From Spirosoma fluviale (lineage in GTDB: Bacteria; Bacteroidota; Bacteroidia; Cytophagales; Spirosomataceae): a stretch of DNA of 64,000 nucleotides. The DNA lies in NCBI GenBank assembly GCA_945883625.1, contig CAMCXW010000004.1, positions 23,009 to 87,008 on the forward strand, written 5' to 3'. This document shows positions 1 through 64,000 of the stretch, piece after piece. Positions within the stretch are counted from its first letter, which is position 1, and each line of letters opens with the position of its first letter. The position numbers were made by a program, and so were the translations under genes. The notes under the pieces were generated by a model that saw only the letters and a list, made by a program, of their open reading frames with translations, made no database searches and was not told the DNA's origin.

Positions 1-1
1 A

Positions 2-172
2 GAGACCTTGTATGTTGATTGCAAGGATGTTAATTTGCCGCATGGTGAATTGCTCGTGGATGATGTGTTGAATCGTACGGAAACGGCGATGACACAAGCA
101 CATTGTTTTTTATCAACTGAACTCGCATTAATTGCACAGAAAAACGCAACCAACATATCTATTAAATCATGA
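2..172 (+). CDS. 3' end of an upstream CDS, product unknown (truncated by window edge)
   Basis: Frame 2 is open from the window edge ([56 protein letters not shown]). It ends in an ATGA overlap with the next start codon. Confidence 0.6.
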   Translation, partial: ETLYVDCKDVNLPHGELLVDDVLNRTETAMTQAHCFLSTELALIAQKNATNISIKS

Positions 173-1545
173 AAAGGAGAAAATTTATCAATAATATAGC
201 CTTGGGTGCCGTGGGGACCCTTGGGTTTCCTACGATCGTTCCAGCACATGTGTTGGGTGGGAAAGATGCCCCAAGCAATAAGATTAATATCGGCCAAATA
301 GGCTGCGGTCGAATTGCACGTACGCATGATTTGCCGGGAACGTGGAAACATGAGAAGGCGCGCATCATGGCGGTGTGTGATTTGGACCGTCATCGGACGG
401 AGGAAACAAAGCAATTGGTTGAGGAATACTACACGAAAAAAACGGGTCAGTCGAATTACATCGATGTGAAGATGTATGATGATTACCGGGAGATGTTGTT
501 GAATAAGGATATCGATGCGGTGATGATTAGTACGCCGGACTTTTGGCATGCTCAGCCTGCGATGGAAGCAGCGATTGCGGGTAAAGATATTTATTTACAA
601 AAGCCTACTTCGTTGACGATTCATGAGGGGCGCCAACTCGCCAATGTGATTAAGAAAACGGGACGTATTTTACAGGTGGGAACACAGCAGCGGTCAACTT
701 CACAGTTTCGAATAGCGGCGGAATTAGTTCGCAATGGTCGGATTGGAAAATTGCACACGGTTAAGGTAGGCTTGCCAGGAGATCCCTCGGGGCCGCCGGC
801 GCCAGCGATGCCTGTGCCAAAAGGATTTAATTACGAGGCATGGTTGGGATCTACGCCCAATATGCCTTATACGGAAATTGCGGTGCATCCACAGAAGGGC
901 TATGACCGTCCGGGTTGGTTGCGCATGGAGCAGTTTGGTGCTGGTATGATTACGGGCTGGGGACAGCATCATTTTGATTCAGCAGCTTGGGGAATGGATA
1001 CGGAATACACGGGTCCGGTTACGATTGAGGCGTTGGCGGAATTCCCTAAATCTGGTTTGTGGAATGTGCATGGAGATTTTATGGCGAAAGCAGAATATGC
1101 GAATGGCGTAACGATGTACACTTCGGGAGGTTTTCCAAATGGTATTCGTTATGAAGGTTCAGAGGGATGGATATTTGTTTCGCGGGGAGATTATGCGGCG
1201 ACGCCTACAGATCCAACATCCAAAGTACGTTCGAAGGCTTTGGACGCGTCAGATCCTAAGATTTTAAGTTCTGTTATTGGGGAGAATGAAATTCATTTAT
1301 ATCATTCAGTAGACCAGCATGGCAATTGGCTTGATTGCATTGAGTCGCGGAAGGAGCCGATTTCGCCTATTGAGATTGGACACCGGGCTTGTACAGTTTG
1401 TTTAATTACGCATGTGGCGATGAAGGTGCCGCGTAAATTAACTTGGGATTCAAAGAAGGAGAACTTTGGGAACGATGCGGAGGCAAATGCCTGGTTGCGT
1501 CGCTCTCAACGGGCACCTTATGGAACTGATCGGGTAAAGTTCTAG
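169..1545 (+). CDS. Gfo/Idh/MocA family oxidoreductase with twin-arginine-like signal
   Basis: N-terminus [30 protein letters not shown], then Rossmann fold [11 protein letters not shown] and the EKP-like segment [19 protein letters not shown]. Confidence 0.9.
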
Positions 1546-2252
1546 ATTTTTTCTATCCTCCGAACGTTTTTGTTGATGGTGTCAGATTCCACGACACCAT
1601 CGCGTAAACGAATAATTCGGTGGGCATATTGGGCAATATCGTCTTCGTGGGTAACCATGACGATGGTATTGCCTTTTTTGTGCAATTGATCAAAGAGATC
1701 CATGATCTCGTAGGATGTTTTGGTATCTAGGTTACCTGTTGGCTCATCTGCCAATAGTATCGAAGGATCATTGACTAAGGCACGTGCAACGGCTACACGC
1801 TGTCTTTGTCCACCTGAAAGCTCGTTTGGCTTGTGAAGGGCGCGGTTTTCGAGTCCTACCCCTGCGAGTGTTTCCATGGCAATCCGGGTGCGTTCTGATT
1901 TGGAATAGCCGGCATAGATGAGTGGAAGGGCAACGTTTTCAAGGGCGGATTGACGGGGTAGTAAGTTAAAGGTTTGGAATACAAAACCAATTTCCTTGTT
2001 ACGAACTGCGGCTAATTCATTTTCTGACATGGTCGAAACGTCTTGGCCGTTTAAGATATAAGAACCGGTACTAGGAGTATCCAGGCAGCCGACGATATTC
2101 ATTAATGTGGATTTCCCTGAACCGGATGGACCCATGAACGCGACATATTCACCTTTATTTACCGAGATTGTGACGTCTTTGAGTGCGTCGATAATCTCTT
2201 CTCCCATCACGTAGCGTTTGGAAATATGGTTGGTCTCAATAATTTTTGTCAT
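1542..2252 (-). CDS. ABC transporter ATP-binding protein, MacB/LolD type
   Basis: Walker [10 protein letters not shown], signature [15 protein letters not shown], Walker [13 protein letters not shown]. Confidence 0.93.
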
Positions 2253-2341
2253 GGTATCAGAAAAATTCGTATCAAAAATACGCGCTTCCGCTGATAAAGT
2301 GGGAATTTTTCGACGAAAGATATTTTGAGGGGATGAAGCGG

Positions 2342-2375
2342 TTGTAGGAAGGATAAGAGGTTTTACTTAGTTTTG
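2342..2375 (+). promoter_or_regulatory. Putative Bacteroidota promoter (TTG-N23-TAGTTTTG)
   Basis: TTG at 2342-2344 and TAnnTTTG at 2368-2375, only 5 nt before the ATG at 2381. Confidence 0.45.
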
Positions 2376-2380
2376 TTTCT

Positions 2381-3415
2381 ATGAAATACATTCCTGCGCT
2401 GGATGGCGTTCGTGCACTTGCGATTTTATTGGTGTTAGTTTACCATTGGTTTCCGGAGGGTCAAGGACTAAATATAATGCCAAATGGTCCGATCGGGGTG
2501 ACCTTGTTTTTTGTATTAAGTGGCTATTTGATTTCCAATATCTTGATGGAGCAGCAGACTTTAGGGACTTATGCGCGTTCCTTTAAGAATTTTGTAGTTC
2601 GTCGTGCTTTACGTATTTTCCCAATTTATTTTTTGGTGTTGATGGGATTGTTGGTTTTGCAACGATTTAATATTGTCTTGAATTCAGATTTTTATGATCA
2701 TCCTGAGTATTACTGGATGTATTTAGTTAATTATTGGATTGAGTTGCATGGGAATTGGGCAGATGTGCTATCGCCATATTGGTCTCTCTCGGTTGAGGAG
2801 CAGTTTTATTTAGTGTGGCCATTTTGCATGTTGTTTTTGGCTACGCGTTTTCGTGCTTATTTCTTATGGGTTACGGTTGTTTTTGGCGTGGTCTTCCGGT
2901 ATTTTTCCGTGCATGTTTATGGCGGGTTGGGGGTAAGTATGTTTTCATGTGTGGATACATTTGCCTGGGGGGCGCTGCTGGCTCATTACCTCCGAGATGG
3001 TCGGTCGGCAGAGGTTAAATTATGGATTAAGCGATTGCTAATTCCGGCGGCTTTTTGCTTTCTGATGGTATGTTTATGGTTTACCGATGTGGATTTAATG
3101 AAGCAATTATTCTTCCGTACGTTTACGTCGATGGTGTCTGTGGCACTGTTGTTTTATGCGATGCAGCCTGGGGTGATTTCGAAGTTCTTTTCGGTTCAGC
3201 CACTCCGTTTGATCGGCCAAATGTCTTATGGCCTATATTTGTATCACATGGTTGTGCCGGATGTTTTTTTCAAATTAGCAGGCCGAGCAGGGGTTTCGAT
3301 TCCAGAACTGCCCTATAATATTGTCCCATTAGTGGTGCTCAGTTTATCAGCTTATTTATCGTATCGTTTGATCGAATTACCTATTCAGGCGTTTAAACGC
3401 TATTTTGTAGCGTAA
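2381..3415 (+). CDS. Acyltransferase family 3 (OafA/YrhL-like) membrane protein
   Basis: N-terminal YIPALDGVRALAILLVLVYHWFP, SVEEQFYLVWP, many TM segments. Confidence 0.9.
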   Translation: MKYIPALDGVRALAILLVLVYHWFPEGQGLNIMPNGPIGVTLFFVLSGYLISNILMEQQTLGTYARSFKNFVVRRALRIFPIYFLVLMGLLVLQRFNIVLNSDFYDHPEYYWMYLVNYWIELHGNWADVLSPYWSLSVEEQFYLVWPFCMLFLATRFRAYFLWVTVVFGVVFRYFSVHVYGGLGVSMFSCVDTFAWGALLAHYLRDGRSAEVKLWIKRLLIPAAFCFLMVCLWFTDVDLMKQLFFRTFTSMVSVALLFYAMQPGVISKFFSVQPLRLIGQMSYGLYLYHMVVPDVFFKLAGRAGVSIPELPYNIVPLVVLSLSAYLSYRLIELPIQAFKRYFVA

Positions 3416-3468
3416 GATTATCAGTTTTTCGTAACGGAATTCGTGCGCAAATAAGTAACTTCGTGCGT

Positions 3469-3501
3469 AACGCTGCCGGGGTCGCAGACCCCGGCAGCGT
3501 T
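3469..3501. repeat. GC-rich palindrome, copy 1 (CGCTGCCGGGGTC-gca-GACCCCGGCAGCG)
   Basis: Perfect 13-bp arms (3471-3483 / 3487-3499) extended by AA/TT. The same arms recur at 15704-15732. Confidence 0.85.
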
Positions 3502-3512
3502 TACCCACCGCA

Positions 3513-3546
3513 CAAAAAAAAGCCCGAACTGTGAAGTTCGGGCTTT
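3513..3546. terminator. Bidirectional intrinsic terminator between acyltransferase and fusA
   Basis: AAGCCCGAAC (3520-3529) pairs with GTTCGGGCTT (3536-3545); A-tract on the left side. Confidence 0.8.
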
Positions 3547-3564
3547 GATTAATTTTTAAGATTA

Positions 3565-5658
3565 TTACAATCCCTTTGCTTTCTTAACTACTTCGTCTGC
3601 AATATTTTGCGGAACGAATTCATAGTGAGAGAACGTTAACGATGCCGTTGCACGTCCTGAAGACATCGTACGTAAATCTGTTACGTAACCGAATAATTCA
3701 GAAAGAGGCACATCAGCTTTCAAGATAACAGCTCCTTGACGCGAATCCATACCTTTCATGATACCGCGACGACGATTTAAGTCACCTGTGATCGGACCCG
3801 TATATTCGTCTGGAGTAACAACATCAACGGCCATAATAGGCTCCATTAGTTTCGCTCCTGCTTGCTTCGCTGCATCTTTATAACCCATACGTGCTGCTAA
3901 TTCAAAAGATAATGAATCTGAATCGACATCATGGTATGAACCGTGGAATAAACGTACTTTCATGGAATCCATTGGATATCCAGCCAAAGCACCTGTTTTC
4001 ATCGCTTCTTCGAAACCTTTTTGAACCGCTGGGATGAATTCACGCGGAATCACACCACCCACGATGTTATTTACGAATTCTAAACCTGGTTTGTCATCTT
4101 CTCTCGGTCCGATTTCAAACACAATATCTGCAAACTTACCACGACCACCTGATTGTTTCTTGTAAACCTCACGGTGTTCTGTCGTCTTAGTTAAAGACTC
4201 TTTGTAAGCTACTTGAGGAGCACCTTGGTTAACTTCTACCTTGAACTCACGACGCATACGGTCGATGATGATCTCTAAGTGAAGCTCACCCATACCCTTG
4301 ATGATAGTTTGACCAGTCTCTTCGTTAGATTCTACTTGAAGAGTTGGATCTTCTTCGATCAATTTAGTGATCGCTTTCGAGAAGTTATCTGCATCAGCCG
4401 CTTTCTTAGGCTCGATTGCATATCCGATAACCGGCTCTGGGAAGTCCATTGCTTCTAAAATGATTGGGTGTTTCTCATCAGAAAGGGTATCACCCGTTTT
4501 GATGTCTTTGAAACCTACTACCGCACCAATATCCCCAGCACCCAAACGATCAATTGCATTTTGCTTGTTGGCGTGCATCTGGAAGATACGAGAGATACGC
4601 TCCTTATTTCCTGAACGGTTGTTCAATACATAAGAACCTGAATCTAATTTACCTGAATACGCACGAATGAAACATAAACGACCTACGTAAGGGTCAGTTG
4701 CAATTTTAAATGCCAAAGCCGCGAAAGGCTCAGACTCACTTGGCTTACGCAAGATTTCAGCACCTGTATCTGGGTGTATTCCTTTAACGCCTTCTTTATC
4801 CATTGGAGATGGCAAGATTGCCATCACGTAATCTAACATTGTTTGAACACCTTTGTTTTTGAAAGATGATCCACAAAGCATTGGAACGATTTTCATCGAG
4901 ATTGTAGCTGCACGTAAAGCGGCTAAAATTTCATCTTCCGAGATAGATGCTGGATCTTCGAAGTATTTCTCCATCAAAGACTCATCAAACTCAGCTACTG
5001 CTTCTAATAATTTCTCACGGTATTCAGTCGCCTCTTCTAACATATCAGCTGGGATAGGCACCTCAGTGAATGTCATTCCTTTATCAGCTTCGTTCCAAAT
5101 GATTCCACGGAAGTTAACTAAGTCAACCACCCCTTCGAAACCTTCTTCAGCTCCGATTGGCAATTGAAGTGGCACTGCGTAGCTACCTAACATTTCTTTC
5201 ACTTGCTTACACACGTTTAAGAAATCAGCACCTGAACGGTCCATTTTGTTAACGAAACCGATACGCGCTACGTTGTAGTTATCTGCTAAGCGCCAGTTCG
5301 TTTCCGATTGAGGCTCCACACCGTCTACAGCAGAGAATAAAAATACTAGACCATCTAATACACGTAAAGAACGGTTTACCTCTACTGTAAAGTCAACGTG
5401 ACCTGGAGTATCGATAATGTTGATGTGGTAATCTTGATCGCGGTATTTCCAATCTACTGTCGTTGCAGCCGAAGTGATCGTGATACCACGCTCTTGCTCT
5501 TGCTCCATCCAGTCCATGGTTGCCGCACCATCGTGTACCTCACCAATTTTGTGGGAAACCCCTGCATAATACAGAATACGTTCCGTCGTGGTGGTTTTAC
5601 CAGCATCAATATGCGCAGCAATACCGATGTTTCTAGTGAATTTTAAATCGCGTGCCAT
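3565..5658 (-). CDS. fusA: Elongation factor G
   Basis: N-terminal [33 protein letters not shown]; full-length 697 aa with canonical EF-G motifs. Confidence 0.98.
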
Positions 5659-5792
5659 TTTTAAAGGTTAATTATGAAATGTTTTTTAAATCCAATTGCT
5701 ATTAATCAAGTACTTGGACAATGAATTGACTAGGTACTCGTTTAGGGGTGCAAAATTACTGAAACTTAATTAAATACAAAAATTTTTCTGAG

Positions 5793-6473
5793 ATGTTTAA
5801 AACCTTTTTACAATTGCTTTACCCAAAGCTTTGTTTTGCCTGCCAGGAGCCTCTATTCAGTAGCGAAGAATTTATCTGTACAACCTGTCGGATCGAACTT
5901 TCGCGTATTAAATTAGTTGAAAATACACCGAATTGGGTAAGGGCGAAGTTTGATGGGCTTATTGATTTTGAACATGCCAATGCCTTTTTTCATTTTATGC
6001 CGGGCAGTCGCGTGCAGCAACTCATGCATCAAATCAAATATAAAGGGGCCTCCGACCTTGGAATTTTTTTGGGGGTTTGGGCCGGGAGCGCATTGAAAAA
6101 GTCCCATTTTTATGACGAAGTAACTTGCCTCGTTGCCATCCCGCTTCATCCCAAACGCCTACAGGAACGTGGCTACAACCAAGCCGAGGTCATTGCAAAA
6201 GGGCTGGCCAATGCCTTATCTATTCCACTATATACGCAGGTACTCAAACGAATCTCGCAGTCTAATTCCCTTATCGGGTTAAACCGCGCCGCACGTTACG
6301 AAGAACTTGAAAATGTATTTGAAGTAACTGATGCAGCGAAAATCCGTGGTTCACATGTTCTGATCATCGACGATACCCTGACCACTGGAGCCACATTTTT
6401 GGCCGCGGCACAAAAAATTAGGGCTGCCGGAGCGACAAAAGTTTCCTTCTTCGCACTGGCAGCCCTTAAATAA
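5793..6473 (+). CDS. ComF family protein / amidophosphoribosyltransferase-like
   Basis: N-terminal Cys pairs (CFAC, CTTC), RGYNQAEVIAKGLA, PRPP motif VLIIDDTLTTGAT. Confidence 0.92.
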   Translation: MFKTFLQLLYPKLCFACQEPLFSSEEFICTTCRIELSRIKLVENTPNWVRAKFDGLIDFEHANAFFHFMPGSRVQQLMHQIKYKGASDLGIFLGVWAGSALKKSHFYDEVTCLVAIPLHPKRLQERGYNQAEVIAKGLANALSIPLYTQVLKRISQSNSLIGLNRAARYEELENVFEVTDAAKIRGSHVLIIDDTLTTGATFLAAAQKIRAAGATKVSFFALAALK

Positions 6474-6474
6474 A

Positions 6475-7752
6475 TTACTTATTCGTACCCGCAGAAATCA
6501 TCGCACAACGGAAACCAATGGTTGCTGTTGACGAATCTTCATCTAAATAACGACGCGTTCCTGGCGCCAACCAATAAGCTACGTCAGCCCATGATCCACC
6601 TTTGTAGACACGTACTTTATTCGTGATTAACGAGTTTTGATTTTTACTATCATACAAAGATGCCTTATCGTCTTTATCTGTCCGACGAACCGGATTCAAG
6701 TCATTGAAATCTTGAAACGATAATGGACGGTACAAATCTTGTACCCACTCATTCACATTACCAGCCATTTGGTATAAACCAAAATCGTTCGGGGAATACT
6801 TGTAAATCTCAGCCGTAATGATCGCTCCATCGTTTGATTTCCCTGCAATACCTGCATAGTCTCCACGTCCACGCTTGAAGTTGGCCAACATATTTCCACG
6901 ACCTTTCCCGGTAGACTCGCGCAACGAAGGACCATCCCAAGGATAAATTCGTTGATTTACCTGATTTTCATCTTGTTGCTGCGTCCCAATCATCGCTTTT
7001 GCCGCATATTCCCATTCTGCCTCTGTAGGTAAACGGTAAGACGGCAAAACACGCCCTGATTCAATTGTTAAGCGAGCTGGAGCTGCTGCACGCGTCGTAG
7101 CTGAAGCTGTTATCGCTGCCGCCGCTGCGCCTTTCTTTGGTTTCTTCTCTTTAGCTACAGGAACTGTCGCTAAATTATTATTAACCGCCGCCGTTCTCCA
7201 CACACAATAATCAGTCGATTGTTTCCAAGAAACACCCACTACTGGGTACATACGAAATCCTGGAAAACGTAAATATTGCTCAACATAGGGGTCATTAAAC
7301 GCTAAATCGTTTCGCCAAACAGTTGTATCTGGTAGCGCTGACTCGTAGAAATCTTGCGTTGAATCACGCTTAACAGCATTTAAATATTCCAAGTAATGCA
7401 CGTTGGCAATTTCAGTTTCATCCATATAGAATGATTGAACTGAGACCGTGCGCTCTATATTATCATGAATTCCCATGATGTCTTCCTCCAAAGAGCCCAT
7501 CGTAAACCGACCACCCTCAATGAAGACCAAGTTCGGTCCGGTTAATTGACCTGTGAATTTTTTGTCAACCTGGAAACCACCCTTTTGATTATACGCCAAC
7601 CCCGTGGCTGTGGATGAATTTCCAATGTTGATACTGTTCGGTTTCCCGCCAGAAAGACCACCTTTTAATCCATTCTTCAAGCCATTTGGGCAGGAAGTTA
7701 GTAGTAGTACGCTAGCACAAAGGCTAAGTGCAATTTTTAATTTAGCAATCAT
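6475..7752 (-). CDS. gldJ: Gliding motility lipoprotein GldJ-like (SUMF1/FGE-sulfatase domain)
   Basis: Lipoprotein signal LLLTSCPNG; LVFIEGGRFTMGSLEEDIMG, SFYMDETEIANVHYLEYL, ALPDTTVWRNDLAFNDPYVEQYLRFPGF, C-terminal FRCAM. The pattern is that of GldJ. Confidence 0.82.
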   Translation of the reverse strand: MIAKLKIALSLCASVLLLTSCPNGLKNGLKGGLSGGKPNSINIGNSSTATGLAYNQKGGFQVDKKFTGQLTGPNLVFIEGGRFTMGSLEEDIMGIHDNIERTVSVQSFYMDETEIANVHYLEYLNAVKRDSTQDFYESALPDTTVWRNDLAFNDPYVEQYLRFPGFRMYPVVGVSWKQSTDYCVWRTAAVNNNLATVPVAKEKKPKKGAAAAAITASATTRAAAPARLTIESGRVLPSYRLPTEAEWEYAAKAMIGTQQQDENQVNQRIYPWDGPSLRESTGKGRGNMLANFKRGRGDYAGIAGKSNDGAIITAEIYKYSPNDFGLYQMAGNVNEWVQDLYRPLSFQDFNDLNPVRRTDKDDKASLYDSKNQNSLITNKVRVYKGGSWADVAYWLAPGTRRYLDEDSSTATIGFRCAMISAGTNK

Positions 7753-7815
7753 TTAGATTCTTTTTCGTAAGAATTTGAAAAGCAAAGGTATGAAAATCAA
7801 ACAAAATGCTCAATG

Positions 7816-10800
7816 CTATCCTAAAATATCCACTAAAATAGTATTTAATTCTGGGATCGTATGCACTTTATCAAGTTGTAAAATCATTTTACCTGATTTT
7901 TCCCGCAATTGACATTGTCCTTTTTTCGAGTTAACAAACTGAATAATCCGAACAACAATATCTTGTGGAATATCCGTTGAAACGAAATAAAGCTTCAACA
8001 TATTGTTCTTGAATAGTATTTTTTCTACCCGAAGTGCCTGCGCTTTCCAACGGCATCGCACTAATTCGGTCATATCACGTACTTCGTTTGGCATTTGCCC
8101 AAAACGATCTTCCATTTCAAAGACAAACGTTCCCAATTCCGCTTCGTTGTCTAATTCATCCAAGCGCGTATACAAGGCTAAGCGCTCAGAAATACTTTGG
8201 ACATATTCCTCTGGAATCAATACACGCAAGTCGGTTTCAATCTGACAATCTACCGTTAACGCCTCCGCAATTTGGGCCAGATCTGTTTCAAATAAGGCAC
8301 GGAATTCTGTTTCTTTTAGCTCCTGAACCGCCTCATCCAAAATTTTATGGTACATGTCGTAGCCCAAATCATTGATAAATCCACTCTGTTCCGCCCCCAA
8401 TAAATTACCCGCCCCACGAATATCTAAATCCCGCATCGCAACCTTGATGCCATCACCTAAATCAGTGAATTCCTCCAAAGCACTGAGGCGTTTACGTGCA
8501 TCGCTTGTTAAATTTGCCAGCGATGGGGTCACTAAATAACAGTATGCTTTTTTGTTTGACCGACCTACCCGACCGCGCATTTGATGCAAATCAGATAGAC
8601 CAAAATGATTGGCATTAATAATAAAAATTGTATTCGCATTGGGAATATCTAGTCCCGATTCGATGATATTGGTGGCAACAAGCACATCATAATTCCCTTC
8701 GATAAAATCCATCATGATTTTTTCTAGTTTATCCCCGTCCATTTGGCCGTGTGCTACGCCAATTTTCGCATCAGGAACTAAACGTAAAATTCGATTCGCC
8801 GCACTTTCTAGTTCATTAATTCGATTGTGAACGATAAATACTTGTCCTCCACGCGCTAATTCATCCCGAACAGCATCACGTAGAAGCTCGTCTGTCATTA
8901 CCACCAACTTCGTTTCGACGGGTTGTCGGTTCGGAGGGGGAGTCGCAATAATCGATAAATCACGTGCGCCCATCAGCGAGAAATGTAGGGTCCTCGGAAT
9001 AGGTGTCGCTGTCAATGTCAGCACATCCACATCCACACGCATTTCTTTCAAACGATCTTTAACCTTTACACCAAACTTTTGCTCTTCATCAATAATCATG
9101 AGGCCCAAGTTTTTGAAAACGACGTCCTTATTGACCAAACGGTGTGTACCAATTAATATATCTGTTTGGCCATTCGCGACGCGCTCTAACGTTTCCTTGA
9201 TCTGTTTCGCCGATTTGAAACGATTCACATATTCTACTTTGCATGGAAATGCGGCAAGACGATCATGGAATGTCCGATAATGCTGCATTGCTAATACAGT
9301 CGTAGGCACTAAAACGGCTACTTGCTTTGAATCAGCTACTGCCTTGAAAGCTGCCCGAATCGCAATTTCAGTCTTACCAAATCCCACATCGCCACAGACC
9401 AAGCGGTCCATCGGATGCGGTTTTTCCATATCTATTTTGACATCGGCTGTTGCTTTTGCTTGATCCGGCGTGTCCTCATATAAAAAGGAAGATTCAAGTT
9501 CTGCTTGTAAATAGGTGTCACGCGAAAAGGCGAAACCTGGGGCATTTTTTCGTTTGGCATACAACGTAATCAGTTCCTTCGCAATATCCCTAACTTGCTT
9601 TTTTACCCGCGATTTTTTGTTATCCCATTCGGGCGAACCTAATTTAGACATGGTGGGAGGAGCTCCCTCTTTGCCGGAATATTTGGAAATCTTGTGTAGC
9701 GAATGAATGGACACCGACAACACATCGTCGTCGCGGTAGATCAGCCGGATGACTTCTTGTTCCCCATTCGACGTGTCGATTAAGTTCAATCCCGCAAAAC
9801 GACCAATACCATAATCAACGTGTGTCACGAAATCCCCCACTTGAAGTGATCGTAATTCCTTCAGCGTTAAAGCCTTACTTTTTGAAAATTTATTTTTTTC
9901 TTTTGAGCGGTTAAAGCGGTCAAATAACTGATGATCTGGATAAAAAGCTACTTGCGTTTGGGTATCGATATAACCCTCTCGTAAGGAAATTTGCAAGGGT
10001 TTAAATTGGATACTCGTATTAATCTCATTGAAAATCACATCCAAGCGTTCCAGTTGGCGAGGAGATTCCGAACAGATAATGTTTTGAATACCAACTGTTT
10101 GATTATCCAAAAGGGCGCCTGCTAAGCGTTCAAAATCTTTCTGAAAAGCCCCCGGATTCTTGGCCGGATAAGCAATTACTTCGGCTTGTTTTAAGTGAGA
10201 TCTCTTGCCAAATTCGACACAAACATATTCCTGAAGATGTTTTTTTGTCGTCTTTACGGTCTCCCATCTTTCCTCAGGTTTATTCAATACATTGATGTCT
10301 GAGCTGCTATTCGCATCATATTCCGCTTGGCCTTTGTCGAAATACTGCTCAATGACATCCATCAAAATGGAATGATCTTTGATCCAAATTTTGGTCTTTT
10401 CAGGTAGAAAGGTAAAGAATGATTCGCGTGTCTCTTGGACCAATTTTGTTTGCACATCCGGGATGAGGTGCATGGCGGACACCGACTGTATCGAAAGCTG
10501 GGTTTCGGGATGAAATGTCCGAATGCTGTCTACTTCATCGCCAAAAAAATCGATGCGGTATGGGTATTCAGCCGCATAGGAAAATACGTCGAGGATACCA
10601 CCGCGAACGGAATATTGCCCAGCCTCATACACAAAATCAGTCCGTTCGAAGTCATATTCGTTGAGCGTTTCAGCTACGAAATTTCGGTCGATTTTATCGC
10701 CAACGCGAATGGATAATGTATTTTTAACTAAGGATTTTCGGTTGATGACTTTTTCCGTCATGGCCTCGGGATAAGAGACGATAACTAAGGTTTGGCCTGA

Positions 10801-11148
10801 ATAATTACTGAGCACATTTAATACTTCAGCGCGCATGAGCACATTGGCATTATCGACCTCTTCCCATACATAGGGCTTTTTGTGCGACATGGGAAATAAA
10901 ATGACCGCCGCGTCACCCATCAATGATTGCAAGTCATTTAAAATGTATTGTGCTTCTTCTTTTCCTTCACAAATAACAAGATATGGAGTTTTTTCTGGGA
11001 GAGTTGCCGCCATCAAAACCGTGTCCAATGCGCCACAAAGACCTTTAATGTGAAAAGATTGTCCTGGTTTTGCGTGTTGGATTTGTTCTGAAATGTGTTG
11101 AACAATACCGTCAGACTTGTAAATGGCAAGGAACTCTTTAACAATCAT
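7816..11148 (-). CDS. mfd: Transcription-repair coupling factor
   Basis: 1110 aa; CarD-like RID (GDFVTHVDYGIGRFAG), helicase motifs VCGDVGFGKTEIAIRAAF, DEEQKFGV, TATPIPRTL, QMRGRVGRS. Confidence 0.97.
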   Translation of the reverse strand: MIVKEFLAIYKSDGIVQHISEQIQHAKPGQSFHIKGLCGALDTVLMAATLPEKTPYLVICEGKEEAQYILNDLQSLMGDAAVILFPMSHKKPYVWEEVDNANVLMRAEVLNVLSNYSGQTLVIVSYPEAMTEKVINRKSLVKNTLSIRVGDKIDRNFVAETLNEYDFERTDFVYEAGQYSVRGGILDVFSYAAEYPYRIDFFGDEVDSIRTFHPETQLSIQSVSAMHLIPDVQTKLVQETRESFFTFLPEKTKIWIKDHSILMDVIEQYFDKGQAEYDANSSSDINVLNKPEERWETVKTTKKHLQEYVCVEFGKRSHLKQAEVIAYPAKNPGAFQKDFERLAGALLDNQTVGIQNIICSESPRQLERLDVIFNEINTSIQFKPLQISLREGYIDTQTQVAFYPDHQLFDRFNRSKEKNKFSKSKALTLKELRSLQVGDFVTHVDYGIGRFAGLNLIDTSNGEQEVIRLIYRDDDVLSVSIHSLHKISKYSGKEGAPPTMSKLGSPEWDNKKSRVKKQVRDIAKELITLYAKRKNAPGFAFSRDTYLQAELESSFLYEDTPDQAKATADVKIDMEKPHPMDRLVCGDVGFGKTEIAIRAAFKAVADSKQVAVLVPTTVLAMQHYRTFHDRLAAFPCKVEYVNRFKSAKQIKETLERVANGQTDILIGTHRLVNKDVVFKNLGLMIIDEEQKFGVKVKDRLKEMRVDVDVLTLTATPIPRTLHFSLMGARDLSIIATPPPNRQPVETKLVVMTDELLRDAVRDELARGGQVFIVHNRINELESAANRILRLVPDAKIGVAHGQMDGDKLEKIMMDFIEGNYDVLVATNIIESGLDIPNANTIFIINANHFGLSDLHQMRGRVGRSNKKAYCYLVTPSLANLTSDARKRLSALEEFTDLGDGIKVAMRDLDIRGAGNLLGAEQSGFINDLGYDMYHKILDEAVQELKETEFRALFETDLAQIAEALTVDCQIETDLRVLIPEEYVQSISERLALYTRLDELDNEAELGTFVFEMEDRFGQMPNEVRDMTELVRCRWKAQALRVEKILFKNNMLKLYFVSTDIPQDIVVRIIQFVNSKKGQCQLREKSGKMILQLDKVHTIPELNTILVDILG

Positions 11149-11171
11149 ATGGATCTAAACCTTCGAATGGC

Positions 11172-11200
11172 TTGCAAAGGTAGAAAAATTTATATCTTTG
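11172..11200 (+). promoter_or_regulatory. Putative Bacteroidota promoter for the TPP-riboswitch transcript (TTG-N18-TATCTTTG)
   Basis: TTG at 11172-11174 and TATCTTTG at 11193-11200, just upstream of the aptamer. Confidence 0.6.
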
Positions 11201-11205
11201 TGCAT

Positions 11206-11288
11206 CCACAAAAAGGGGTGCTCTGAATAAGGGCTGAGATTATACCCAATGAACCTGATGCAGGTAATGCTGCCGAAGGGATTTTGTC
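11206..11288 (+). ncRNA. TPP (THI-box) riboswitch aptamer
   Basis: GGGGTGC...GGGCTGAGATTATACCC..GAACCTGATGCAGGTAATGCTGCCGAAGGGA matches the THI-box consensus. Confidence 0.93.
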
Positions 11289-11387
11289 GAGTTTTTAGCG
11301 CTGAAAACTCAGAAAAAATCAAAATTAAGGGTTATTGTTAAATCATACGGGATTTGACTCCTTTACCTGTTGTTAAACTTTTCAAAT

Positions 11388-13760
11388 ATGAAAAAGCTAA
11401 TGACATTAGTATTTTTATTTTTTACGCATGTGGTTTTTGGCCAAAAGGTCGAGGGAATCGTTTTCGATCAGGATACGAATATGCCTTTATGGGGTGCGTC
11501 CGTTTCTGTCAAGGGGAGCCAAAAGGGAAATGTAACTGATTCAAAAGGGCGGTTTCAACTAGCTTTTAAGAGTTCTAGTGCAACTATTTCAGTCAGTTTT
11601 GTCGGGTATGAACCTGTGGAAGTTCCTGTGGAAAAGTCCAAGCAAATCGGCTTGAAAAAATCTAATTTCTTGCAAGACGAAGTCGTTGTTCGAGCCACCC
11701 GGGCAGATGAAAATTCAGCCATGGCCTATTCAAATGTGTCCGCAACTGAACTAGGTAAAAGTAACCTGGGTCAGGACATGCCGCTTTTGCTCAATTTTAC
11801 CCCTTCGGTGGTAACTACATCAGACGCAGGAGCGGGAGTTGGTTATACCGGTATCCGAATTCGGGGCTCTGATGCGACGCGTGTGAATGTGACGGTCAAC
11901 GGTATTCCCATTAATGACTCGGAATCGCAAGGGACTTTCTGGGTGAATATGCCGGATTTTGCAAGTTCCGTGAATTCGGTTCAGATTCAACGTGGAGTGG
12001 GAACTTCGACGAATGGCGCGGGGGCTTTTGGGGGTTCTGTCAATATGCAAACCAATACCTTCGAGCCTAAAGCGTATGGAGAAGCGAATGCTTCCGGGGG
12101 GTCTTTTGGAACGCTAAAAACGACGCTCAAATTTGGATCGGGATTGTTAGGAGGGAAGTTTACCTTGGATGGGCGTTTGTCGCGCATTGTATCGGATGGA
12201 TTTATCGATCGAGCTTCATCCAATCTACTATCTGCCTATTTTTCTGCGGGGTATTTTGGCGCGAAAAGCTTCGCTCGTTTTAACTATTTTACCGGAAATG
12301 AAAAGACATATCAATCGTGGTATGGGACACCCGAAAGTAGAGTCAATGGTTCGGTAGATGAGATGAAAGCCTTTATTGACCGCAACTATTTGTCTGAATC
12401 TGACGCAAATAATTTGTTGACTAGCGGCCGTAGATACAACTACTATACCTACGATAATCAAACAGATAATTACGCGCAGGATCATTTTCAGTTAATTACG
12501 AATCACCGATTGGACGAGGCGTGGAATTTGGATTTGAATGCGCACTACACGTATGGACGAGGATATTTTGAAGAATTTAGACCCAATGCTGATTTGCAAT
12601 CGTATGGGCTTGGCGCAAAACCTATCGTTGATGTGGTACGTCAAAAATGGCTAGATAATGATTTTTATGGATCGACATTTGCGTTGAATTATGCCGGTTC
12701 GCAAAAATTCAAGTTCACTTTTGGCGGGGCCTGGAATCGATACATTGGTCGTCATTATGGTTTACTTGTTGCGCCAGTTGCTTTTGCAGGTCATGAGTGG
12801 TATCGCAGTCGATCACAAAAAACGGATTTGAATTTATATGCAAAAGCAAATTGGGATCTGGCTACAGCTTGGAATGCCTACTTTGATGTCCAATTCCGTA
12901 CCGTGGGTTATCGCATGCTAGGAACTGCGGATAAGTTTTTGACTTTGGATTCCGACAATTCGTATTCATTTTTTAACCCCAAATTTGGCCTAACGCATCA
13001 GATTTCAGAAAAATCTAAAGTTTATGGGTCTGTATCTGCGGGCAGCAAAGAGCCTAGTCGGCAAGATTTTGTCGACAACGCCGCCGCAGCTCCGCGTCCG
13101 GAATACTTGCAGGATTATGAGTTTGGATATGAGCGATCTGGCCTCCGGTATGGATTGCAGTTAAATGGTTATTTTATGAATTATCAGGATCAGCTCGTCT
13201 TAACCGGTGCTGTTAATTCGACCGGCGATGCAATCCGGACAAATGTGGAAAAAAGTTACCGTTTGGGTTTGGAGGCTGTGTTAAATTACCAATTTTCAAA
13301 GCGCTTGATTTGGAGTGGTAATGTTACGTTAAGCCAAAACCGCATTCAGAATTTTCAAGAAAAAATGTTCGACTATGATTTGAATCAGGAGGTGGTCATT
13401 AATCATGGAAATACGGATATTGCTTATTCGCCAACAGTGATTTATGGAAGTACGTTGACGTATACGTTGGGAGCTTTCGAAGCAAGTCTTTTACGCAAGT
13501 TTGTAGGGAAACAATATTTGGACAACACCTCGGATGATGCTCGTTCGCTGAAGGCTTACAGCACGCATGATATTCGCTTGAAATACACGATGAAGAAAGG
13601 ACCTGCCTTTACGTTGTTATTGAATAATGTGCTGAACGAGATGTATTCTTCGAATGGGTACACCTATTCCTATCGGTATGGAGGGGCTACCACGACGGAG
13701 AATTTTTACTATCCGCAGGCGGGATTTAATTTCTTGTTAGGAGCGAGTATTCGATTCTAA
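11388..13760 (+). CDS. TonB-dependent receptor, probably for thiamine or thiamine precursors
   Basis: Signal MKKLMTLVFLFFTHVVFGQ, CarboxypepD_reg-like domain, plug GYTGIRIRGSDATRVNVTVNGIPINDSESQ, C-terminal aromatic (..GASIRF). Substrate inferred from the upstream TPP riboswitch. Confidence 0.88.
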   Translation: MKKLMTLVFLFFTHVVFGQKVEGIVFDQDTNMPLWGASVSVKGSQKGNVTDSKGRFQLAFKSSSATISVSFVGYEPVEVPVEKSKQIGLKKSNFLQDEVVVRATRADENSAMAYSNVSATELGKSNLGQDMPLLLNFTPSVVTTSDAGAGVGYTGIRIRGSDATRVNVTVNGIPINDSESQGTFWVNMPDFASSVNSVQIQRGVGTSTNGAGAFGGSVNMQTNTFEPKAYGEANASGGSFGTLKTTLKFGSGLLGGKFTLDGRLSRIVSDGFIDRASSNLLSAYFSAGYFGAKSFARFNYFTGNEKTYQSWYGTPESRVNGSVDEMKAFIDRNYLSESDANNLLTSGRRYNYYTYDNQTDNYAQDHFQLITNHRLDEAWNLDLNAHYTYGRGYFEEFRPNADLQSYGLGAKPIVDVVRQKWLDNDFYGSTFALNYAGSQKFKFTFGGAWNRYIGRHYGLLVAPVAFAGHEWYRSRSQKTDLNLYAKANWDLATAWNAYFDVQFRTVGYRMLGTADKFLTLDSDNSYSFFNPKFGLTHQISEKSKVYGSVSAGSKEPSRQDFVDNAAAAPRPEYLQDYEFGYERSGLRYGLQLNGYFMNYQDQLVLTGAVNSTGDAIRTNVEKSYRLGLEAVLNYQFSKRLIWSGNVTLSQNRIQNFQEKMFDYDLNQEVVINHGNTDIAYSPTVIYGSTLTYTLGAFEASLLRKFVGKQYLDNTSDDARSLKAYSTHDIRLKYTMKKGPAFTLLLNNVLNEMYSSNGYTYSYRYGGATTTENFYYPQAGFNFLLGASIRF

Positions 13761-13766
13761 TGTACA

Positions 13767-13801
13767 TAAAAAAGCCTCAGATTTATATTCTGAGGTTTTT
13801 T
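13767..13801. terminator. Hairpin terminator between convergent TBDR and glycosyltransferase genes
   Basis: aaaaagcctcaga-tttatat-tctgaggtttttt. Confidence 0.75.
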
Positions 13802-13802
13802 A

Positions 13803-14540
13803 TTAACTCATTAAATCCCATTTCCATCCCCATTTGGCGAGTCGGTAGCGGACTGAGTACCAAAGAACACCTATTCCATAGATGGAGCTTCGTGTGAAGT
13901 TGATCGAGGAGGCCTCCTCAAAATATTTTGTGGGGCAGGTTACTTCGCCTACTTCGAATCCTTTCCAGAATACTTGTAAAATCATTTGGTTGTCAAACAC
14001 AAAGTCGTCGTCACATTTCGTGAAGTTGACCGCTTGAAGCACTTCTTTTGAGAATGCGCGGTAGCCGGTATGATATTCGGATAATTTTTGGTCGATCAGG
14101 ATGTTTTGAAACAAGGTCAAAAGCCGATTCGCAATGTATTTGTAAATAGGCATTCCTCCTTTGAGCGCTCCTTTACCTAAAATTCTAGAAGCAAAAACGA
14201 CTGGATATAATCCGTTTCCGATGATCGAAATCATGGCTTTCAGTAACATCGGGGTATATTGGTAGTCGGGGTGGAGCATGATCACAATATCGCCGCCTAG
14301 TTCAAGTGCTTTGGTATAGCACGACTTTTGATTTCCCCCGTAACCTTTGTTTTTATCATGGCGGATGATGTGTTTGATGCCAATTTGCCGGGCCACTTCC
14401 ACGGTATTGTCTGGGCTGTAGTCGTCAACTAAAATGACTTCATCTACCCAGTCGTGTGGGATTTCGTTATATGTTTTTTCTAATGTGAGTGCTGCTTTGT
14501 AAGCAGGCATCACGACGATTACCTTTTTGCCTTCGTACAT
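13803..14540 (-). CDS. Glycosyltransferase family 2
   Basis: MYEGKKVIVVMPAYKAALTLEKTYNEIP...EVILVDDYSPDNTVEVA. Start placed at the internal ATG (14540) because the ORF-track N-terminus overlaps the divergent TerC gene and looks non-native. Confidence 0.88.
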   Translation of the reverse strand: MYEGKKVIVVMPAYKAALTLEKTYNEIPHDWVDEVILVDDYSPDNTVEVARQIGIKHIIRHDKNKGYGGNQKSCYTKALELGGDIVIMLHPDYQYTPMLLKAMISIIGNGLYPVVFASRILGKGALKGGMPIYKYIANRLLTLFQNILIDQKLSEYHTGYRAFSKEVLQAVNFTKCDDDFVFDNQMILQVFWKGFEVGEVTCPTKYFEEASSINFTRSSIYGIGVLWYSVRYRLAKWGWKWDLMS

Positions 14541-14598
14541 ATGATATTGGTCAAAATTTGCGACCTTTGTCCCTTTGAATGCGTAAAAATACTTATTT

Positions 14599-15645
14599 AT
14601 GAGTGAATCTCTATTTTTTCTTGTCTTTTCAGTGCTCGTGATATTGGTGATGTTAATTGACTTGGGCATCTTTAAAAAGGCGGGGGCGGCGGAAGTTACG
14701 TTTCGCGAAGCTGGATTTTGGACGGGGGCGTGGGTGTTATTAGCGCTGATGTTTTACATATTTCTGAGGTATAACGGCGCTTTGGTGCATGGGATAAAGG
14801 ATTTGGCTGGTTTGCGGGCGGTCCAACAAGCCTATGCGTCGCATATTGATCTAGGTACTGGGTCATATTTTGACCAGTTGGCCATTTTCCAAGATAATTT
14901 ATCGCTTGAATTTATCACTGGTTATTTAGTCGAGTATTCGTTGTCGGCCGATAACGTCTTTGTCTTTATATTAATTTTTAATTCGTTTGGGGTTCAGAAG
15001 CGGTATTACAAGAAGATATTGGTTTGGGGGATTTTGGGAGCGATTGTGTTGCGGCTTGTATTTATCTTTTTGGGGGCAGCCTTGCTACAGAAATTTGATT
15101 GGATCATTTATTTGTTTGGGGCATTTTTGGTTTACACGGGTGTGAAGATATTATTTACGAAAGAGCATGAGGAGGAGATTGACGTGGCTGATCATCCAGT
15201 TGTCAAATTACTCTCCAAGTATTTTAATGTATACAAGCGAAATGTGATTGGGCACTTTTTTGTACGTATGAAAAATACGGGGAAGATTTTTATAACGCCA
15301 ATTTTTGTGGTGGTTGTGGTCATTTCATTTACTGATATTTTGTTTGCGGTGGATTCTATTCCAGCGATTTTCTCTATTTCAAAAGATCCGTACATTGTAT
15401 TCTTTAGCAATGTTTTTGCGGTCATGGGGCTGCGCTCTCTTTTCTTTTTCCTATCAAGTTTGATGGGCTTGTTTCGCTTTCTGCCGATGGGCTTGGGGGT
15501 GTTGCTCAGTTTCGTCGGATTGAAGATGATTGGTCACCATTATTTGGAGCAATGGGGTTTTGGAACCCTAGCATCTTTGGGCGTAATCCTAGGAATATTG
15601 ACTGCTAGCATCGGGTTGAGCCTTTTATTCCCGGCGAAAAAATAA
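14599..15645 (+). CDS. TerC/Alx family membrane protein
   Basis: Multi-TM; EYSLSADNVFVFILIFNSFGV and DILFAVDSIPAIFSISKDPYIVFFSNVFAVMGLRSLFF are TerC/Alx hallmarks. Confidence 0.93.
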   Translation: MSESLFFLVFSVLVILVMLIDLGIFKKAGAAEVTFREAGFWTGAWVLLALMFYIFLRYNGALVHGIKDLAGLRAVQQAYASHIDLGTGSYFDQLAIFQDNLSLEFITGYLVEYSLSADNVFVFILIFNSFGVQKRYYKKILVWGILGAIVLRLVFIFLGAALLQKFDWIIYLFGAFLVYTGVKILFTKEHEEEIDVADHPVVKLLSKYFNVYKRNVIGHFFVRMKNTGKIFITPIFVVVVVISFTDILFAVDSIPAIFSISKDPYIVFFSNVFAVMGLRSLFFFLSSLMGLFRFLPMGLGVLLSFVGLKMIGHHYLEQWGFGTLASLGVILGILTASIGLSLLFPAKK

Positions 15646-15702
15646 TCAGTTTTTTATCAGTTTTTTTCTAGGTTGTACTGTCCTAAAATGTGATTTTTGG
15701 TA

Positions 15703-15734
15703 ACGCTGCCGGGGTCTTCAACCCCGGCAGCGTT
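15703..15734. repeat. GC-rich palindrome, copy 2 (CGCTGCCGGGGT-cttca-ACCCCGGCAGCG)
   Basis: Arms 15704-15715 / 15721-15732 are identical to copy 1 at 3471-3499; the loop differs. Confidence 0.85.
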
Positions 15735-16621
15735 TACCCCACCTGCCATTCGCGAACTAATTTCCGATACTGCAGCGGTGTTTCGTTCATGTAAAGCTTA
15801 AACTGTTTATTGAAATGTGATAGGTTCCCAAAACCACTTTCAAAGCAGATTTCAGCCATGCTCAACTGGCTACTTCGTAATAATTCACAGGCATGTTTGA
15901 TGCGAAATTCAGTCACCATTTCCACAAAAGTCTTCTTCGTCACCTTCTTAAAATAACGGCAAAAGGCCGTTTCAGTCATATTAGCTAAATGTGCCACTTC
16001 ATCTAAATGAACCTCCTGGGTATAATTTGCAATGACATACGCATATACGCGATTGATTCGCGCCAGATCCACTGCTGATAATGCATAACTGGAGTCGTTA
16101 ACCTCAATAACCTGAGCATCCGACCCTGCCTGACTCAACTGATGCAAGATGTTTAAAAAGGCAAGCATTCTTGGGAATAGCGCCAAATCCACCAATTGCA
16201 TTAGCTCCCGCGCCACGCGATCTTGCGTTGGCCCTTGAATCGACAAGCCGCCACGCGCTTTTTCAAATAGCTGTCGGAGCGCCGCACATTCTGGTTTTTG
16301 GAGGAAATCGCCGCCCAAAAAGTCTTTTCTAAAATGTACAACTAATGCTTGTGCTGCCTGTGGGGTTTCTTCGGTTGCCAACCAGTCTTTGCGGTGGTTT
16401 TGCCAACAATGCGGCACATTTTCACTGAGCAGTACTAAGTCGCCAGGCCCAAAATCTGTAATTTGATTCCCTACAAAGCGCTTGCCAGTCCCTGCAATAA
16501 TTAATGTTAGTTCAAATTCGGGATGAAAATGATAGGGTGCGTCAAAGCGTGCTTGAATAACTTCTTTCAGTTGGATGGAGCTTCCCGTAGGTTCTCCTAA
16601 ATGCTCTAAACTCGCCTTCAT
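15734..16621 (-). CDS. AraC family transcriptional regulator with N-terminal cupin
   Basis: C-terminal AraC HTH (VDLARINRVYAYVIANYTQEVHLDEVAHLANMTETAFCRYFKKVTKKTFVEMVTEFRIKHACELL...CFESGFGNLSHFNKQFK). Confidence 0.93.
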   Translation of the reverse strand: MKASLEHLGEPTGSSIQLKEVIQARFDAPYHFHPEFELTLIIAGTGKRFVGNQITDFGPGDLVLLSENVPHCWQNHRKDWLATEETPQAAQALVVHFRKDFLGGDFLQKPECAALRQLFEKARGGLSIQGPTQDRVARELMQLVDLALFPRMLAFLNILHQLSQAGSDAQVIEVNDSSYALSAVDLARINRVYAYVIANYTQEVHLDEVAHLANMTETAFCRYFKKVTKKTFVEMVTEFRIKHACELLRSSQLSMAEICFESGFGNLSHFNKQFKLYMNETPLQYRKLVREWQVG

Positions 16622-16734
16622 TGTTTTATCAAATTACCTGCCTCGCCCTAAAATGCATAAGCTTCAGGTAAAATTGCATTATTATTGGCAAATTTTTAGG
16701 TAGTCTTTACCATAAAATTTAACAAATTTTGGGA

Positions 16735-17526
16735 ATGCTTTCAACTCCATATAAACTCAATGCCAATCAAATTGCTGAATTCCAGCAAAACGGCCACATT
16801 TATTTACCCAATATTCTCAGCCAAGAAACGCTTGAGCCCTATCGAAGTGCCATTCGTAATTGGGCTGCAGATTTTCAAGCGAAGCAAAAACCCATCGCAG
16901 AACGTGATACTTATGGTAAGGCTTTTTTGCAAATGATGAATTTATGGGAAGAAGATGATAAGATTAAAGAATTTGTTTTGGCTAAACGGTTTGGGCAGAT
17001 TGCTGCTGATTTGTTAGGCGTTAACCAAGTACGTTTATATCATGATCAAGCGCTATTCAAAGAACCCGGAGGCGGACTGACCCCTTGGCACCAAGACCAA
17101 TATTACTGGCCCATGCAAACCCCCAAAACGGTGACCATGTGGATGCCTTTGGTCGATATTGACGTAGACATGGGGATGTTGACTTTCGCTTCGGGCACTC
17201 AAAAGGCTGAATTGCCTCCAATGCCCATTTCCGATGAATCCGAAGCCATGATTGCGCAATATGTTCAAGATCAGCAATTTCCAATCGCTGCTCAAAAAAC
17301 GATGCAAGCTGGTGATGCGACTTTTCACATGGGCTGGACCTTGCATGCCGCACCGGGGAACGCATCACAAACTATGCGCGAAGTCATGACTGTCATATTT
17401 ATGGATGCGGATGCGGTCGTGATGGAACCTAAAAATGCCAACCAGGAAGCAGATCGCTTGCGCTGGTTATCCGGTTATGCACCTGGCCAAAAAGCTGATT
17501 CGCCTTTAAATCCTGTGATCAATTAA
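16735..17526 (+). CDS. Phytanoyl-CoA dioxygenase (PhyH) family protein
   Basis: Fe(II)/2OG signature WHQDQYYWPMQTP...VTMWMPLVDIDVDMGMLTF...GDATFHMGWTLHAAPGN. ATG at 16735 preferred over the TTG at 16729. Confidence 0.9.
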   Translation: MLSTPYKLNANQIAEFQQNGHIYLPNILSQETLEPYRSAIRNWAADFQAKQKPIAERDTYGKAFLQMMNLWEEDDKIKEFVLAKRFGQIAADLLGVNQVRLYHDQALFKEPGGGLTPWHQDQYYWPMQTPKTVTMWMPLVDIDVDMGMLTFASGTQKAELPPMPISDESEAMIAQYVQDQQFPIAAQKTMQAGDATFHMGWTLHAAPGNASQTMREVMTVIFMDADAVVMEPKNANQEADRLRWLSGYAPGQKADSPLNPVIN

Positions 17527-17708
17527 CTAGGTAGCGGCGGGCATTTGCACTTTTTCTTGCGTTTTAAAAACGAGAAAAAGCCTTTTTTCTTTTGGTAAAC
17601 TTTAGGTTTCGCTATCGAATAATGCGTGGATACGACAACCGCAGCTTCCGATTCATAAAACGAACCGAGCACCAGTGCACCTACCCACAAGACGATCACT
17701 TTTTTCAT
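17523..17708 (-). CDS. Small secreted Lys/Cys-tailed protein, function unknown
   Basis: 61 aa, signal-peptide-like N-terminus, basic tail KKKGFFSFLKRKKKCKCPPLPS. TAATG overlap with the upstream gene. Confidence 0.6.
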   Translation of the reverse strand: MKKVIVLWVGALVLGSFYESEAAVVVSTHYSIAKPKVYQKKKGFFSFLKRKKKCKCPPLPS

Positions 17709-18541
17709 TAGTTCAAACGCGCTTTAAAGTAGTTGGTCGCTAATTTCCAGGCCTCCTCAGTCGCCACCTTATCATATGCTGGGTTTGATGGATTCGCAAA
17801 TGCATGTTCTGCATCAAACGATTTAATTTGAATTCCCTTGCCCGCTAATTTCATATTGTCCTCAAATTCTTTCACGACAGCTGGTGAAATGAATTTTTCC
17901 CGTCCAGCAAATAAGCCCAATACATCCGTATTCAATGTTTTTAATTGCTCCACATCCTTAACCGGCATGCCATAATACATGACGCAAGCGGTTGCTTGGG
18001 ATCCAGCCAGGATAGATGCTTTCAACGAGAGTGCCCCGCCAAAACACCAGCCCACAGTCGCAATTTTTGCTTTGGGTCCCGCGTAGGCGATGGCGCCTTT
18101 AATGATGCTTTCTAAGCGTAAGGGATTTGCGCCTCCCATATATTTACCTGCTTCTTCGCGTGTGGTGGCCACTTTTCCATCGTACATATCAATTGCCAGT
18201 ACATTGACATTTCCTAGATCCGTGTAGAAATGTTCCGCTTCGCGCTTGATGTGGTCATTTAAACCCCACCATTCTTGAAAAACAAATAAGGTATAATTGG
18301 TTGGTTTTGCGGCCTTAATGAAGAAGGCATTGGCCTGTTGGCCATCCGGCGTCGCAAACGTAATCATCGCTCCCCCAGCTTGACTAATATGCTGGTATGG
18401 TTTTGGTAATTTGTGCGAACGCATAAAAGCTTTGTTGGACGCCATTAATTGCATTTCATCTTTAGTGACAAAGCAGCAGGATTGGCCGAAGGTGAATGTG
18501 CTAACAAATAGACATGCAAAAACCGTAAATAATTTGCTCAT
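17708..18541 (-). CDS. Dienelactone hydrolase family protein
   Basis: VFQEWWGLNDHIKREAEHFYTDLGNVNVLAIDMYDGKVA, nucleophile region TVGWCFGGALSLKA. Confidence 0.9.
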   Translation of the reverse strand: MSKLFTVFACLFVSTFTFGQSCCFVTKDEMQLMASNKAFMRSHKLPKPYQHISQAGGAMITFATPDGQQANAFFIKAAKPTNYTLFVFQEWWGLNDHIKREAEHFYTDLGNVNVLAIDMYDGKVATTREEAGKYMGGANPLRLESIIKGAIAYAGPKAKIATVGWCFGGALSLKASILAGSQATACVMYYGMPVKDVEQLKTLNTDVLGLFAGREKFISPAVVKEFEDNMKLAGKGIQIKSFDAEHAFANPSNPAYDKVATEEAWKLATNYFKARLN

Positions 18542-18621
18542 GGTAGAAATATTTGAGGAAATTTATGAATAAAATTCGCATTTAGGCTAACTTGCGAGAC
18601 CTATTGTTAAAAATATCAACT

Positions 18622-21600
18622 ATGAAAAAGAATTTGTTCGGCTTAGGCCGAGTAGTGTTTGCTATCTTTGTTAGCATCATATCAATCTCAACTGCTTTCG
18701 CTCAGGAGGCAAATCCTTTAAAAGGTCAAAAAGTATTGGTTTTTTCACTCACTAAAGGTTTCCGACACAGTTCCATTAAGCCGGGTCAAATTGCCTTATT
18801 TAAAATGGCCAAAGAAAAAGGCTTTTCTGTTGACACAACTGAAAATCCTGCCGTATTCACCGAGAAAAACTTAAAAAACTACCGGGTGGTTGTTTTCATG
18901 AGCACAACGGGAAATGTATTAAACGAGCAACAGCAAAATGCATTTGAGCGGTACATTCAAGCGGGTGGAGCCTATTTTGGGGTGCATGCTGCAACCGATA
19001 CCGAATACGATTGGCCTTGGTATAACAAATTAGCTGGTGGCCAGTTCGCTTCGCACCCAGGGCGCCCAAATGTCCAAAAAGGAACATTTACAGCGGTTGA
19101 CCAATCCCATATATCAACCAAACACATGCCTACGACGTTTGATCGTACGGATGAATTCTACGATTTTAAGAACTTCAACAAAGACGTTAAGGTATTAATT
19201 ACTTTGGACGAGAAGACGTATAAGGATGGCAAAATGGGTGATTATCATCCAATGGCCTGGTACCATGAGTTCGATGGGGGACGTTCATTTTACACCAACT
19301 GGGGTCATACGCATGAAACATTTGATGAGCCTTTAGTTCTTCAGCATATTTGGGGTGGCTTGCAATGGGCTGCTTCAGGTCCTGCCATTAACTTCAATAA
19401 GCCTTTGCGCACGGGTCCTCTTCCTGAGGATAACCGTTTTACGAAAACGATGTTAGATAAAAATTTGGATGAGCCTACGGAGTTGGCTTTAACAGATGGT
19501 GGAAAAATTTTCTACGGAGAAAGAAAAGGTAAGTTAAAGATGTATGACCCTAAGAAGGGGAAAGTGAAAGTTGTAGCTGATTTGAACGTATTTTCTAAGT
19601 TCGAGTACGGTTTGATGGGCGTCAATGTTGACCCTAACTACAACAAAAATCACTGGATTTATTTATTCTATTCGCCACAAACAGGCCAGCCTGATACAGC
19701 TCAGCACCTTTCGCGATTCGTTTATGATGATGTGAAAGATACCCTAGTGATGGATAGCGAAAAAGTACTTTTACGCGTTCCTGTCAAGCGTGACGGTTGC
19801 TGCCACACGGGCGGTTCAATCGCTTGGGATAAATCAGGTAACTTATATTTATCTACCGGTGATGATACCAATCCATTTGATTCGAATGGATACGGACCAA
19901 TCGATAATCGTGACAAGCGTTCCGGTTGGGATGCACGCGCAACCTCTTCAAACACGAATGATTTACGTGGTAAGATCTTACGGATTAAGCCGACAGATGA
20001 TGGAAAATATACAATTCCAGAGGGTAATTTATTTCCTAAAGGAGTTTACCATGTTAAACCTGAAATTTATGTGATGGGTAATCGTAATCCTTATCGGATT
20101 GCGGTAGACCAGCATACCGGATTCTTGTATTGGGGTGAAGTAGGTCCAGACGCTGGAGAAGATTCGCCAAAGTATGGTTCAAAAGGACATGATGAAGTGA
20201 ATCAGGCTCGTGAGGCCGGATATTTCGGATGGCCTTTATTTGTGGCGGATAACCGTCCGTATAACCAACGGGATTTCAATAAAGATTCAACGTGGGCAAA
20301 GTTTAATCCTAATGCCCCTGTAAATGATTCACCTTTTAATACAGGTTTTGCACATTTGCCAAAAGCACAAAAGGCATTTATCTATTATCCATATGGTGAT
20401 TCTCCGGAATTTCCAGTAATGGGGAAAGGGTCTCGTAATGCGATGGCGGCTGGTGTTTACCACCTCGGAGATTATCCAAAAGATTCAAAAGTAAAATTGC
20501 CAGCTTATTACGATGGTAAATTGTTCGCATATGATTGGTCGCGGGATTTAATTTATACGGTTAGTATGAAGGAAAATGGCGATTTCTTAAGTATGGAGCG
20601 GTTCTTACCTAACATGGGCTTTATACACCCGATGGATTTTGCCTTCTCCAAAGAAGGAGCTATTTATGGATTGGAATATGGACCTAACTGGTTTGCGCAA
20701 AATGAGGAAGCTGTTTTATTCAAATTGGAATATAACGCAGGAAATCGTACCCCTAAGGTAGTTGCGACAGCAAGTAAAAAAGAAGGTGCCGCACCAATGC
20801 AAGTGAAGTTCTCTTCTGAAGGAACGATGGATTACGACAAGGATCCGATCACGTATAGTTGGAATTTTGGGAATGGCCAAACAAGTACAGCAGCAAACCC
20901 TTCCTATACATTTACCAAAGCAGGCGTGTACAGTGTAGTTTTGAAGGTTAAGGACAACAAAGGCAATTCAAATACAGCTTCCGTTCTTGTTAAAGTAGGG
21001 AATGATGTACCCAAAGTGGATGTACAAATCGATGGTAACAAGACCTTCTATTGGAATGATAAATCAGTGAATTATCAAGTATCGGTAGAAGATAAGGAAG
21101 ATGGAACTTTGGCTGCAAGTAAAATTGCGGAGGAAGATGTTATCTTGAACATCAACTATTTAGAGGGATATGACCGGACAATTATCGAGCAAGGCCACAA
21201 GAGCAATACGACTTTCTCTAACGGAAAACGTTTAATTGATTTGTCGGATTGTAAGACCTGTCACGCGGTTGAGAAGAAGTCAATCGGGCCAGCTTACAAA
21301 GAAGTTGCTAAAAAATATCGGGCAAGCGCTCAAAACATCGATGAGCTTTCGAAGAAGATTATCAATGGCGGCGGTGGTGTTTGGGGCGAGCAAGTAATGG
21401 CCGCTCACCCTCAAGTTTCCAAAGCTGATGCGCGCGAAATGGTGGTTTATATTTTGGGCCTATCGGATAAGAAGAAAGCAACGCAGCCTGTTAAAGGTTC
21501 GTATGTGACTTCTGATAAGGGTAAGCCAGGAACATTTATTTTCTCTGCTTCATATACAGATAAAGGAAATGGTAAAATGACTCCTGCAACAGGCCAAAAA

Positions 21601-21990
21601 GTAGTCACGTTGCGCGATGCGAAAGTAGCGGCAGGCTCTTATGATGGTAATGCGAAAACGATGAAAACGAAGGTGGATGGTGTAGGTGAAATTGTGGTGG
21701 CTCTTGGCGATCAAGGATACGCATCTTTCAATCAGATCGATTTGACTGGTATTAAAAATATCAAAGCTTCCGCATTTGTTATGGCTGGCCAAACAGCTGG
21801 AGGAAAACTTGAGTTGCACTTAGGTAGCCCAACGGGGAAACTCGTAAGCAGTGTGGATATTCAAAAAATGGGTCAAGCAACGATGCCAGTTTCCGTAACA
21901 GGGGTTAATGATCTGTACTTTGTATTTGTTAATCCAAGTGCTGGAGAGAAACCGCTTTATGCATTAAAAGATTTCTTCTTTGAGAACTAG
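18622..21990 (+). CDS. Multidomain ThuA / glucose-sorbosone dehydrogenase / PKD / cytochrome c / CBM-like protein
   Basis: ThuA region (VLVFSLTKGFRHSSI...YFGVHAATDTEYDWPWY), GSDH region (DGCCHTGGSIAWDKSGNLYLSTGDDTNPF), PKD (YSWNFGNGQTSTAANPSYTFTKAGVYSVVLKVKDNKGN), haem motif CKTCH, C-terminal CBM6-like region. Start placed at MKKNLFG. Confidence 0.88.
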   Translation: MKKNLFGLGRVVFAIFVSIISISTAFAQEANPLKGQKVLVFSLTKGFRHSSIKPGQIALFKMAKEKGFSVDTTENPAVFTEKNLKNYRVVVFMSTTGNVLNEQQQNAFERYIQAGGAYFGVHAATDTEYDWPWYNKLAGGQFASHPGRPNVQKGTFTAVDQSHISTKHMPTTFDRTDEFYDFKNFNKDVKVLITLDEKTYKDGKMGDYHPMAWYHEFDGGRSFYTNWGHTHETFDEPLVLQHIWGGLQWAASGPAINFNKPLRTGPLPEDNRFTKTMLDKNLDEPTELALTDGGKIFYGERKGKLKMYDPKKGKVKVVADLNVFSKFEYGLMGVNVDPNYNKNHWIYLFYSPQTGQPDTAQHLSRFVYDDVKDTLVMDSEKVLLRVPVKRDGCCHTGGSIAWDKSGNLYLSTGDDTNPFDSNGYGPIDNRDKRSGWDARATSSNTNDLRGKILRIKPTDDGKYTIPEGNLFPKGVYHVKPEIYVMGNRNPYRIAVDQHTGFLYWGEVGPDAGEDSPKYGSKGHDEVNQAREAGYFGWPLFVADNRPYNQRDFNKDSTWAKFNPNAPVNDSPFNTGFAHLPKAQKAFIYYPYGDSPEFPVMGKGSRNAMAAGVYHLGDYPKDSKVKLPAYYDGKLFAYDWSRDLIYTVSMKENGDFLSMERFLPNMGFIHPMDFAFSKEGAIYGLEYGPNWFAQNEEAVLFKLEYNAGNRTPKVVATASKKEGAAPMQVKFSSEGTMDYDKDPITYSWNFGNGQTSTAANPSYTFTKAGVYSVVLKVKDNKGNSNTASVLVKVGNDVPKVDVQIDGNKTFYWNDKSVNYQVSVEDKEDGTLAASKIAEEDVILNINYLEGYDRTIIEQGHKSNTTFSNGKRLIDLSDCKTCHAVEKKSIGPAYKEVAKKYRASAQNIDELSKKIINGGGGVWGEQVMAAHPQVSKADAREMVVYILGLSDKKKATQPVKGSYVTSDKGKPGTFIFSASYTDKGNGKMTPATGQKVVTLRDAKVAAGSYDGNAKTMKTKVDGVGEIVVALGDQGYASFNQIDLTGIKNIKASAFVMAGQTAGGKLELHLGSPTGKLVSSVDIQKMGQATMPVSVTGVNDLYFVFVNPSAGEKPLYALKDFFFEN

Positions 21991-22030
21991 AGTTTGAGTA
22001 GCCTCAGGTTAAAACCTGGGGATATAAACG

Positions 22031-22060
22031 AAAGAGGCCCCAAACGGGGCCTCTTTTTAT
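22031..22060. terminator. Intrinsic terminator
   Basis: AAAGAGGCCCC-aaac-GGGGCCTCTTTTT. Confidence 0.85.
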
Positions 22061-22278
22061 TTCGGGGGATGCTCATCCATTCGACTCGCCTTGATGTACA
22101 AGTTCTCTACTTTCTTTCGCGCCCAATCTGTTTTTCGCAAAAATGTTAAGCTCGAATTGACGCTCGGCTCATGAGCGAAACAATTGATGCGAATGCGACT
22201 AGCCAGGCCTTCCCAACCGTATTTGTCCACCAAATATTCGATAATAAATTTAAGTGTTTTGCCTTCTAAAGGATCCAT
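22057..22278 (-). CDS. VF530 (DUF2132) family protein
   Basis: [60 protein letters not shown]. Confidence 0.85.
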
Positions 22279-22281
22279 CGT

Positions 22282-24141
22282 TTATGCTCTTTCGGATAGT
22301 TCTAACCAGCGTAATTCTTTTTCTTCTAAAGTGTTCTTCAATATGTCAATTTCTTTTGCCCAGTCGGCCAACACCTGGAAATCACCTGAGCCGCTATTTA
22401 ATTTTTCAATCAATGCGTCTTTTTCAGATTCTAATTTAGCCATCTCTTTTTCCAAATCCTCAAACTCTTTTTGCTCCTTAAAGCTCAATTTGGCACCTTT
22501 TTGAACCGAGAGTACCTCTTTTTCCTTTACTTGAACTTTTGGGGCAGGTGCGGGGTCATTTTCTTTATTCTCTAGCGCAATCCGGTAATCGGTATAATTG
22601 CCATTAAAGAAGTTTACTTCACCTTCGCCCTCCACCAGGATTAATTGATCTACCAAATTATCCATGAAATAACGGTCGTGCGAAACGAGCAATAAACAGC
22701 CTTGGAACTCACTTAAAAAGTCTTCCAACAACTGAAGCGTGTCTAAGTCCAAATCGTTTGTGGGCTCATCCAGAATCAAGAAATTTGGATTCTTCACCAA
22801 CACCTGCATCAATTGCAAACGCTTCTTTTCCCCACCGGATAATTTAGAAACCGGCGTGTATTGTTGGGCCGTTGGAAACAAAAACTTACTCAAAAACTGA
22901 CTCGGAGATAAAGACTCATTCTTACCATATGGAATCACCTCGGCAATTTCCGTAATGGTATCAATGACGCGTTGTTCGGGTTTGAATTCAAAAGGCAATT
23001 GGGTGTAATAACCAATCACTAAAGTCTCCCCGGGATCAATGGTTCCTGAATCCGGTTGCTCTAATCCGGTCAATAATTGCAAGAAGGTCGTTTTGCCTGC
23101 TCCGTTTTTGCCTACGATACCAATGCGATCTTTTTTCTTAAACGTATAGGTGAAATCATTGACGATTTTCTTCTCACCCCATGCCTTTTTCAGGTGGTTG
23201 ATTTCAATGATTTTATTGCCCAAGCGTGACATTTGAATATTCAATTCTAACTTGCTGTCATCCACTTTACGATGCGCCATTTCCTCTGTTTCAGAGAAGG
23301 CATCGATTCGGGATTGTGATTTGGTGCCACGCGCTTTCGGTTGGCGACGCATCCATTCCAATTCCTTTCGATACAGGTTTTTGGCTTTCGAAACCGTACT
23401 TGCTTCTGACGCCTCACGCTCTGCTTTTTTCTCAAGGAAATTCCCGTAATTCCCTTCGTAGGTGTATATCGACCCGAGGGCCAATTCCATCATTTTATTA
23501 CAAACTTTGTCTAAGAAATAACGATCGTGAGAGACAACTAAAACGGTGACATTGGGACCGGATAAAATCCCTTCCAACCATTCAATGGTTTCAATATCCA
23601 AGTGGTTGGTCGGCTCATCCAAAATCATAATGTCTGGACTTTCGATCAATAACTTAGCTAAAGAAAGGCGTTTTTTTTGCCCCCCTGAAAGCGTGGAGAC
23701 TTGTTGGTCCCCATCCGGAATTCCTAAACGCGTAATAATTTGTTTGGCTCTAGCTTCGTAATCCCAAGCGTTATTCGTTTCCATTAAAGCAAACGAATCT
23801 GTTAACTCTTGTGGATCGCCGGATATCATTGCCTTTTCATAGGCCTTGATCGCTACGGCACTTGGTAAATCATCGGTGAACAAATAATTTAAGACGCGTT
23901 CATTCTCCGCAAAAACGGGGTTTTGGGGTAAATATCCTACGCGTATTCCTTTACGAATCGTGATTTTACCTTCATCGGGGGATTGCATTCCCATGATGGA
24001 TTCCATCAAAGTGGTTTTTCCCGTTCCATTTTTCCCGATTAGCGCTACTTTTTCGCCCTTCTGTAAGCCAAAAAATAGGTTTTTAAACACCCAGCGTTCG
24101 CCAAGATTTCGCGAAATGTTTTCCGCCGATAGATAATTCAT
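22282..24141 (-). CDS. ABC-F family ATP-binding protein (Uup-like)
   Basis: Two ABC cassettes (GKNGTGKTTLMES, LSGGQKKRLSLAKLL; GKNGAGKTTFLQLL, LSGGEKKRLQLMQVL), ABC-F linker, no TM segments. Confidence 0.93.
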   Translation of the reverse strand: MNYLSAENISRNLGERWVFKNLFFGLQKGEKVALIGKNGTGKTTLMESIMGMQSPDEGKITIRKGIRVGYLPQNPVFAENERVLNYLFTDDLPSAVAIKAYEKAMISGDPQELTDSFALMETNNAWDYEARAKQIITRLGIPDGDQQVSTLSGGQKKRLSLAKLLIESPDIMILDEPTNHLDIETIEWLEGILSGPNVTVLVVSHDRYFLDKVCNKMMELALGSIYTYEGNYGNFLEKKAEREASEASTVSKAKNLYRKELEWMRRQPKARGTKSQSRIDAFSETEEMAHRKVDDSKLELNIQMSRLGNKIIEINHLKKAWGEKKIVNDFTYTFKKKDRIGIVGKNGAGKTTFLQLLTGLEQPDSGTIDPGETLVIGYYTQLPFEFKPEQRVIDTITEIAEVIPYGKNESLSPSQFLSKFLFPTAQQYTPVSKLSGGEKKRLQLMQVLVKNPNFLILDEPTNDLDLDTLQLLEDFLSEFQGCLLLVSHDRYFMDNLVDQLILVEGEGEVNFFNGNYTDYRIALENKENDPAPAPKVQVKEKEVLSVQKGAKLSFKEQKEFEDLEKEMAKLESEKDALIEKLNSGSGDFQVLADWAKEIDILKNTLEEKELRWLELSERA

Positions 24142-24147
24142 AAGGTA

Positions 24148-25011
24148 TTAGTCGTTTGCTTCTGCAGCCTCCTCACGCATTTTTCTGCGTAATACTCGGC
24201 CCGAAACGATGATGCTGATCTCGTACAATCCGAAAAGAGGAAAGGCGACCAACAATTGGGAAATCACATCAGGGGATGGCGTGATAATCGCTGCCAACAA
24301 TAATATAACAATCAAGGCATGCTTGCGGTATTCGCGCATGAATGAAGGTGTCAAAATACCCACTTGCGATAATACGAATGCAATCATAGGTAATTGGAAG
24401 GTTAATCCACAGGCAAGCGTCAACATAGACAATAGCGAGATGTAATCGTTAATATCGAATTGATTTTGAATCGAAGGATCTAACTTAAACGTAGCCAAAA
24501 AATTAATGGCCATCGGTGCTACCAAGAAGTATCCGAAAGAAACACCGATAAAAAACAACAGAGAAACCCAAAATACCGCTCCACGGGCAGCTTTTTGTTC
24601 TTTTTCTTTAAGACCTGGACGAATGAAACGCCATACTTCATAAAAAGCATAAGGAAACGCAAACATCAAGCCAACAATAATTGACTGGGTAAGCGCCATC
24701 ATGAATTGGCCTGAAACCTCCCGGCTCTGAAGAATAAAATCTGCTTGTTTCAAGCAAAGACTCGTCCATCCAGTCATTTCTGCCAATCGGCATAATACTT
24801 GGTTTGTCCAAAAATCAACCTTAGTCGGCCCCATGATGATAATTCCGAAAATTTCATTCCGAAAAATCCAAGCTGCTATGGTAAAAATTAGGATAGAAGC
24901 CATGGACCGAATGATGTGCCAACGCAACTCTTCTAAGTGATCTAAAAAAGACATTTCTGTCCCGTCCTTATCCTCATCTACTTCATCGTCCCAATCTTGA
25001 TCTAACGCCAT
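24148..25011 (-). CDS. tatC: Sec-independent protein translocase TatC
   Basis: EMSFLDHLEELRWHIIRSMASI, EVWRFIRPGLKEKEQKAARGAVFWVSLLFFIGVSFGYF. Confidence 0.95.
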   Translation of the reverse strand: MALDQDWDDEVDEDKDGTEMSFLDHLEELRWHIIRSMASILIFTIAAWIFRNEIFGIIIMGPTKVDFWTNQVLCRLAEMTGWTSLCLKQADFILQSREVSGQFMMALTQSIIVGLMFAFPYAFYEVWRFIRPGLKEKEQKAARGAVFWVSLLFFIGVSFGYFLVAPMAINFLATFKLDPSIQNQFDINDYISLLSMLTLACGLTFQLPMIAFVLSQVGILTPSFMREYRKHALIVILLLAAIITPSPDVISQLLVAFPLFGLYEISIIVSGRVLRRKMREEAAEAND

Positions 25012-25020
25012 TTTTGTTTA

Positions 25021-26313
25021 TTATAGATACAATGGGAATTGCTTTACCCATTCATTTACTTCTCCTTTTATTGATTTTAATACCGCCTCATTGTCGTTGT
25101 TCATCAAAGCCTTATCCACCATCTCAACAATCTGTGACATGTCAGATTCTTTCAAACCACGCGTTGTCATCGCTGCTGTACCCACACGCATACCTGAAGT
25201 GACAAATGGAGATTTGTCATCGAATGGTACCATGTTTTTGTTAATGGTAATGTCGGCTTGAATCAAGGTGTTTTCGGCTAATTTGCCGCTTAAGCCTTTT
25301 GGCCGTAAGTCGATGAGCATTAAGTGGTTATCTGTTCCTCCTGAAATAATATCATAACCTTTCGCTAAGAAAGCCTTTGCCATTGCTTGCGCGTTCGACT
25401 GGACTTGCTTTGCGTAGGTTTCAAATGTAGGGGATAGTGCTTCTCTGAATGCGATTGCTTTTGCTGCAATTACGTGCTCCAAGGGTCCTCCTTGTGTTCC
25501 TGGGAATACGGCTGCATCGAGGCAGGCCGACATCATTTTTAGTTCGCCTTTCATGGTTTTAAAACCGAAAGGGTTTTCAAAATCGTTACCCATCATGATC
25601 AAACCACCACGAGGCCCACGCAAAGTTTTGTGGGTTGTTGTTGTAATGATGTGGCAATGTTGCACAGGGTTATTTAACAATCCTTTGGCAATTAAAGCGG
25701 ATGGATGTGAAATGTCGGCTAATAAAATAGCTCCTATTTTGTCTGCAATCGCACGCAAGCGAACATAATCCCAATCACGAGAATATGCAGATGCGCCACA
25801 AATAACTAATCTTGGTTTTTCTTTCAAAGCGATTGCTTCTACTTTATCCCAGTCGATCAAGCCTGTTTCTTTTTCTACGCCGTAGAAAAAAGCTTGAAAG
25901 TATTTTCCGGAGAAATTCACAGGCGAACCGTGTGAAAGGTGACCGCCATGTGCTAAATCAAACCCTAAAATTTTATCTCCTGGATTTAAAAAAGAAAGAA
26001 AAACAGCTGCATTCGCTTGCGCTCCTGAGTGCGGTTGCACGTTGGCCCACGTAGCGCCAAACAATTTCTTTGCCCGCTCAATGGCTAAAATTTCTACTTC
26101 GTCAACGACCTCACAGCCTCCATAATAACGCTTTCCTGGTAGTCCTTCGGCGTATTTATTTGTCAAAACGCTTCCTTGTGCTTCCATCACCTGTGGCGAT
26201 GTGAAATTCTCGGATGCGATTAACTCAATACCAAATTCTTGTCGGTGAGCTTCTTGATCAATAAGTTTAAAAATTTCGGTGTCTCGTTGGGTTGGGAATG
26301 TGCTAGCAGCCAT
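25021..26313 (-). CDS. glyA: Serine hydroxymethyltransferase
   Basis: [68 protein letters not shown] lysine motif. Confidence 0.97.
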
Positions 26314-26417
26314 GAATTAATGCAGTTCTTGAATACGTAATTTAAGGATGTAAAAATACGTTTTTTTATCTGAATAGAAAAACGATTGTGCAGGAACTAT
26401 CGCGACAAATATCACGT

Positions 26418-26446
26418 TTGTATCCAAGTAAAAAAGCGTATTTTTG
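26418..26446 (+). promoter_or_regulatory. Putative Bacteroidota promoter (TTG-N18-TATTTTTG) for the dsbD-like gene
   Basis: TTG at 26418-26420, TATTTTTG at 26439-26446, 22 nt before the ATG at 26468. Confidence 0.55.
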
Positions 26447-26467
26447 CAGGCAATAATTTTTCCAAAA

Positions 26468-28387
26468 ATGAAATTAAAATTTTTAGCACTGTTCCTGTTG
26501 TTTTCGGTTCAGCTTTTCGGTCAAAAAATTACTCCAGCGAAATGGTCTTGGACCTTATCTCCTGCGCAACCTACTTCGGGTCAAGAAGCAGAATTAATTT
26601 TTAAGGTATCTATTGATAAAGGTTGGTATTTGTATTCATCTGATTTTGATAAGGATTTAGGTCCAGTTGTTACGACGGTTACGTTAAAACCTGGCTTGGG
26701 TGTTGAGTCCATTGGTCCGTTAAAAGCGATTAATCCACATAGCAAGGAGGATAAAGAAATTTGGGGAGGAACGTACACCTATTTCACGGAGCAGGGTGAA
26801 TTTCGTCAGAAGATTAAAATCACTTCTGATAATTGGGTGATTGACGGGGTATATGATTCCCAAACATGTTCAAATGAAAGTGGCCTCTGTGTTCCAATAA
26901 AGGGTAATTTCAAGATTTCAGCTACGGAGGACTCAAAAAAAAAAGCCTCTGATGTAGCTGGAGGTGGTTTGATTGAGTTCTTTTTCGTGGCGTTGGGTGC
27001 AGGATTACTAGCCCTTTTGACGCCTTGTGTGTATCCATTGATTCCGATGACCGTGAGTTTCTTCACCAAGAAACAAGGTGGAAAGCGTCTTGCTTTCTTA
27101 TACGGTTTATTCATCGTTTTGATTTACGTGTTTTTTGGGACGATACTCGCCTTCTTTGCGGGGGCTAGTTTTGCGAACTTTTTGAGTACGCACTGGATTC
27201 CTAATCTACTTTTCTTTGTGATATTTATCTTTTTTGGAATTTCCTTTTTGGGAGCTTTTGAAATTGTCTTGCCTTCGGGTTTGGTGAATTCAGTCGATGC
27301 CAAATCCGACAAAGGAGGTTTGATGGGCGTGTTTTTTATGGCCTTTACACTCGTTTTGGTATCATTTTCGTGTACAGGCCCCTTAGCGGGATCCATTCTG
27401 ATTGCAGCTTCTCAGGGGGTTTTCTTAAAGCCAATTATTGGGATGTTGGGTTTCTCCTTGGCCTTTGCGATTCCGTTTACGATGTTTGCGATCTTCCCTG
27501 GTTTTATGAAATCGCTTCCTAAATCTGGGAATTGGATGAATGAGGTAAAAGTGGTTTTGGGTTTCTTGGAAATCGCATTGGCGTTTAAGTTTTTAAGTGT
27601 GGCTGATCAGGTGTACCATTGGCATTTATTGGATCGGGAGATTTTCTTGGCGATTTGGATTGCGATTTTCGGAGCTTTGACTTTGTATTTATTTGGCAAA
27701 ATTTCTTTGCCACACGATGGGCCTGCGAAAAACTTGTCGGTGCCACGCACCTTATTCGCCACAACTGTATTAGCCTTTGTGATTTATTTGATTCCAGGTA
27801 TGTTTGGCGCGCCTTTGAAAGGATTATCGGGTTGGTTGCCTCCGTTGAGTTCGCAGGACTTTAAAGGATCTGAAGCATCTGTTTCTGCCCCTGTAAAAAC
27901 AGATCAAGGCCAAAAGAAATATGCTGATTTTCTCACGTTACCATTGGGCTTACAAGGATTTTTTGATTTTGAAGAGGCAAAAGCCTATGCGTTGAAAGTG
28001 AATAAACCTTTGTTTATCGATTTCACTGGCCATGGTTGTGTGAATTGTCGGAAAATGGAAGAGAATGTGTGGTCGGACCCGCAAGTACTAAAGCGCTTGC
28101 AAGAACAATACGTCGTGGTCGCGTTGTATTGCGATGATAAGACGGAATTGCCGGCAGATCAGTGGTACACATCTAAGGTCGATGGTCAAGAAAAAAAGAC
28201 CTTGGGCGATCAAAATCTTGACTTTCAAATTGCCCGTTTTAATTCAAATGCTCAGCCACATTACGTATTGTTGGATCCACGAAATGATGCAGCCCCAATG
28301 GTGAAGCCGGTGGCATTTGATGCCAATATTGCCCATTTTATTTCCTTTCTGGATCAAGGGGTGTCGGTCTATAATGGTGCCAAATAA
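26468..28387 (+). CDS. Protein-disulfide reductase DsbD family
   Basis: N-terminal DsbD-alpha-like domain (DSQTCSNESGLCVPIKGNF), central TM domain (ALLTPCVYPLIPMTVSFF), C-terminal thioredoxin-like domain (FIDFTGHGCVNCRKMEENVW). Confidence 0.94.
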   Translation: MKLKFLALFLLFSVQLFGQKITPAKWSWTLSPAQPTSGQEAELIFKVSIDKGWYLYSSDFDKDLGPVVTTVTLKPGLGVESIGPLKAINPHSKEDKEIWGGTYTYFTEQGEFRQKIKITSDNWVIDGVYDSQTCSNESGLCVPIKGNFKISATEDSKKKASDVAGGGLIEFFFVALGAGLLALLTPCVYPLIPMTVSFFTKKQGGKRLAFLYGLFIVLIYVFFGTILAFFAGASFANFLSTHWIPNLLFFVIFIFFGISFLGAFEIVLPSGLVNSVDAKSDKGGLMGVFFMAFTLVLVSFSCTGPLAGSILIAASQGVFLKPIIGMLGFSLAFAIPFTMFAIFPGFMKSLPKSGNWMNEVKVVLGFLEIALAFKFLSVADQVYHWHLLDREIFLAIWIAIFGALTLYLFGKISLPHDGPAKNLSVPRTLFATTVLAFVIYLIPGMFGAPLKGLSGWLPPLSSQDFKGSEASVSAPVKTDQGQKKYADFLTLPLGLQGFFDFEEAKAYALKVNKPLFIDFTGHGCVNCRKMEENVWSDPQVLKRLQEQYVVVALYCDDKTELPADQWYTSKVDGQEKKTLGDQNLDFQIARFNSNAQPHYVLLDPRNDAAPMVKPVAFDANIAHFISFLDQGVSVYNGAK

Positions 28388-28833
28388 TGCAGTGGGGAGC
28401 CTATTTTGCGGTCATGGCCGCTTCGTCGATTAAATTTGTTGCTGGACCTTTGACTGGTTTTGGGTTGGGATTATCCATGCTCGAGACCATTATTTGCACC
28501 TGGGTGGGGATGATGTTTACGGTAACGGTCATGTTGACGATAGGCCGTTTTCTAGTTCAACAAATTTCCCGGATTCGTATTCAAAAACCAAAATTATTTT
28601 CTGGGCGTGTTCGTTATGCGGTAAGTATTTGGCAGCGATTCGGAATTAAAGGCATCGCAGTGATGACCCCGTTATTATTTACCCCTATTGGTGGCAGTTT
28701 ACTCGCCTTGTCTTTTAAAGTTCCTACGCCACGCGTATTGGTTTTTATGGCGATTTCAGGAATATTTTGGTCGGTGATTTTTACGGTCCTTTTTTATCAG
28801 TTGACATTCATCCGAGACCTATTGGTTCAGTAG
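28387..28833 (+). CDS. Small membrane protein, DedA/small-multidrug-export-like, function unknown
   Basis: Hydrophobic 148 aa with RFGIKGIAVMTPLLFTPIGGSLLALSF. TAATG overlap with the dsbD-like gene. Confidence 0.65.
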   Translation: MQWGAYFAVMAASSIKFVAGPLTGFGLGLSMLETIICTWVGMMFTVTVMLTIGRFLVQQISRIRIQKPKLFSGRVRYAVSIWQRFGIKGIAVMTPLLFTPIGGSLLALSFKVPTPRVLVFMAISGIFWSVIFTVLFYQLTFIRDLLVQ

Positions 28834-28839
28834 GGCATA

Positions 28840-28866
28840 AAAAAAGCCGGTCATCGACCGGCTTCC
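28840..28866. terminator. Hairpin terminator
   Basis: AAGCCGGTC (28844-28852)-atc-GACCGGCTT (28856-28864) preceded by an A tract, so the minus strand has a T tail. Confidence 0.8.
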
Positions 28867-28886
28867 TTCTTAAGCTATATTGGTAA

Positions 28887-29135
28887 TTAATTTCCTTTTG
28901 AAATTTCTTTTCCTTGAAATAGTTTTTCACGAATAGCATTTGCGCGTACTTCTAATTCCGGCTTGGCTGTATATGTGTTTTTCGACTGCGCAGCGGCTGA
29001 ATCTGGATGAATTCCGTAAACATACTTATCATCTTTGCGAACGTCTTTTTGTTTGATTGTATTATTTTTTTGATAATCACATGCAATAGCAGTTACAGCT
29101 AGGGCAATAATCGGAAGTAAATTTTTTAATTTCAT
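28887..29135 (-). CDS. Small putative lipoprotein, function unknown
   Basis: MKLKNLLPIIALAVTAIACDYQKNN resembles a signal with a lipobox Cys. Start placed at the second Met. Confidence 0.6.
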   Translation of the reverse strand: MKLKNLLPIIALAVTAIACDYQKNNTIKQKDVRKDDKYVYGIHPDSAAAQSKNTYTAKPELEVRANAIREKLFQGKEISKGN

Positions 29136-29192
29136 TGTTCTTATTGACAAAATTACGATGCAAAAGTAAGGCCAAAAATTGGTTTAAAAAAA

Positions 29193-30920
29193 TTAGCTTT
29201 CTTCTAATTGTTGAATTTTTTGCGCTAAGAAGTCCATCAATTCTTGGATGTAAGCTTGGCTGAAATTGAACTCAATTCCTGCCGTGGCGTAAATTTCTTT
29301 AATTGGTTTGGTATAGCCCAAACTCAATGCATTCAAATATTTATCCAATGCCTGCGTTGGATTTTGGCAGTAATTACGCCAAACCGCTAGCGCTCCCAAT
29401 TGCGCAATGGCATATTCAATGTAGTAAAATGGTACCTCAAATAAGTGCAATTGTTTTTGCCAAAGTTTCGTTTTGACTTCTTCGTGCTCACTCCAGTCCG
29501 TTATACTATCTGAAAACTGTCCATAAATACGGTTCCAAGCTTGAGACCGTTCCGCTGGGGAATGACTCGGATTTTCATAGATCCAATGCTGGAATGCATC
29601 AATCGTCGCTACCCAAGGCAAGGTGTCCAATATGTCCTCCAAATGCTTGATTTTTGCTCTTTTAGCTGCTTGGGGATCTGTAAAATAGGTGTCCCAATAA
29701 TCCATCGTTATTAATTCCATGCTCATGGAAGCTAGCTCAGCAACTTCCGACGGGAAATTTCGGAAGGTGTTTAAGGCTAAATCTTTCGTTAAAATCGAAT
29801 GAACCGCGTGCCCGCCTTCATGTAGGAGCGTAACCATATCTCGTACCTGACCAGCCGCATTCATGAAAATGAATGGGAAACCACTTTCCTCCAAAGGGTA
29901 ATTATATCCACCTGGGTTTTTCCCTTTGCGTGAGTCTAAATCAAATCTGTCTAATTTGACCATTTCTTTCAAACAATTACCTAAAAATGGATCCATCTGA
30001 TCGAATACCTCAATCGTTTTTAGTAGCAATTCCTCGCCCGTTTCAAACGGTTTCAAGGGTTCCCGTCCGAGAACATCTACGGCCTTGTCCCAAGGTTTTA
30101 ACGCCGTAACGCCAAGTACACTTTTGCGTTTTTCAGCTTGACGGTTGATCATAGGAACCACCGTTTTGGCCACCGCTGAATGAAATTCAAAGCAGTCTGC
30201 TGGGGTATAATCAAAGCGCCCTAGGCTAGCAAATGCATAATCGCGGTAATTTGCGAAGCCAGCGTTCAGGGCAACTTGATGGCGTTTGCCAATTAATTGA
30301 TCAAATAAATCATCGAGTTTTTCTTGAATAGCTAATCGTGTTCCAGATACTTTTTCGTAAACCTCTTTTCGTTTTTCGCGGTCATTTGATTCTAAATAGG
30401 CGTTGGCTTGTTGGAGCGTTTTTTCTACCCCATCAATCTCCACCATTAAGCCACCTGTGGCCGCACCATATTGCGTTTGTAAATTTTGCAATTCAGTAAA
30501 CAGAGGGATATTTTCCTCGCGGAATATTTCGATCGACTTTTTCAAGCCACGCAACATAATCGAATAGCCTGCTTGTGGAAGTTCAGCGGCAAATGGACTT
30601 TGCATCACTTTATTATTCCAGGCGTCCTCGAAGACCGAGGCATTTGGCATAATTTCATTGACAAACTGCTGATAGTTTTGTTGGTGCGCCTCATTTTGAT
30701 TATCGCACGACATCTTAATATACCGCCACGCAAAGTTTTCAGAAAGGTAGCTTTCCAATTCAGAACGGTTCTGGCAAAATTCGATTAAATCTTCTAGGGA
30801 GTTGATTTTCGTTTCGCTGAGTTTTTCAAAATAAGGTAAAACACTTTCCCACGAACTTAATGTGAAGTCGGCTGCTAAGAATTTACGTGTGATTTTTTGT
30901 GGTCTTACTACTCGGTTCAT
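29193..30920 (-). CDS. M3 family oligoendopeptidase (PepF-like)
   Basis: Zinc motif VTLLHEGGHAVHS (HExxH), M3 family layout. Confidence 0.93.
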   Translation of the reverse strand: MNRVVRPQKITRKFLAADFTLSSWESVLPYFEKLSETKINSLEDLIEFCQNRSELESYLSENFAWRYIKMSCDNQNEAHQQNYQQFVNEIMPNASVFEDAWNNKVMQSPFAAELPQAGYSIMLRGLKKSIEIFREENIPLFTELQNLQTQYGAATGGLMVEIDGVEKTLQQANAYLESNDREKRKEVYEKVSGTRLAIQEKLDDLFDQLIGKRHQVALNAGFANYRDYAFASLGRFDYTPADCFEFHSAVAKTVVPMINRQAEKRKSVLGVTALKPWDKAVDVLGREPLKPFETGEELLLKTIEVFDQMDPFLGNCLKEMVKLDRFDLDSRKGKNPGGYNYPLEESGFPFIFMNAAGQVRDMVTLLHEGGHAVHSILTKDLALNTFRNFPSEVAELASMSMELITMDYWDTYFTDPQAAKRAKIKHLEDILDTLPWVATIDAFQHWIYENPSHSPAERSQAWNRIYGQFSDSITDWSEHEEVKTKLWQKQLHLFEVPFYYIEYAIAQLGALAVWRNYCQNPTQALDKYLNALSLGYTKPIKEIYATAGIEFNFSQAYIQELMDFLAQKIQQLEES

Positions 30921-30987
30921 CAGCTGTTTTTTTTGTAAAAATACATCAATTTTAGCTAGCTTTAATGTCGAAATTAAACTAGATCTA

Positions 30988-31806
30988 ATGTTGCAAATTC
31001 CAAATGTTCGATTGAATTCAGGTTATTTTATGCCTCAGCTGGGTTTGGGGGTGTATGCGCCGGGCCAACAAAACGAAGTTGGGCAATCGGTTCGAGAAGC
31101 GCTTGATCTTGGGATTCGCTTAATTGATGCAGCTTCTATATATGGGAATGAATTGGAAGTTGGGCAAGCAATATCGTCCACTTCCGTTGCACGCGAAGAA
31201 TTGTTTATTACGAGTAAGGTGTGGATGGATGACATGGGATATGATTCAACCATGCGTGCGTTTGAAAAGTCGTTGCATGATTTGTCTTTGGAATATATCG
31301 ATTTGTATTTAATTCATTGGCCTAAGGAAGATAAGCGCAAGGAAACGTGGAAGGCGTTGGAATCCTTGCATGAACAAGCTGTCATCAAGTCCATCGGTGT
31401 TTCTAATTATTACCAAAAAAACTTGTCGGAGCTTTTGAACTATGCCCATATTTGTCCGGCAGTGAATCAAATTGAGTTAAGTCCGTTTTGTTACTTACCT
31501 GATGAATTAGCGTTCTGCCAATCGCAGGGTATTCAAGTTGAAGGATATGCGCCGGTCGTGCGTGGTTTGAAAAAAGAGCATCCCGTTTTAGTCGAAATCG
31601 CACGTAAATGGGCCAAAACTACCTATCAGATATTGATTCGTTGGAATATTGAAATGGGCGCGGTGACGATTCCAAAATCCATTCATCGGGATCGCATGAT
31701 TGAAAATGTAACGGTATTTGATTTTGCGTTGGATGAAGATGACCTGACTCGATTAGCTTCTTTGTATGACAATACGCGGGTGGCTTGGGATCCCCGAGAT
31801 TTCTAA
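30988..31806 (+). CDS. Aldo/keto reductase
   Basis: MPQLGLGVYAPGQ, RLIDAASIYGNELEVGQAI, SLEYIDLYLIHWPKED, IKSIGVSNY, TIPKSIHRDRMIEN. Confidence 0.95.
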   Translation: MLQIPNVRLNSGYFMPQLGLGVYAPGQQNEVGQSVREALDLGIRLIDAASIYGNELEVGQAISSTSVAREELFITSKVWMDDMGYDSTMRAFEKSLHDLSLEYIDLYLIHWPKEDKRKETWKALESLHEQAVIKSIGVSNYYQKNLSELLNYAHICPAVNQIELSPFCYLPDELAFCQSQGIQVEGYAPVVRGLKKEHPVLVEIARKWAKTTYQILIRWNIEMGAVTIPKSIHRDRMIENVTVFDFALDEDDLTRLASLYDNTRVAWDPRDF

Positions 31807-31814
31807 TTCCCCCC

Positions 31815-31849
31815 TACCTTTGGCAAACCTTGGAGGATTGCCAAAGGTA
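31815..31849. repeat. 35-nt near-perfect palindrome at a convergent gene junction
   Basis: TACCTTTGGCAA (31815-31826) / TTGCCAAAGGTA (31838-31849), with nested CCT/AGG in the loop and one A-A mismatch. Confidence 0.8.
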
Positions 31850-31886
31850 AGTGGAAAAAGTGATTTTCAAGCCCGAAAAACTGATA

Positions 31887-32939
31887 TTAATCTAGATCAA
31901 TCACCACCCCATCACTCGTCGGATGTGCCACGCACGTAAGAATATATCCTTTTTGAATTTCACCTGCCGTCAGTCCATCTTCCTCATCCATCACCACAGA
32001 TCCAGACTTACACAAGCCCATACAAGCCGTGCACATGCCAGCCTGACACGAATACGGAATATCTAAATCGGCCTCAAGCGCAGCCTCCAATATTGTCTCA
32101 TGTGGTTGCACCGTCACGGCATGTGATTTCCCCTCATAGATTAAGGTAATCTCACGGGCCACTGAATTATCCTCGATTGATGTATCTGCAGAAGGAGCCG
32201 CATTAAATAATTCCTTATGAATCTGGTCGGCAGGGACATCAAAAATCCCCAATGCCGCCTGCACATCATCCATCATACCCACGGGTCCACATAGAAAATA
32301 ATGCGCTTTGGCAATGTCTAAGCCAAATTCTTGTTTCAAATAATACACCGTAGACGCCTGATTGATCCGACCTTTCAAGCCTGGCCAGGAAGCAGATGGC
32401 TTACTGATCACGTGCAATACCTGCAAGCGATCCGCAAATGATGCTTCTAATGCGTCCAACTGCCTTTTGAAGATGATTTGGTCTTCATAGCGCGACCCAT
32501 AAATAACCCGAATTTTTGATTTGGGTTCTCCGTGCAAAACAGATTTAATCATGGACATAAGCGGTGTGATGCCCGAGCCAGCGCCCACAAACACATAGGT
32601 TTTAGCTAAATTCGCATCAGCTTCTAACACGAAATTCCCCATCGGAGCAATAACCTCAATCGCATCGCCCACATTAATGTGGTCACATAAAAAATTGGAA
32701 ACCACTCCACCCGAAATACGCTTCACCGTAATTGCTGGTGACATATCGGTTTTAGGAGAAGAAGAAAGTGAATAGCTACGGCGCGGTTTTTCCCCCGCGA
32801 TAGTTGGGATCAAGGTTAAAAATTGACCCGATATATACGACAAAGTCTCATGTATTGGATGCCAAAAATGGATGGTTTTCGTGTCCGAGGTCTCCTCCGT
32901 GATTTCTTTAACTGTCAAATGTAAAAAACGTAAACTCAT
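31887..32939 (-). CDS. Ferredoxin-NADP reductase-like protein with C-terminal 2Fe-2S domain (PaaE/HmpX type)
   Basis: RRSYSLSSSP FAD motif, VFVGAGSGITPLMSMIKSVL NAD(P) motif, PYSCQAGMCTACMGLC 2Fe-2S motif. Start trimmed to MSLRFLHLT. Confidence 0.92.
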   Translation of the reverse strand: MSLRFLHLTVKEITEETSDTKTIHFWHPIHETLSYISGQFLTLIPTIAGEKPRRSYSLSSSPKTDMSPAITVKRISGGVVSNFLCDHINVGDAIEVIAPMGNFVLEADANLAKTYVFVGAGSGITPLMSMIKSVLHGEPKSKIRVIYGSRYEDQIIFKRQLDALEASFADRLQVLHVISKPSASWPGLKGRINQASTVYYLKQEFGLDIAKAHYFLCGPVGMMDDVQAALGIFDVPADQIHKELFNAAPSADTSIEDNSVAREITLIYEGKSHAVTVQPHETILEAALEADLDIPYSCQAGMCTACMGLCKSGSVVMDEEDGLTAGEIQKGYILTCVAHPTSDGVVIDLD

Positions 32940-32940
32940 A

Positions 32941-34443
32941 TTAATTAGGGTTAGGCACAATCCATTGAACCGTGCCGGCAGTTGACTCATTATGTAATCG
33001 ATCGACGGCCGTTACGACAAATCCATGACCGGATTCTACGGTTGAAGCCTCTATCTGTATTTCTGTTTTGCTTCCTTTGTAAACAATATTTTCCGCATGT
33101 TCCAAAGCCTTCAATCCCTCCTTGCGATGGATTTTATAGACCAAATAATAGGTGGCAGGGTCTTTGTCCATACTCATTTCGCCAGGTTTCCATGTCAAAA
33201 CCCATTGTCCCCCCTTTTTGTTTAAACTCACTTGGTGCGGAGCCGTAGGCGGAATGCTATCCAACCAAGGCATCGTGGGAACTAATGCCAAATGCGCAAA
33301 ATATGATTTACGCAAGGTGTCTTGGAAGCCTTTTAAGTTTTTGGCTAATTGGCTTGAACTGAAGTAAATAGACCCTTTGACTTGATCTAAACTCCGAGCA
33401 TATTGCAATTGTTTGGCTAATTCCCCCGCATTCCACTGATCCGTTAAATGATAGGCCGCATGCCCCACGTAGATCGGTCGGCCATACCCATGCTCATTCC
33501 ACCAGGCAGCAAGTGGCCCAAAGGGAGCTACTCTGTGCGTATTTCCCCAATATAATTGGGGGGCTAAATAATCAAGCCAACCAGCCTTCGCCCACTTCTC
33601 CGTATCGGCATACAAATCGTCATAGGACTGTAACCCGTTTCGTGTTGGGGATCCATATTCGGGATCTGAGCTTTTATGTCGCCAAATGCCAAATGGACTA
33701 ATGCCAAATTTTACACGCGGATTGACTTCTTTAATGGCTTGAGCTATTTCTTGAATGAGATTATTGACGTTTCTGCGTCGCCAGTCGGCCAAACTTTCAT
33801 TAGGTAATTTATACGTTTGATACGCTTCACCATCCTGAAAAACTTCATTTTTTATCGGATAAGGATAAAAATAATCATCAAAATGAATGCCATCTACATC
33901 GTAGTTCTGTACAATATTTTTGACAACATTGGTGATATAATGCCGAACGGCAGGGATACCAAAATTTAAAAGATGTTGGTGATTATACGTCACGATCCAC
34001 TCGGGGTGTTTGCGCACAATACTCTCCGAACTAAGTAAAGATTTTGTGGACATACTAGCCCTATTCATATTTAGCCACGCATGAAACTCCATGCCACGCG
34101 CATGACTTTCCGAAATCATGAATGCAAGTGGATCGTAATAGGGTTTTGGTGCTTGGCCCTGTAGTCCAGACAAATAGGCGGACCAAGGTTCCGTGCTTTT
34201 GGCATAGAGTGCATCTGCTGCAGTACGCACTTGAACAAATAGGGCATTGATTCCGGTTTTATGATGGGAATCTAAAAGCTCAATGAATTCTTTTTGTTGG
34301 GTTATTCCATTGTAATTGCGCGCACTTGGCCAATCGATGTTTTGGACCGTTGCCACCCAAACGCCTCGTAACTCGCGTTTCGGATGTTCTGCCAACAGGC
34401 TAAATGAAAATAAAACTAGAATTAAAGGAAGTTGCTTCATCAT
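32941..34443 (-). CDS. Glycosyl hydrolase-like 10 (GHL10/YngK-type) family protein
   Basis: ELRGVWVATVQNIDWPSARN...FVQVRTAADALYAKSTEPWSAYLSG...DGIHFDDYFYPYP. Confidence 0.92.
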   Translation of the reverse strand: MMKQLPLILVLFSFSLLAEHPKRELRGVWVATVQNIDWPSARNYNGITQQKEFIELLDSHHKTGINALFVQVRTAADALYAKSTEPWSAYLSGLQGQAPKPYYDPLAFMISESHARGMEFHAWLNMNRASMSTKSLLSSESIVRKHPEWIVTYNHQHLLNFGIPAVRHYITNVVKNIVQNYDVDGIHFDDYFYPYPIKNEVFQDGEAYQTYKLPNESLADWRRRNVNNLIQEIAQAIKEVNPRVKFGISPFGIWRHKSSDPEYGSPTRNGLQSYDDLYADTEKWAKAGWLDYLAPQLYWGNTHRVAPFGPLAAWWNEHGYGRPIYVGHAAYHLTDQWNAGELAKQLQYARSLDQVKGSIYFSSSQLAKNLKGFQDTLRKSYFAHLALVPTMPWLDSIPPTAPHQVSLNKKGGQWVLTWKPGEMSMDKDPATYYLVYKIHRKEGLKALEHAENIVYKGSKTEIQIEASTVESGHGFVVTAVDRLHNESTAGTVQWIVPNPN

Positions 34444-34474
34444 TGAAGCCGCAATTTACCAAAAATGGCTCGAA

Positions 34475-35185
34475 TTAGGCCTTTTCAATCGAAAATAAAT
34501 AACCTACCCCCTTCAGAGTTTTGATGTAATATTCCGGGATTTTCTCGCGTAGCTTTCGGATGTGCACATCGACTGTACGTTCAACGACGTAGACGTCTGA
34601 CCCCCAAACTTTTTCTAATAATTCGTCTCGGTTAAATACTTTATTTGGGTTTTTTGCGAGATAGGAAAGTAACTCAAATTCCTTTTTAGGTAGCACAAGC
34701 GTACGTCCATCAAAGGTTGCTGCATATTGTGTTCGATTAATCACTAATCCGCCAATCGCAATAATTTCTTGACTTTCTTCCGCCGAATCGCGTTTCAGAA
34801 TCGCATTGATGCGACTAACAAGAGCACGCGGCTTGATAGGCTTAATGATGTAATCATGCGCTCCTGCATCAAAAGCCGCCACCTCAGTAAACTCTTCTCC
34901 TCGCGCTGTTAGAAATAAAATCAGTGTATTTTTTAATTCAGGAATGGCTTTGATTTTACGTGCCGTCTCAATTCCATCCATCACGGGCATCATGACATCC
35001 ATGATAATTAAGGCTGGCTTGAATTGTTTAACAATATCCAATGCCTGTTGTCCATCATGAGCTTTGGCCAAAACATAATTTTCTTTTGCTAAATTGTACT
35101 CCAGTAGCTCGAGAATATCTGGGTCATCATCCACCAAAAGTATTTTCGCTTGATTAAACTGTGTGTTCATATTCGTATTGGACAA
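34475..35185 (-). CDS. OmpR/PhoB-type response regulator
   Basis: Receiver KILLVDDDPDILELLEYNL...IIMDVMMPVMDG...; winged helix (KKEFELLSYLAKNPNKVFNRDELLEKVWGSDVYVVERTVDVHIRKLREKI). Confidence 0.95.
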   Translation of the reverse strand: MSNTNMNTQFNQAKILLVDDDPDILELLEYNLAKENYVLAKAHDGQQALDIVKQFKPALIIMDVMMPVMDGIETARKIKAIPELKNTLILFLTARGEEFTEVAAFDAGAHDYIIKPIKPRALVSRINAILKRDSAEESQEIIAIGGLVINRTQYAATFDGRTLVLPKKEFELLSYLAKNPNKVFNRDELLEKVWGSDVYVVERTVDVHIRKLREKIPEYYIKTLKGVGYLFSIEKA

Positions 35186-35275
35186 TTAGTTTAAATGAAG
35201 TGACACAAATATAGAAGTCGCTATATTACGAAATTGTTAACTTTTTCCTTACTTTGATTTAATTATTACTACCCA

Positions 35276-36337
35276 ATGCCCGAAAAAACTGCTTATCCGA
35301 TTCGCTTAGCTGCTGTGCTCATTTCCATTGCGCTAGTTATTTTGGGATTGTATCTACTTCAGGACTTACTTATTTTATTGTCATTTGGAATGATTCTTGC
35401 GATGTTACTTTTGCCCATTTGTGCTTGGCTTGAGCGTCGCGGATTGCCACGTGCCATTTCCATTAGTATCTGCTTATTGCTGCTTATTTTGGTTTTAGGC
35501 GGATTGTTATTAATTCTCATCGGGCAAGCGGCCGAATTTGTAAGCGACTGGCCCATCTTTATCAAAAAGGCGGAGTCTTGGTTAAATAGCCTACAAAGTT
35601 TTTTATCCAAAAACCTAAATATCTCCCGCAAAAAGCAAATGGGCGAGGTGACGAACCAAACCATGAATCTGTTAAAAAATTCCGGATCGATTTTATCTAC
35701 AACGTTCACTACGTTAATTCACTCGATTACCACCCTGATTTTAGTCCCCATATTTGTATTTTTCTTCTTGTATTATCGGCAGTTTTTTTCGGAGTTTTTA
35801 AGTAAGGTTTTCCCAACAACCGAGCGTTCGGTGTTACAAGGAATTATGCACAAAACGGGCGGAGTGGTACACAGTTATTTGGTGGGACTTTTAGCGGTCA
35901 TGCTGATCGTTGCCATTTCAAATTGCATTGGCTTTTGGTGGCTGGGTGTTGATTATTACTTGTTTTTCGGATCGTTGACGGGTATTTTATTGCTAATCCC
36001 TTACGTAGGGATTTGGGTGGGAGCGGCCTTACCGATCATTTTAACTTTAGTTACATTAGGCCCCGGTTTTGCTATGGGCGTAGTTGCTTGGGTAGCCGCA
36101 GTTCAATTTGTGGAAGCAAATTTCATAACACCATTGGTCATCGGATCCAAGGTGTGTATTAATCCCATGATTGCTATGTTGGCCTTATTAGCCGGGGAAC
36201 TAATTTGGGGAATACCAGGTCTGATTTTAGCTTTGCCTTTAACCGCTATTCTTAAAGTTATTTTTGATCATGTGCCTGCACTTGAGGCCTATGGATTTTT
36301 ACTCGGCGAGGCCCCAAAACGATCAAAGCGAGAGTAA
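35276..36337 (+). CDS. AI-2E family transporter
   Basis: Multi-TM with VGIWVGAALPIILTLVTLG...NFITPLVIGSKVCINPMIAMLALLAGELIWGIPGLILALPLTAILKVIFD. Confidence 0.93.
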   Translation: MPEKTAYPIRLAAVLISIALVILGLYLLQDLLILLSFGMILAMLLLPICAWLERRGLPRAISISICLLLLILVLGGLLLILIGQAAEFVSDWPIFIKKAESWLNSLQSFLSKNLNISRKKQMGEVTNQTMNLLKNSGSILSTTFTTLIHSITTLILVPIFVFFFLYYRQFFSEFLSKVFPTTERSVLQGIMHKTGGVVHSYLVGLLAVMLIVAISNCIGFWWLGVDYYLFFGSLTGILLLIPYVGIWVGAALPIILTLVTLGPGFAMGVVAWVAAVQFVEANFITPLVIGSKVCINPMIAMLALLAGELIWGIPGLILALPLTAILKVIFDHVPALEAYGFLLGEAPKRSKRE

Positions 36338-37051
36338 CTCCTTGAACCTGATGGACTGTCGGCGCGATATCTCAATCTTCTCGCCCTTACCCATCAACGT
36401 AACCTGCAAGCCTCCGGAAAACCAGGGCTCAATTTTATCAATGTAATTTAGGTTGATGATATGCTTGCGATTCGCGCGAAAGAATACCTTGGGGTCCAAG
36501 CGATCTTCCATGGCATTTAAGGATTTCAAGACCAAGGGTTTCTGATCATCAAAAAACAAGCGGACATAATTTCCCATGGATTCACAAAGGCGAACGCGAT
36601 CTAGCCGGACGAACCAACATTTCTCCCCGTCTTTCACAAAGATTTGGTCTTGGGCACCCAATTTATGACTAGGGCTTTCGGTAGCGCGCGTTTGTGCTTG
36701 CGCCTGCTTTTCTAATTTTTGAATACTATCGCTGAGGCGAGATAGGTCAATGGGCTTCAACAAATAATCCAAGGCATTCACCTCAAATGCTTTTAACGCA
36801 TAGGCATCAAAGGCTGTTGTAAAAATCACCTCGGGTAAATAACCCTCCCAGGTTTCAAGCCATTCAAATCCTGTTTTTCCAGGCATTTGAATATCCAAAA
36901 ACAACACGTCTGGCTGTTGGGTCTCAAGTAATTCGGACACCTCATCCGTATTAGCGGCCTCACCAATCACTTCGATATGTGGGAAATTTTCCAATAAACG
37001 TTTGAGTTCATTTCGAGCTAAGCGCTCGTCGTCTACGATAATTGCTTTCAT
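36323..37051 (-). CDS. LytTR family response regulator
   Basis: Receiver KAIIVDDERLARNELKRLL...VLFLDIQMPGKTGFEWLE and LytTR domain (FFRANRKHIINLNYIDKIEPWFSGGLQVTLM). Confidence 0.95.
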   Translation of the reverse strand: MKAIIVDDERLARNELKRLLENFPHIEVIGEAANTDEVSELLETQQPDVLFLDIQMPGKTGFEWLETWEGYLPEVIFTTAFDAYALKAFEVNALDYLLKPIDLSRLSDSIQKLEKQAQAQTRATESPSHKLGAQDQIFVKDGEKCWFVRLDRVRLCESMGNYVRLFFDDQKPLVLKSLNAMEDRLDPKVFFRANRKHIINLNYIDKIEPWFSGGLQVTLMGKGEKIEISRRQSIRFKELLSL

Positions 37052-37059
37052 GGTAGGTA

Positions 37060-38103
37060 TTATTTTAGCTCAAGGTAAGGTAAAACCATCATTGCTTCCA
37101 CGTGATTTTTGTCCAATGGACGAATACTTAATTGAGCGGTTTCTCCAAATAATAAATTAAGCCGACTCTTTGAATTTTCAAATCCAATCCCCAGCGAATT
37201 GGCCATTTCTGCTTTTAGTTGGCCAGGATTAATCACGGAGATATGTACACTTCCCTCATTCAATTGCGCAGCGATTGTGATCATCCCGCCTTTGACCGAA
37301 TGTGAAATTCCATGTTTAATGGCATTTTCAACCAGTGTTTGGAGCATCATAGGAGGTATCTGAGCCTTTGAACATGTGGATGGAATTTCCATTTTCCACG
37401 TGAGTCGATCCTCATAACGAATTTTTTCCAATGCCAAATAATCAGCCACTGTTTCAAGTTCCTCTGCAAGCGGAATCGTTTTTCTGCGCTCAGTCAATAA
37501 TGAGCTACGCAGTAATTTTGACAATTGGTTAATCCCCTTTTTTGCCTTTTGAGGATCTTCCGTAATTAGCGCTTGCACGCTGTTTAATGCATTGAAAACA
37601 AAATGTGGATTCATTTGGGCGCGCAAAACTTTACCTTCAGTTTCCTGTATCGTGCGTTCCAATCGGTCCTGCTCACGTTCCATGTCCAGCTTTTTATTGG
37701 AATATTGGAAGAAGAAATAAATCAACTGCCAAATTGCCAACGGCTTCATAAAATTGAATAAAATCTGAATGACAATAAATGGGCTTAATGTAACGTCATA
37801 GCTTTCTTGTAGAAAGGTATAATCCATGGGGATGTTTAAGCCTACTAAACAAAGCGCCATGAAAAGTAGCGCAAGAATATTCAATTGTAAGAGGCGAAAT
37901 AAGCTCAGATCTTGCCAATGGAAGTGTTTGGTTATATGTCGGTATTGGTGGGTTAAGAAAATAGCGAGCGAAATATTGGCCAACGATGAAAAAAGCCATG
38001 CCCATTTCCAACCATATTGATTTGTGTAAAGTAGGGCTTCATTGAGCGCCCAGGCAAACCAGCCGCCGAATTGCAATGTCCAATAAAGCTGATTTTTTTT
38101 CAT
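37060..38103 (-). CDS. LytS/YehU-type sensor histidine kinase
   Basis: His_kinase motif LRAQMNPHFVFNALNSVQALI; MMLQTLVENAIKHGI; TM N-terminus. Confidence 0.94.
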   Translation of the reverse strand: MKKNQLYWTLQFGGWFAWALNEALLYTNQYGWKWAWLFSSLANISLAIFLTHQYRHITKHFHWQDLSLFRLLQLNILALLFMALCLVGLNIPMDYTFLQESYDVTLSPFIVIQILFNFMKPLAIWQLIYFFFQYSNKKLDMEREQDRLERTIQETEGKVLRAQMNPHFVFNALNSVQALITEDPQKAKKGINQLSKLLRSSLLTERRKTIPLAEELETVADYLALEKIRYEDRLTWKMEIPSTCSKAQIPPMMLQTLVENAIKHGISHSVKGGMITIAAQLNEGSVHISVINPGQLKAEMANSLGIGFENSKSRLNLLFGETAQLSIRPLDKNHVEAMMVLPYLELK

Positions 38104-38105
38104 CC

Positions 38106-38747
38106 TTACATGGATTCGGGCAAGTCGCGTAAATGATCCGTGTGATTTGCTTTTAAAAGGTTGAATTTGCCTTGTTTGTAGTCATATTGAATGTGATACA
38201 AACATAAATTTTGATGGGCAAAATCGTCCATTTTGTGCAATGGTTTTTCAAATAAATGCGTAAGTAAAACACGCATGGCACGCCCATGCATTGCAATCAA
38301 TATCGATTTTTCTTCTGGACGCGAAAGAATTAGGTCGACGACCGGTTTTTGTTTTTCTAAAACCTCAAGTGGACTTTCACCCTCCTCAGACTGCACATGT
38401 ACATTCCCTTCACGCCATGTTTTAGTTAAATTTCGATAGTAAGTATCATCTGCTGTATTCGGGGTGCGACCCTCACGAACACCCCAAGAAATTTCGTTTA
38501 AACCTGCATGCTGCTCCCATGGAAGTCCCTTTTCGATGAATTGTTGGACCGACTGATGTGTTCTCTTCAGCGCAGAGGTATAGATTTTATCTAATTCAAG
38601 GTGATGATAATGCGCATAAAATGCTTCTGCTTGTCTTTGACCCAATTCATTCAAATCGGCATCAATACCGCTGCCCTGAACTACCCCGGAACGGTTGTAT
38701 ATCGTTTCGCCGTGGCGTATCAAGTAAATGTCTTTAATCGAATGCAT
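38106..38747 (-). CDS. Histidine phosphatase family protein
   Basis: IYLIRHGETIYNRSGVVQG...LLIAMHGRAMRVLL-type catalytic His context. Confidence 0.92.
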   Translation of the reverse strand: MHSIKDIYLIRHGETIYNRSGVVQGSGIDADLNELGQRQAEAFYAHYHHLELDKIYTSALKRTHQSVQQFIEKGLPWEQHAGLNEISWGVREGRTPNTADDTYYRNLTKTWREGNVHVQSEEGESPLEVLEKQKPVVDLILSRPEEKSILIAMHGRAMRVLLTHLFEKPLHKMDDFAHQNLCLYHIQYDYKQGKFNLLKANHTDHLRDLPESM

Positions 38748-38816
38748 AAAAAATTACGAAAGGGTCTTTATTCGGCAAATATTTCCGAATTTTACGCCAC
38801 AAAACTACGAATATTT

Positions 38817-39239
38817 ATGTTTAATACGGCCATTTCTCTTGATACCATAAATGCATGGGCAGCGGGTAATATGATCGAGCATCTGGGAATTGAGTTCACT
38901 GAAATCCATGCAACCTTTATCAAAGCTAAAATGCCTGTTGACCATCGAACAAAACAGCCTTTCGGCTTACTACATGGCGGCGCATCCGTTGTATTAGCAG
39001 AAACGATGGGGAGCATTGCTTCTAGTTTAGCTGTACCAGATGCGGAACATTACAAAGGGGTCGGGGTTGAAATTAATGCCAATCACTTGAAATCGGCGCG
39101 CGGAGGTTTTGTCGTAGGAACCTGCATTCCGTTACGAATTGGAAAAACACTACATGTGTACGAAATAAAAATTCATGATGAGGACGAACAATTAATCTGC
39201 GCGAGTCGTTTAACTGTAGCTATATTGAAAGTAGATTAA
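38817..39239 (+). CDS. Hotdog-fold thioesterase; candidate DHNA-CoA thioesterase (menaquinone pathway)
   Basis: HRTKQPFGLLHGGASVVLAETMGSIAS hotdog motif. TAATG overlap with menF. Start trimmed to MFNTAIS. Confidence 0.85.
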   Translation: MFNTAISLDTINAWAAGNMIEHLGIEFTEIHATFIKAKMPVDHRTKQPFGLLHGGASVVLAETMGSIASSLAVPDAEHYKGVGVEINANHLKSARGGFVVGTCIPLRIGKTLHVYEIKIHDEDEQLICASRLTVAILKVD

Positions 39240-40351
39240 TGTCAAATTTGTGGAGTCAGTTGTGGGAGGATGCAGTTCAATCAGAACATGCCATCGTTGT
39301 TTGGCGATTGCCTAATCAGCCTGAGAAGCACTTGATGGTGGACGCTACTGGGGGAGTGAAACATGCCTCTTTGGATTTAGCGGCCTTACCAAGTGGATTT
39401 ATAGTAGCCCCCTTTGAAGGAGAACCCTATTTTTTATCGGCAAGTCACATACACTCATTGCCCGTTCTCCCATTCGATTTACCTTTAGTTAAGGACGTAC
39501 CTGTGGTGGTAGACGAAGTTGAAAAGGCGTATTTTAAGGAGCAAGTTCGGCGTTCAATTGAAAAAATTCATCTTGGTGAGTTTCAGAAAGTAGTTTTATC
39601 GCGTACGGCAGAACAAATTTTTGATCCGTCTTTTGATGTTTTGGAGGCTTTTGATCGCTTATGTATGGCTTATTCATCTGCATTTATATGTGCCGTATAT
39701 CTTCCTGCTTTTGGTAGTACGTGGATGTGCGCCACCCCTGAAATACTTGTTTCGCAGAATAAAGCGGGAGTTTTTAGTACGATTTCACTTGCAGGTACAC
39801 ATGCAGCTTCTCAGGTAGATGGCACGCAATTATCTGTTCAGGAAGTGCGCTGGTCACAAAAGGAGATCGAGGAACAAGCCTATGTAAGCCGCTATATTAT
39901 TGATTGTTTTAAGCGGATTCGCCTGAGAGAGTATGTCGAAAATGGGCCTAAAACGGTATTGGCTGGCAATTTGATGCATTTAAAAACGGAATACTTGGTA
40001 GATACACAGAAGTATCATTATCCAGGTTTAATTTCTACTATGTTAGACCTTTTGCACCCGACTTCTGCCGTTTGTGGCACACCTAAAGAAGCAGCAAAAT
40101 CTTGGATTCACTCGGTAGAAAAGCACCAGCGATCGCTATATAGTGGATATTTGGGCCCTGTTAATGTGGATCAAGAGATACAATTGTTTGTTAATCTACG
40201 TACTGTCCGCTTGGAACATGGTATTAAACAAATGAAGGCAACTTATTTTGCAGGTTGTGGAATTACGGAGGAATCTATTCCTGAAACAGAATGGCAAGAG
40301 ACAGAAATGAAATGCCAGACACTCCAGCGCGTACTTAGTGCTTCCCTTTAG
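39239..40351 (+). CDS. menF: Isochorismate synthase (chorismate-binding)
   Basis: VVLSRTAEQIF, PEILVSQNK, SLAGTHAA, HPTSAVCGTPKEAAKSWIHSVEKHQRSLYSGYLGPV. Confidence 0.88.
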   Translation: MSNLWSQLWEDAVQSEHAIVVWRLPNQPEKHLMVDATGGVKHASLDLAALPSGFIVAPFEGEPYFLSASHIHSLPVLPFDLPLVKDVPVVVDEVEKAYFKEQVRRSIEKIHLGEFQKVVLSRTAEQIFDPSFDVLEAFDRLCMAYSSAFICAVYLPAFGSTWMCATPEILVSQNKAGVFSTISLAGTHAASQVDGTQLSVQEVRWSQKEIEEQAYVSRYIIDCFKRIRLREYVENGPKTVLAGNLMHLKTEYLVDTQKYHYPGLISTMLDLLHPTSAVCGTPKEAAKSWIHSVEKHQRSLYSGYLGPVNVDQEIQLFVNLRTVRLEHGIKQMKATYFAGCGITEESIPETEWQETEMKCQTLQRVLSASL

Positions 40352-41657
40352 TAGGTTCGTCTTTCGGTATTTTTCCTGTAATAATCATTTTAATGGTATC
40401 AATTCGAGCGTCAGTTACCGAAATGATTTGGAATTGAAAAGGGCTTAATGTAATAATCTCATTCACGCCAGGAATATCTTCATAAATACTAATAAGCATT
40501 CCTCCCAGCGTTTCATAGTCGCCATCGGGTAAATTCCAAGCATATTTTTCGTTTAAGTAATCGATTTCATGTCGGCCTGAAAGCAAATACGTGTGATCAT
40601 CTAATTCCTTTTCAATCCAATCTTCGGAGTCATCATACTCATCTTGAATTTCACCAAAAATCTGCTCCATCACATCCTCCATGCTGACTAATCCGGAGGT
40701 GCTTCCGAATTCATCAACGACCAATGCCAGTGATTTACGCTCTTTGGAGAACTTGATCATCAGGTCATTCGCTGGCATAGCTTCAGGAACGATTGGAATG
40801 GGGGTTAAAATGGCCAACAGGTCTTTTGGCTTTTTGAATAATTCCAACGAATGGCAATAGCCGATTACCTCCTCAAGTGTTTCTTTGTAAACCAAAACTT
40901 TAGAATGGCCACTTTCGATAAATACATGAGTTAAGCCTTCAATGCCTTCCTCTAATTCAATAGCCGTAATTTCTGTCCGAGGAATCATACATTCGCGGAC
41001 CTTTACTTGTTTGAATTCGAGGGCATTATGGAAAATTTTAGTGTCAACTTCATTTTCCTCTTCAGTCGAAATCTTTCGATTCAAATTTTGTAAATAATGA
41101 TTCAAGTCCGTAAGTCCAAAGGCGGGCTTTTCCTCCGAATAAGGAAGCCGTAAAACTTGGGTAATGAACCATTTAGACAGGCCAACAATACTCCAAACTA
41201 ATGGAAACATGAGTGTATTGATTATCCATATTGGGATGGCAAGGAATTCGAGAATGGCATCTGGATTGATTAAAAAAACACTTTTGGGAGTGAATTCAGA
41301 GGTCATCAAAATTAAGATTGTGGCTAGAATTGAAGCCAATAAGCGGGCGATGATCTCATTTTCGATTACAGGAATGTTATGCAAAATCAAATGGTGGAGA
41401 AACTCTTCCATGAAAATACCATATGCCACGAGGGTAAGTGTATTTCCAATCAACATTGTGCCGATGAATAGGGATGGACTTCGGTTGAAATTAGAAATGA
41501 TTTTGGCGCTTAGAATATTTTGTTTCGACTTAAGTTCGAAGTACAATTTATTCGAGGAAACAAAAGCCATTTCGACTCCAGAAAAGAATGCAGAAAATAC
41601 CATGGAAACGATTATTCCAATGATTTGACTACTTTGAATAGTATATTCTGGACTCAT
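40335..41657 (-). CDS. Hemolysin family protein (CNNM/CBS/CorC_HlyC domains)
   Basis: N-terminal DUF21/CNNM, VRECMIPRTEITAIE, VVDEFGSTSGLVSMEDVMEQIFGEIQDEYD. Confidence 0.95.
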   Translation of the reverse strand: MSPEYTIQSSQIIGIIVSMVFSAFFSGVEMAFVSSNKLYFELKSKQNILSAKIISNFNRSPSLFIGTMLIGNTLTLVAYGIFMEEFLHHLILHNIPVIENEIIARLLASILATILILMTSEFTPKSVFLINPDAILEFLAIPIWIINTLMFPLVWSIVGLSKWFITQVLRLPYSEEKPAFGLTDLNHYLQNLNRKISTEEENEVDTKIFHNALEFKQVKVRECMIPRTEITAIELEEGIEGLTHVFIESGHSKVLVYKETLEEVIGYCHSLELFKKPKDLLAILTPIPIVPEAMPANDLMIKFSKERKSLALVVDEFGSTSGLVSMEDVMEQIFGEIQDEYDDSEDWIEKELDDHTYLLSGRHEIDYLNEKYAWNLPDGDYETLGGMLISIYEDIPGVNEIITLSPFQFQIISVTDARIDTIKMIITGKIPKDEPTKGKH

Positions 41658-41881
41658 TGACTATTTTTTTTTGATTCTTCTTCCTCCTTTTTCAATCGGA
41701 TATTTTTTGAAAATTGATAATAAAAGAGGCAAGCAACGGCGTACATGAGCCATCCATAATGGTAAAATATTTCATTCCAAAAGTCGCCTTGAATCTCCTT
41801 GGGTGTCGGACTATTTAGGTCAATAATCCAAATAATCAAAAATCCGATGGCACCCGAAATACTTAATTTTTCTCTACGGCT
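41654..41881 (-). CDS. Small membrane protein, function unknown
   Basis: MSRREKLSISGAIGFLIIWII...WLMYAVACLFYYQFSKNIRLKKEEEESKKNSQ; two TM-like stretches. Overlaps the neighbouring gene by 4 nt. Confidence 0.6.
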   Translation of the reverse strand, partial: SRREKLSISGAIGFLIIWIIDLNSPTPKEIQGDFWNEIFYHYGWLMYAVACLFYYQFSKNIRLKKEEEESKKNSQ

Positions 41882-41885
41882 CATG

Positions 41886-44429
41886 TTAAGCGATATTTTT
41901 TTCTGTCCGACGAAATGTAGCGACAAATAATCCAATAAACATAAGAATCGATCCAACCCAAACCAAATTGATATACGGTTTTTCCAATGCCTTTATAATA
42001 ATTAAGTCTTGCTGGGTCGTATTAACCGCAAAACTAAACTGCTGTGTCTTTGGGTCTATCGCCGTAAATTTAATTTTTATACCTGTCTCCTCGCTTTCAA
42101 AAGCGGGCATCGCAACCATACCATCCTTAATAATAAAGGTTGGTTTCAAATCAAACTGCTGGAAGTTTTTACCCAACACAAGAAAATTGGCCTGAACAGC
42201 GGCATCTGTTTCGCTTAGGCTTACCCCTTCGACATTTGTTACGCGGCTCACGTCTTTTAGGACGGCTACAAAATCATTTAAAAACAACGTATCGCCAATG
42301 GAGACCTTTGAATTTATAGTTTGACTCCATTGCTTTTCCTCACCCGCCTCGGCAGCCAAGCGTGGGTCTAGCGAAACATAGGTGTAAATATCATGTCCCC
42401 AGGCGTGTTTTACATCCGGCGAAATGGCGGTTCCCATTTTTGGATTTACTTGCCAGCGCGGATATAGTGAAACTACTTTTCCCTCTGCATTCTTAAATTC
42501 TAATTCGTAATAATTATTCTCAGGCTCTACAGTTAGTGTATCCCCTTTTTTCGCAACAGATTCTCCATCTTGTGTCACGTCGCGCAGAGCTACGGCATGA
42601 AAATCCCCCTCAATAATTTCAAAATCTTTTTTGTTGTAGTATCCTGATTTTCCACGAATAGCAATTTTACGGCCTTTATAAGTCACCAAATAATCTTGCA
42701 TTTGCGCCCCTTGTCCTAGCCAAAGTGGAAGATTTTCTTTGTTTTCTTTGTTGTTATCTTTCGTAAATTCTTCGACTTTATTCGAGATGGCAAATCCCGA
42801 CCGATTTAGTGAGACAACTTTAGAGTATCCAGATGAAAACAACACCCCAATCAACATAATCGCTAATCCTACGTGTGCCATTGCACCGCCTGAAAGCGAG
42901 AATTTTTGTTTAATCAAAAACCAAAGGATGTTTCCATTGGCAATTGTAGAAAATAGACTACTCCACAAAAGTACAATGTAGGAAGCCGTATAGATCTTGC
43001 CCAGGTTAACAAATAAAACGGTTAATAAACTGGCAATTAACACCGCATTTAAAAGTGGCTTCCATTTAGTTGATTCCTTAATTTTCCCCCACCAAACGTA
43101 CTGACCTACTGCACTCAAAACAGCAACTGCTACAAAAATCCATATTTGAATTTTACTGTAATGTTCTGCTTGATCAGCAGGTAGTGCCAGATTAGAAACT
43201 AATCCAAAGGCCTCCGCGATAGTATTGTAGACCGGGATAGACGTTGTAAATGTTAGTTGGAATGCCGATAAGCCCAATATAGATGCACCAACAAAAATCC
43301 AGAATTCATTTGAATAGACCCCAATTTCCTTTTCGTCTTTGGGTAAGTCTTTCCAACGGTACCAAGCAAATGCGATGGCACCAACAAGGAAAGTTAGCAT
43401 GTAAACGAGTAATTGACCAGATAATCCAAGATCAGTAAAAGAGTGCACTGATGCATTTCCTAATACACCGGAACGATTTAAGAAAGTTGAGTACAGAACC
43501 AAAATAAAGGCTGAAATCACCAAAATTATAGAGGTCTTTAATGCGGCACTTGAATTACGGTAGGCGACCATAGTGTGGATGGCTCCAATTAGAACTAGCC
43601 AAGGCACAAGCGAAGCGTTTTCAACGGGATCCCAATTCCAATAACCACCAAAATTTAAGGTTTCATATGCCCAGTAAGCCCCCATCAAAATTCCAATGCC
43701 TAGGATACCACCGCAGGCCAATGCCCATGGTAATGCGGGTTTAATCCATTCGGTCAACTTATTTTTCCAAAGCCCTGCAATTAAGTAGGCAAATGGAATT
43801 AAAGTCATGGCAAAACCTAGAAACAAGGTAGGAGGATGAATGACCATCCAATAATTCTGTAATAGTGGATTTAAGCCTCGGCCATCTTTCGGGATAAAGT
43901 TTGGCTGCATGCTCCAAACGGGCAAGTCGGGTTGTGCTTCGCGCAAAAGCAAGAATGGGGAGGAGCCAATTTTCAAGTCGATGACCGGAATGATAACGCC
44001 AATAATCATGGAGGTTAAGAAGGTTTGAACAAGCGCAAAAACGGTCATCACTGGGCCCTCCCAAGTGGGATTTCTGATCATCAACAGCAAACCAAGTAGC
44101 GCCTGCCAAAATATCCAAAGTAAGAAACTGCCTTCTTGTCCTTCCCAAAAACAAGAAATCATAAACTGAAGTGGTAGGGCAAGCGAAGCATGGGTAAACG
44201 CGTAATGGTATTCGAAATAGTGATTGTAAATGATGTGAAAAAGGCTGTAGGCCACACCGATTACAGCGGCAAAATGAATGAAAAACAAGGTTCGCGCAGT
44301 TTGTCTCCATTCCGTGTTTAGCGCATCTGTTTGACTCGTCTTGTAGTACGCGAATGTAGCGAGAAGAGCCGTTACAAATGAGATAATGACGAGGCCATGT
44401 CCTATTTGGCCAATACTTTCGTGTATCAT
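41886..44429 (-). CDS. ccmF: Cytochrome c biogenesis protein CcmF/CcsA family
   Basis: GSFLLWIFW, GGYWNWDPVENASLVPWL WWD-like motif, 15-TM-type layout. Confidence 0.93.
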   Translation of the reverse strand: MIHESIGQIGHGLVIISFVTALLATFAYYKTSQTDALNTEWRQTARTLFFIHFAAVIGVAYSLFHIIYNHYFEYHYAFTHASLALPLQFMISCFWEGQEGSFLLWIFWQALLGLLLMIRNPTWEGPVMTVFALVQTFLTSMIIGVIIPVIDLKIGSSPFLLLREAQPDLPVWSMQPNFIPKDGRGLNPLLQNYWMVIHPPTLFLGFAMTLIPFAYLIAGLWKNKLTEWIKPALPWALACGGILGIGILMGAYWAYETLNFGGYWNWDPVENASLVPWLVLIGAIHTMVAYRNSSAALKTSIILVISAFILVLYSTFLNRSGVLGNASVHSFTDLGLSGQLLVYMLTFLVGAIAFAWYRWKDLPKDEKEIGVYSNEFWIFVGASILGLSAFQLTFTTSIPVYNTIAEAFGLVSNLALPADQAEHYSKIQIWIFVAVAVLSAVGQYVWWGKIKESTKWKPLLNAVLIASLLTVLFVNLGKIYTASYIVLLWSSLFSTIANGNILWFLIKQKFSLSGGAMAHVGLAIMLIGVLFSSGYSKVVSLNRSGFAISNKVEEFTKDNNKENKENLPLWLGQGAQMQDYLVTYKGRKIAIRGKSGYYNKKDFEIIEGDFHAVALRDVTQDGESVAKKGDTLTVEPENNYYELEFKNAEGKVVSLYPRWQVNPKMGTAISPDVKHAWGHDIYTYVSLDPRLAAEAGEEKQWSQTINSKVSIGDTLFLNDFVAVLKDVSRVTNVEGVSLSETDAAVQANFLVLGKNFQQFDLKPTFIIKDGMVAMPAFESEETGIKIKFTAIDPKTQQFSFAVNTTQQDLIIIKALEKPYINLVWVGSILMFIGLFVATFRRTEKNIA

Positions 44430-44431
44430 AA

Positions 44432-44875
44432 TTATTTTTTTGCTTCTACTGAGGCGCTTGAGTCGGCGGAAATTTTACCCTCTTGGTATTTCGATGGGCA
44501 TTTCAATAATATTTTATCACAATAAAAAATCTTGTCGGCCTTCATACTTCCCACCAGCACGATTTTTTCTGATTTCTCAAAATCCTGCGGTTTCGGAGCA
44601 GCATAAATTACTTCGTTTTCTCTTCCCAAACTATCCTCTACACTAAATTGCAGCCTGTTGGCATCTAACGCAGGGTTAAATTGTAACCCTACAATATGCC
44701 CTTGCGCGTCTTTCTTTAACTTGCCGACCACATGAACTTTTTGATTTGGATCTTGCTGGCCGATGCGTTCTGCTTCATCGAAGCCTACATACGTACTTGC
44801 GTCACTTGTAGTAATTAGTATAATTCCGATGGCAATCGCAATAAGGATTAGCCCTACGATATGTGTTTTTTTCAT
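44432..44875 (-). CDS. ccmE: Cytochrome c maturation protein CcmE, CxxxY variant
   Basis: N-terminal TM anchor, OB-fold VHVVGKLKKD..., C-terminal KILLKCPSKYQEGK. Confidence 0.88.
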   Translation of the reverse strand: MKKTHIVGLILIAIAIGIILITTSDASTYVGFDEAERIGQQDPNQKVHVVGKLKKDAQGHIVGLQFNPALDANRLQFSVEDSLGRENEVIYAAPKPQDFEKSEKIVLVGSMKADKIFYCDKILLKCPSKYQEGKISADSSASVEAKK

Positions 44876-45078
44876 TTGAGGCGATTTTCTAAATCAGTGA
44901 TTTTGCGGTCTAAGCGAAACAAATACACAAATAATCCCACCAAAATGATACCGATTACCGCGATTACCACATTTATTTTACCGTCGGCCCGAAATTGATC
45001 GGCCATTTCTACCTCGGATTGTGCATCTGCCACGAAAGTAGTTAGTATTAAAAGCAGGCTGAATAAGTTCGTTTTCAT
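44872..45078 (-). CDS. CcmD-like small membrane protein
   Basis: Position between ccmC and ccmE; signal plus one TM, FRADGKINVVIAVIGIILVGLFVYLFRLDRKITDLENRLK. Confidence 0.75.
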   Translation of the reverse strand: MKTNLFSLLLILTTFVADAQSEVEMADQFRADGKINVVIAVIGIILVGLFVYLFRLDRKITDLENRLK

Positions 45079-45079
45079 A

Positions 45080-45754
45080 TTATTCTTTTTCTTCGATTTG
45101 TTGTTCAATCTGTTTAATTCTGACGCGCAGATTCGAAATCCAGAATCCTAACATGGTCCAGCCGATTATCGCTGGATAAAATACCATACGCATGCGATTG
45201 TCTAAGTCCATGGAATTGAATCCAGGATTACCGCCATTCCCCGGGTGCAATGAATCCGTCATGCGGGGAAGTATCCAAATGAGCACCATGAAAACAACAA
45301 AGGCAAATATATTGTATACGGATGATATTCGAGCTTTTTGTTGGTCATCTGGGAGTGAAGAGCGAACCAATAAATAGGCAAGATAAATCAGTAAGCCTAC
45401 AGCAACGGAATTTAATTTTGGGTCGTTTGTCCACCAATCACCCCATGTAAATTTGGCCCAAAAGGACCCAGTTATTAGGCCTAAAATAGCAAAAATAAGA
45501 CCTGTTTCGACATAGGCATAGGATTTGGTGTCTGCCTGCAGATCTCCTTTCCGGAGGTATTGAATAGAATGATATACGGATGTTCCTAGTAAGAATATCA
45601 TGGTAAACCACATCGTTACGTGAAAATACAAGTTCCGTACTGTTTCGTTTAATATAGCTTGACGAGGCACTTTACCATTTAAACCTGCATAGACGGTGTA
45701 AAAAAGAAGTGTAATGCAAACGAATTTCCAAAAGTTCTTTTTCAATGTCTCCAT
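45080..45754 (-). CDS. ccmC: Cytochrome c biogenesis protein CcmC/CcsA-type haem exporter
   Basis: FWAKFTWGDWWTNDPKLNSVAVGLLIYLAYLLVR (WWD region), six TM segments. Confidence 0.92.
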   Translation of the reverse strand: METLKKNFWKFVCITLLFYTVYAGLNGKVPRQAILNETVRNLYFHVTMWFTMIFLLGTSVYHSIQYLRKGDLQADTKSYAYVETGLIFAILGLITGSFWAKFTWGDWWTNDPKLNSVAVGLLIYLAYLLVRSSLPDDQQKARISSVYNIFAFVVFMVLIWILPRMTDSLHPGNGGNPGFNSMDLDNRMRMVFYPAIIGWTMLGFWISNLRVRIKQIEQQIEEKE

Positions 45755-46407
45755 ATATAGGGAAATAAGATGCCTGACAAAACGACTACAATCGTATTTA
45801 ATGAGCCTAGAATGGCAATTTCGTCATAATTTTCTTGAATGGAAATTCCGTCCATAGCACTTTTCGATAATTTCAATACGAGTAGTAGTAAAGGAATGAT
45901 AATAGGGAAACTTAAAACGGCCATTAATGTTGCCGAATTTTCAGCTTGTGCTGCAATGCCTGCCATGAGTGTGAGCGTTGAAGCAAGACCGATGGACCCT
46001 AAAATAATGGATAGGAGGTAAAGTGGCATGTTTCCAACGGGGTTTCCCATGACCCAGGAATAAAATAAAATTCCAATCAATGAAACCCCAATCATGACGA
46101 TTGAATTATAAATTATTTTAGAATAGATGACTGCCTCCGGGCTAACAAGGGTGTAGTAAAAGAGGTTTCGTTGGCTTGGTTCCTGTGTAAAACTCTTCGC
46201 GATTGCATTGATAGCGATGAAAAGCAGGATAATCCAAAACAACGTATTCCAAGTTATGGGGTTGATGCTATGTTGTTTGGCTTTAAAAGAAAGGTAACAA
46301 ACGAAAATGGTGGAGGCTAGGTAAAGCAGCAATCCATGCAGCGCATAGCGCTGACGCCATTCCAATTGCATTTCTTTTTTGACTAAAACAGATATATGAC
46401 CGAACAT
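45742..46407 (-). CDS. ccmB: Haem exporter protein CcmB
   Basis: VLVKKEMQLEWRQRYALHGLLLY...FTQEPSQRNLFYYTLVSPEAVIYSKIIYN; SFPIIIPLLLL. Confidence 0.9.
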   Translation of the reverse strand: MFGHISVLVKKEMQLEWRQRYALHGLLLYLASTIFVCYLSFKAKQHSINPITWNTLFWIILLFIAINAIAKSFTQEPSQRNLFYYTLVSPEAVIYSKIIYNSIVMIGVSLIGILFYSWVMGNPVGNMPLYLLSIILGSIGLASTLTLMAGIAAQAENSATLMAVLSFPIIIPLLLLVLKLSKSAMDGISIQENYDEIAILGSLNTIVVVLSGILFPYIWRH

Positions 46408-46521
46408 TTTGATTGAAAAATCCTAAAGGATCGGCAATTTACGATAGAAATTTTGCTTTCGGATACATTACGAACTAAAACTATTGCTTATCATTTTTTA
46501 GGTCAAAAATACTTAGTACAT

Positions 46522-46535
46522 TTAGCCTAATTTTG
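46522..46535. promoter_or_regulatory. Possible DtxR/IdeR-like half-site core (TTAGCCTAA) overlapping a TAATTTTG promoter element upstream of feoAB
   Basis: TTAGCCTAA (46522-46530) equals the core of the DtxR/IdeR consensus TTAGGTTAGSCTAACCTAA; TAATTTTG at 46528-46535 matches TAnnTTTG. Confidence 0.35.
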
Positions 46536-46556
46536 AATAATTCTAAATAAGTACAC

Positions 46557-46796
46557 TTGAATACGCGTAAGACTTTAGCTGATTTAAAAATAGGAGAACG
46601 AGGTGAAATTATTGGTTTTACAGATGCCTTGCTTTCGTTAAAGTTATTGGAAATGGGGTGTTTGCCTGGTTCTGATGTAGAAATGACGCATTTGGCTCCA
46701 TTTGGAGATCCGATAGCAATTAAGGTCTCCGGGTATACCTTGACAATGCGCAAGGATGAGGCGGCAACTATTCAAATTAATCCCTTAAAAAACTGA
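46557..46796 (+). CDS. feoA: FeoA family protein
   Basis: TLADLKIGERGEIIGF...LLEMGCLPGSDVEMTHLAPFGDPIAIKVSGYTLTMRKDEAATI; TTG start. Confidence 0.9.
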   Translation: MNTRKTLADLKIGERGEIIGFTDALLSLKLLEMGCLPGSDVEMTHLAPFGDPIAIKVSGYTLTMRKDEAATIQINPLKN

Positions 46797-46798
46797 TT

Positions 46799-48925
46799 TT
46801 GTCTCAAAGACCTAAAATAGCGTTAATTGGTAATCCAAATGCTGGAAAATCCTCTTTGTTCAATAGCCTGACAGGTTTGCGGCAAAAGACGGGGAACTTT
46901 CCAGGTGTTACAATGGATAAGCTGACAGGTGTATGGGAAATTGAACCGGGAAAGGAGGTTGACATATTAGACTTACCTGGTATCTACAGCATTTACCCGA
47001 AGTCCATTGACGAGGAGTTGGTTATCAATATTTTGGGTAACCCTACCCATGAAGATTATCCGGACATGGCGATTGTGGTGGCGGATGCTTCTAATTTAAA
47101 ACGAAATTTATTGCTTTTTTCGCAGGTGCGTGATTTGGGTATACCCACGGTACTTGCTTTAAATATGATTGATGTTGCGGAGTCAGAAGGTTATGTGATT
47201 AACTCAATCAAGTTAGCCCGCGAGTTAAATGTCGAGGTAGCTGAAATTAATGCGAAAAAAGGGATTGGTGTTAATGGCTTACGTTTGGCTGTAAGTAAAA
47301 CGTTAGCGAATCGATACGCGTCAAATGATGGACTGCCGTTGCCAGTGGATGAGCAATTGCTGGCAGGGATTGAATTGAAGTTTGGGGAGGCGGATCCATA
47401 CCGTTCTTTATTGTGGCTTATGGAGCATGATCGGTTGAAAATGTTTTCACCGGATCAGCGCAAGACCTTTGATGCGATACAGGATGAATTCCAATTTAAA
47501 TCTGAAGAATACAAAACTTCTGAGACGGTCAAAAGGTATGAAGCCTTATCCGAGGTTGTCGAGCGCTGTGTTATAAATTTGAATCGTCAATGGGATGCTC
47601 CGCCTGTTAAAACGTGGACGGATCGGCTTGATTCACTTTTTTTACATTCGGTAGGCGGGTATTTATTTTTCTTCTTGCTATTATTTGTGATGTTTCAGGC
47701 GGTATTTACCTGGGCAGTCTACCCGATGGATGCGATTGATGGGGGAGTGGCGTATTTGAATGATTGGTTGAAAGCAGTTTTGCCTGCATCTGCTTTGACG
47801 GGCTTATTGACCGATGGCCTTGTGGCCGGAATTGGTGGAGTTTTGATTTTCGTGCCTCAAATTGCTTTTCTATTTTTCTTCATTGCCATGTTGGAGGAAA
47901 CGGGCTATATGTCTCGTGTTATGTTTATCATGGATAAATTGATGCGTCGATTTGGCTTGAATGGCAAATCTGTTGTACCATTGATTTCAGGGGTTGCATG
48001 TGCTGTGCCTGCTATCATGAGTACGCGGTCAATTGGATCATGGAAAGATCGTTTGATTACAATTATGGTGACGCCCTTGATGTCTTGTTCGGCTCGTTTG
48101 CCTATTTACACCATCTTAATTTCGTTGGTTGTTCCGGAAAAAAGCATCTTGTTTGGGCTATTCAATTTGCAGGGATTGGCTCTTTTTGGTATGTATTTAT
48201 TGGGCTTTTTAATGGCCATTATTTCAGCCTGGGTGATGAAGCAAATTTTGCAGGTGAAAGAGCGAAGTTATTTTATCATGGAATTACCCACCTACAAAGC
48301 GCCTAGGTTCAAACACATGGCGATTTCTATCTTAAATTCAGTCAAGGCCTTTGTTTTTGAAGCCGGTAAAATTATTGTTGCCATATCAATTGTTTTATGG
48401 GTATTAGCTAGTTATGGACCAGGTGATAGTATGAGCGAAGTTGATGCACGCTTACGAAAAGCTAACCCTATGTTATCAGCCAGTGAGTTATCCAATCGAA
48501 TCGCTGCAGAAAAGTTGGAGCAATCTTATGCCGGACATTTTGGACATTTTATAGAGCCTGCTATAAAACCGTTAGGTTACGATTGGAAAATAGGTATTGC
48601 TTTAATAACGTCATTTGCTGCGCGCGAGGTGTTTGTGGGAACGATGTCCACTATTTACAGTTTGGGTGGAGATGTGGATGATGAAAATGCAACAATTAAG
48701 AATCGGATGCGCGCCGAAATCAACCCTGATACTGGGAAGCCACTTTATGATGCCGCACTTGGATTTTCTTTGTTGATATTTTATGCTTTTGCAATGCAAT
48801 GCATGAGTACGTTAGCGACGACCTACCGGGAAACAAAATCGTGGAAATATCCCGCGATCCAGTTTTTCTACATGACTGCCTTAGCTTATTTGGCTGCGTT
48901 CATCACCTACCAGGTGTTGGCTTAG
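46799..48925 (+). CDS. feoB: Ferrous iron transport protein B
   Basis: G-domain IALIGNPNAGKSSLFNSLTGLRQKTGNFPGVTMDKL, DLPGIYS; TM gate regions SGVACAVPAIMSTR and FAAREVFVGTMSTIYSLGG. TTG start. Confidence 0.96.
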   Translation: MSQRPKIALIGNPNAGKSSLFNSLTGLRQKTGNFPGVTMDKLTGVWEIEPGKEVDILDLPGIYSIYPKSIDEELVINILGNPTHEDYPDMAIVVADASNLKRNLLLFSQVRDLGIPTVLALNMIDVAESEGYVINSIKLARELNVEVAEINAKKGIGVNGLRLAVSKTLANRYASNDGLPLPVDEQLLAGIELKFGEADPYRSLLWLMEHDRLKMFSPDQRKTFDAIQDEFQFKSEEYKTSETVKRYEALSEVVERCVINLNRQWDAPPVKTWTDRLDSLFLHSVGGYLFFFLLLFVMFQAVFTWAVYPMDAIDGGVAYLNDWLKAVLPASALTGLLTDGLVAGIGGVLIFVPQIAFLFFFIAMLEETGYMSRVMFIMDKLMRRFGLNGKSVVPLISGVACAVPAIMSTRSIGSWKDRLITIMVTPLMSCSARLPIYTILISLVVPEKSILFGLFNLQGLALFGMYLLGFLMAIISAWVMKQILQVKERSYFIMELPTYKAPRFKHMAISILNSVKAFVFEAGKIIVAISIVLWVLASYGPGDSMSEVDARLRKANPMLSASELSNRIAAEKLEQSYAGHFGHFIEPAIKPLGYDWKIGIALITSFAAREVFVGTMSTIYSLGGDVDDENATIKNRMRAEINPDTGKPLYDAALGFSLLIFYAFAMQCMSTLATTYRETKSWKYPAIQFFYMTALAYLAAFITYQVLA

Positions 48926-49371
48926 AAGTTGACAGGAATGGACGTTGCCGCCAGGTTACTCGACCCTTTTGCTAATAGCTTTCCTTCTTCATTATAAAGT
49001 TTGGCTTCTACATTCGCAATTTTCTTACCTACGCGATAAACCTCGGAAACGGCTATTACTTTTTCACCTGCTTTTGCTCCAAAAAGAAAATCAACATGTA
49101 AGTTGATGGTCACATAGAGGTGTTCTATTTTTAACGTAATGAGTGTCATCCCCATGATCTCATCCAAAATTGTGGTGATGATTCCACCATGCATTATTTG
49201 CGCATGGTTGCACTGGTCGGGGCGAACGTCAAATTCAGCCGTAATTGACCCTGCGGAGGCTTTTAGCAAAGTTCCATCCAGCCAGGTTGTAATAGGATTG
49301 GGATTTCCATCCGCAATTTTTTTATTTAAATTCTGATTTAAAAATGCGATAATTGACTCGTTTGGGATCAT
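48922..49371 (-). CDS. Hotdog-fold PaaI-type thioesterase
   Basis: RPDQCNHAQIMHGGIITTILDEIMGMTL...VTINLHVDFLFGAKAGEKVIAVSEV. Start trimmed to MIPNESII. Confidence 0.88.
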   Translation of the reverse strand: MIPNESIIAFLNQNLNKKIADGNPNPITTWLDGTLLKASAGSITAEFDVRPDQCNHAQIMHGGIITTILDEIMGMTLITLKIEHLYVTINLHVDFLFGAKAGEKVIAVSEVYRVGKKIANVEAKLYNEEGKLLAKGSSNLAATSIPVNF

Positions 49372-49396
49372 CTTAGGCGTTAGTTTAAGGGGGTAA

Positions 49397-49816
49397 TTAA
49401 GAGCGGGACCATGTAGAGGTTCGGCCAAACATAGCTGAGCCTACAAAACCGCGAATGTCTAGTTTTTGATTTTTGTCTTTTACCTTTAAAATGCAATCAT
49501 AGGTTTTGCCAGAATTCGGGTCGTAAATTGTGCCTGATTCCCAGCTTTCCCCTGTAAATGTAAAGTTTTGAAGGATGACCGTACCTACTAAGTCGCGGTT
49601 TCTGAGTTTAGGATCTGGATTGTTTGTGTCCTTTTTCCCAGGAATTTTCCCCCAAGATATTTTTCCAAAATAACGGTCTCCTTGTTTAAAAATTGTGATT
49701 TTTCCATCCCGCTTTTCCGAAACCCATTCCCCAAGAATCTGGTCTGAACTACCGTTTGCGGCACTGTTAAACGTAATAAAAAGCGAACAAATTAATAAAA
49801 GAAAAAAAGGTCTCAT
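49397..49816 (-). CDS. DUF2147 domain-containing secreted protein
   Basis: Signal peptide; DQILGEWVSEKRDGKITIFKQGDRYFGKISW...NRDLVGTVILQNFTFTGESWESGTIYDPNSGKTYDC. Confidence 0.88.
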   Translation of the reverse strand: MRPFFLLLICSLFITFNSAANGSSDQILGEWVSEKRDGKITIFKQGDRYFGKISWGKIPGKKDTNNPDPKLRNRDLVGTVILQNFTFTGESWESGTIYDPNSGKTYDCILKVKDKNQKLDIRGFVGSAMFGRTSTWSRS

Positions 49817-49859
49817 GATGGTAAGTTTTATTCCGACAAATATATGAGTATTTTGGGAT

Positions 49860-49890
49860 TTGCCACAACGAGATGGAATGCTTATTTTTG
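49860..49890 (+). promoter_or_regulatory. Putative Bacteroidota promoter (TTG-N20-TATTTTTG) for the comA-like gene
   Basis: TTG at 49860-49862, TATTTTTG at 49883-49890. Confidence 0.55.
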
Positions 49891-49945
49891 CGAACTAGTG
49901 TCTAGCATGTACGTATTTAATTAATAGTTACAATCTAAAAAACCT

Positions 49946-50707
49946 ATGAATTACAATTTGAGCCAAATTCCTGACCGGACCATTAAGCCAAGACAAAAAG
50001 GGTTGACCATGGTCATGGACAAAGGGTTGAGCCTTCGTCAAGTTGAGGATTTTATTGAGATGGCCGGTGCCTACACGGATATCGTTAAATTGGGTTGGGC
50101 AACATCTTATGTTACGCCAAACCTTAAAGAGAAACTAGCTATTTACAAGTCTGCAGGCATTCCCGTTTATTTTGGCGGGACGCTTTTTGAGGCTTTTTAT
50201 GTTCGAGGACAGTTTGATGAATATCGACGTGTTTTAGATGAATTTGGAATGGAATATGCAGAGGTCTCCGATGGTTCGATTGAGATGGAGTCAGAGGTGA
50301 AATGCGAGTTTATTCGGACATTGAGCCAACAAGTCACCGTGCTTTCAGAAGTGGGCTCCAAGGATGAAGCTAAAATCATTCCTCCTTACAAATGGATTAA
50401 ATTGATGCGCATGGAGTTAGAAGCAGGTGCATGGAAGGTAATTGGGGAGGCGCGTGAAGGAGGCAATGTAGGACTATTTCGTTCTTCGGGTGAAGTTCGT
50501 CAAGGGTTGGTAGAAGAAATTTTGACTGAAATTCCAGAGGATAAGATACTTTGGGAAGCACCGCAGAAGTCGCAGCAAGTTTGGTTTGTTAAGCTAGTGG
50601 GCGCCAATGTGAACATGGGGAATATCGCCCCAAGCGAAGTAACTTCGCTTGAGACAATCCGACTAGGTTTGCGTGGCGATACGTTTGATCATTTTTTGAC
50701 TAAATAA
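49946..50707 (+). CDS. Phosphosulfolactate synthase (ComA) family protein
   Basis: RTIKPRQKGLTMVMDKGLSLRQVEDFIEMAGAYTDIVKLGWATSYV...IPVYFGGTLFEAF...VSDGSIEM; KVIGEAREGGNVGLFRSSGEVR. Confidence 0.88.
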   Translation: MNYNLSQIPDRTIKPRQKGLTMVMDKGLSLRQVEDFIEMAGAYTDIVKLGWATSYVTPNLKEKLAIYKSAGIPVYFGGTLFEAFYVRGQFDEYRRVLDEFGMEYAEVSDGSIEMESEVKCEFIRTLSQQVTVLSEVGSKDEAKIIPPYKWIKLMRMELEAGAWKVIGEAREGGNVGLFRSSGEVRQGLVEEILTEIPEDKILWEAPQKSQQVWFVKLVGANVNMGNIAPSEVTSLETIRLGLRGDTFDHFLTK

Positions 50708-50742
50708 GTCTTTCATTTACCGCGTGATTTCCGCGCTTTCAT

Positions 50743-51381
50743 ATGATTCAATTATTGCTTGATCTATTAAAAGATCCATTAACTTTTTTAAGCGATTTTA
50801 TCGCGGCCAATGGCTCTCTGACTTACGCCCTTTTATTTGCGATTGTATTTGTTGAGACGGGATTAGTTATTATGCCCCTATTGCCTGGAGATTCCTTGTT
50901 ATTTTCCGTGGGATTATTGGCGTCCGCTAGTGGTCAATTAAGCTTGTCAACGGTCATTCCCTTACTCATTACAGCTGCACTTTTGGGAGATCAATTGAAT
51001 TATTTTATCGGCCGTAATTTTAGTTCCTGGATTAAAAGTAGAGAGCAAGTTTTGTTTTTGAAGCGGTCTCATATTGAAAAGACGGAGGAGTTTTATGCTA
51101 CATATGGCTCAAAAATGGTCATTTTAGCCCGTTTCATCCCAATTGTTCGGACGGTAGCTCCATTTGTAGCAGGCGCAGGAAGGATGTCTTATCCCGTTTA
51201 CTTATTATATGGATTTTTGGGTGCTTGTCTGTGGGTTTTCAGTATTACGTTGGCTGGATATTATTTAGGAGATAACGAATGGGTTAAGTCCAATTTTGAA
51301 AAAGTAGTCTTAGGCATTGTAGCTGTATCCGTTTTGCCCATCCTTATTGGGGTACTTAAACAGTCATTTTCGAAGAAATAA
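50743..51381 (+). CDS. DedA family membrane protein
   Basis: FVETGLVIMPLLPGDSLLFSVGLLA...GDQLNYFIGR...YGSKMVILARFIPIVRTVAPFVAGAGRMSY. Confidence 0.95.
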   Translation: MIQLLLDLLKDPLTFLSDFIAANGSLTYALLFAIVFVETGLVIMPLLPGDSLLFSVGLLASASGQLSLSTVIPLLITAALLGDQLNYFIGRNFSSWIKSREQVLFLKRSHIEKTEEFYATYGSKMVILARFIPIVRTVAPFVAGAGRMSYPVYLLYGFLGACLWVFSITLAGYYLGDNEWVKSNFEKVVLGIVAVSVLPILIGVLKQSFSKK

Positions 51382-51382
51382 G

Positions 51383-52138
51383 ATGGTTATAACATCGCTT
51401 TTTGGTTTGATAGGTTATCCGCTTGGGCATTCGTTTTCCAAGAAATATTTCACGGATAAATTTGATGTATTGGGACTTTCGGATTCGCATGCGTACACAC
51501 AGTTCGAACTTCCATCAATTCAAGATTTTCCAACTATTTTACGGGATAATTTGAACCTCAAGGGACTTAATGTGACGATCCCATACAAGCAACAAATCAT
51601 TCCCTTTTTAGACGAAATTGATGAAGCGGCCGCACGTATCGGCGCTGTAAATACCATTAAATTTATGCCAAATGGTCGAATCAAAGGATTCAATTCCGAT
51701 TATTTTGGTTTCCAACAAACGCTCTTAGATTGGTCGGCCTTGGCTGAGTTTAAGTCTAAGTCGGCCTGCGTACTAGGTCAAGGTGGAGCTGCGAAAGCGG
51801 TGATTGCGGCTATTGAGGATTTGGGAATATCTGTGGTCAAAGTTTCACGTACGTCAATGGATGATTCAGTTGGGTATGATTCACTTGCAGATTTGTTGCC
51901 TGAAATTGGTTTAATTGTTAATACCACTCCGTTAGGAATGCATCCCCATGTAGAAACTTTTCCTCCAATTCCGTTTGAACGATTAACGAGCCAACACTAC
52001 CTATATGACATTGTTTACAACCCGCTAGAAACTAGTTTTTTGCGCAAAGGGAGAGCGCAGGGTGCGGGCGGTACGCATGCAGGGTTGGCCATGTTACATG
52101 GTCAAGCAGAAAAAGCTTGGGAGATTTGGAATGATTAA
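51383..52138 (+). CDS. aroE: Shikimate dehydrogenase
   Basis: FGLIGYPLGHSFSKKYFTDKF, LKGLNVTIPYKQQIIPFLDEID, AVNTIKF, VLGQGGAAKAVIAA. Confidence 0.95.
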   Translation: MVITSLFGLIGYPLGHSFSKKYFTDKFDVLGLSDSHAYTQFELPSIQDFPTILRDNLNLKGLNVTIPYKQQIIPFLDEIDEAAARIGAVNTIKFMPNGRIKGFNSDYFGFQQTLLDWSALAEFKSKSACVLGQGGAAKAVIAAIEDLGISVVKVSRTSMDDSVGYDSLADLLPEIGLIVNTTPLGMHPHVETFPPIPFERLTSQHYLYDIVYNPLETSFLRKGRAQGAGGTHAGLAMLHGQAEKAWEIWND

Positions 52139-52638
52139 CGTAAATACACACCGCACTTTGCCGGATCCGAAATAACTACTTCTACATGTTCGGAGAGCGT
52201 AGTGGATAATGCATAACCAATGTAGTCCGCAGCAATTGGAAATTTTCGATAATTACGATCGATTAGTACGGCAACTTGTAGCTTTTTTACGGGGATACTC
52301 AGAAATGGGGCTAAGCTGTAAGAAAACGTCCTTCCGGTATTTAAAACGTCATCCACAATAATAACAACTTTATTCTCGAGTGCTGACAAGTCGGTGTCAA
52401 ACCGAACGGGACTTTCGTACGGGACTTCTTTATTTAAGGTGATGGAGACTGCTTTCGCTTGAATACTGGATATTTCATGCAGATGTTTGCAGATTATTTC
52501 GGCTAATGCGAAACCTTGACCTACGATTCCTGCGATTATGATTTCCTTTTCTTCGAAATTATTTTCGAAAATCTGAAAAGAGATTCGTCTGATTTTTTGC
52601 AGTAAGGCTGGACCGTCTAGTACTTGTTTTGCCGACAT
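52135..52638 (-). CDS. Phosphoribosyltransferase family protein (PyrR-like)
   Basis: PRPP-binding VVIIVDDVLNTGRTFSYSL; VLIDRNYRKFPIAADYIGYALSTTLSEHVEV. Confidence 0.85.
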   Translation of the reverse strand: MSAKQVLDGPALLQKIRRISFQIFENNFEEKEIIIAGIVGQGFALAEIICKHLHEISSIQAKAVSITLNKEVPYESPVRFDTDLSALENKVVIIVDDVLNTGRTFSYSLAPFLSIPVKKLQVAVLIDRNYRKFPIAADYIGYALSTTLSEHVEVVISDPAKCGVYLR

Positions 52639-52737
52639 ATTCTTTTGCGTAAAAACTAAATTAGCGAATTAAAATTACCCAAAATTATCCAATTTTTGTA
52701 CCTTTGGCCTTTATTTAGCGTTTAAAATAATTTACTT

Positions 52738-53283
52738 ATGGCTAAAATGTATGGTGGGCAGCAACGCGCTCAGATGCAAGCACCCTCCAATCCACTGGCA
52801 ATCAAGACCAAAAAATACGGATTGGAAAAAAATAAATACGTAGGCCTTTGCATGCGTCAATTGTTTTCGAATCAATGGAAATGGGCTTTTATTCCTTTAG
52901 TGCTAGTTGGGGTAAATGTATTCCTCAACCTTTCTGGAACCTATAAAAATTATTGGATTTACATATTTTTAGCCATTGGTGTGGTTGGTTATATTCTGTT
53001 TTGGTTAATTCAATTCACAGGAATTACCCAACTTGCGCAATACAAACAATTGTTTGACAAGTATCGCTACGAAATTGACAGTCGGCAAATTTTCATGAAA
53101 ATTTCTGAAAAAGAAGGCGGAATGTTAAAGTGGGATATGATATTATCAGCTTACAAAGACAAGCAAGCCTATATTTTAGAAATGGGTAAGTATCAGTTCT
53201 TGTACCTGCCATTTTCGATTTTTTCTGATAATGACCGTAAGTTGATGGATAAAATTATGCGCGACAAGGGTTTTTACGCCTAG
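52738..53283 (+). CDS. Membrane protein with YcxB-like C-terminal region, function unknown
   Basis: Two TM segments and a C-terminal MLKWDMILSAYKDKQAYILEMGKYQFLYLPFSIF pattern. Confidence 0.65.
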   Translation: MAKMYGGQQRAQMQAPSNPLAIKTKKYGLEKNKYVGLCMRQLFSNQWKWAFIPLVLVGVNVFLNLSGTYKNYWIYIFLAIGVVGYILFWLIQFTGITQLAQYKQLFDKYRYEIDSRQIFMKISEKEGGMLKWDMILSAYKDKQAYILEMGKYQFLYLPFSIFSDNDRKLMDKIMRDKGFYA

Positions 53284-53285
53284 GT

Positions 53286-53699
53286 ATGGGACGAATAATG
53301 GCGATTGATTTTGGTTTGAAACGTACGGGCTTAGCCGTTACGGATTCGCTTCAAATCATCGCAAATGGGCTTGAGACTGTTCCTACACATACGTTATTGG
53401 ATTATTTGGCCGCTTATTTCAAGCAAGAACTTGTAGACAAAGTGGTTATTGGGATGCCCAAAAATCTCGACAATACAGACACTGATTCTACCCACGGCGT
53501 ACGCGTGTTGATTAAACATTTCAAAAAGAAATTTCCTGAAATGGCCATCATAGAACATGATGAGCGATTTACCTCTCAGCTTGCCATGCAAGCGATGATT
53601 GCGGGGGGCATGTCAAAAAAAGACCGTCGCGTCAAAGGCACCGTTGACCGTATTTCTGCGACCATAATTTTACAATCATTTATGGAATCGCAGGCTTAA
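53286..53699 (+). CDS. ruvX: Holliday junction resolvase RuvX (YqgF)
   Basis: RIMAIDFGLKRTGLAVTD, VVIGMPKNLDNTDT, IEHDERFTSQLA. Confidence 0.95.
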   Translation: MGRIMAIDFGLKRTGLAVTDSLQIIANGLETVPTHTLLDYLAAYFKQELVDKVVIGMPKNLDNTDTDSTHGVRVLIKHFKKKFPEMAIIEHDERFTSQLAMQAMIAGGMSKKDRRVKGTVDRISATIILQSFMESQA

Positions 53700-53706
53700 A
53701 AGATCA

Positions 53707-54534
53707 TCATTTTGTAATGACTTTCGCAAAACGGTGGTAAAAGGGAGTTCGACTATTTTCACTTTTAGGTTTGTATTTCCCTGTTATGATGGGGACGTAC
53801 ATGACGCGCCGACGGGATTTTTCGCCAAAATTAGGGGATACCTCAACCCGGTGCCAAAGGCGTCCATCGTGAACGGTTAAATCACCTCGTTCAATTTCAA
53901 ATGCAATTTCGCGTGTATCTGGACGGTGATCAATAAATTGTTTTTTCCCAAAAAGTAATTTTAAAACGCCTTGGTTTTGCGTGCCGGGTAAGACGCGAAG
54001 ACCACCATTCGAAGATGGGCAGTTATCTAGGTGGATGCCAACGTTTAGCATTGGTAAAATTCGCTGGCCCAAAAATAAATCACGTGGAGAATCGGTATGC
54101 CATCCCATCTGTGTGAATTTGGAGTTTGGATGGTTAATGTAATGATTAAAAACTAGCCCATCTTTTTCCTCTTCGCCAATTCTGCCTTCATAAGGAGCGA
54201 GTAGTTCAATTAATAAGCTAAAACGAGGATCTTTTAAAAATTCAGCTAAAATGGAGCTATACTTGTTGGTAAAGCACATCCGTTGAATCATTTTATTGCC
54301 TGCTGAATCCTCGCCGAATTTGAGGGGAATTCCATTTACTTTTTCAACTTCTTCTGCGAGCCACCGCTGTTCTATTTTTGAAAATTCAGTAATGAACAAT
54401 TCAGCCGTTTCAGGGGATATGAATTTCTTGAACTGGATAACACCATTTTTTTTGAAATAATCCTTTTGTTCTTGGGTTAAATGGTTCCCTAAAGTAAATG
54501 TTTTGGATTCAAATCTGGCTGTTGATATTTTCAT
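53707..54534 (-). CDS. Phytanoyl-CoA dioxygenase (PhyH) family protein
   Basis: GWHTDSPRDLFLGQRILPMLNVGIHLDNCPSSNGGLRVLPGTQ...GDLTVHDGRLWHRVEVS. Confidence 0.88.
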   Translation of the reverse strand: MKISTARFESKTFTLGNHLTQEQKDYFKKNGVIQFKKFISPETAELFITEFSKIEQRWLAEEVEKVNGIPLKFGEDSAGNKMIQRMCFTNKYSSILAEFLKDPRFSLLIELLAPYEGRIGEEEKDGLVFNHYINHPNSKFTQMGWHTDSPRDLFLGQRILPMLNVGIHLDNCPSSNGGLRVLPGTQNQGVLKLLFGKKQFIDHRPDTREIAFEIERGDLTVHDGRLWHRVEVSPNFGEKSRRRVMYVPIITGKYKPKSENSRTPFYHRFAKVITK

Positions 54535-54823
54535 AAGCTTGCAGCGAATGAATGCTGATTTTGTTTCACGATTCAGTGTAATTAGTGGAAATTTTGAGGA
54601 CGCAATTTACTTATATGTTTGTTAGTTTTTCCGAAATAGGTTCATTTTTTCTGCAGAAAATCAGTTTACTGGTTTTAGGGATACACCTACTCGTTTTCAG
54701 TTTTGTTTCTTCAATTGATGAAACAGCCATGTGAGATGGAAATAGGTTTTATTCGATGCTTGGATTTTATTTTGGAAGCAAAAAATAATTTTTAGTCTGG
54801 CCTAAAAATTGTAGATTGCAGAC

Positions 54824-55561
54824 ATGCGATGGATTTGCTTAGTATTTTTATGTGTATCATTTGCTTTATCGGCTCAGCAAGAGGGTCGTATTGAAACAGA
54901 TAGGCCGGACCAAACGGAATGCCCATTTATTGTCCGAAAGGGTTATTTTCAAGCGGAAATGGGTTTTAATCGAAATGTTTCAAAGGATGAACTCGAATAT
55001 CTTATGCCTACGTCTCTTTGGAAATTTGGCTTGGTAACGTGGGCAGAGTTGCGATTAAACTCGGTACTTCAAAAGCAGGGAGATATTTCCCGCTTCAAAA
55101 TGGAATCAGTAGGAGCAAAATTTCACCTAGTTGAAGGAAAAAAATGGGTCCCGCGTACTGCTGTGATTGTTCAATATGATATAAATAGTCAAAATCGGGA
55201 TGCTAGTGAGCGAAATGAAGTTTCTCATTCGTTGGGGAACGTTGTATTTACCATGCAAAATTCACTTGGCGGGCCTTTTGGTGTTGGTTATAATATAGGT
55301 ACAGAATTTCACTCAGATGGGGGAATGGAAGGTATCATTCGTGTTGCGCCGAATGTTAACTTAGGTCAAAATGGCTATGCGTATATTGAGTTTTTTGGGC
55401 GGCTACCAAAATCAAACTTGACGGACACGTGGGTTGATGGTGGACTTGCCTATTACGTAACGGATGACTTAAAATTAGATGTTTCATTGGGGAAAAGTTT
55501 GAATGTAGGCCAACTATGGTATGCGGCTGTCGGGATTTCCTTTCGTGTTAAACTTTTTTAA
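54824..55561 (+). CDS. Transporter (phenol MTA-degradation-type outer membrane protein family)
   Basis: Signal peptide, IETDRPDQTECPFIVRKGYFQAEMGF, beta-strand rich C-terminus DVSLGKSLNVGQLWYAAVGISFRVKLF. Confidence 0.8.
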   Translation: MRWICLVFLCVSFALSAQQEGRIETDRPDQTECPFIVRKGYFQAEMGFNRNVSKDELEYLMPTSLWKFGLVTWAELRLNSVLQKQGDISRFKMESVGAKFHLVEGKKWVPRTAVIVQYDINSQNRDASERNEVSHSLGNVVFTMQNSLGGPFGVGYNIGTEFHSDGGMEGIIRVAPNVNLGQNGYAYIEFFGRLPKSNLTDTWVDGGLAYYVTDDLKLDVSLGKSLNVGQLWYAAVGISFRVKLF

Positions 55562-55612
55562 TTTTAAATCTGAATCGATTCTTCTCCTTGACAATTTGTG
55601 TAAATTGCGCGG

Positions 55613-57019
55613 ATGCGTCAGATTATCATATTATTTCTGGGTTTATTGTTCTTCCTTGGTGTTCCAAAGCCAATCGTTGCACAGACACGTGAGGGATTAA
55701 CGGTACAAATCGGGAGTAAATCAATTACAACCAATGAAAATTTAGTGATTTATTTTTCGATTCCGGTTTCAGACCAATCACCTGTTTATCAATTTCCAGA
55801 GATTCCTAATTTTAAAAAATTAGGTGTTAGTCGGAGTAAGGCATCCCTTTTTCAAAATGGGCAAGTGGTACAAACACAAACTTTTTCACAATATTATCAA
55901 CCAGCGGGATCTGGAAATTTTGCAATACCTGCGCAGGAGGTTCAGGTAAATGGCCAGCAAATTTCTTGGGAGTCGTTTGTTGTTCAAGTAGCTGAGGGAG
56001 CTACCGAGGAGATTGCCAATGATCTTGTGGTTCCCGAAGAATCTTTGACCAATACGAATGAGGCCTTCTTTTTGGTCAGCAGTAATTTACGTAACCCGTT
56101 TGTTGGCCAAGGATTTACCGTAAAAATGTCTTTTTACGTTCCTGAAAATAACGCGATCGAGTTAGTTTTTGACCGTAATGACTTACAAATCCCAGAACTT
56201 ATTCAGCAAATGCGGCCGCGGAATTGTTGGGAAGAAAATTTTGGATTACAATCTGAACGTATTTTAAAGGTAAAATTTCGGGGGAAGAGATATACCGAAT
56301 ATCGCTTTTTTCAAGCCACTTATTTTGCGTTAGATAATCAGGTGATTCGAATACCATCTTTGAATTTTCGAGTCAAAGAAGTTGGTGCTGGCAGGGGCTT
56401 GGAACGAAATATAAAGATTATCTATTTTAAGTCTACCTCACTTACCATTACCCCCAAATTACTACCAAGACACCCATTGGCCGGGAAAGTGCCAGTAGGA
56501 AGTTTCAAATTAGAGGAATCAATCAGCCAAAAAGCAGTTAGGACTGGCCAAACGTTAATTTATCGTGCGCGCATGATTGGTGATGGAAATAGCATTCTAT
56601 GGGATTCAAAGGAAGTAGATTCTGATTATTTTGTTGAGTTTTCTCCTGTTTCCACAGAACGTTCTGTTGTTCCTTTTCGCGATCAAATGATTGGTCAAAA
56701 AACCGATATTTTTAAGATTATTCCTGAGCAACCGGGCCAAATTTCAATGGGAAAATATTTTAAATGGATCTATTTTAATACGGATAAAGAGCGATTTGAC
56801 ACCTTGCGGTCCTCACTTGTCTTAGTTGTAAAAGGTCCGCCAATTGATAGATTCTTACATACGGAAGAGGAGTCAGGAGGCATTTACAATCAGATTGAAA
56901 AGAAAGATTCTTTGACGGTTCTTTGGAATAGATGGATCAATTGGAGACAATTGGTTAATTTTGTGATTCTTTTGCTGATGATAACATTGCTATTTCTATT
57001 TGGGAAAGCAAAAAAATAA
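55613..57019 (+). CDS. BatD family protein
   Basis: Signal peptide; Ig-like repeats (SITTNENLVIYFSIP...PEIPNFKKLGVSRSKA...FSQYYQPAGSGNFAIPAQEVQVNGQ); C-terminal TM. Confidence 0.85.
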   Translation: MRQIIILFLGLLFFLGVPKPIVAQTREGLTVQIGSKSITTNENLVIYFSIPVSDQSPVYQFPEIPNFKKLGVSRSKASLFQNGQVVQTQTFSQYYQPAGSGNFAIPAQEVQVNGQQISWESFVVQVAEGATEEIANDLVVPEESLTNTNEAFFLVSSNLRNPFVGQGFTVKMSFYVPENNAIELVFDRNDLQIPELIQQMRPRNCWEENFGLQSERILKVKFRGKRYTEYRFFQATYFALDNQVIRIPSLNFRVKEVGAGRGLERNIKIIYFKSTSLTITPKLLPRHPLAGKVPVGSFKLEESISQKAVRTGQTLIYRARMIGDGNSILWDSKEVDSDYFVEFSPVSTERSVVPFRDQMIGQKTDIFKIIPEQPGQISMGKYFKWIYFNTDKERFDTLRSSLVLVVKGPPIDRFLHTEEESGGIYNQIEKKDSLTVLWNRWINWRQLVNFVILLLMITLLFLFGKAKK

Positions 57020-57025
57020 GGAAAT

Positions 57026-58111
57026 ATGGGGAGTATATACGGGAAAATTTTTCAGATTAGTACGTTTGGTGAATCTCATGGAGCGGCTGTTGGTGTGATT
57101 ATTCAAGGATGTCCAGCCGGGGTAGATTTTGATTTGAATTTTATTCAATCCGAATTAGACCGTAGAAAACCTGGACAGTCGCGCATTACTACGCAGCGAA
57201 AAGAGGCCGACACGGTTGAGGTGCTCTCTGGTATTTTTGAAGGGAAAACGACGGGGACACCGGTTGCCATGCTTGTTTGGAATGGTGACCAGCGGTCCAA
57301 AGATTACTCGCATATTGCTGATCAATTTCGTCCCTCTCATGCGGATTACACCTATTTTGCCAAATATGGTTTACGTGATTACCGCGGAGGAGGACGTTCT
57401 TCGGCTCGTGAAACGGTTGCCCGTGTGGCGGCTGGAGCGCTGGCAAAATTAGTATTGAATCAATTGGGTGTTCGAATCACGGCTTATGTTTCTCAGGTAG
57501 GAACGCTCAAGTTAGAGACGCCTGCAGAACAATTAGATCTAAGTTTGGCAGAAACGAATGCCGTTCGTTGTCCGGATACTCAATTGGCTGAAAAAATGTT
57601 CACTTACATTGATCAAATCCGCAAGGAAGGGGATTCTGTAGGAGGTGTTGTGTCAGCTTATATCACCGGTTGCCCAATTGGATTAGGAGAGCCCGTATTC
57701 GATAAATTACATGCGGAATTGGGCAAGGCGATGTTGAGTATAAATGCGGTCAAGGGATTTGAATATGGAAGTGGATTTGATGGGGTTGCTTTGCGCGGCT
57801 CCCAACATAATGATATCATTGAAAAGCAGGCTGATGGGACCTTGCGGACAGTAACTAATCATTCAGGAGGAATCCAAGGAGGAATTTCAAATGGCGAACC
57901 CATTTATTTTCGCGTTGGATTTAAGCCTGTGGCAACCATCATGCAAAATCAGGATAGTGTGAACGAGAAGGGGGAGAAAATAACTGTTTCAGGTAAAGGA
58001 AGGCACGATCCGTGTGTTGTACCACGTGCAGTGCCCATTGTAGAAGCGATGGCTGCGATTGTTCTTTTAGATTTTTATTTGCGTAACCGAGTTATTCAAA
58101 TGCCGGCTTAA
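57026..58111 (+). CDS. aroC: Chorismate synthase
   Basis: [61 protein letters not shown]. Confidence 0.97.
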
Positions 58112-58114
58112 ATT

Positions 58115-58552
58115 ATGCTGAACGAAGACGCATATTATATGGGCTTAGCGCTCCGACAGGCTGAAATAGCCTTGGAAGAGGACGAAATACCCGTAGGCGC
58201 ACTAGTAGTTTGTCAAGGAAAAATTGTGGCGAAGGCCTACAATCAAACGGAAATATTAACGGATGTGACTGCACATGCAGAAATGTTGGCAATCACATCA
58301 GCCGCTCAAACGATCGGAGGAAAATATTTAAAAGATTGTACCTTGTATGTGACCTTGGAGCCTTGCCTTATGTGTGCTGGAGCTCTTTATTGGTCGCAAC
58401 TTGGTCGTTTGGTTTTTGGCGCCTCAGAGGAGAAGCGTGGATTTCAGGCCATTGGAAGTAAGGTTTTGCATCCAAAGACGGAGGTTATTGGCGGAATAAT
58501 GGCATTAGAATCGGAATTATTATTAAAAGAATTTTTTTCGCGAAAGCGCTAA
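58115..58552 (+). CDS. tadA: tRNA adenosine(34) deaminase / nucleoside deaminase
   Basis: HAEMLAITSA and PCLMCAGALYWSQLGRLVFGASEEKRG. Confidence 0.92.
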   Translation: MLNEDAYYMGLALRQAEIALEEDEIPVGALVVCQGKIVAKAYNQTEILTDVTAHAEMLAITSAAQTIGGKYLKDCTLYVTLEPCLMCAGALYWSQLGRLVFGASEEKRGFQAIGSKVLHPKTEVIGGIMALESELLLKEFFSRKR

Positions 58553-58613
58553 GCTTTCGAACAAATTAGGAATTAGAATCGTTTAAAAATTATTAACACT
58601 AAAATATATCGAT

Positions 58614-59225
58614 ATGGCTTTTGAACTAGCACCCTTACCTTATGCAAATAATGCATTGGAACCTCATTTTGACGCATTGACTATGGAGATTCACCATGAT
58701 CGTCATCACAATGCGTATGTCACGAATTTAAATGCGGCGGTTAAAGACACTCCCTTAGAAGGAAAGACCCTTGAAGAATTATTTGCTTCAATTTCCACAT
58801 TAGCACCTGCAGTTCGTAACAATGGTGGTGGACATTTTAACCACGATTTATTCTGGAATATCTTATCGCCAAACGGTGGAGGTGCTCCAGTAGGTACTTT
58901 AGCAGCAGCGATTGATGCGAAATTCGGTTCTTTTGATGCCTTCAAAGAAGAGTTTAAGAAAGCGGGTTTAACACGTTTTGGTTCGGGATGGGCATGGTTA
59001 GTAGCTCAGAAAGACGGTTCAGTAGCCGTTTCTAGCACACCTAATCAAGACAATCCATTGATGGATGTCGCAGACGTAAAAGGTTTCCCCGTAATCGGAT
59101 TAGATGTTTGGGAGCATGCATACTATTTGAAATTCCAAAATAAGCGTCCAGATTATATTGATGCATTCTGGAACGTAGTGGATTGGACTAAAGCGGAGGC
59201 GCGTTACATCGCAGCTCAGAAATAA
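58614..59225 (+). CDS. Fe/Mn superoxide dismutase
   Basis: [38 protein letters not shown]...[28 protein letters not shown]. Confidence 0.97.
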
Positions 59226-59232
59226 TTGTTTC

Positions 59233-59264
59233 AGCGGGAGCATGAAAATTCTCCCGCTTTTTTT
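59233..59264 (+). terminator. Intrinsic terminator of sod
   Basis: AGCGGGAG (59233-59240) / CTCCCGCT (59251-59258) followed by a T tract. Confidence 0.88.
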
Positions 59265-59274
59265 GTTTCAAGGT

Positions 59275-59304
59275 TTGCAATGTTGGAAGCTTTCCGTATT
59301 TTTG
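59275..59304 (+). promoter_or_regulatory. Putative Bacteroidota promoter (TTG-N19-TATTTTTG) for tRNA-His
   Basis: TTG at 59275-59277, TATTTTTG at 59297-59304, 11 nt before the tRNA. Confidence 0.6.
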
Positions 59305-59315
59305 CAGTCCTAAAT

Positions 59316-59390
59316 GGCGGTTGTAGCTCAGTTGGTTAGAGTAGGCGTTTGTGGTGCGCTTGGTCGTGGGTTCGAGTCCCATCATCCGCC
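59316..59390 (+). tRNA. tRNA-His (anticodon GTG)
   Basis: Cloverleaf: G-1:C73 pair typical of tRNA-His, D-arm GCTC-AGTTGGTTA-GAGT, anticodon loop TTGTGGT, T-arm GTGGG-TTCGAGT-CCCAT. Confidence 0.92.
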
Positions 59391-59400
59391 CGTTTATTTT

Positions 59401-59432
59401 AAAAGTCCTGGTTAAGAAGCCGGGACTTTTTT
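59401..59432 (+). terminator. Intrinsic terminator after tRNA-His
   Basis: AAAAGTCCTGG / CCGGGACTTTT followed by a T tract. Confidence 0.88.
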
Positions 59433-59444
59433 TTATTTTTGATC

Positions 59445-59576
59445 TTGGACAAACCCAAAAGGCGTGTGATTGCCTACATAGATGGATCTAATCTCTACTT
59501 TGGGCTAAAGGACGCCGGATTAAAGTTTTGTAGGTGGCTGGATGGAGTTGAACTAAATAAGCCTATTGGCTGGTAA
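59445..59576 (+). pseudogene. Truncated NYN/PIN-like domain (LabA/DUF88-type) N-terminal remnant
   Basis: 43-codon frame LDKPKRRVIAYIDGSNLYFGLKDAGLKFCRWLDGVELNKPIGW*; IDGxNLYFGL is the NYN-domain N-terminal motif, the rest of the domain is absent. Confidence 0.6.
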
Positions 59577-59591
59577 ATTATATACTTAAAT

Positions 59592-60230
59592 ATGAATCCA
59601 GTTATATTAAAACGTTTTTTGATTGTTGTGTACGCATCGGGTTTGGTGGGAATGCATGTGCCAGCTGTTTCGCCCATGTTTACGTCCTTGGTTCCGCTAA
59701 CTCTTTGGTTTACGGGATTTATTTGTGTTTGGCATTTCCCAAAGCCAAGCGCCCAGGCTTATATTTTATTGGCAGCTATCGGAATTGCAGCATGGATGCT
59801 TGAGGTTGCGGGCGTTCGTTCAGGTAAAATTTTTGGGGAGTATGCGTATGGGCCAACTCTCGGATTTAAAGTATTAGAAGTTCCCATTACCATTGGAATC
59901 AATTGGGTGCTTTTGGTGATTGTGACGAGTGCGGTCGTTGAGGAATGGAATTTGGGCGGAAAGGTTGGTCGCGCAGCATTAGGTGCGGGTTTAATGACAG
60001 CGCTTGATTTATTAATTGAACCTGTTGCCATGAACTTTGATTTTTGGCAATGGAGAAATAATTATGTCCCCATTCAAAATTTTGGAGCCTGGTGGATGGC
60101 TAGTTTTTTCTTTCATTGGGTCTATATTTCAGCTGATTTACCGGAAAAATCTAGTTTGTTTCGATTAATAGCGGCACTTCAATTTTTGTTTTTTTTAGGC
60201 CATTGGATATTTATGCAATTTAATTTGTAA
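59592..60230 (+). CDS. Carotenoid biosynthesis protein (CruF-like)
   Basis: Multi-TM; LEVAGVRSGKIFGEYAYGPTLGFKVLEVPITIGINWVLLVIVTSAVVEEW...TALDLLIEPVAMNFDFWQW. Confidence 0.88.
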   Translation: MNPVILKRFLIVVYASGLVGMHVPAVSPMFTSLVPLTLWFTGFICVWHFPKPSAQAYILLAAIGIAAWMLEVAGVRSGKIFGEYAYGPTLGFKVLEVPITIGINWVLLVIVTSAVVEEWNLGGKVGRAALGAGLMTALDLLIEPVAMNFDFWQWRNNYVPIQNFGAWWMASFFFHWVYISADLPEKSSLFRLIAALQFLFFLGHWIFMQFNL

Positions 60231-60274
60231 CAATTTGCCTGTTAGCTTGTTGCATTAATTAAAATCTATAAACT

Positions 60275-61156
60275 ATGAATGTTTTTTCAATAAAAGATGT
60301 AGAGAATATAAGTGGTATAAAGGCTCATACGTTGCGGATTTGGGAGCAACGGTATGGTATTTTAAAGCCAGAGCGTACAGATACGAATATTCGTCATTAT
60401 GGTGATGACGAACTTAAACTTGTACTTAATATTGCTCTGCTTCAGGAAAAAGGTGGATTTAAAATTTCTGAGATCGCCAAGATGAGCGATGCAGAAATGG
60501 TGTCACATATTCTGCATCTTTCAGAAACATCATTCAATCACGTGGATCACATGCAAGCACTAACGCTTGCCATGATGGATTTAGATGAGGCCCGTTTTCA
60601 AACCTTGACGCGTAACATTGTCAATGCCCATGGATTTGAATATTACATGCTTGAGGTGATTTACCCATTTATGCGCCGCTTAGGTACATTGTGGCTTTCG
60701 GGTTCCGTGGGTCCGGCGCAAGAGCATTTTATCAGTCATTTGATTCGGCAGAAATTGATTTCGGCGATAGACCAACAAGATTTAAGTTTAAAGCCAAATG
60801 CCAAACGCGTTTTGTTGTATTTGCCAGAAGGTGAGTTGCACGAAATTGGGTTACTTTTTGCTAATTATGTCTTTCGCGCTCGAAAACATGCGGTCGTTTA
60901 TTTGGGGCAATCCTTGCCTTATGACGAATTGCTGCTCGCTTATTCGATTCACAAACCTGATTATATTTTTAGCGTATTTACAACTGAGCCCAGCATTGAT
61001 GTAATGGATGATTACATTGCCCAAATGGCCAAAGATATGCCTGAAACGCAAATCATGTTAACAGGCTTCGCGGTGCTTCAGCCAGATCGTAATTTACCAG
61101 CTGAAATTCGGACTATACCTGACTTTCAAACGTTGATTGATATCGCAACCGCTTAA
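60275..61156 (+). CDS. MerR-family regulator with C-terminal B12-binding domain (CarH/LitR-like)
   Basis: MerR HTH FSIKDVENISGIKAHTLRIWEQRYGILKPERTDTNIRHY; Wx9EH motif WLSGSVGPAQEH; ExHxxG cobalamin motif ELHEIG. Confidence 0.9.
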   Translation: MNVFSIKDVENISGIKAHTLRIWEQRYGILKPERTDTNIRHYGDDELKLVLNIALLQEKGGFKISEIAKMSDAEMVSHILHLSETSFNHVDHMQALTLAMMDLDEARFQTLTRNIVNAHGFEYYMLEVIYPFMRRLGTLWLSGSVGPAQEHFISHLIRQKLISAIDQQDLSLKPNAKRVLLYLPEGELHEIGLLFANYVFRARKHAVVYLGQSLPYDELLLAYSIHKPDYIFSVFTTEPSIDVMDDYIAQMAKDMPETQIMLTGFAVLQPDRNLPAEIRTIPDFQTLIDIATA

Positions 61157-62217
61157 GAAAAACGTTTATCAATGTTTGTAGCTGCTTCCACAAATTTCTT
61201 TACTTCCTGTTCTTGATCTTTTGGACAAATCATGAGTGCGTCTTCGTGTTCAGCTACAATGAAATTGTTCAGGCCTTGGATGACCACCAACTTATCTGAG
61301 GGTGTTCGTATGATGCAATTTTGGGAATCATATGTTAATACATTTCCGGTTATTACGTTTTGATTGTCATCTTTTTCGTGAATTTCATACATGGATTTCC
61401 AGGTACCTAGGTCGGACCAACCAATATCTGCAAGGATTACTTTGACATCTTGCGCTTTCTCCATAATGCCGTTATCTACCGAGATACTTTTACAAACGGC
61501 ATATACTTTACGGATAAAATCATTTTCCTCCGTAGTATAATAGACAGATTCTCCTTCGTCAAATTGTTCAGCTAACCTAGCTAGGTTTTTCTCTAATTCG
61601 CGTTTGAACGTAGGGATGGTGAAGACAAAAATACCTGCGTTCCATACATAGTCACCACTTTCTAAAAACGCTTGCGCTAACTCAAGATGAGGTTTTTCGG
61701 TGAACGTTTTGACATTTTTAGCTTCTTTATCACCCGTTTGAAATTGAATATAGCCATAGCCTGTATCCGGCCGGGTTGGTAAAATTCCGAGCGTAACCAG
61801 TGAATTGCCCTGTGCGGTTTCAATGGCATGGGAGATTTTTGTCCGAAACGTTTCTTCCTTTAAAATAACGTGATCTGCAGGAGCTACAACAAGTGTTGCA
61901 TTCGGGTGTTTTTTGCCAATTTTATAGGCCGCATATGCAATGCAAGGTGCGGTATTCCGACGTTGCGGCTCTTTTAAAATCTGATCTGATTTTAAGTATG
62001 GCAATTGCGTTTGTACCAAATCAGCAAACTCTTCAGAAGTCACAACATAGATATTTTCCTCTGGAATAATACCTGCGTAACGTTCAGCAGTTTGCTGGAG
62101 CATTGTTTTACCCACCCCAAGTACGTCATGAAATTGCTTGGGATTTGAGCTGCGGCTAATGGGCCAAAATCGAGTTCCGATTCCCCCTGCCATGATAATT
62201 AGAAAATGCTCTTGCAT
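61153..62217 (-). CDS. Mannose-1-phosphate guanylyltransferase
   Basis: IMAGGIGTRFWPISRSSNPKQFHDVLG...VVAPADHVI...FTEKPHLELAQAFLESGDYVWNAGIFVF. Confidence 0.93.
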   Translation of the reverse strand: MQEHFLIIMAGGIGTRFWPISRSSNPKQFHDVLGVGKTMLQQTAERYAGIIPEENIYVVTSEEFADLVQTQLPYLKSDQILKEPQRRNTAPCIAYAAYKIGKKHPNATLVVAPADHVILKEETFRTKISHAIETAQGNSLVTLGILPTRPDTGYGYIQFQTGDKEAKNVKTFTEKPHLELAQAFLESGDYVWNAGIFVFTIPTFKRELEKNLARLAEQFDEGESVYYTTEENDFIRKVYAVCKSISVDNGIMEKAQDVKVILADIGWSDLGTWKSMYEIHEKDDNQNVITGNVLTYDSQNCIIRTPSDKLVVIQGLNNFIVAEHEDALMICPKDQEQEVKKFVEAATNIDKRFS

Positions 62218-62220
62218 AGA

Positions 62221-63261
62221 TTATTTGCCTAAAAATTCGGTTACGCGTTCTTTGGCATTCGTTCGAATGGGTGCGTAAAATAGATTAAGATCTGCTTGGT
62301 GCCAATTTTTAATTTTGACAAAGCTTCGGCCAAAAACATACGGTGTGTTTGTCCATAAAATTCCTTGGTGATTTTGGGCATCAGCAAAATGACGTACCCA
62401 TTTAAATCCGTAGGAAACCCCTCCTGGATTAAGTTCTTTGGGGGCAAAATTTTCATCCAAAGTCCACGTAAGTGGGTTGGTTGAAACAAGATCTGTGGGC
62501 TCTCCCGGATGCCAAGGAGGTAAATATCCTTGTAAAAATGTTGTCCATGCGATGAAACAGCCTGTTTGACGCGGAGTCTGGCATGGTGGGATGGAGGTAA
62601 ATGTATTTTTGGGTGTAGCAATACCAATAATGTACGCAGCAACTAATTGTTTTTGTAATGCTTTGCCATCAAAGTATTCTTTCATTAGTCGGGTGGCATG
62701 TACCGTCCCTTGACTGTGCGCGGCAATAATGATAGGTCTTCCTGAATTATAATGTGCGAGGTAATAGTCGAAGGACTTTTTAATATCCTCATAGGCTAGA
62801 TCCAATGCCGCAGCTTTGTCCTCTTTGTACTCGGTTACAAAGGCAAAATAGTGCGCTTGGCGGTATCTAGGTGCATAAACTTTTCCAGCAGCATTGAAAA
62901 TACTCGCTTGATTTAGGATTGCGGTGCTGTCAACTAATCGATTGAGGTATTCGTCGGACACAGATGCATTCCATTGGTATTCATTTTTTGGTATATAGGT
63001 TAAAATCGTGGGGTGAATGTAAAAGACATCCGCTTGTGCGTTGTTCTGCTCATCTTTCAAGGGTGATTTGGTAGGCAGTTTATCCGCCGCATCTAGTCGG
63101 GTAGGCAGCGATGCCCAATTTTCCTCGATTGAATAATCAACTTCTTTAGGTTTAGGACTTTCATTCCAGCGAATACTTAGTCGGGCTGGAACGGGTCTTT
63201 TACACGCTATACTAAGACTCGTTAACGTCAGAAAGGCTAAAATTAATTTTAAGTTGCGCAT
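62221..63261 (-). CDS. DUF3089 domain-containing alpha/beta-hydrolase-like lipoprotein
   Basis: Lipobox-like N-terminus (TSLSIACKRP); ADVFYIHPTILTY...RPIIIAAHSQGTVHATRLMKEYFDG. Confidence 0.87.
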   Translation of the reverse strand: MRNLKLILAFLTLTSLSIACKRPVPARLSIRWNESPKPKEVDYSIEENWASLPTRLDAADKLPTKSPLKDEQNNAQADVFYIHPTILTYIPKNEYQWNASVSDEYLNRLVDSTAILNQASIFNAAGKVYAPRYRQAHYFAFVTEYKEDKAAALDLAYEDIKKSFDYYLAHYNSGRPIIIAAHSQGTVHATRLMKEYFDGKALQKQLVAAYIIGIATPKNTFTSIPPCQTPRQTGCFIAWTTFLQGYLPPWHPGEPTDLVSTNPLTWTLDENFAPKELNPGGVSYGFKWVRHFADAQNHQGILWTNTPYVFGRSFVKIKNWHQADLNLFYAPIRTNAKERVTEFLGK

Positions 63262-63405
63262 GCGTGGTTACTAATTGGGCCAAAGTTAGGAAGATTTTGG
63301 TCCTTTCTAAATGAAAATTATGTATTAGGCAACAGGAATTTAGGCTAATTAGTTCATCGAATAAAAATATTTTCTGAAAAACTAGTAGTTTTTTAAGGTC
63401 AAACA

Positions 63406-63436
63406 TTGGGCATTTTACCGAAAATTTCTAGATTTG
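63406..63436 (+). promoter_or_regulatory. Putative Bacteroidota promoter (TTG-N20-TAGATTTG)
   Basis: TTG at 63406-63408, TAGATTTG at 63429-63436, upstream of the TBDR at 63486. Confidence 0.55.
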
Positions 63437-63485
63437 CTTTACTATTAAAACTGTTCACTCTATTGTGTAAACAAAATTAGACATT

Positions 63486-64000
63486 ATGAAAAAACTTTTT
63501 ACTTCAACGATGCCCTTATTTATGGTGCTTTTTCTTTTCGCTTTCGTAGCTGTTGCACAGACGAAGGTAGGTGGAAAGGTAACTGATCAAGGGTCAAAAG
63601 AGCCATTAATCGGGGTAAGTATCTCGGTAAAAGGCAAGGTGATTGGAACGATTTCTGACGCCAGTGGAAATTTCTCTTTGACAACTTCAACACCAGCTCC
63701 GTTTACTATTTTAGTTTCGATGGTTGGGTATGAGCGTCAAGAAATTGCTGTTACGGGTAATAAAACTGATTTGAAAATTAGCTTGAAAGAGCAAGCGTTG
63801 ATGGGACAAGACGTTGTTGTTTCAGCTTCTCGTATTGAAGAGTCAGTGATGCAATCGCCAGTTTCAATCGAAAAAATGGATATTCGTGCCATTCGTGAAA
63901 CACCTGCTGCCTCTTTTTATGATGCTTTACGTAATTTAAAGGGTGTTGAAGTGAGTACACAGTCGGTTTCATTTTCATCTATCAACATGCGTGGATTTAA
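63486..64000 (+). CDS. TonB-dependent receptor, 5' part (runs off window)
   Basis: MKKLFTSTMPLFMVLFLFAFVAVAQTKVGGKVTDQGSKEPLIGVSISVKGKVIGTISDASGNFSL... then plug (DVVVSASRIEESVMQSPVSIEKMDIRAIRETPAASFYDALRNLKGVEV). Open to the window end, so absent from the ORF track. Confidence 0.88.
   Translation, partial: MKKLFTSTMPLFMVLFLFAFVAVAQTKVGGKVTDQGSKEPLIGVSISVKGKVIGTISDASGNFSLTTSTPAPFTILVSMVGYERQEIAVTGNKTDLKISLKEQALMGQDVVVSASRIEESVMQSPVSIEKMDIRAIRETPAASFYDALRNLKGVEVSTQSVSFSSINMRGF

Follow-up and report, generated by a model that had tools for sequence, protein, structure and literature searches.

A CarH/LitR-type regulator without the light-state histidine beside a carotenoid gene of Aquirufa, and its predicted operator

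Can a cobalamin-dependent regulator still respond to light when the histidine that caps its light state is missing? The question is raised by a 293 amino acid regulator encoded in the window (the whole 64,000-nucleotide stretch of DNA analysed here), close behind a carotenoid gene (Table 1). An earlier note on this DNA had proposed a carotenoid-linked B12 sensor with changed or absent photochemistry. The first part of this proposal is well supported by homology, by synteny with crt genes throughout the class and by a predicted operator; the second has to be divided.

Table 1. Coordinates of the features discussed (positions in the window, except for the main crt operon, given for locus L179)
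Feature	Position	Strand	Basis
Fe/Mn superoxide dismutase (SOD)	58614..59225	+	Pfam
tRNA-His (gtg), between SOD and cruF	59317-59391	+	
Truncated NYN-domain reading frame (KPKRRVIAYIDGSNLYFGLKDAGLKFCRWLDGVELNKPIGW*)	59440-59578	+	
cruF-type carotenoid 1,2-hydratase gene, co-directional with the regulator gene	59592..60230	+	Pfam (PF04240, E 4.8e-23)
CarH/LitR-type regulator, 293 aa (MerR HTH, four-helix B12 domain, Rossmann B12 domain)	60275..61156	+	ORF, Pfam, alignment, model
MerR-type HTH DNA-binding domain, residues 4-73	60284..60493	+	Pfam MerR_1, E 1.9e-15
Four-helix-bundle B12-binding_2 domain, residues 94-161	60554..60757	+	Pfam, E 1.0e-8
W140 (equivalent to TtCarH W131, which stacks on the adenosyl group)	60692..60694	+	alignment
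L141 (His132 position of TtCarH, light-state upper ligand)	60695..60697	+	alignment
E150-H151 (E141-H142 of the Wx9EH motif)	60722..60727	+	alignment
H189 (H177; predicted lower axial cobalt ligand, GELHEIG)	60839..60841	+	alignment
Main crt operon: ECF sigma factor, crtI, crtB, then a predicted membrane protein	L179:6127-9089 (two dyads at 6112-6186)		

Domains and cobalamin pocket of the regulator

The regulator has the domain set of class I CarH/LitR proteins, with an N-terminal MerR HTH followed by four-helix and Rossmann domains. The MerR_1 and B12-binding_2 matches are both above the Pfam cut-offs; the Rossmann B12-binding match (residues 184-265, 21.2 bits) lies under the cut-off of 32.1, and this domain is seen in the model. 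By sequence, the top solved match is T. thermophilus CarH (TtCarH; E 4e-21). The AlphaFold model (pLDDT 86.7) agrees best with CarH structures among those in the PDB (5c8d, E 1.2e-13; TMt approximately 0.82 for the TtCarH CBD), and it reaches a TMt of 0.77 against CtMerR (8jbt).

Pfam and the alignment with TtCarH bear out what the earlier note had read from the letters, namely the MerR HTH and, at the right codons, the W140-x9-E150-H151 motif and H189. TtCarH positions 131, 132, 141, 142 and 177 correspond to W140, L141, E150, H151 and H189, so that the residue after the Trp is indeed Leu instead of His132. The Wx9EH motif is thus complete, and the lower-ligand motif D/ExHxxG reads E187-L-H189-E-I-G192, with its His. 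All four parts of the published SignatureFinder signature of light-responsive CBDs (GxxW/EH/GxxH/GxxxP; PMC11796333) are present, as G137xxW140, E150-H151, G186xxH189 and G211xxxP215. The hallmark of CarA, loss of the Trp of Wx9EH with EH kept, is absent here, since W140 is present.

Two departures are seen elsewhere in the pocket and the dimer interface. The terminal GG of the B12 motif reads TGF, as had been noticed, with a single glycine (G264) retained; a single glycine is common to 93 of 99 relatives, and we do not count the change as disqualifying because the four elements of the PMC11796333 signature do not include GG. Where TtCarH has its dimer salt bridge R176-D201 the regulator has Leu-Ser, and Gly192 of TtCarH is also not kept; therefore the oligomer and its assembly may differ from those of TtCarH. 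The genome encodes a PduO-type cobalamin adenosyltransferase and a MetH-like B12 domain and carries a cobalamin riboswitch, so that AdoCbl can plausibly be made from imported cobalamin.

Is Leu141 peculiar to this protein? As a comparison set for the pocket residues, we drew 99 regulators from within or close to the class. The Trp, EH and lower His are kept in 89 of them, and in 40 of the 42 that are linked to crt genes. None of the 89 Bacteroidia relatives keeping these residues has His after the Trp; the position is mostly occupied by Q, V, L, M or I, also by T and others, and His is found there in one more distant member of the phylum (L164). We therefore rejected the idea of a mutation unique to the 293 amino acid regulator, a non-His residue being universal in the lineage. 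The earlier note had also raised the case that close relatives all share the Leu and are already characterised as normal photoreceptors: all of them do lack the His, but we found none characterised in the open literature.

Leu141 means that the bis-His light state (His132-Co-His177) cannot form, and in this sense, and no other that we can support, the photochemistry is changed. Photoactive members of the family with Arg, Gln or Tyr at the His132 position have been described (PMC11796333). Among them, CtMerR of Chloracidobacterium, which has Arg, photolyses and passes from a dark tetramer to a light monomer (PMC11796333). The H132A variant of TtCarH still photolyses, and reports disagree on whether it leaves the tetramer in light (PMC10442372). 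By analogy with these proteins, and with W, EH and the lower His conserved, Leu141 does not imply lost light sensing; the suggestion of absent photochemistry is not supported.

Four paralogues from the class (L123, L137, L140, L144) form a subclade without EH and the lower His, the B12 ligands. It is possible that this subclade is an independent B12-free, CarA-like derivative. In one genome (G213) the only regulator found belongs to this subclade, yet a dyad of the kind described below is kept before the ECF gene.

Gene neighbourhood and a predicted operator

The 44-bp gap behind a CruF-like gene, also described earlier, is confirmed. The regulator gene is present in 142 of 150 genomes of the family and in 97 of 392 genomes of the phylum (E ≤ 1e-10). 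In most of the class it stands at the head of a crt operon or next to one, typically in the order regulator-[ECF sigma]-crtI-crtB-(idi)-crtZ-crtY. In its own family the module is split, with SOD, cruF and the regulator at one site and ECF-crtI-crtB elsewhere (here on contig C17); cruF adjoins the regulator in most of the family genomes looked at, and the order SOD-cruF-regulator is conserved in many. The NYN frame that is truncated here is intact at the same place in several Aquirufa relatives.

Comparison of promoters yields a 34-bp dyad, TTTGTTTAA-N16-TTAAACAAA, over the crt promoter, and among spacers of 8-23 a spacer of 16 is sharply preferred. Two dyads (0 and 1 mismatches) precede ECF-crtI-crtB, at distances of 57 and 16 bp from the ECF start codon. 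The second covers the spacer and -7 region of TTG-N18-TAAATTTG, a promoter of the Bacteroidetes type. These two are the only sites with at most two mismatches in the 2.3-Mb assembly, which is 88.8% complete. When the AT-rich promoter was resampled by a first-order model, no dyad arose in 4000 trials. The word-enrichment scan was rerun without coding bases, the earlier top words being coding artefacts around ATG. Each half-site contains TnnACA, arranged inverted as TGTnnA-N18-TnnACA, and TnnACA is the core of published CarH operators (PMC9304148). No dyad with up to four mismatches was found near cruF or the regulator gene; what ties the regulator to the genes beside it in the window is therefore position only.

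Two other candidate sites were discarded. A third exact TTTGTTAAACAAA in the genome lies inside coding sequence, and between cruF and the regulator some Aquirufa have a TAAACA/TGTTAC-like repeat, which is inconsistent across the genus.

Does the dyad travel with the regulator? Each of 17 Aquirufa genomes has one or two dyads. Across Bacteroidota, the dyad occurs in 59 of 78 genomes with the regulator versus 12 of 295 without it, uncorrected for kinship; for the reversed pattern, used as a control, the corresponding counts are 10/78 and 12/295. Restricting the comparison to the class (58 of 76 versus 4 of 29) and to one genus (22 of 22 versus 0 of 3) is the sole correction for phylogeny applied to these counts. 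The 9-mer half-site is found upstream of the regulator in 23 of 99 loci, versus 9 of 423 control genes. At the level of single genomes, a 99% complete family member with crtI and without the regulator (G030) lacks the dyad altogether, and an ECF gene was not detected within its fetched crtI flank. A second genome, scored regulator-negative at 95% completeness (G045), has one dyad.

In relatives, dyads also precede folE, encoding GTP cyclohydrolase I (L339), the gene of 6-pyruvoyl-tetrahydropterin synthase (L322), and peroxiredoxin (L338) and fasciclin genes. Separately, bacteriorhodopsin-like genes of two relatives (L326:1601-2350 and L332:1607-2404) have a predicted CarH-type dyad 67-73 bp upstream, which suggests shared control of rhodopsin and carotenoids. 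Among all these dyads of relatives, single ones in AT-rich genomes may be chance matches.

Proposed function and its alternatives

We think it rather probable that the regulator needs AdoCbl to repress crt genes in the dark, and that light relieves this repression without bis-His ligation. From homology, the conserved ligand residues, synteny, and the operator motif with its co-occurrence with the gene, we infer B12 binding, a response to light, a change of oligomer, direct binding to the dyad, and repression instead of activation; the last is favoured because the dyad sits over the -7 region and because of the precedent of CarH. The protein would be the version found in Aquirufa of a CarH/LitR-type repressor lineage that runs through its class of Bacteroidota, and it probably acts in trans on the crt operon of contig C17. 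In the dark, the AdoCbl-loaded oligomer would occupy the 34-bp dyad over the -7 region and block transcription of the ECF sigma, crtI and crtB genes. In light, the Co-C bond would be cleaved, the adenosyl group would leave, the oligomer would loosen and the carotenoid genes would be expressed. With Leu at position 141, the light state is expected to resemble that of CtMerR, an aquo/hydroxo-Co(III) together with His189, a Glu150-water contact, or both.

Could the protein sense B12 and be blind to light, repressing crt genes according to the supply of AdoCbl, with light, in the absence of His132, having no effect on its release from DNA? One study in which TtCarH H132A photolyses but mostly remains a tetramer under light (PMC10442372) would fit such a sensor. 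We nevertheless regard it as unlikely, given that CtMerR monomerises in light with Arg at this position (PMC11796333) and that the dyads of relatives precede light-related genes (rhodopsin and the two pterin genes above). A very unlikely alternative is a B12-independent, CarA-like regulator with a relic pocket, crt being under another signal. The reduction of GG to a single Gly, the paralogues that have lost their ligands, and the dyad kept in G213 beside a ligand-less regulator all point that way; against them stand the W, E, H and lower His kept here and in nearly all crt-linked relatives, the cobalamin adenosyltransferase in the genome, and the contrast with CarA, which lost the Trp (PMC9304148).

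The dyad might also belong to another factor, for example as the adjacent ECF sigma's own promoter or the site of an unknown repressor, with the regulator acting elsewhere. This would account for the position of the motif just upstream of the ECF gene in 37 of 42 ECF-bearing named loci. It is quite unlikely, however: the word also lies upstream of 12 of 24 regulator-crtI operons without an intervening ECF gene, sigma sites do not take the form of a 34-bp inverted repeat, the half-sites contain the CarH core, and the dyad co-occurs with the regulator gene, without exception in the genus mentioned above.

Significance and comparison with known systems

What is new here is a class-wide regulator lineage, usually at the head of the crt operon, that co-occurs with a 34-bp dyad; we found no earlier regulator study of this Bacteroidota lineage in the open literature. 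We suggest tentatively that it may be a distinct Bacteroidota CarH lineage in which the bis-His lock was lost or never existed and which binds the 34-bp inverted dyad, often acting via a crt-adjacent ECF sigma, some members also controlling rhodopsin and pterin/photoprotection genes. If true, green light would be sensed across the phylum by a switch whose light-state chemistry is different. What His132 does in CarH is contested; a large natural set of CarH-like proteins without it, whose predicted operator is sharply defined, opens the matter to experiment. The lineage is a candidate light sensor for pigmented, often rhodopsin-bearing Bacteroidota. Members of Aquirufa live in fresh water, are pigmented red and have predicted carotenoid genes, and some have rhodopsin (PMC11861422). 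Chryseobacterium lacus, a light-inducible carotenoid producer of the phylum, is reported to have no car/lit genes (PMC7064467).

The closest known system is TtCarH/LitR (5c8d, 5c8e, 5c8f), which shares the MerR HTH, four-helix and Rossmann domains, the equivalents of W131, E141, H142 and H177, and the link to crt genes; the regulator differs from TtCarH in Leu for His132, Leu-Ser for R176-D201 and the lack of Gly192. The predicted operator is an inverted dyad, whereas that of TtCarH consists of tandem 11-bp repeats. In Streptomyces, the CarH-type regulator LitR is paired with an ECF sigma factor, LitS, near crt genes, an arrangement that we liken to the regulator with ECF and crt by description, not by sequence. 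The myxol cluster of Nonlabens spongiae (PMC11855829) is likewise headed by a MerR-family gene, as are the crt clusters of many relatives; that gene was described simply as belonging to the MerR (in places MarR) family, in a study that dealt with neither B12 nor an operator, and the likeness is again one of description. CtMerR of Chloracidobacterium thermophilum (8JBS/8JBT; PMC11796333) is only 16-17% identical to the regulator and has Arg where the regulator has Leu, but it too combines a CarH-like photoreceptor domain with the absence of the light-state His.
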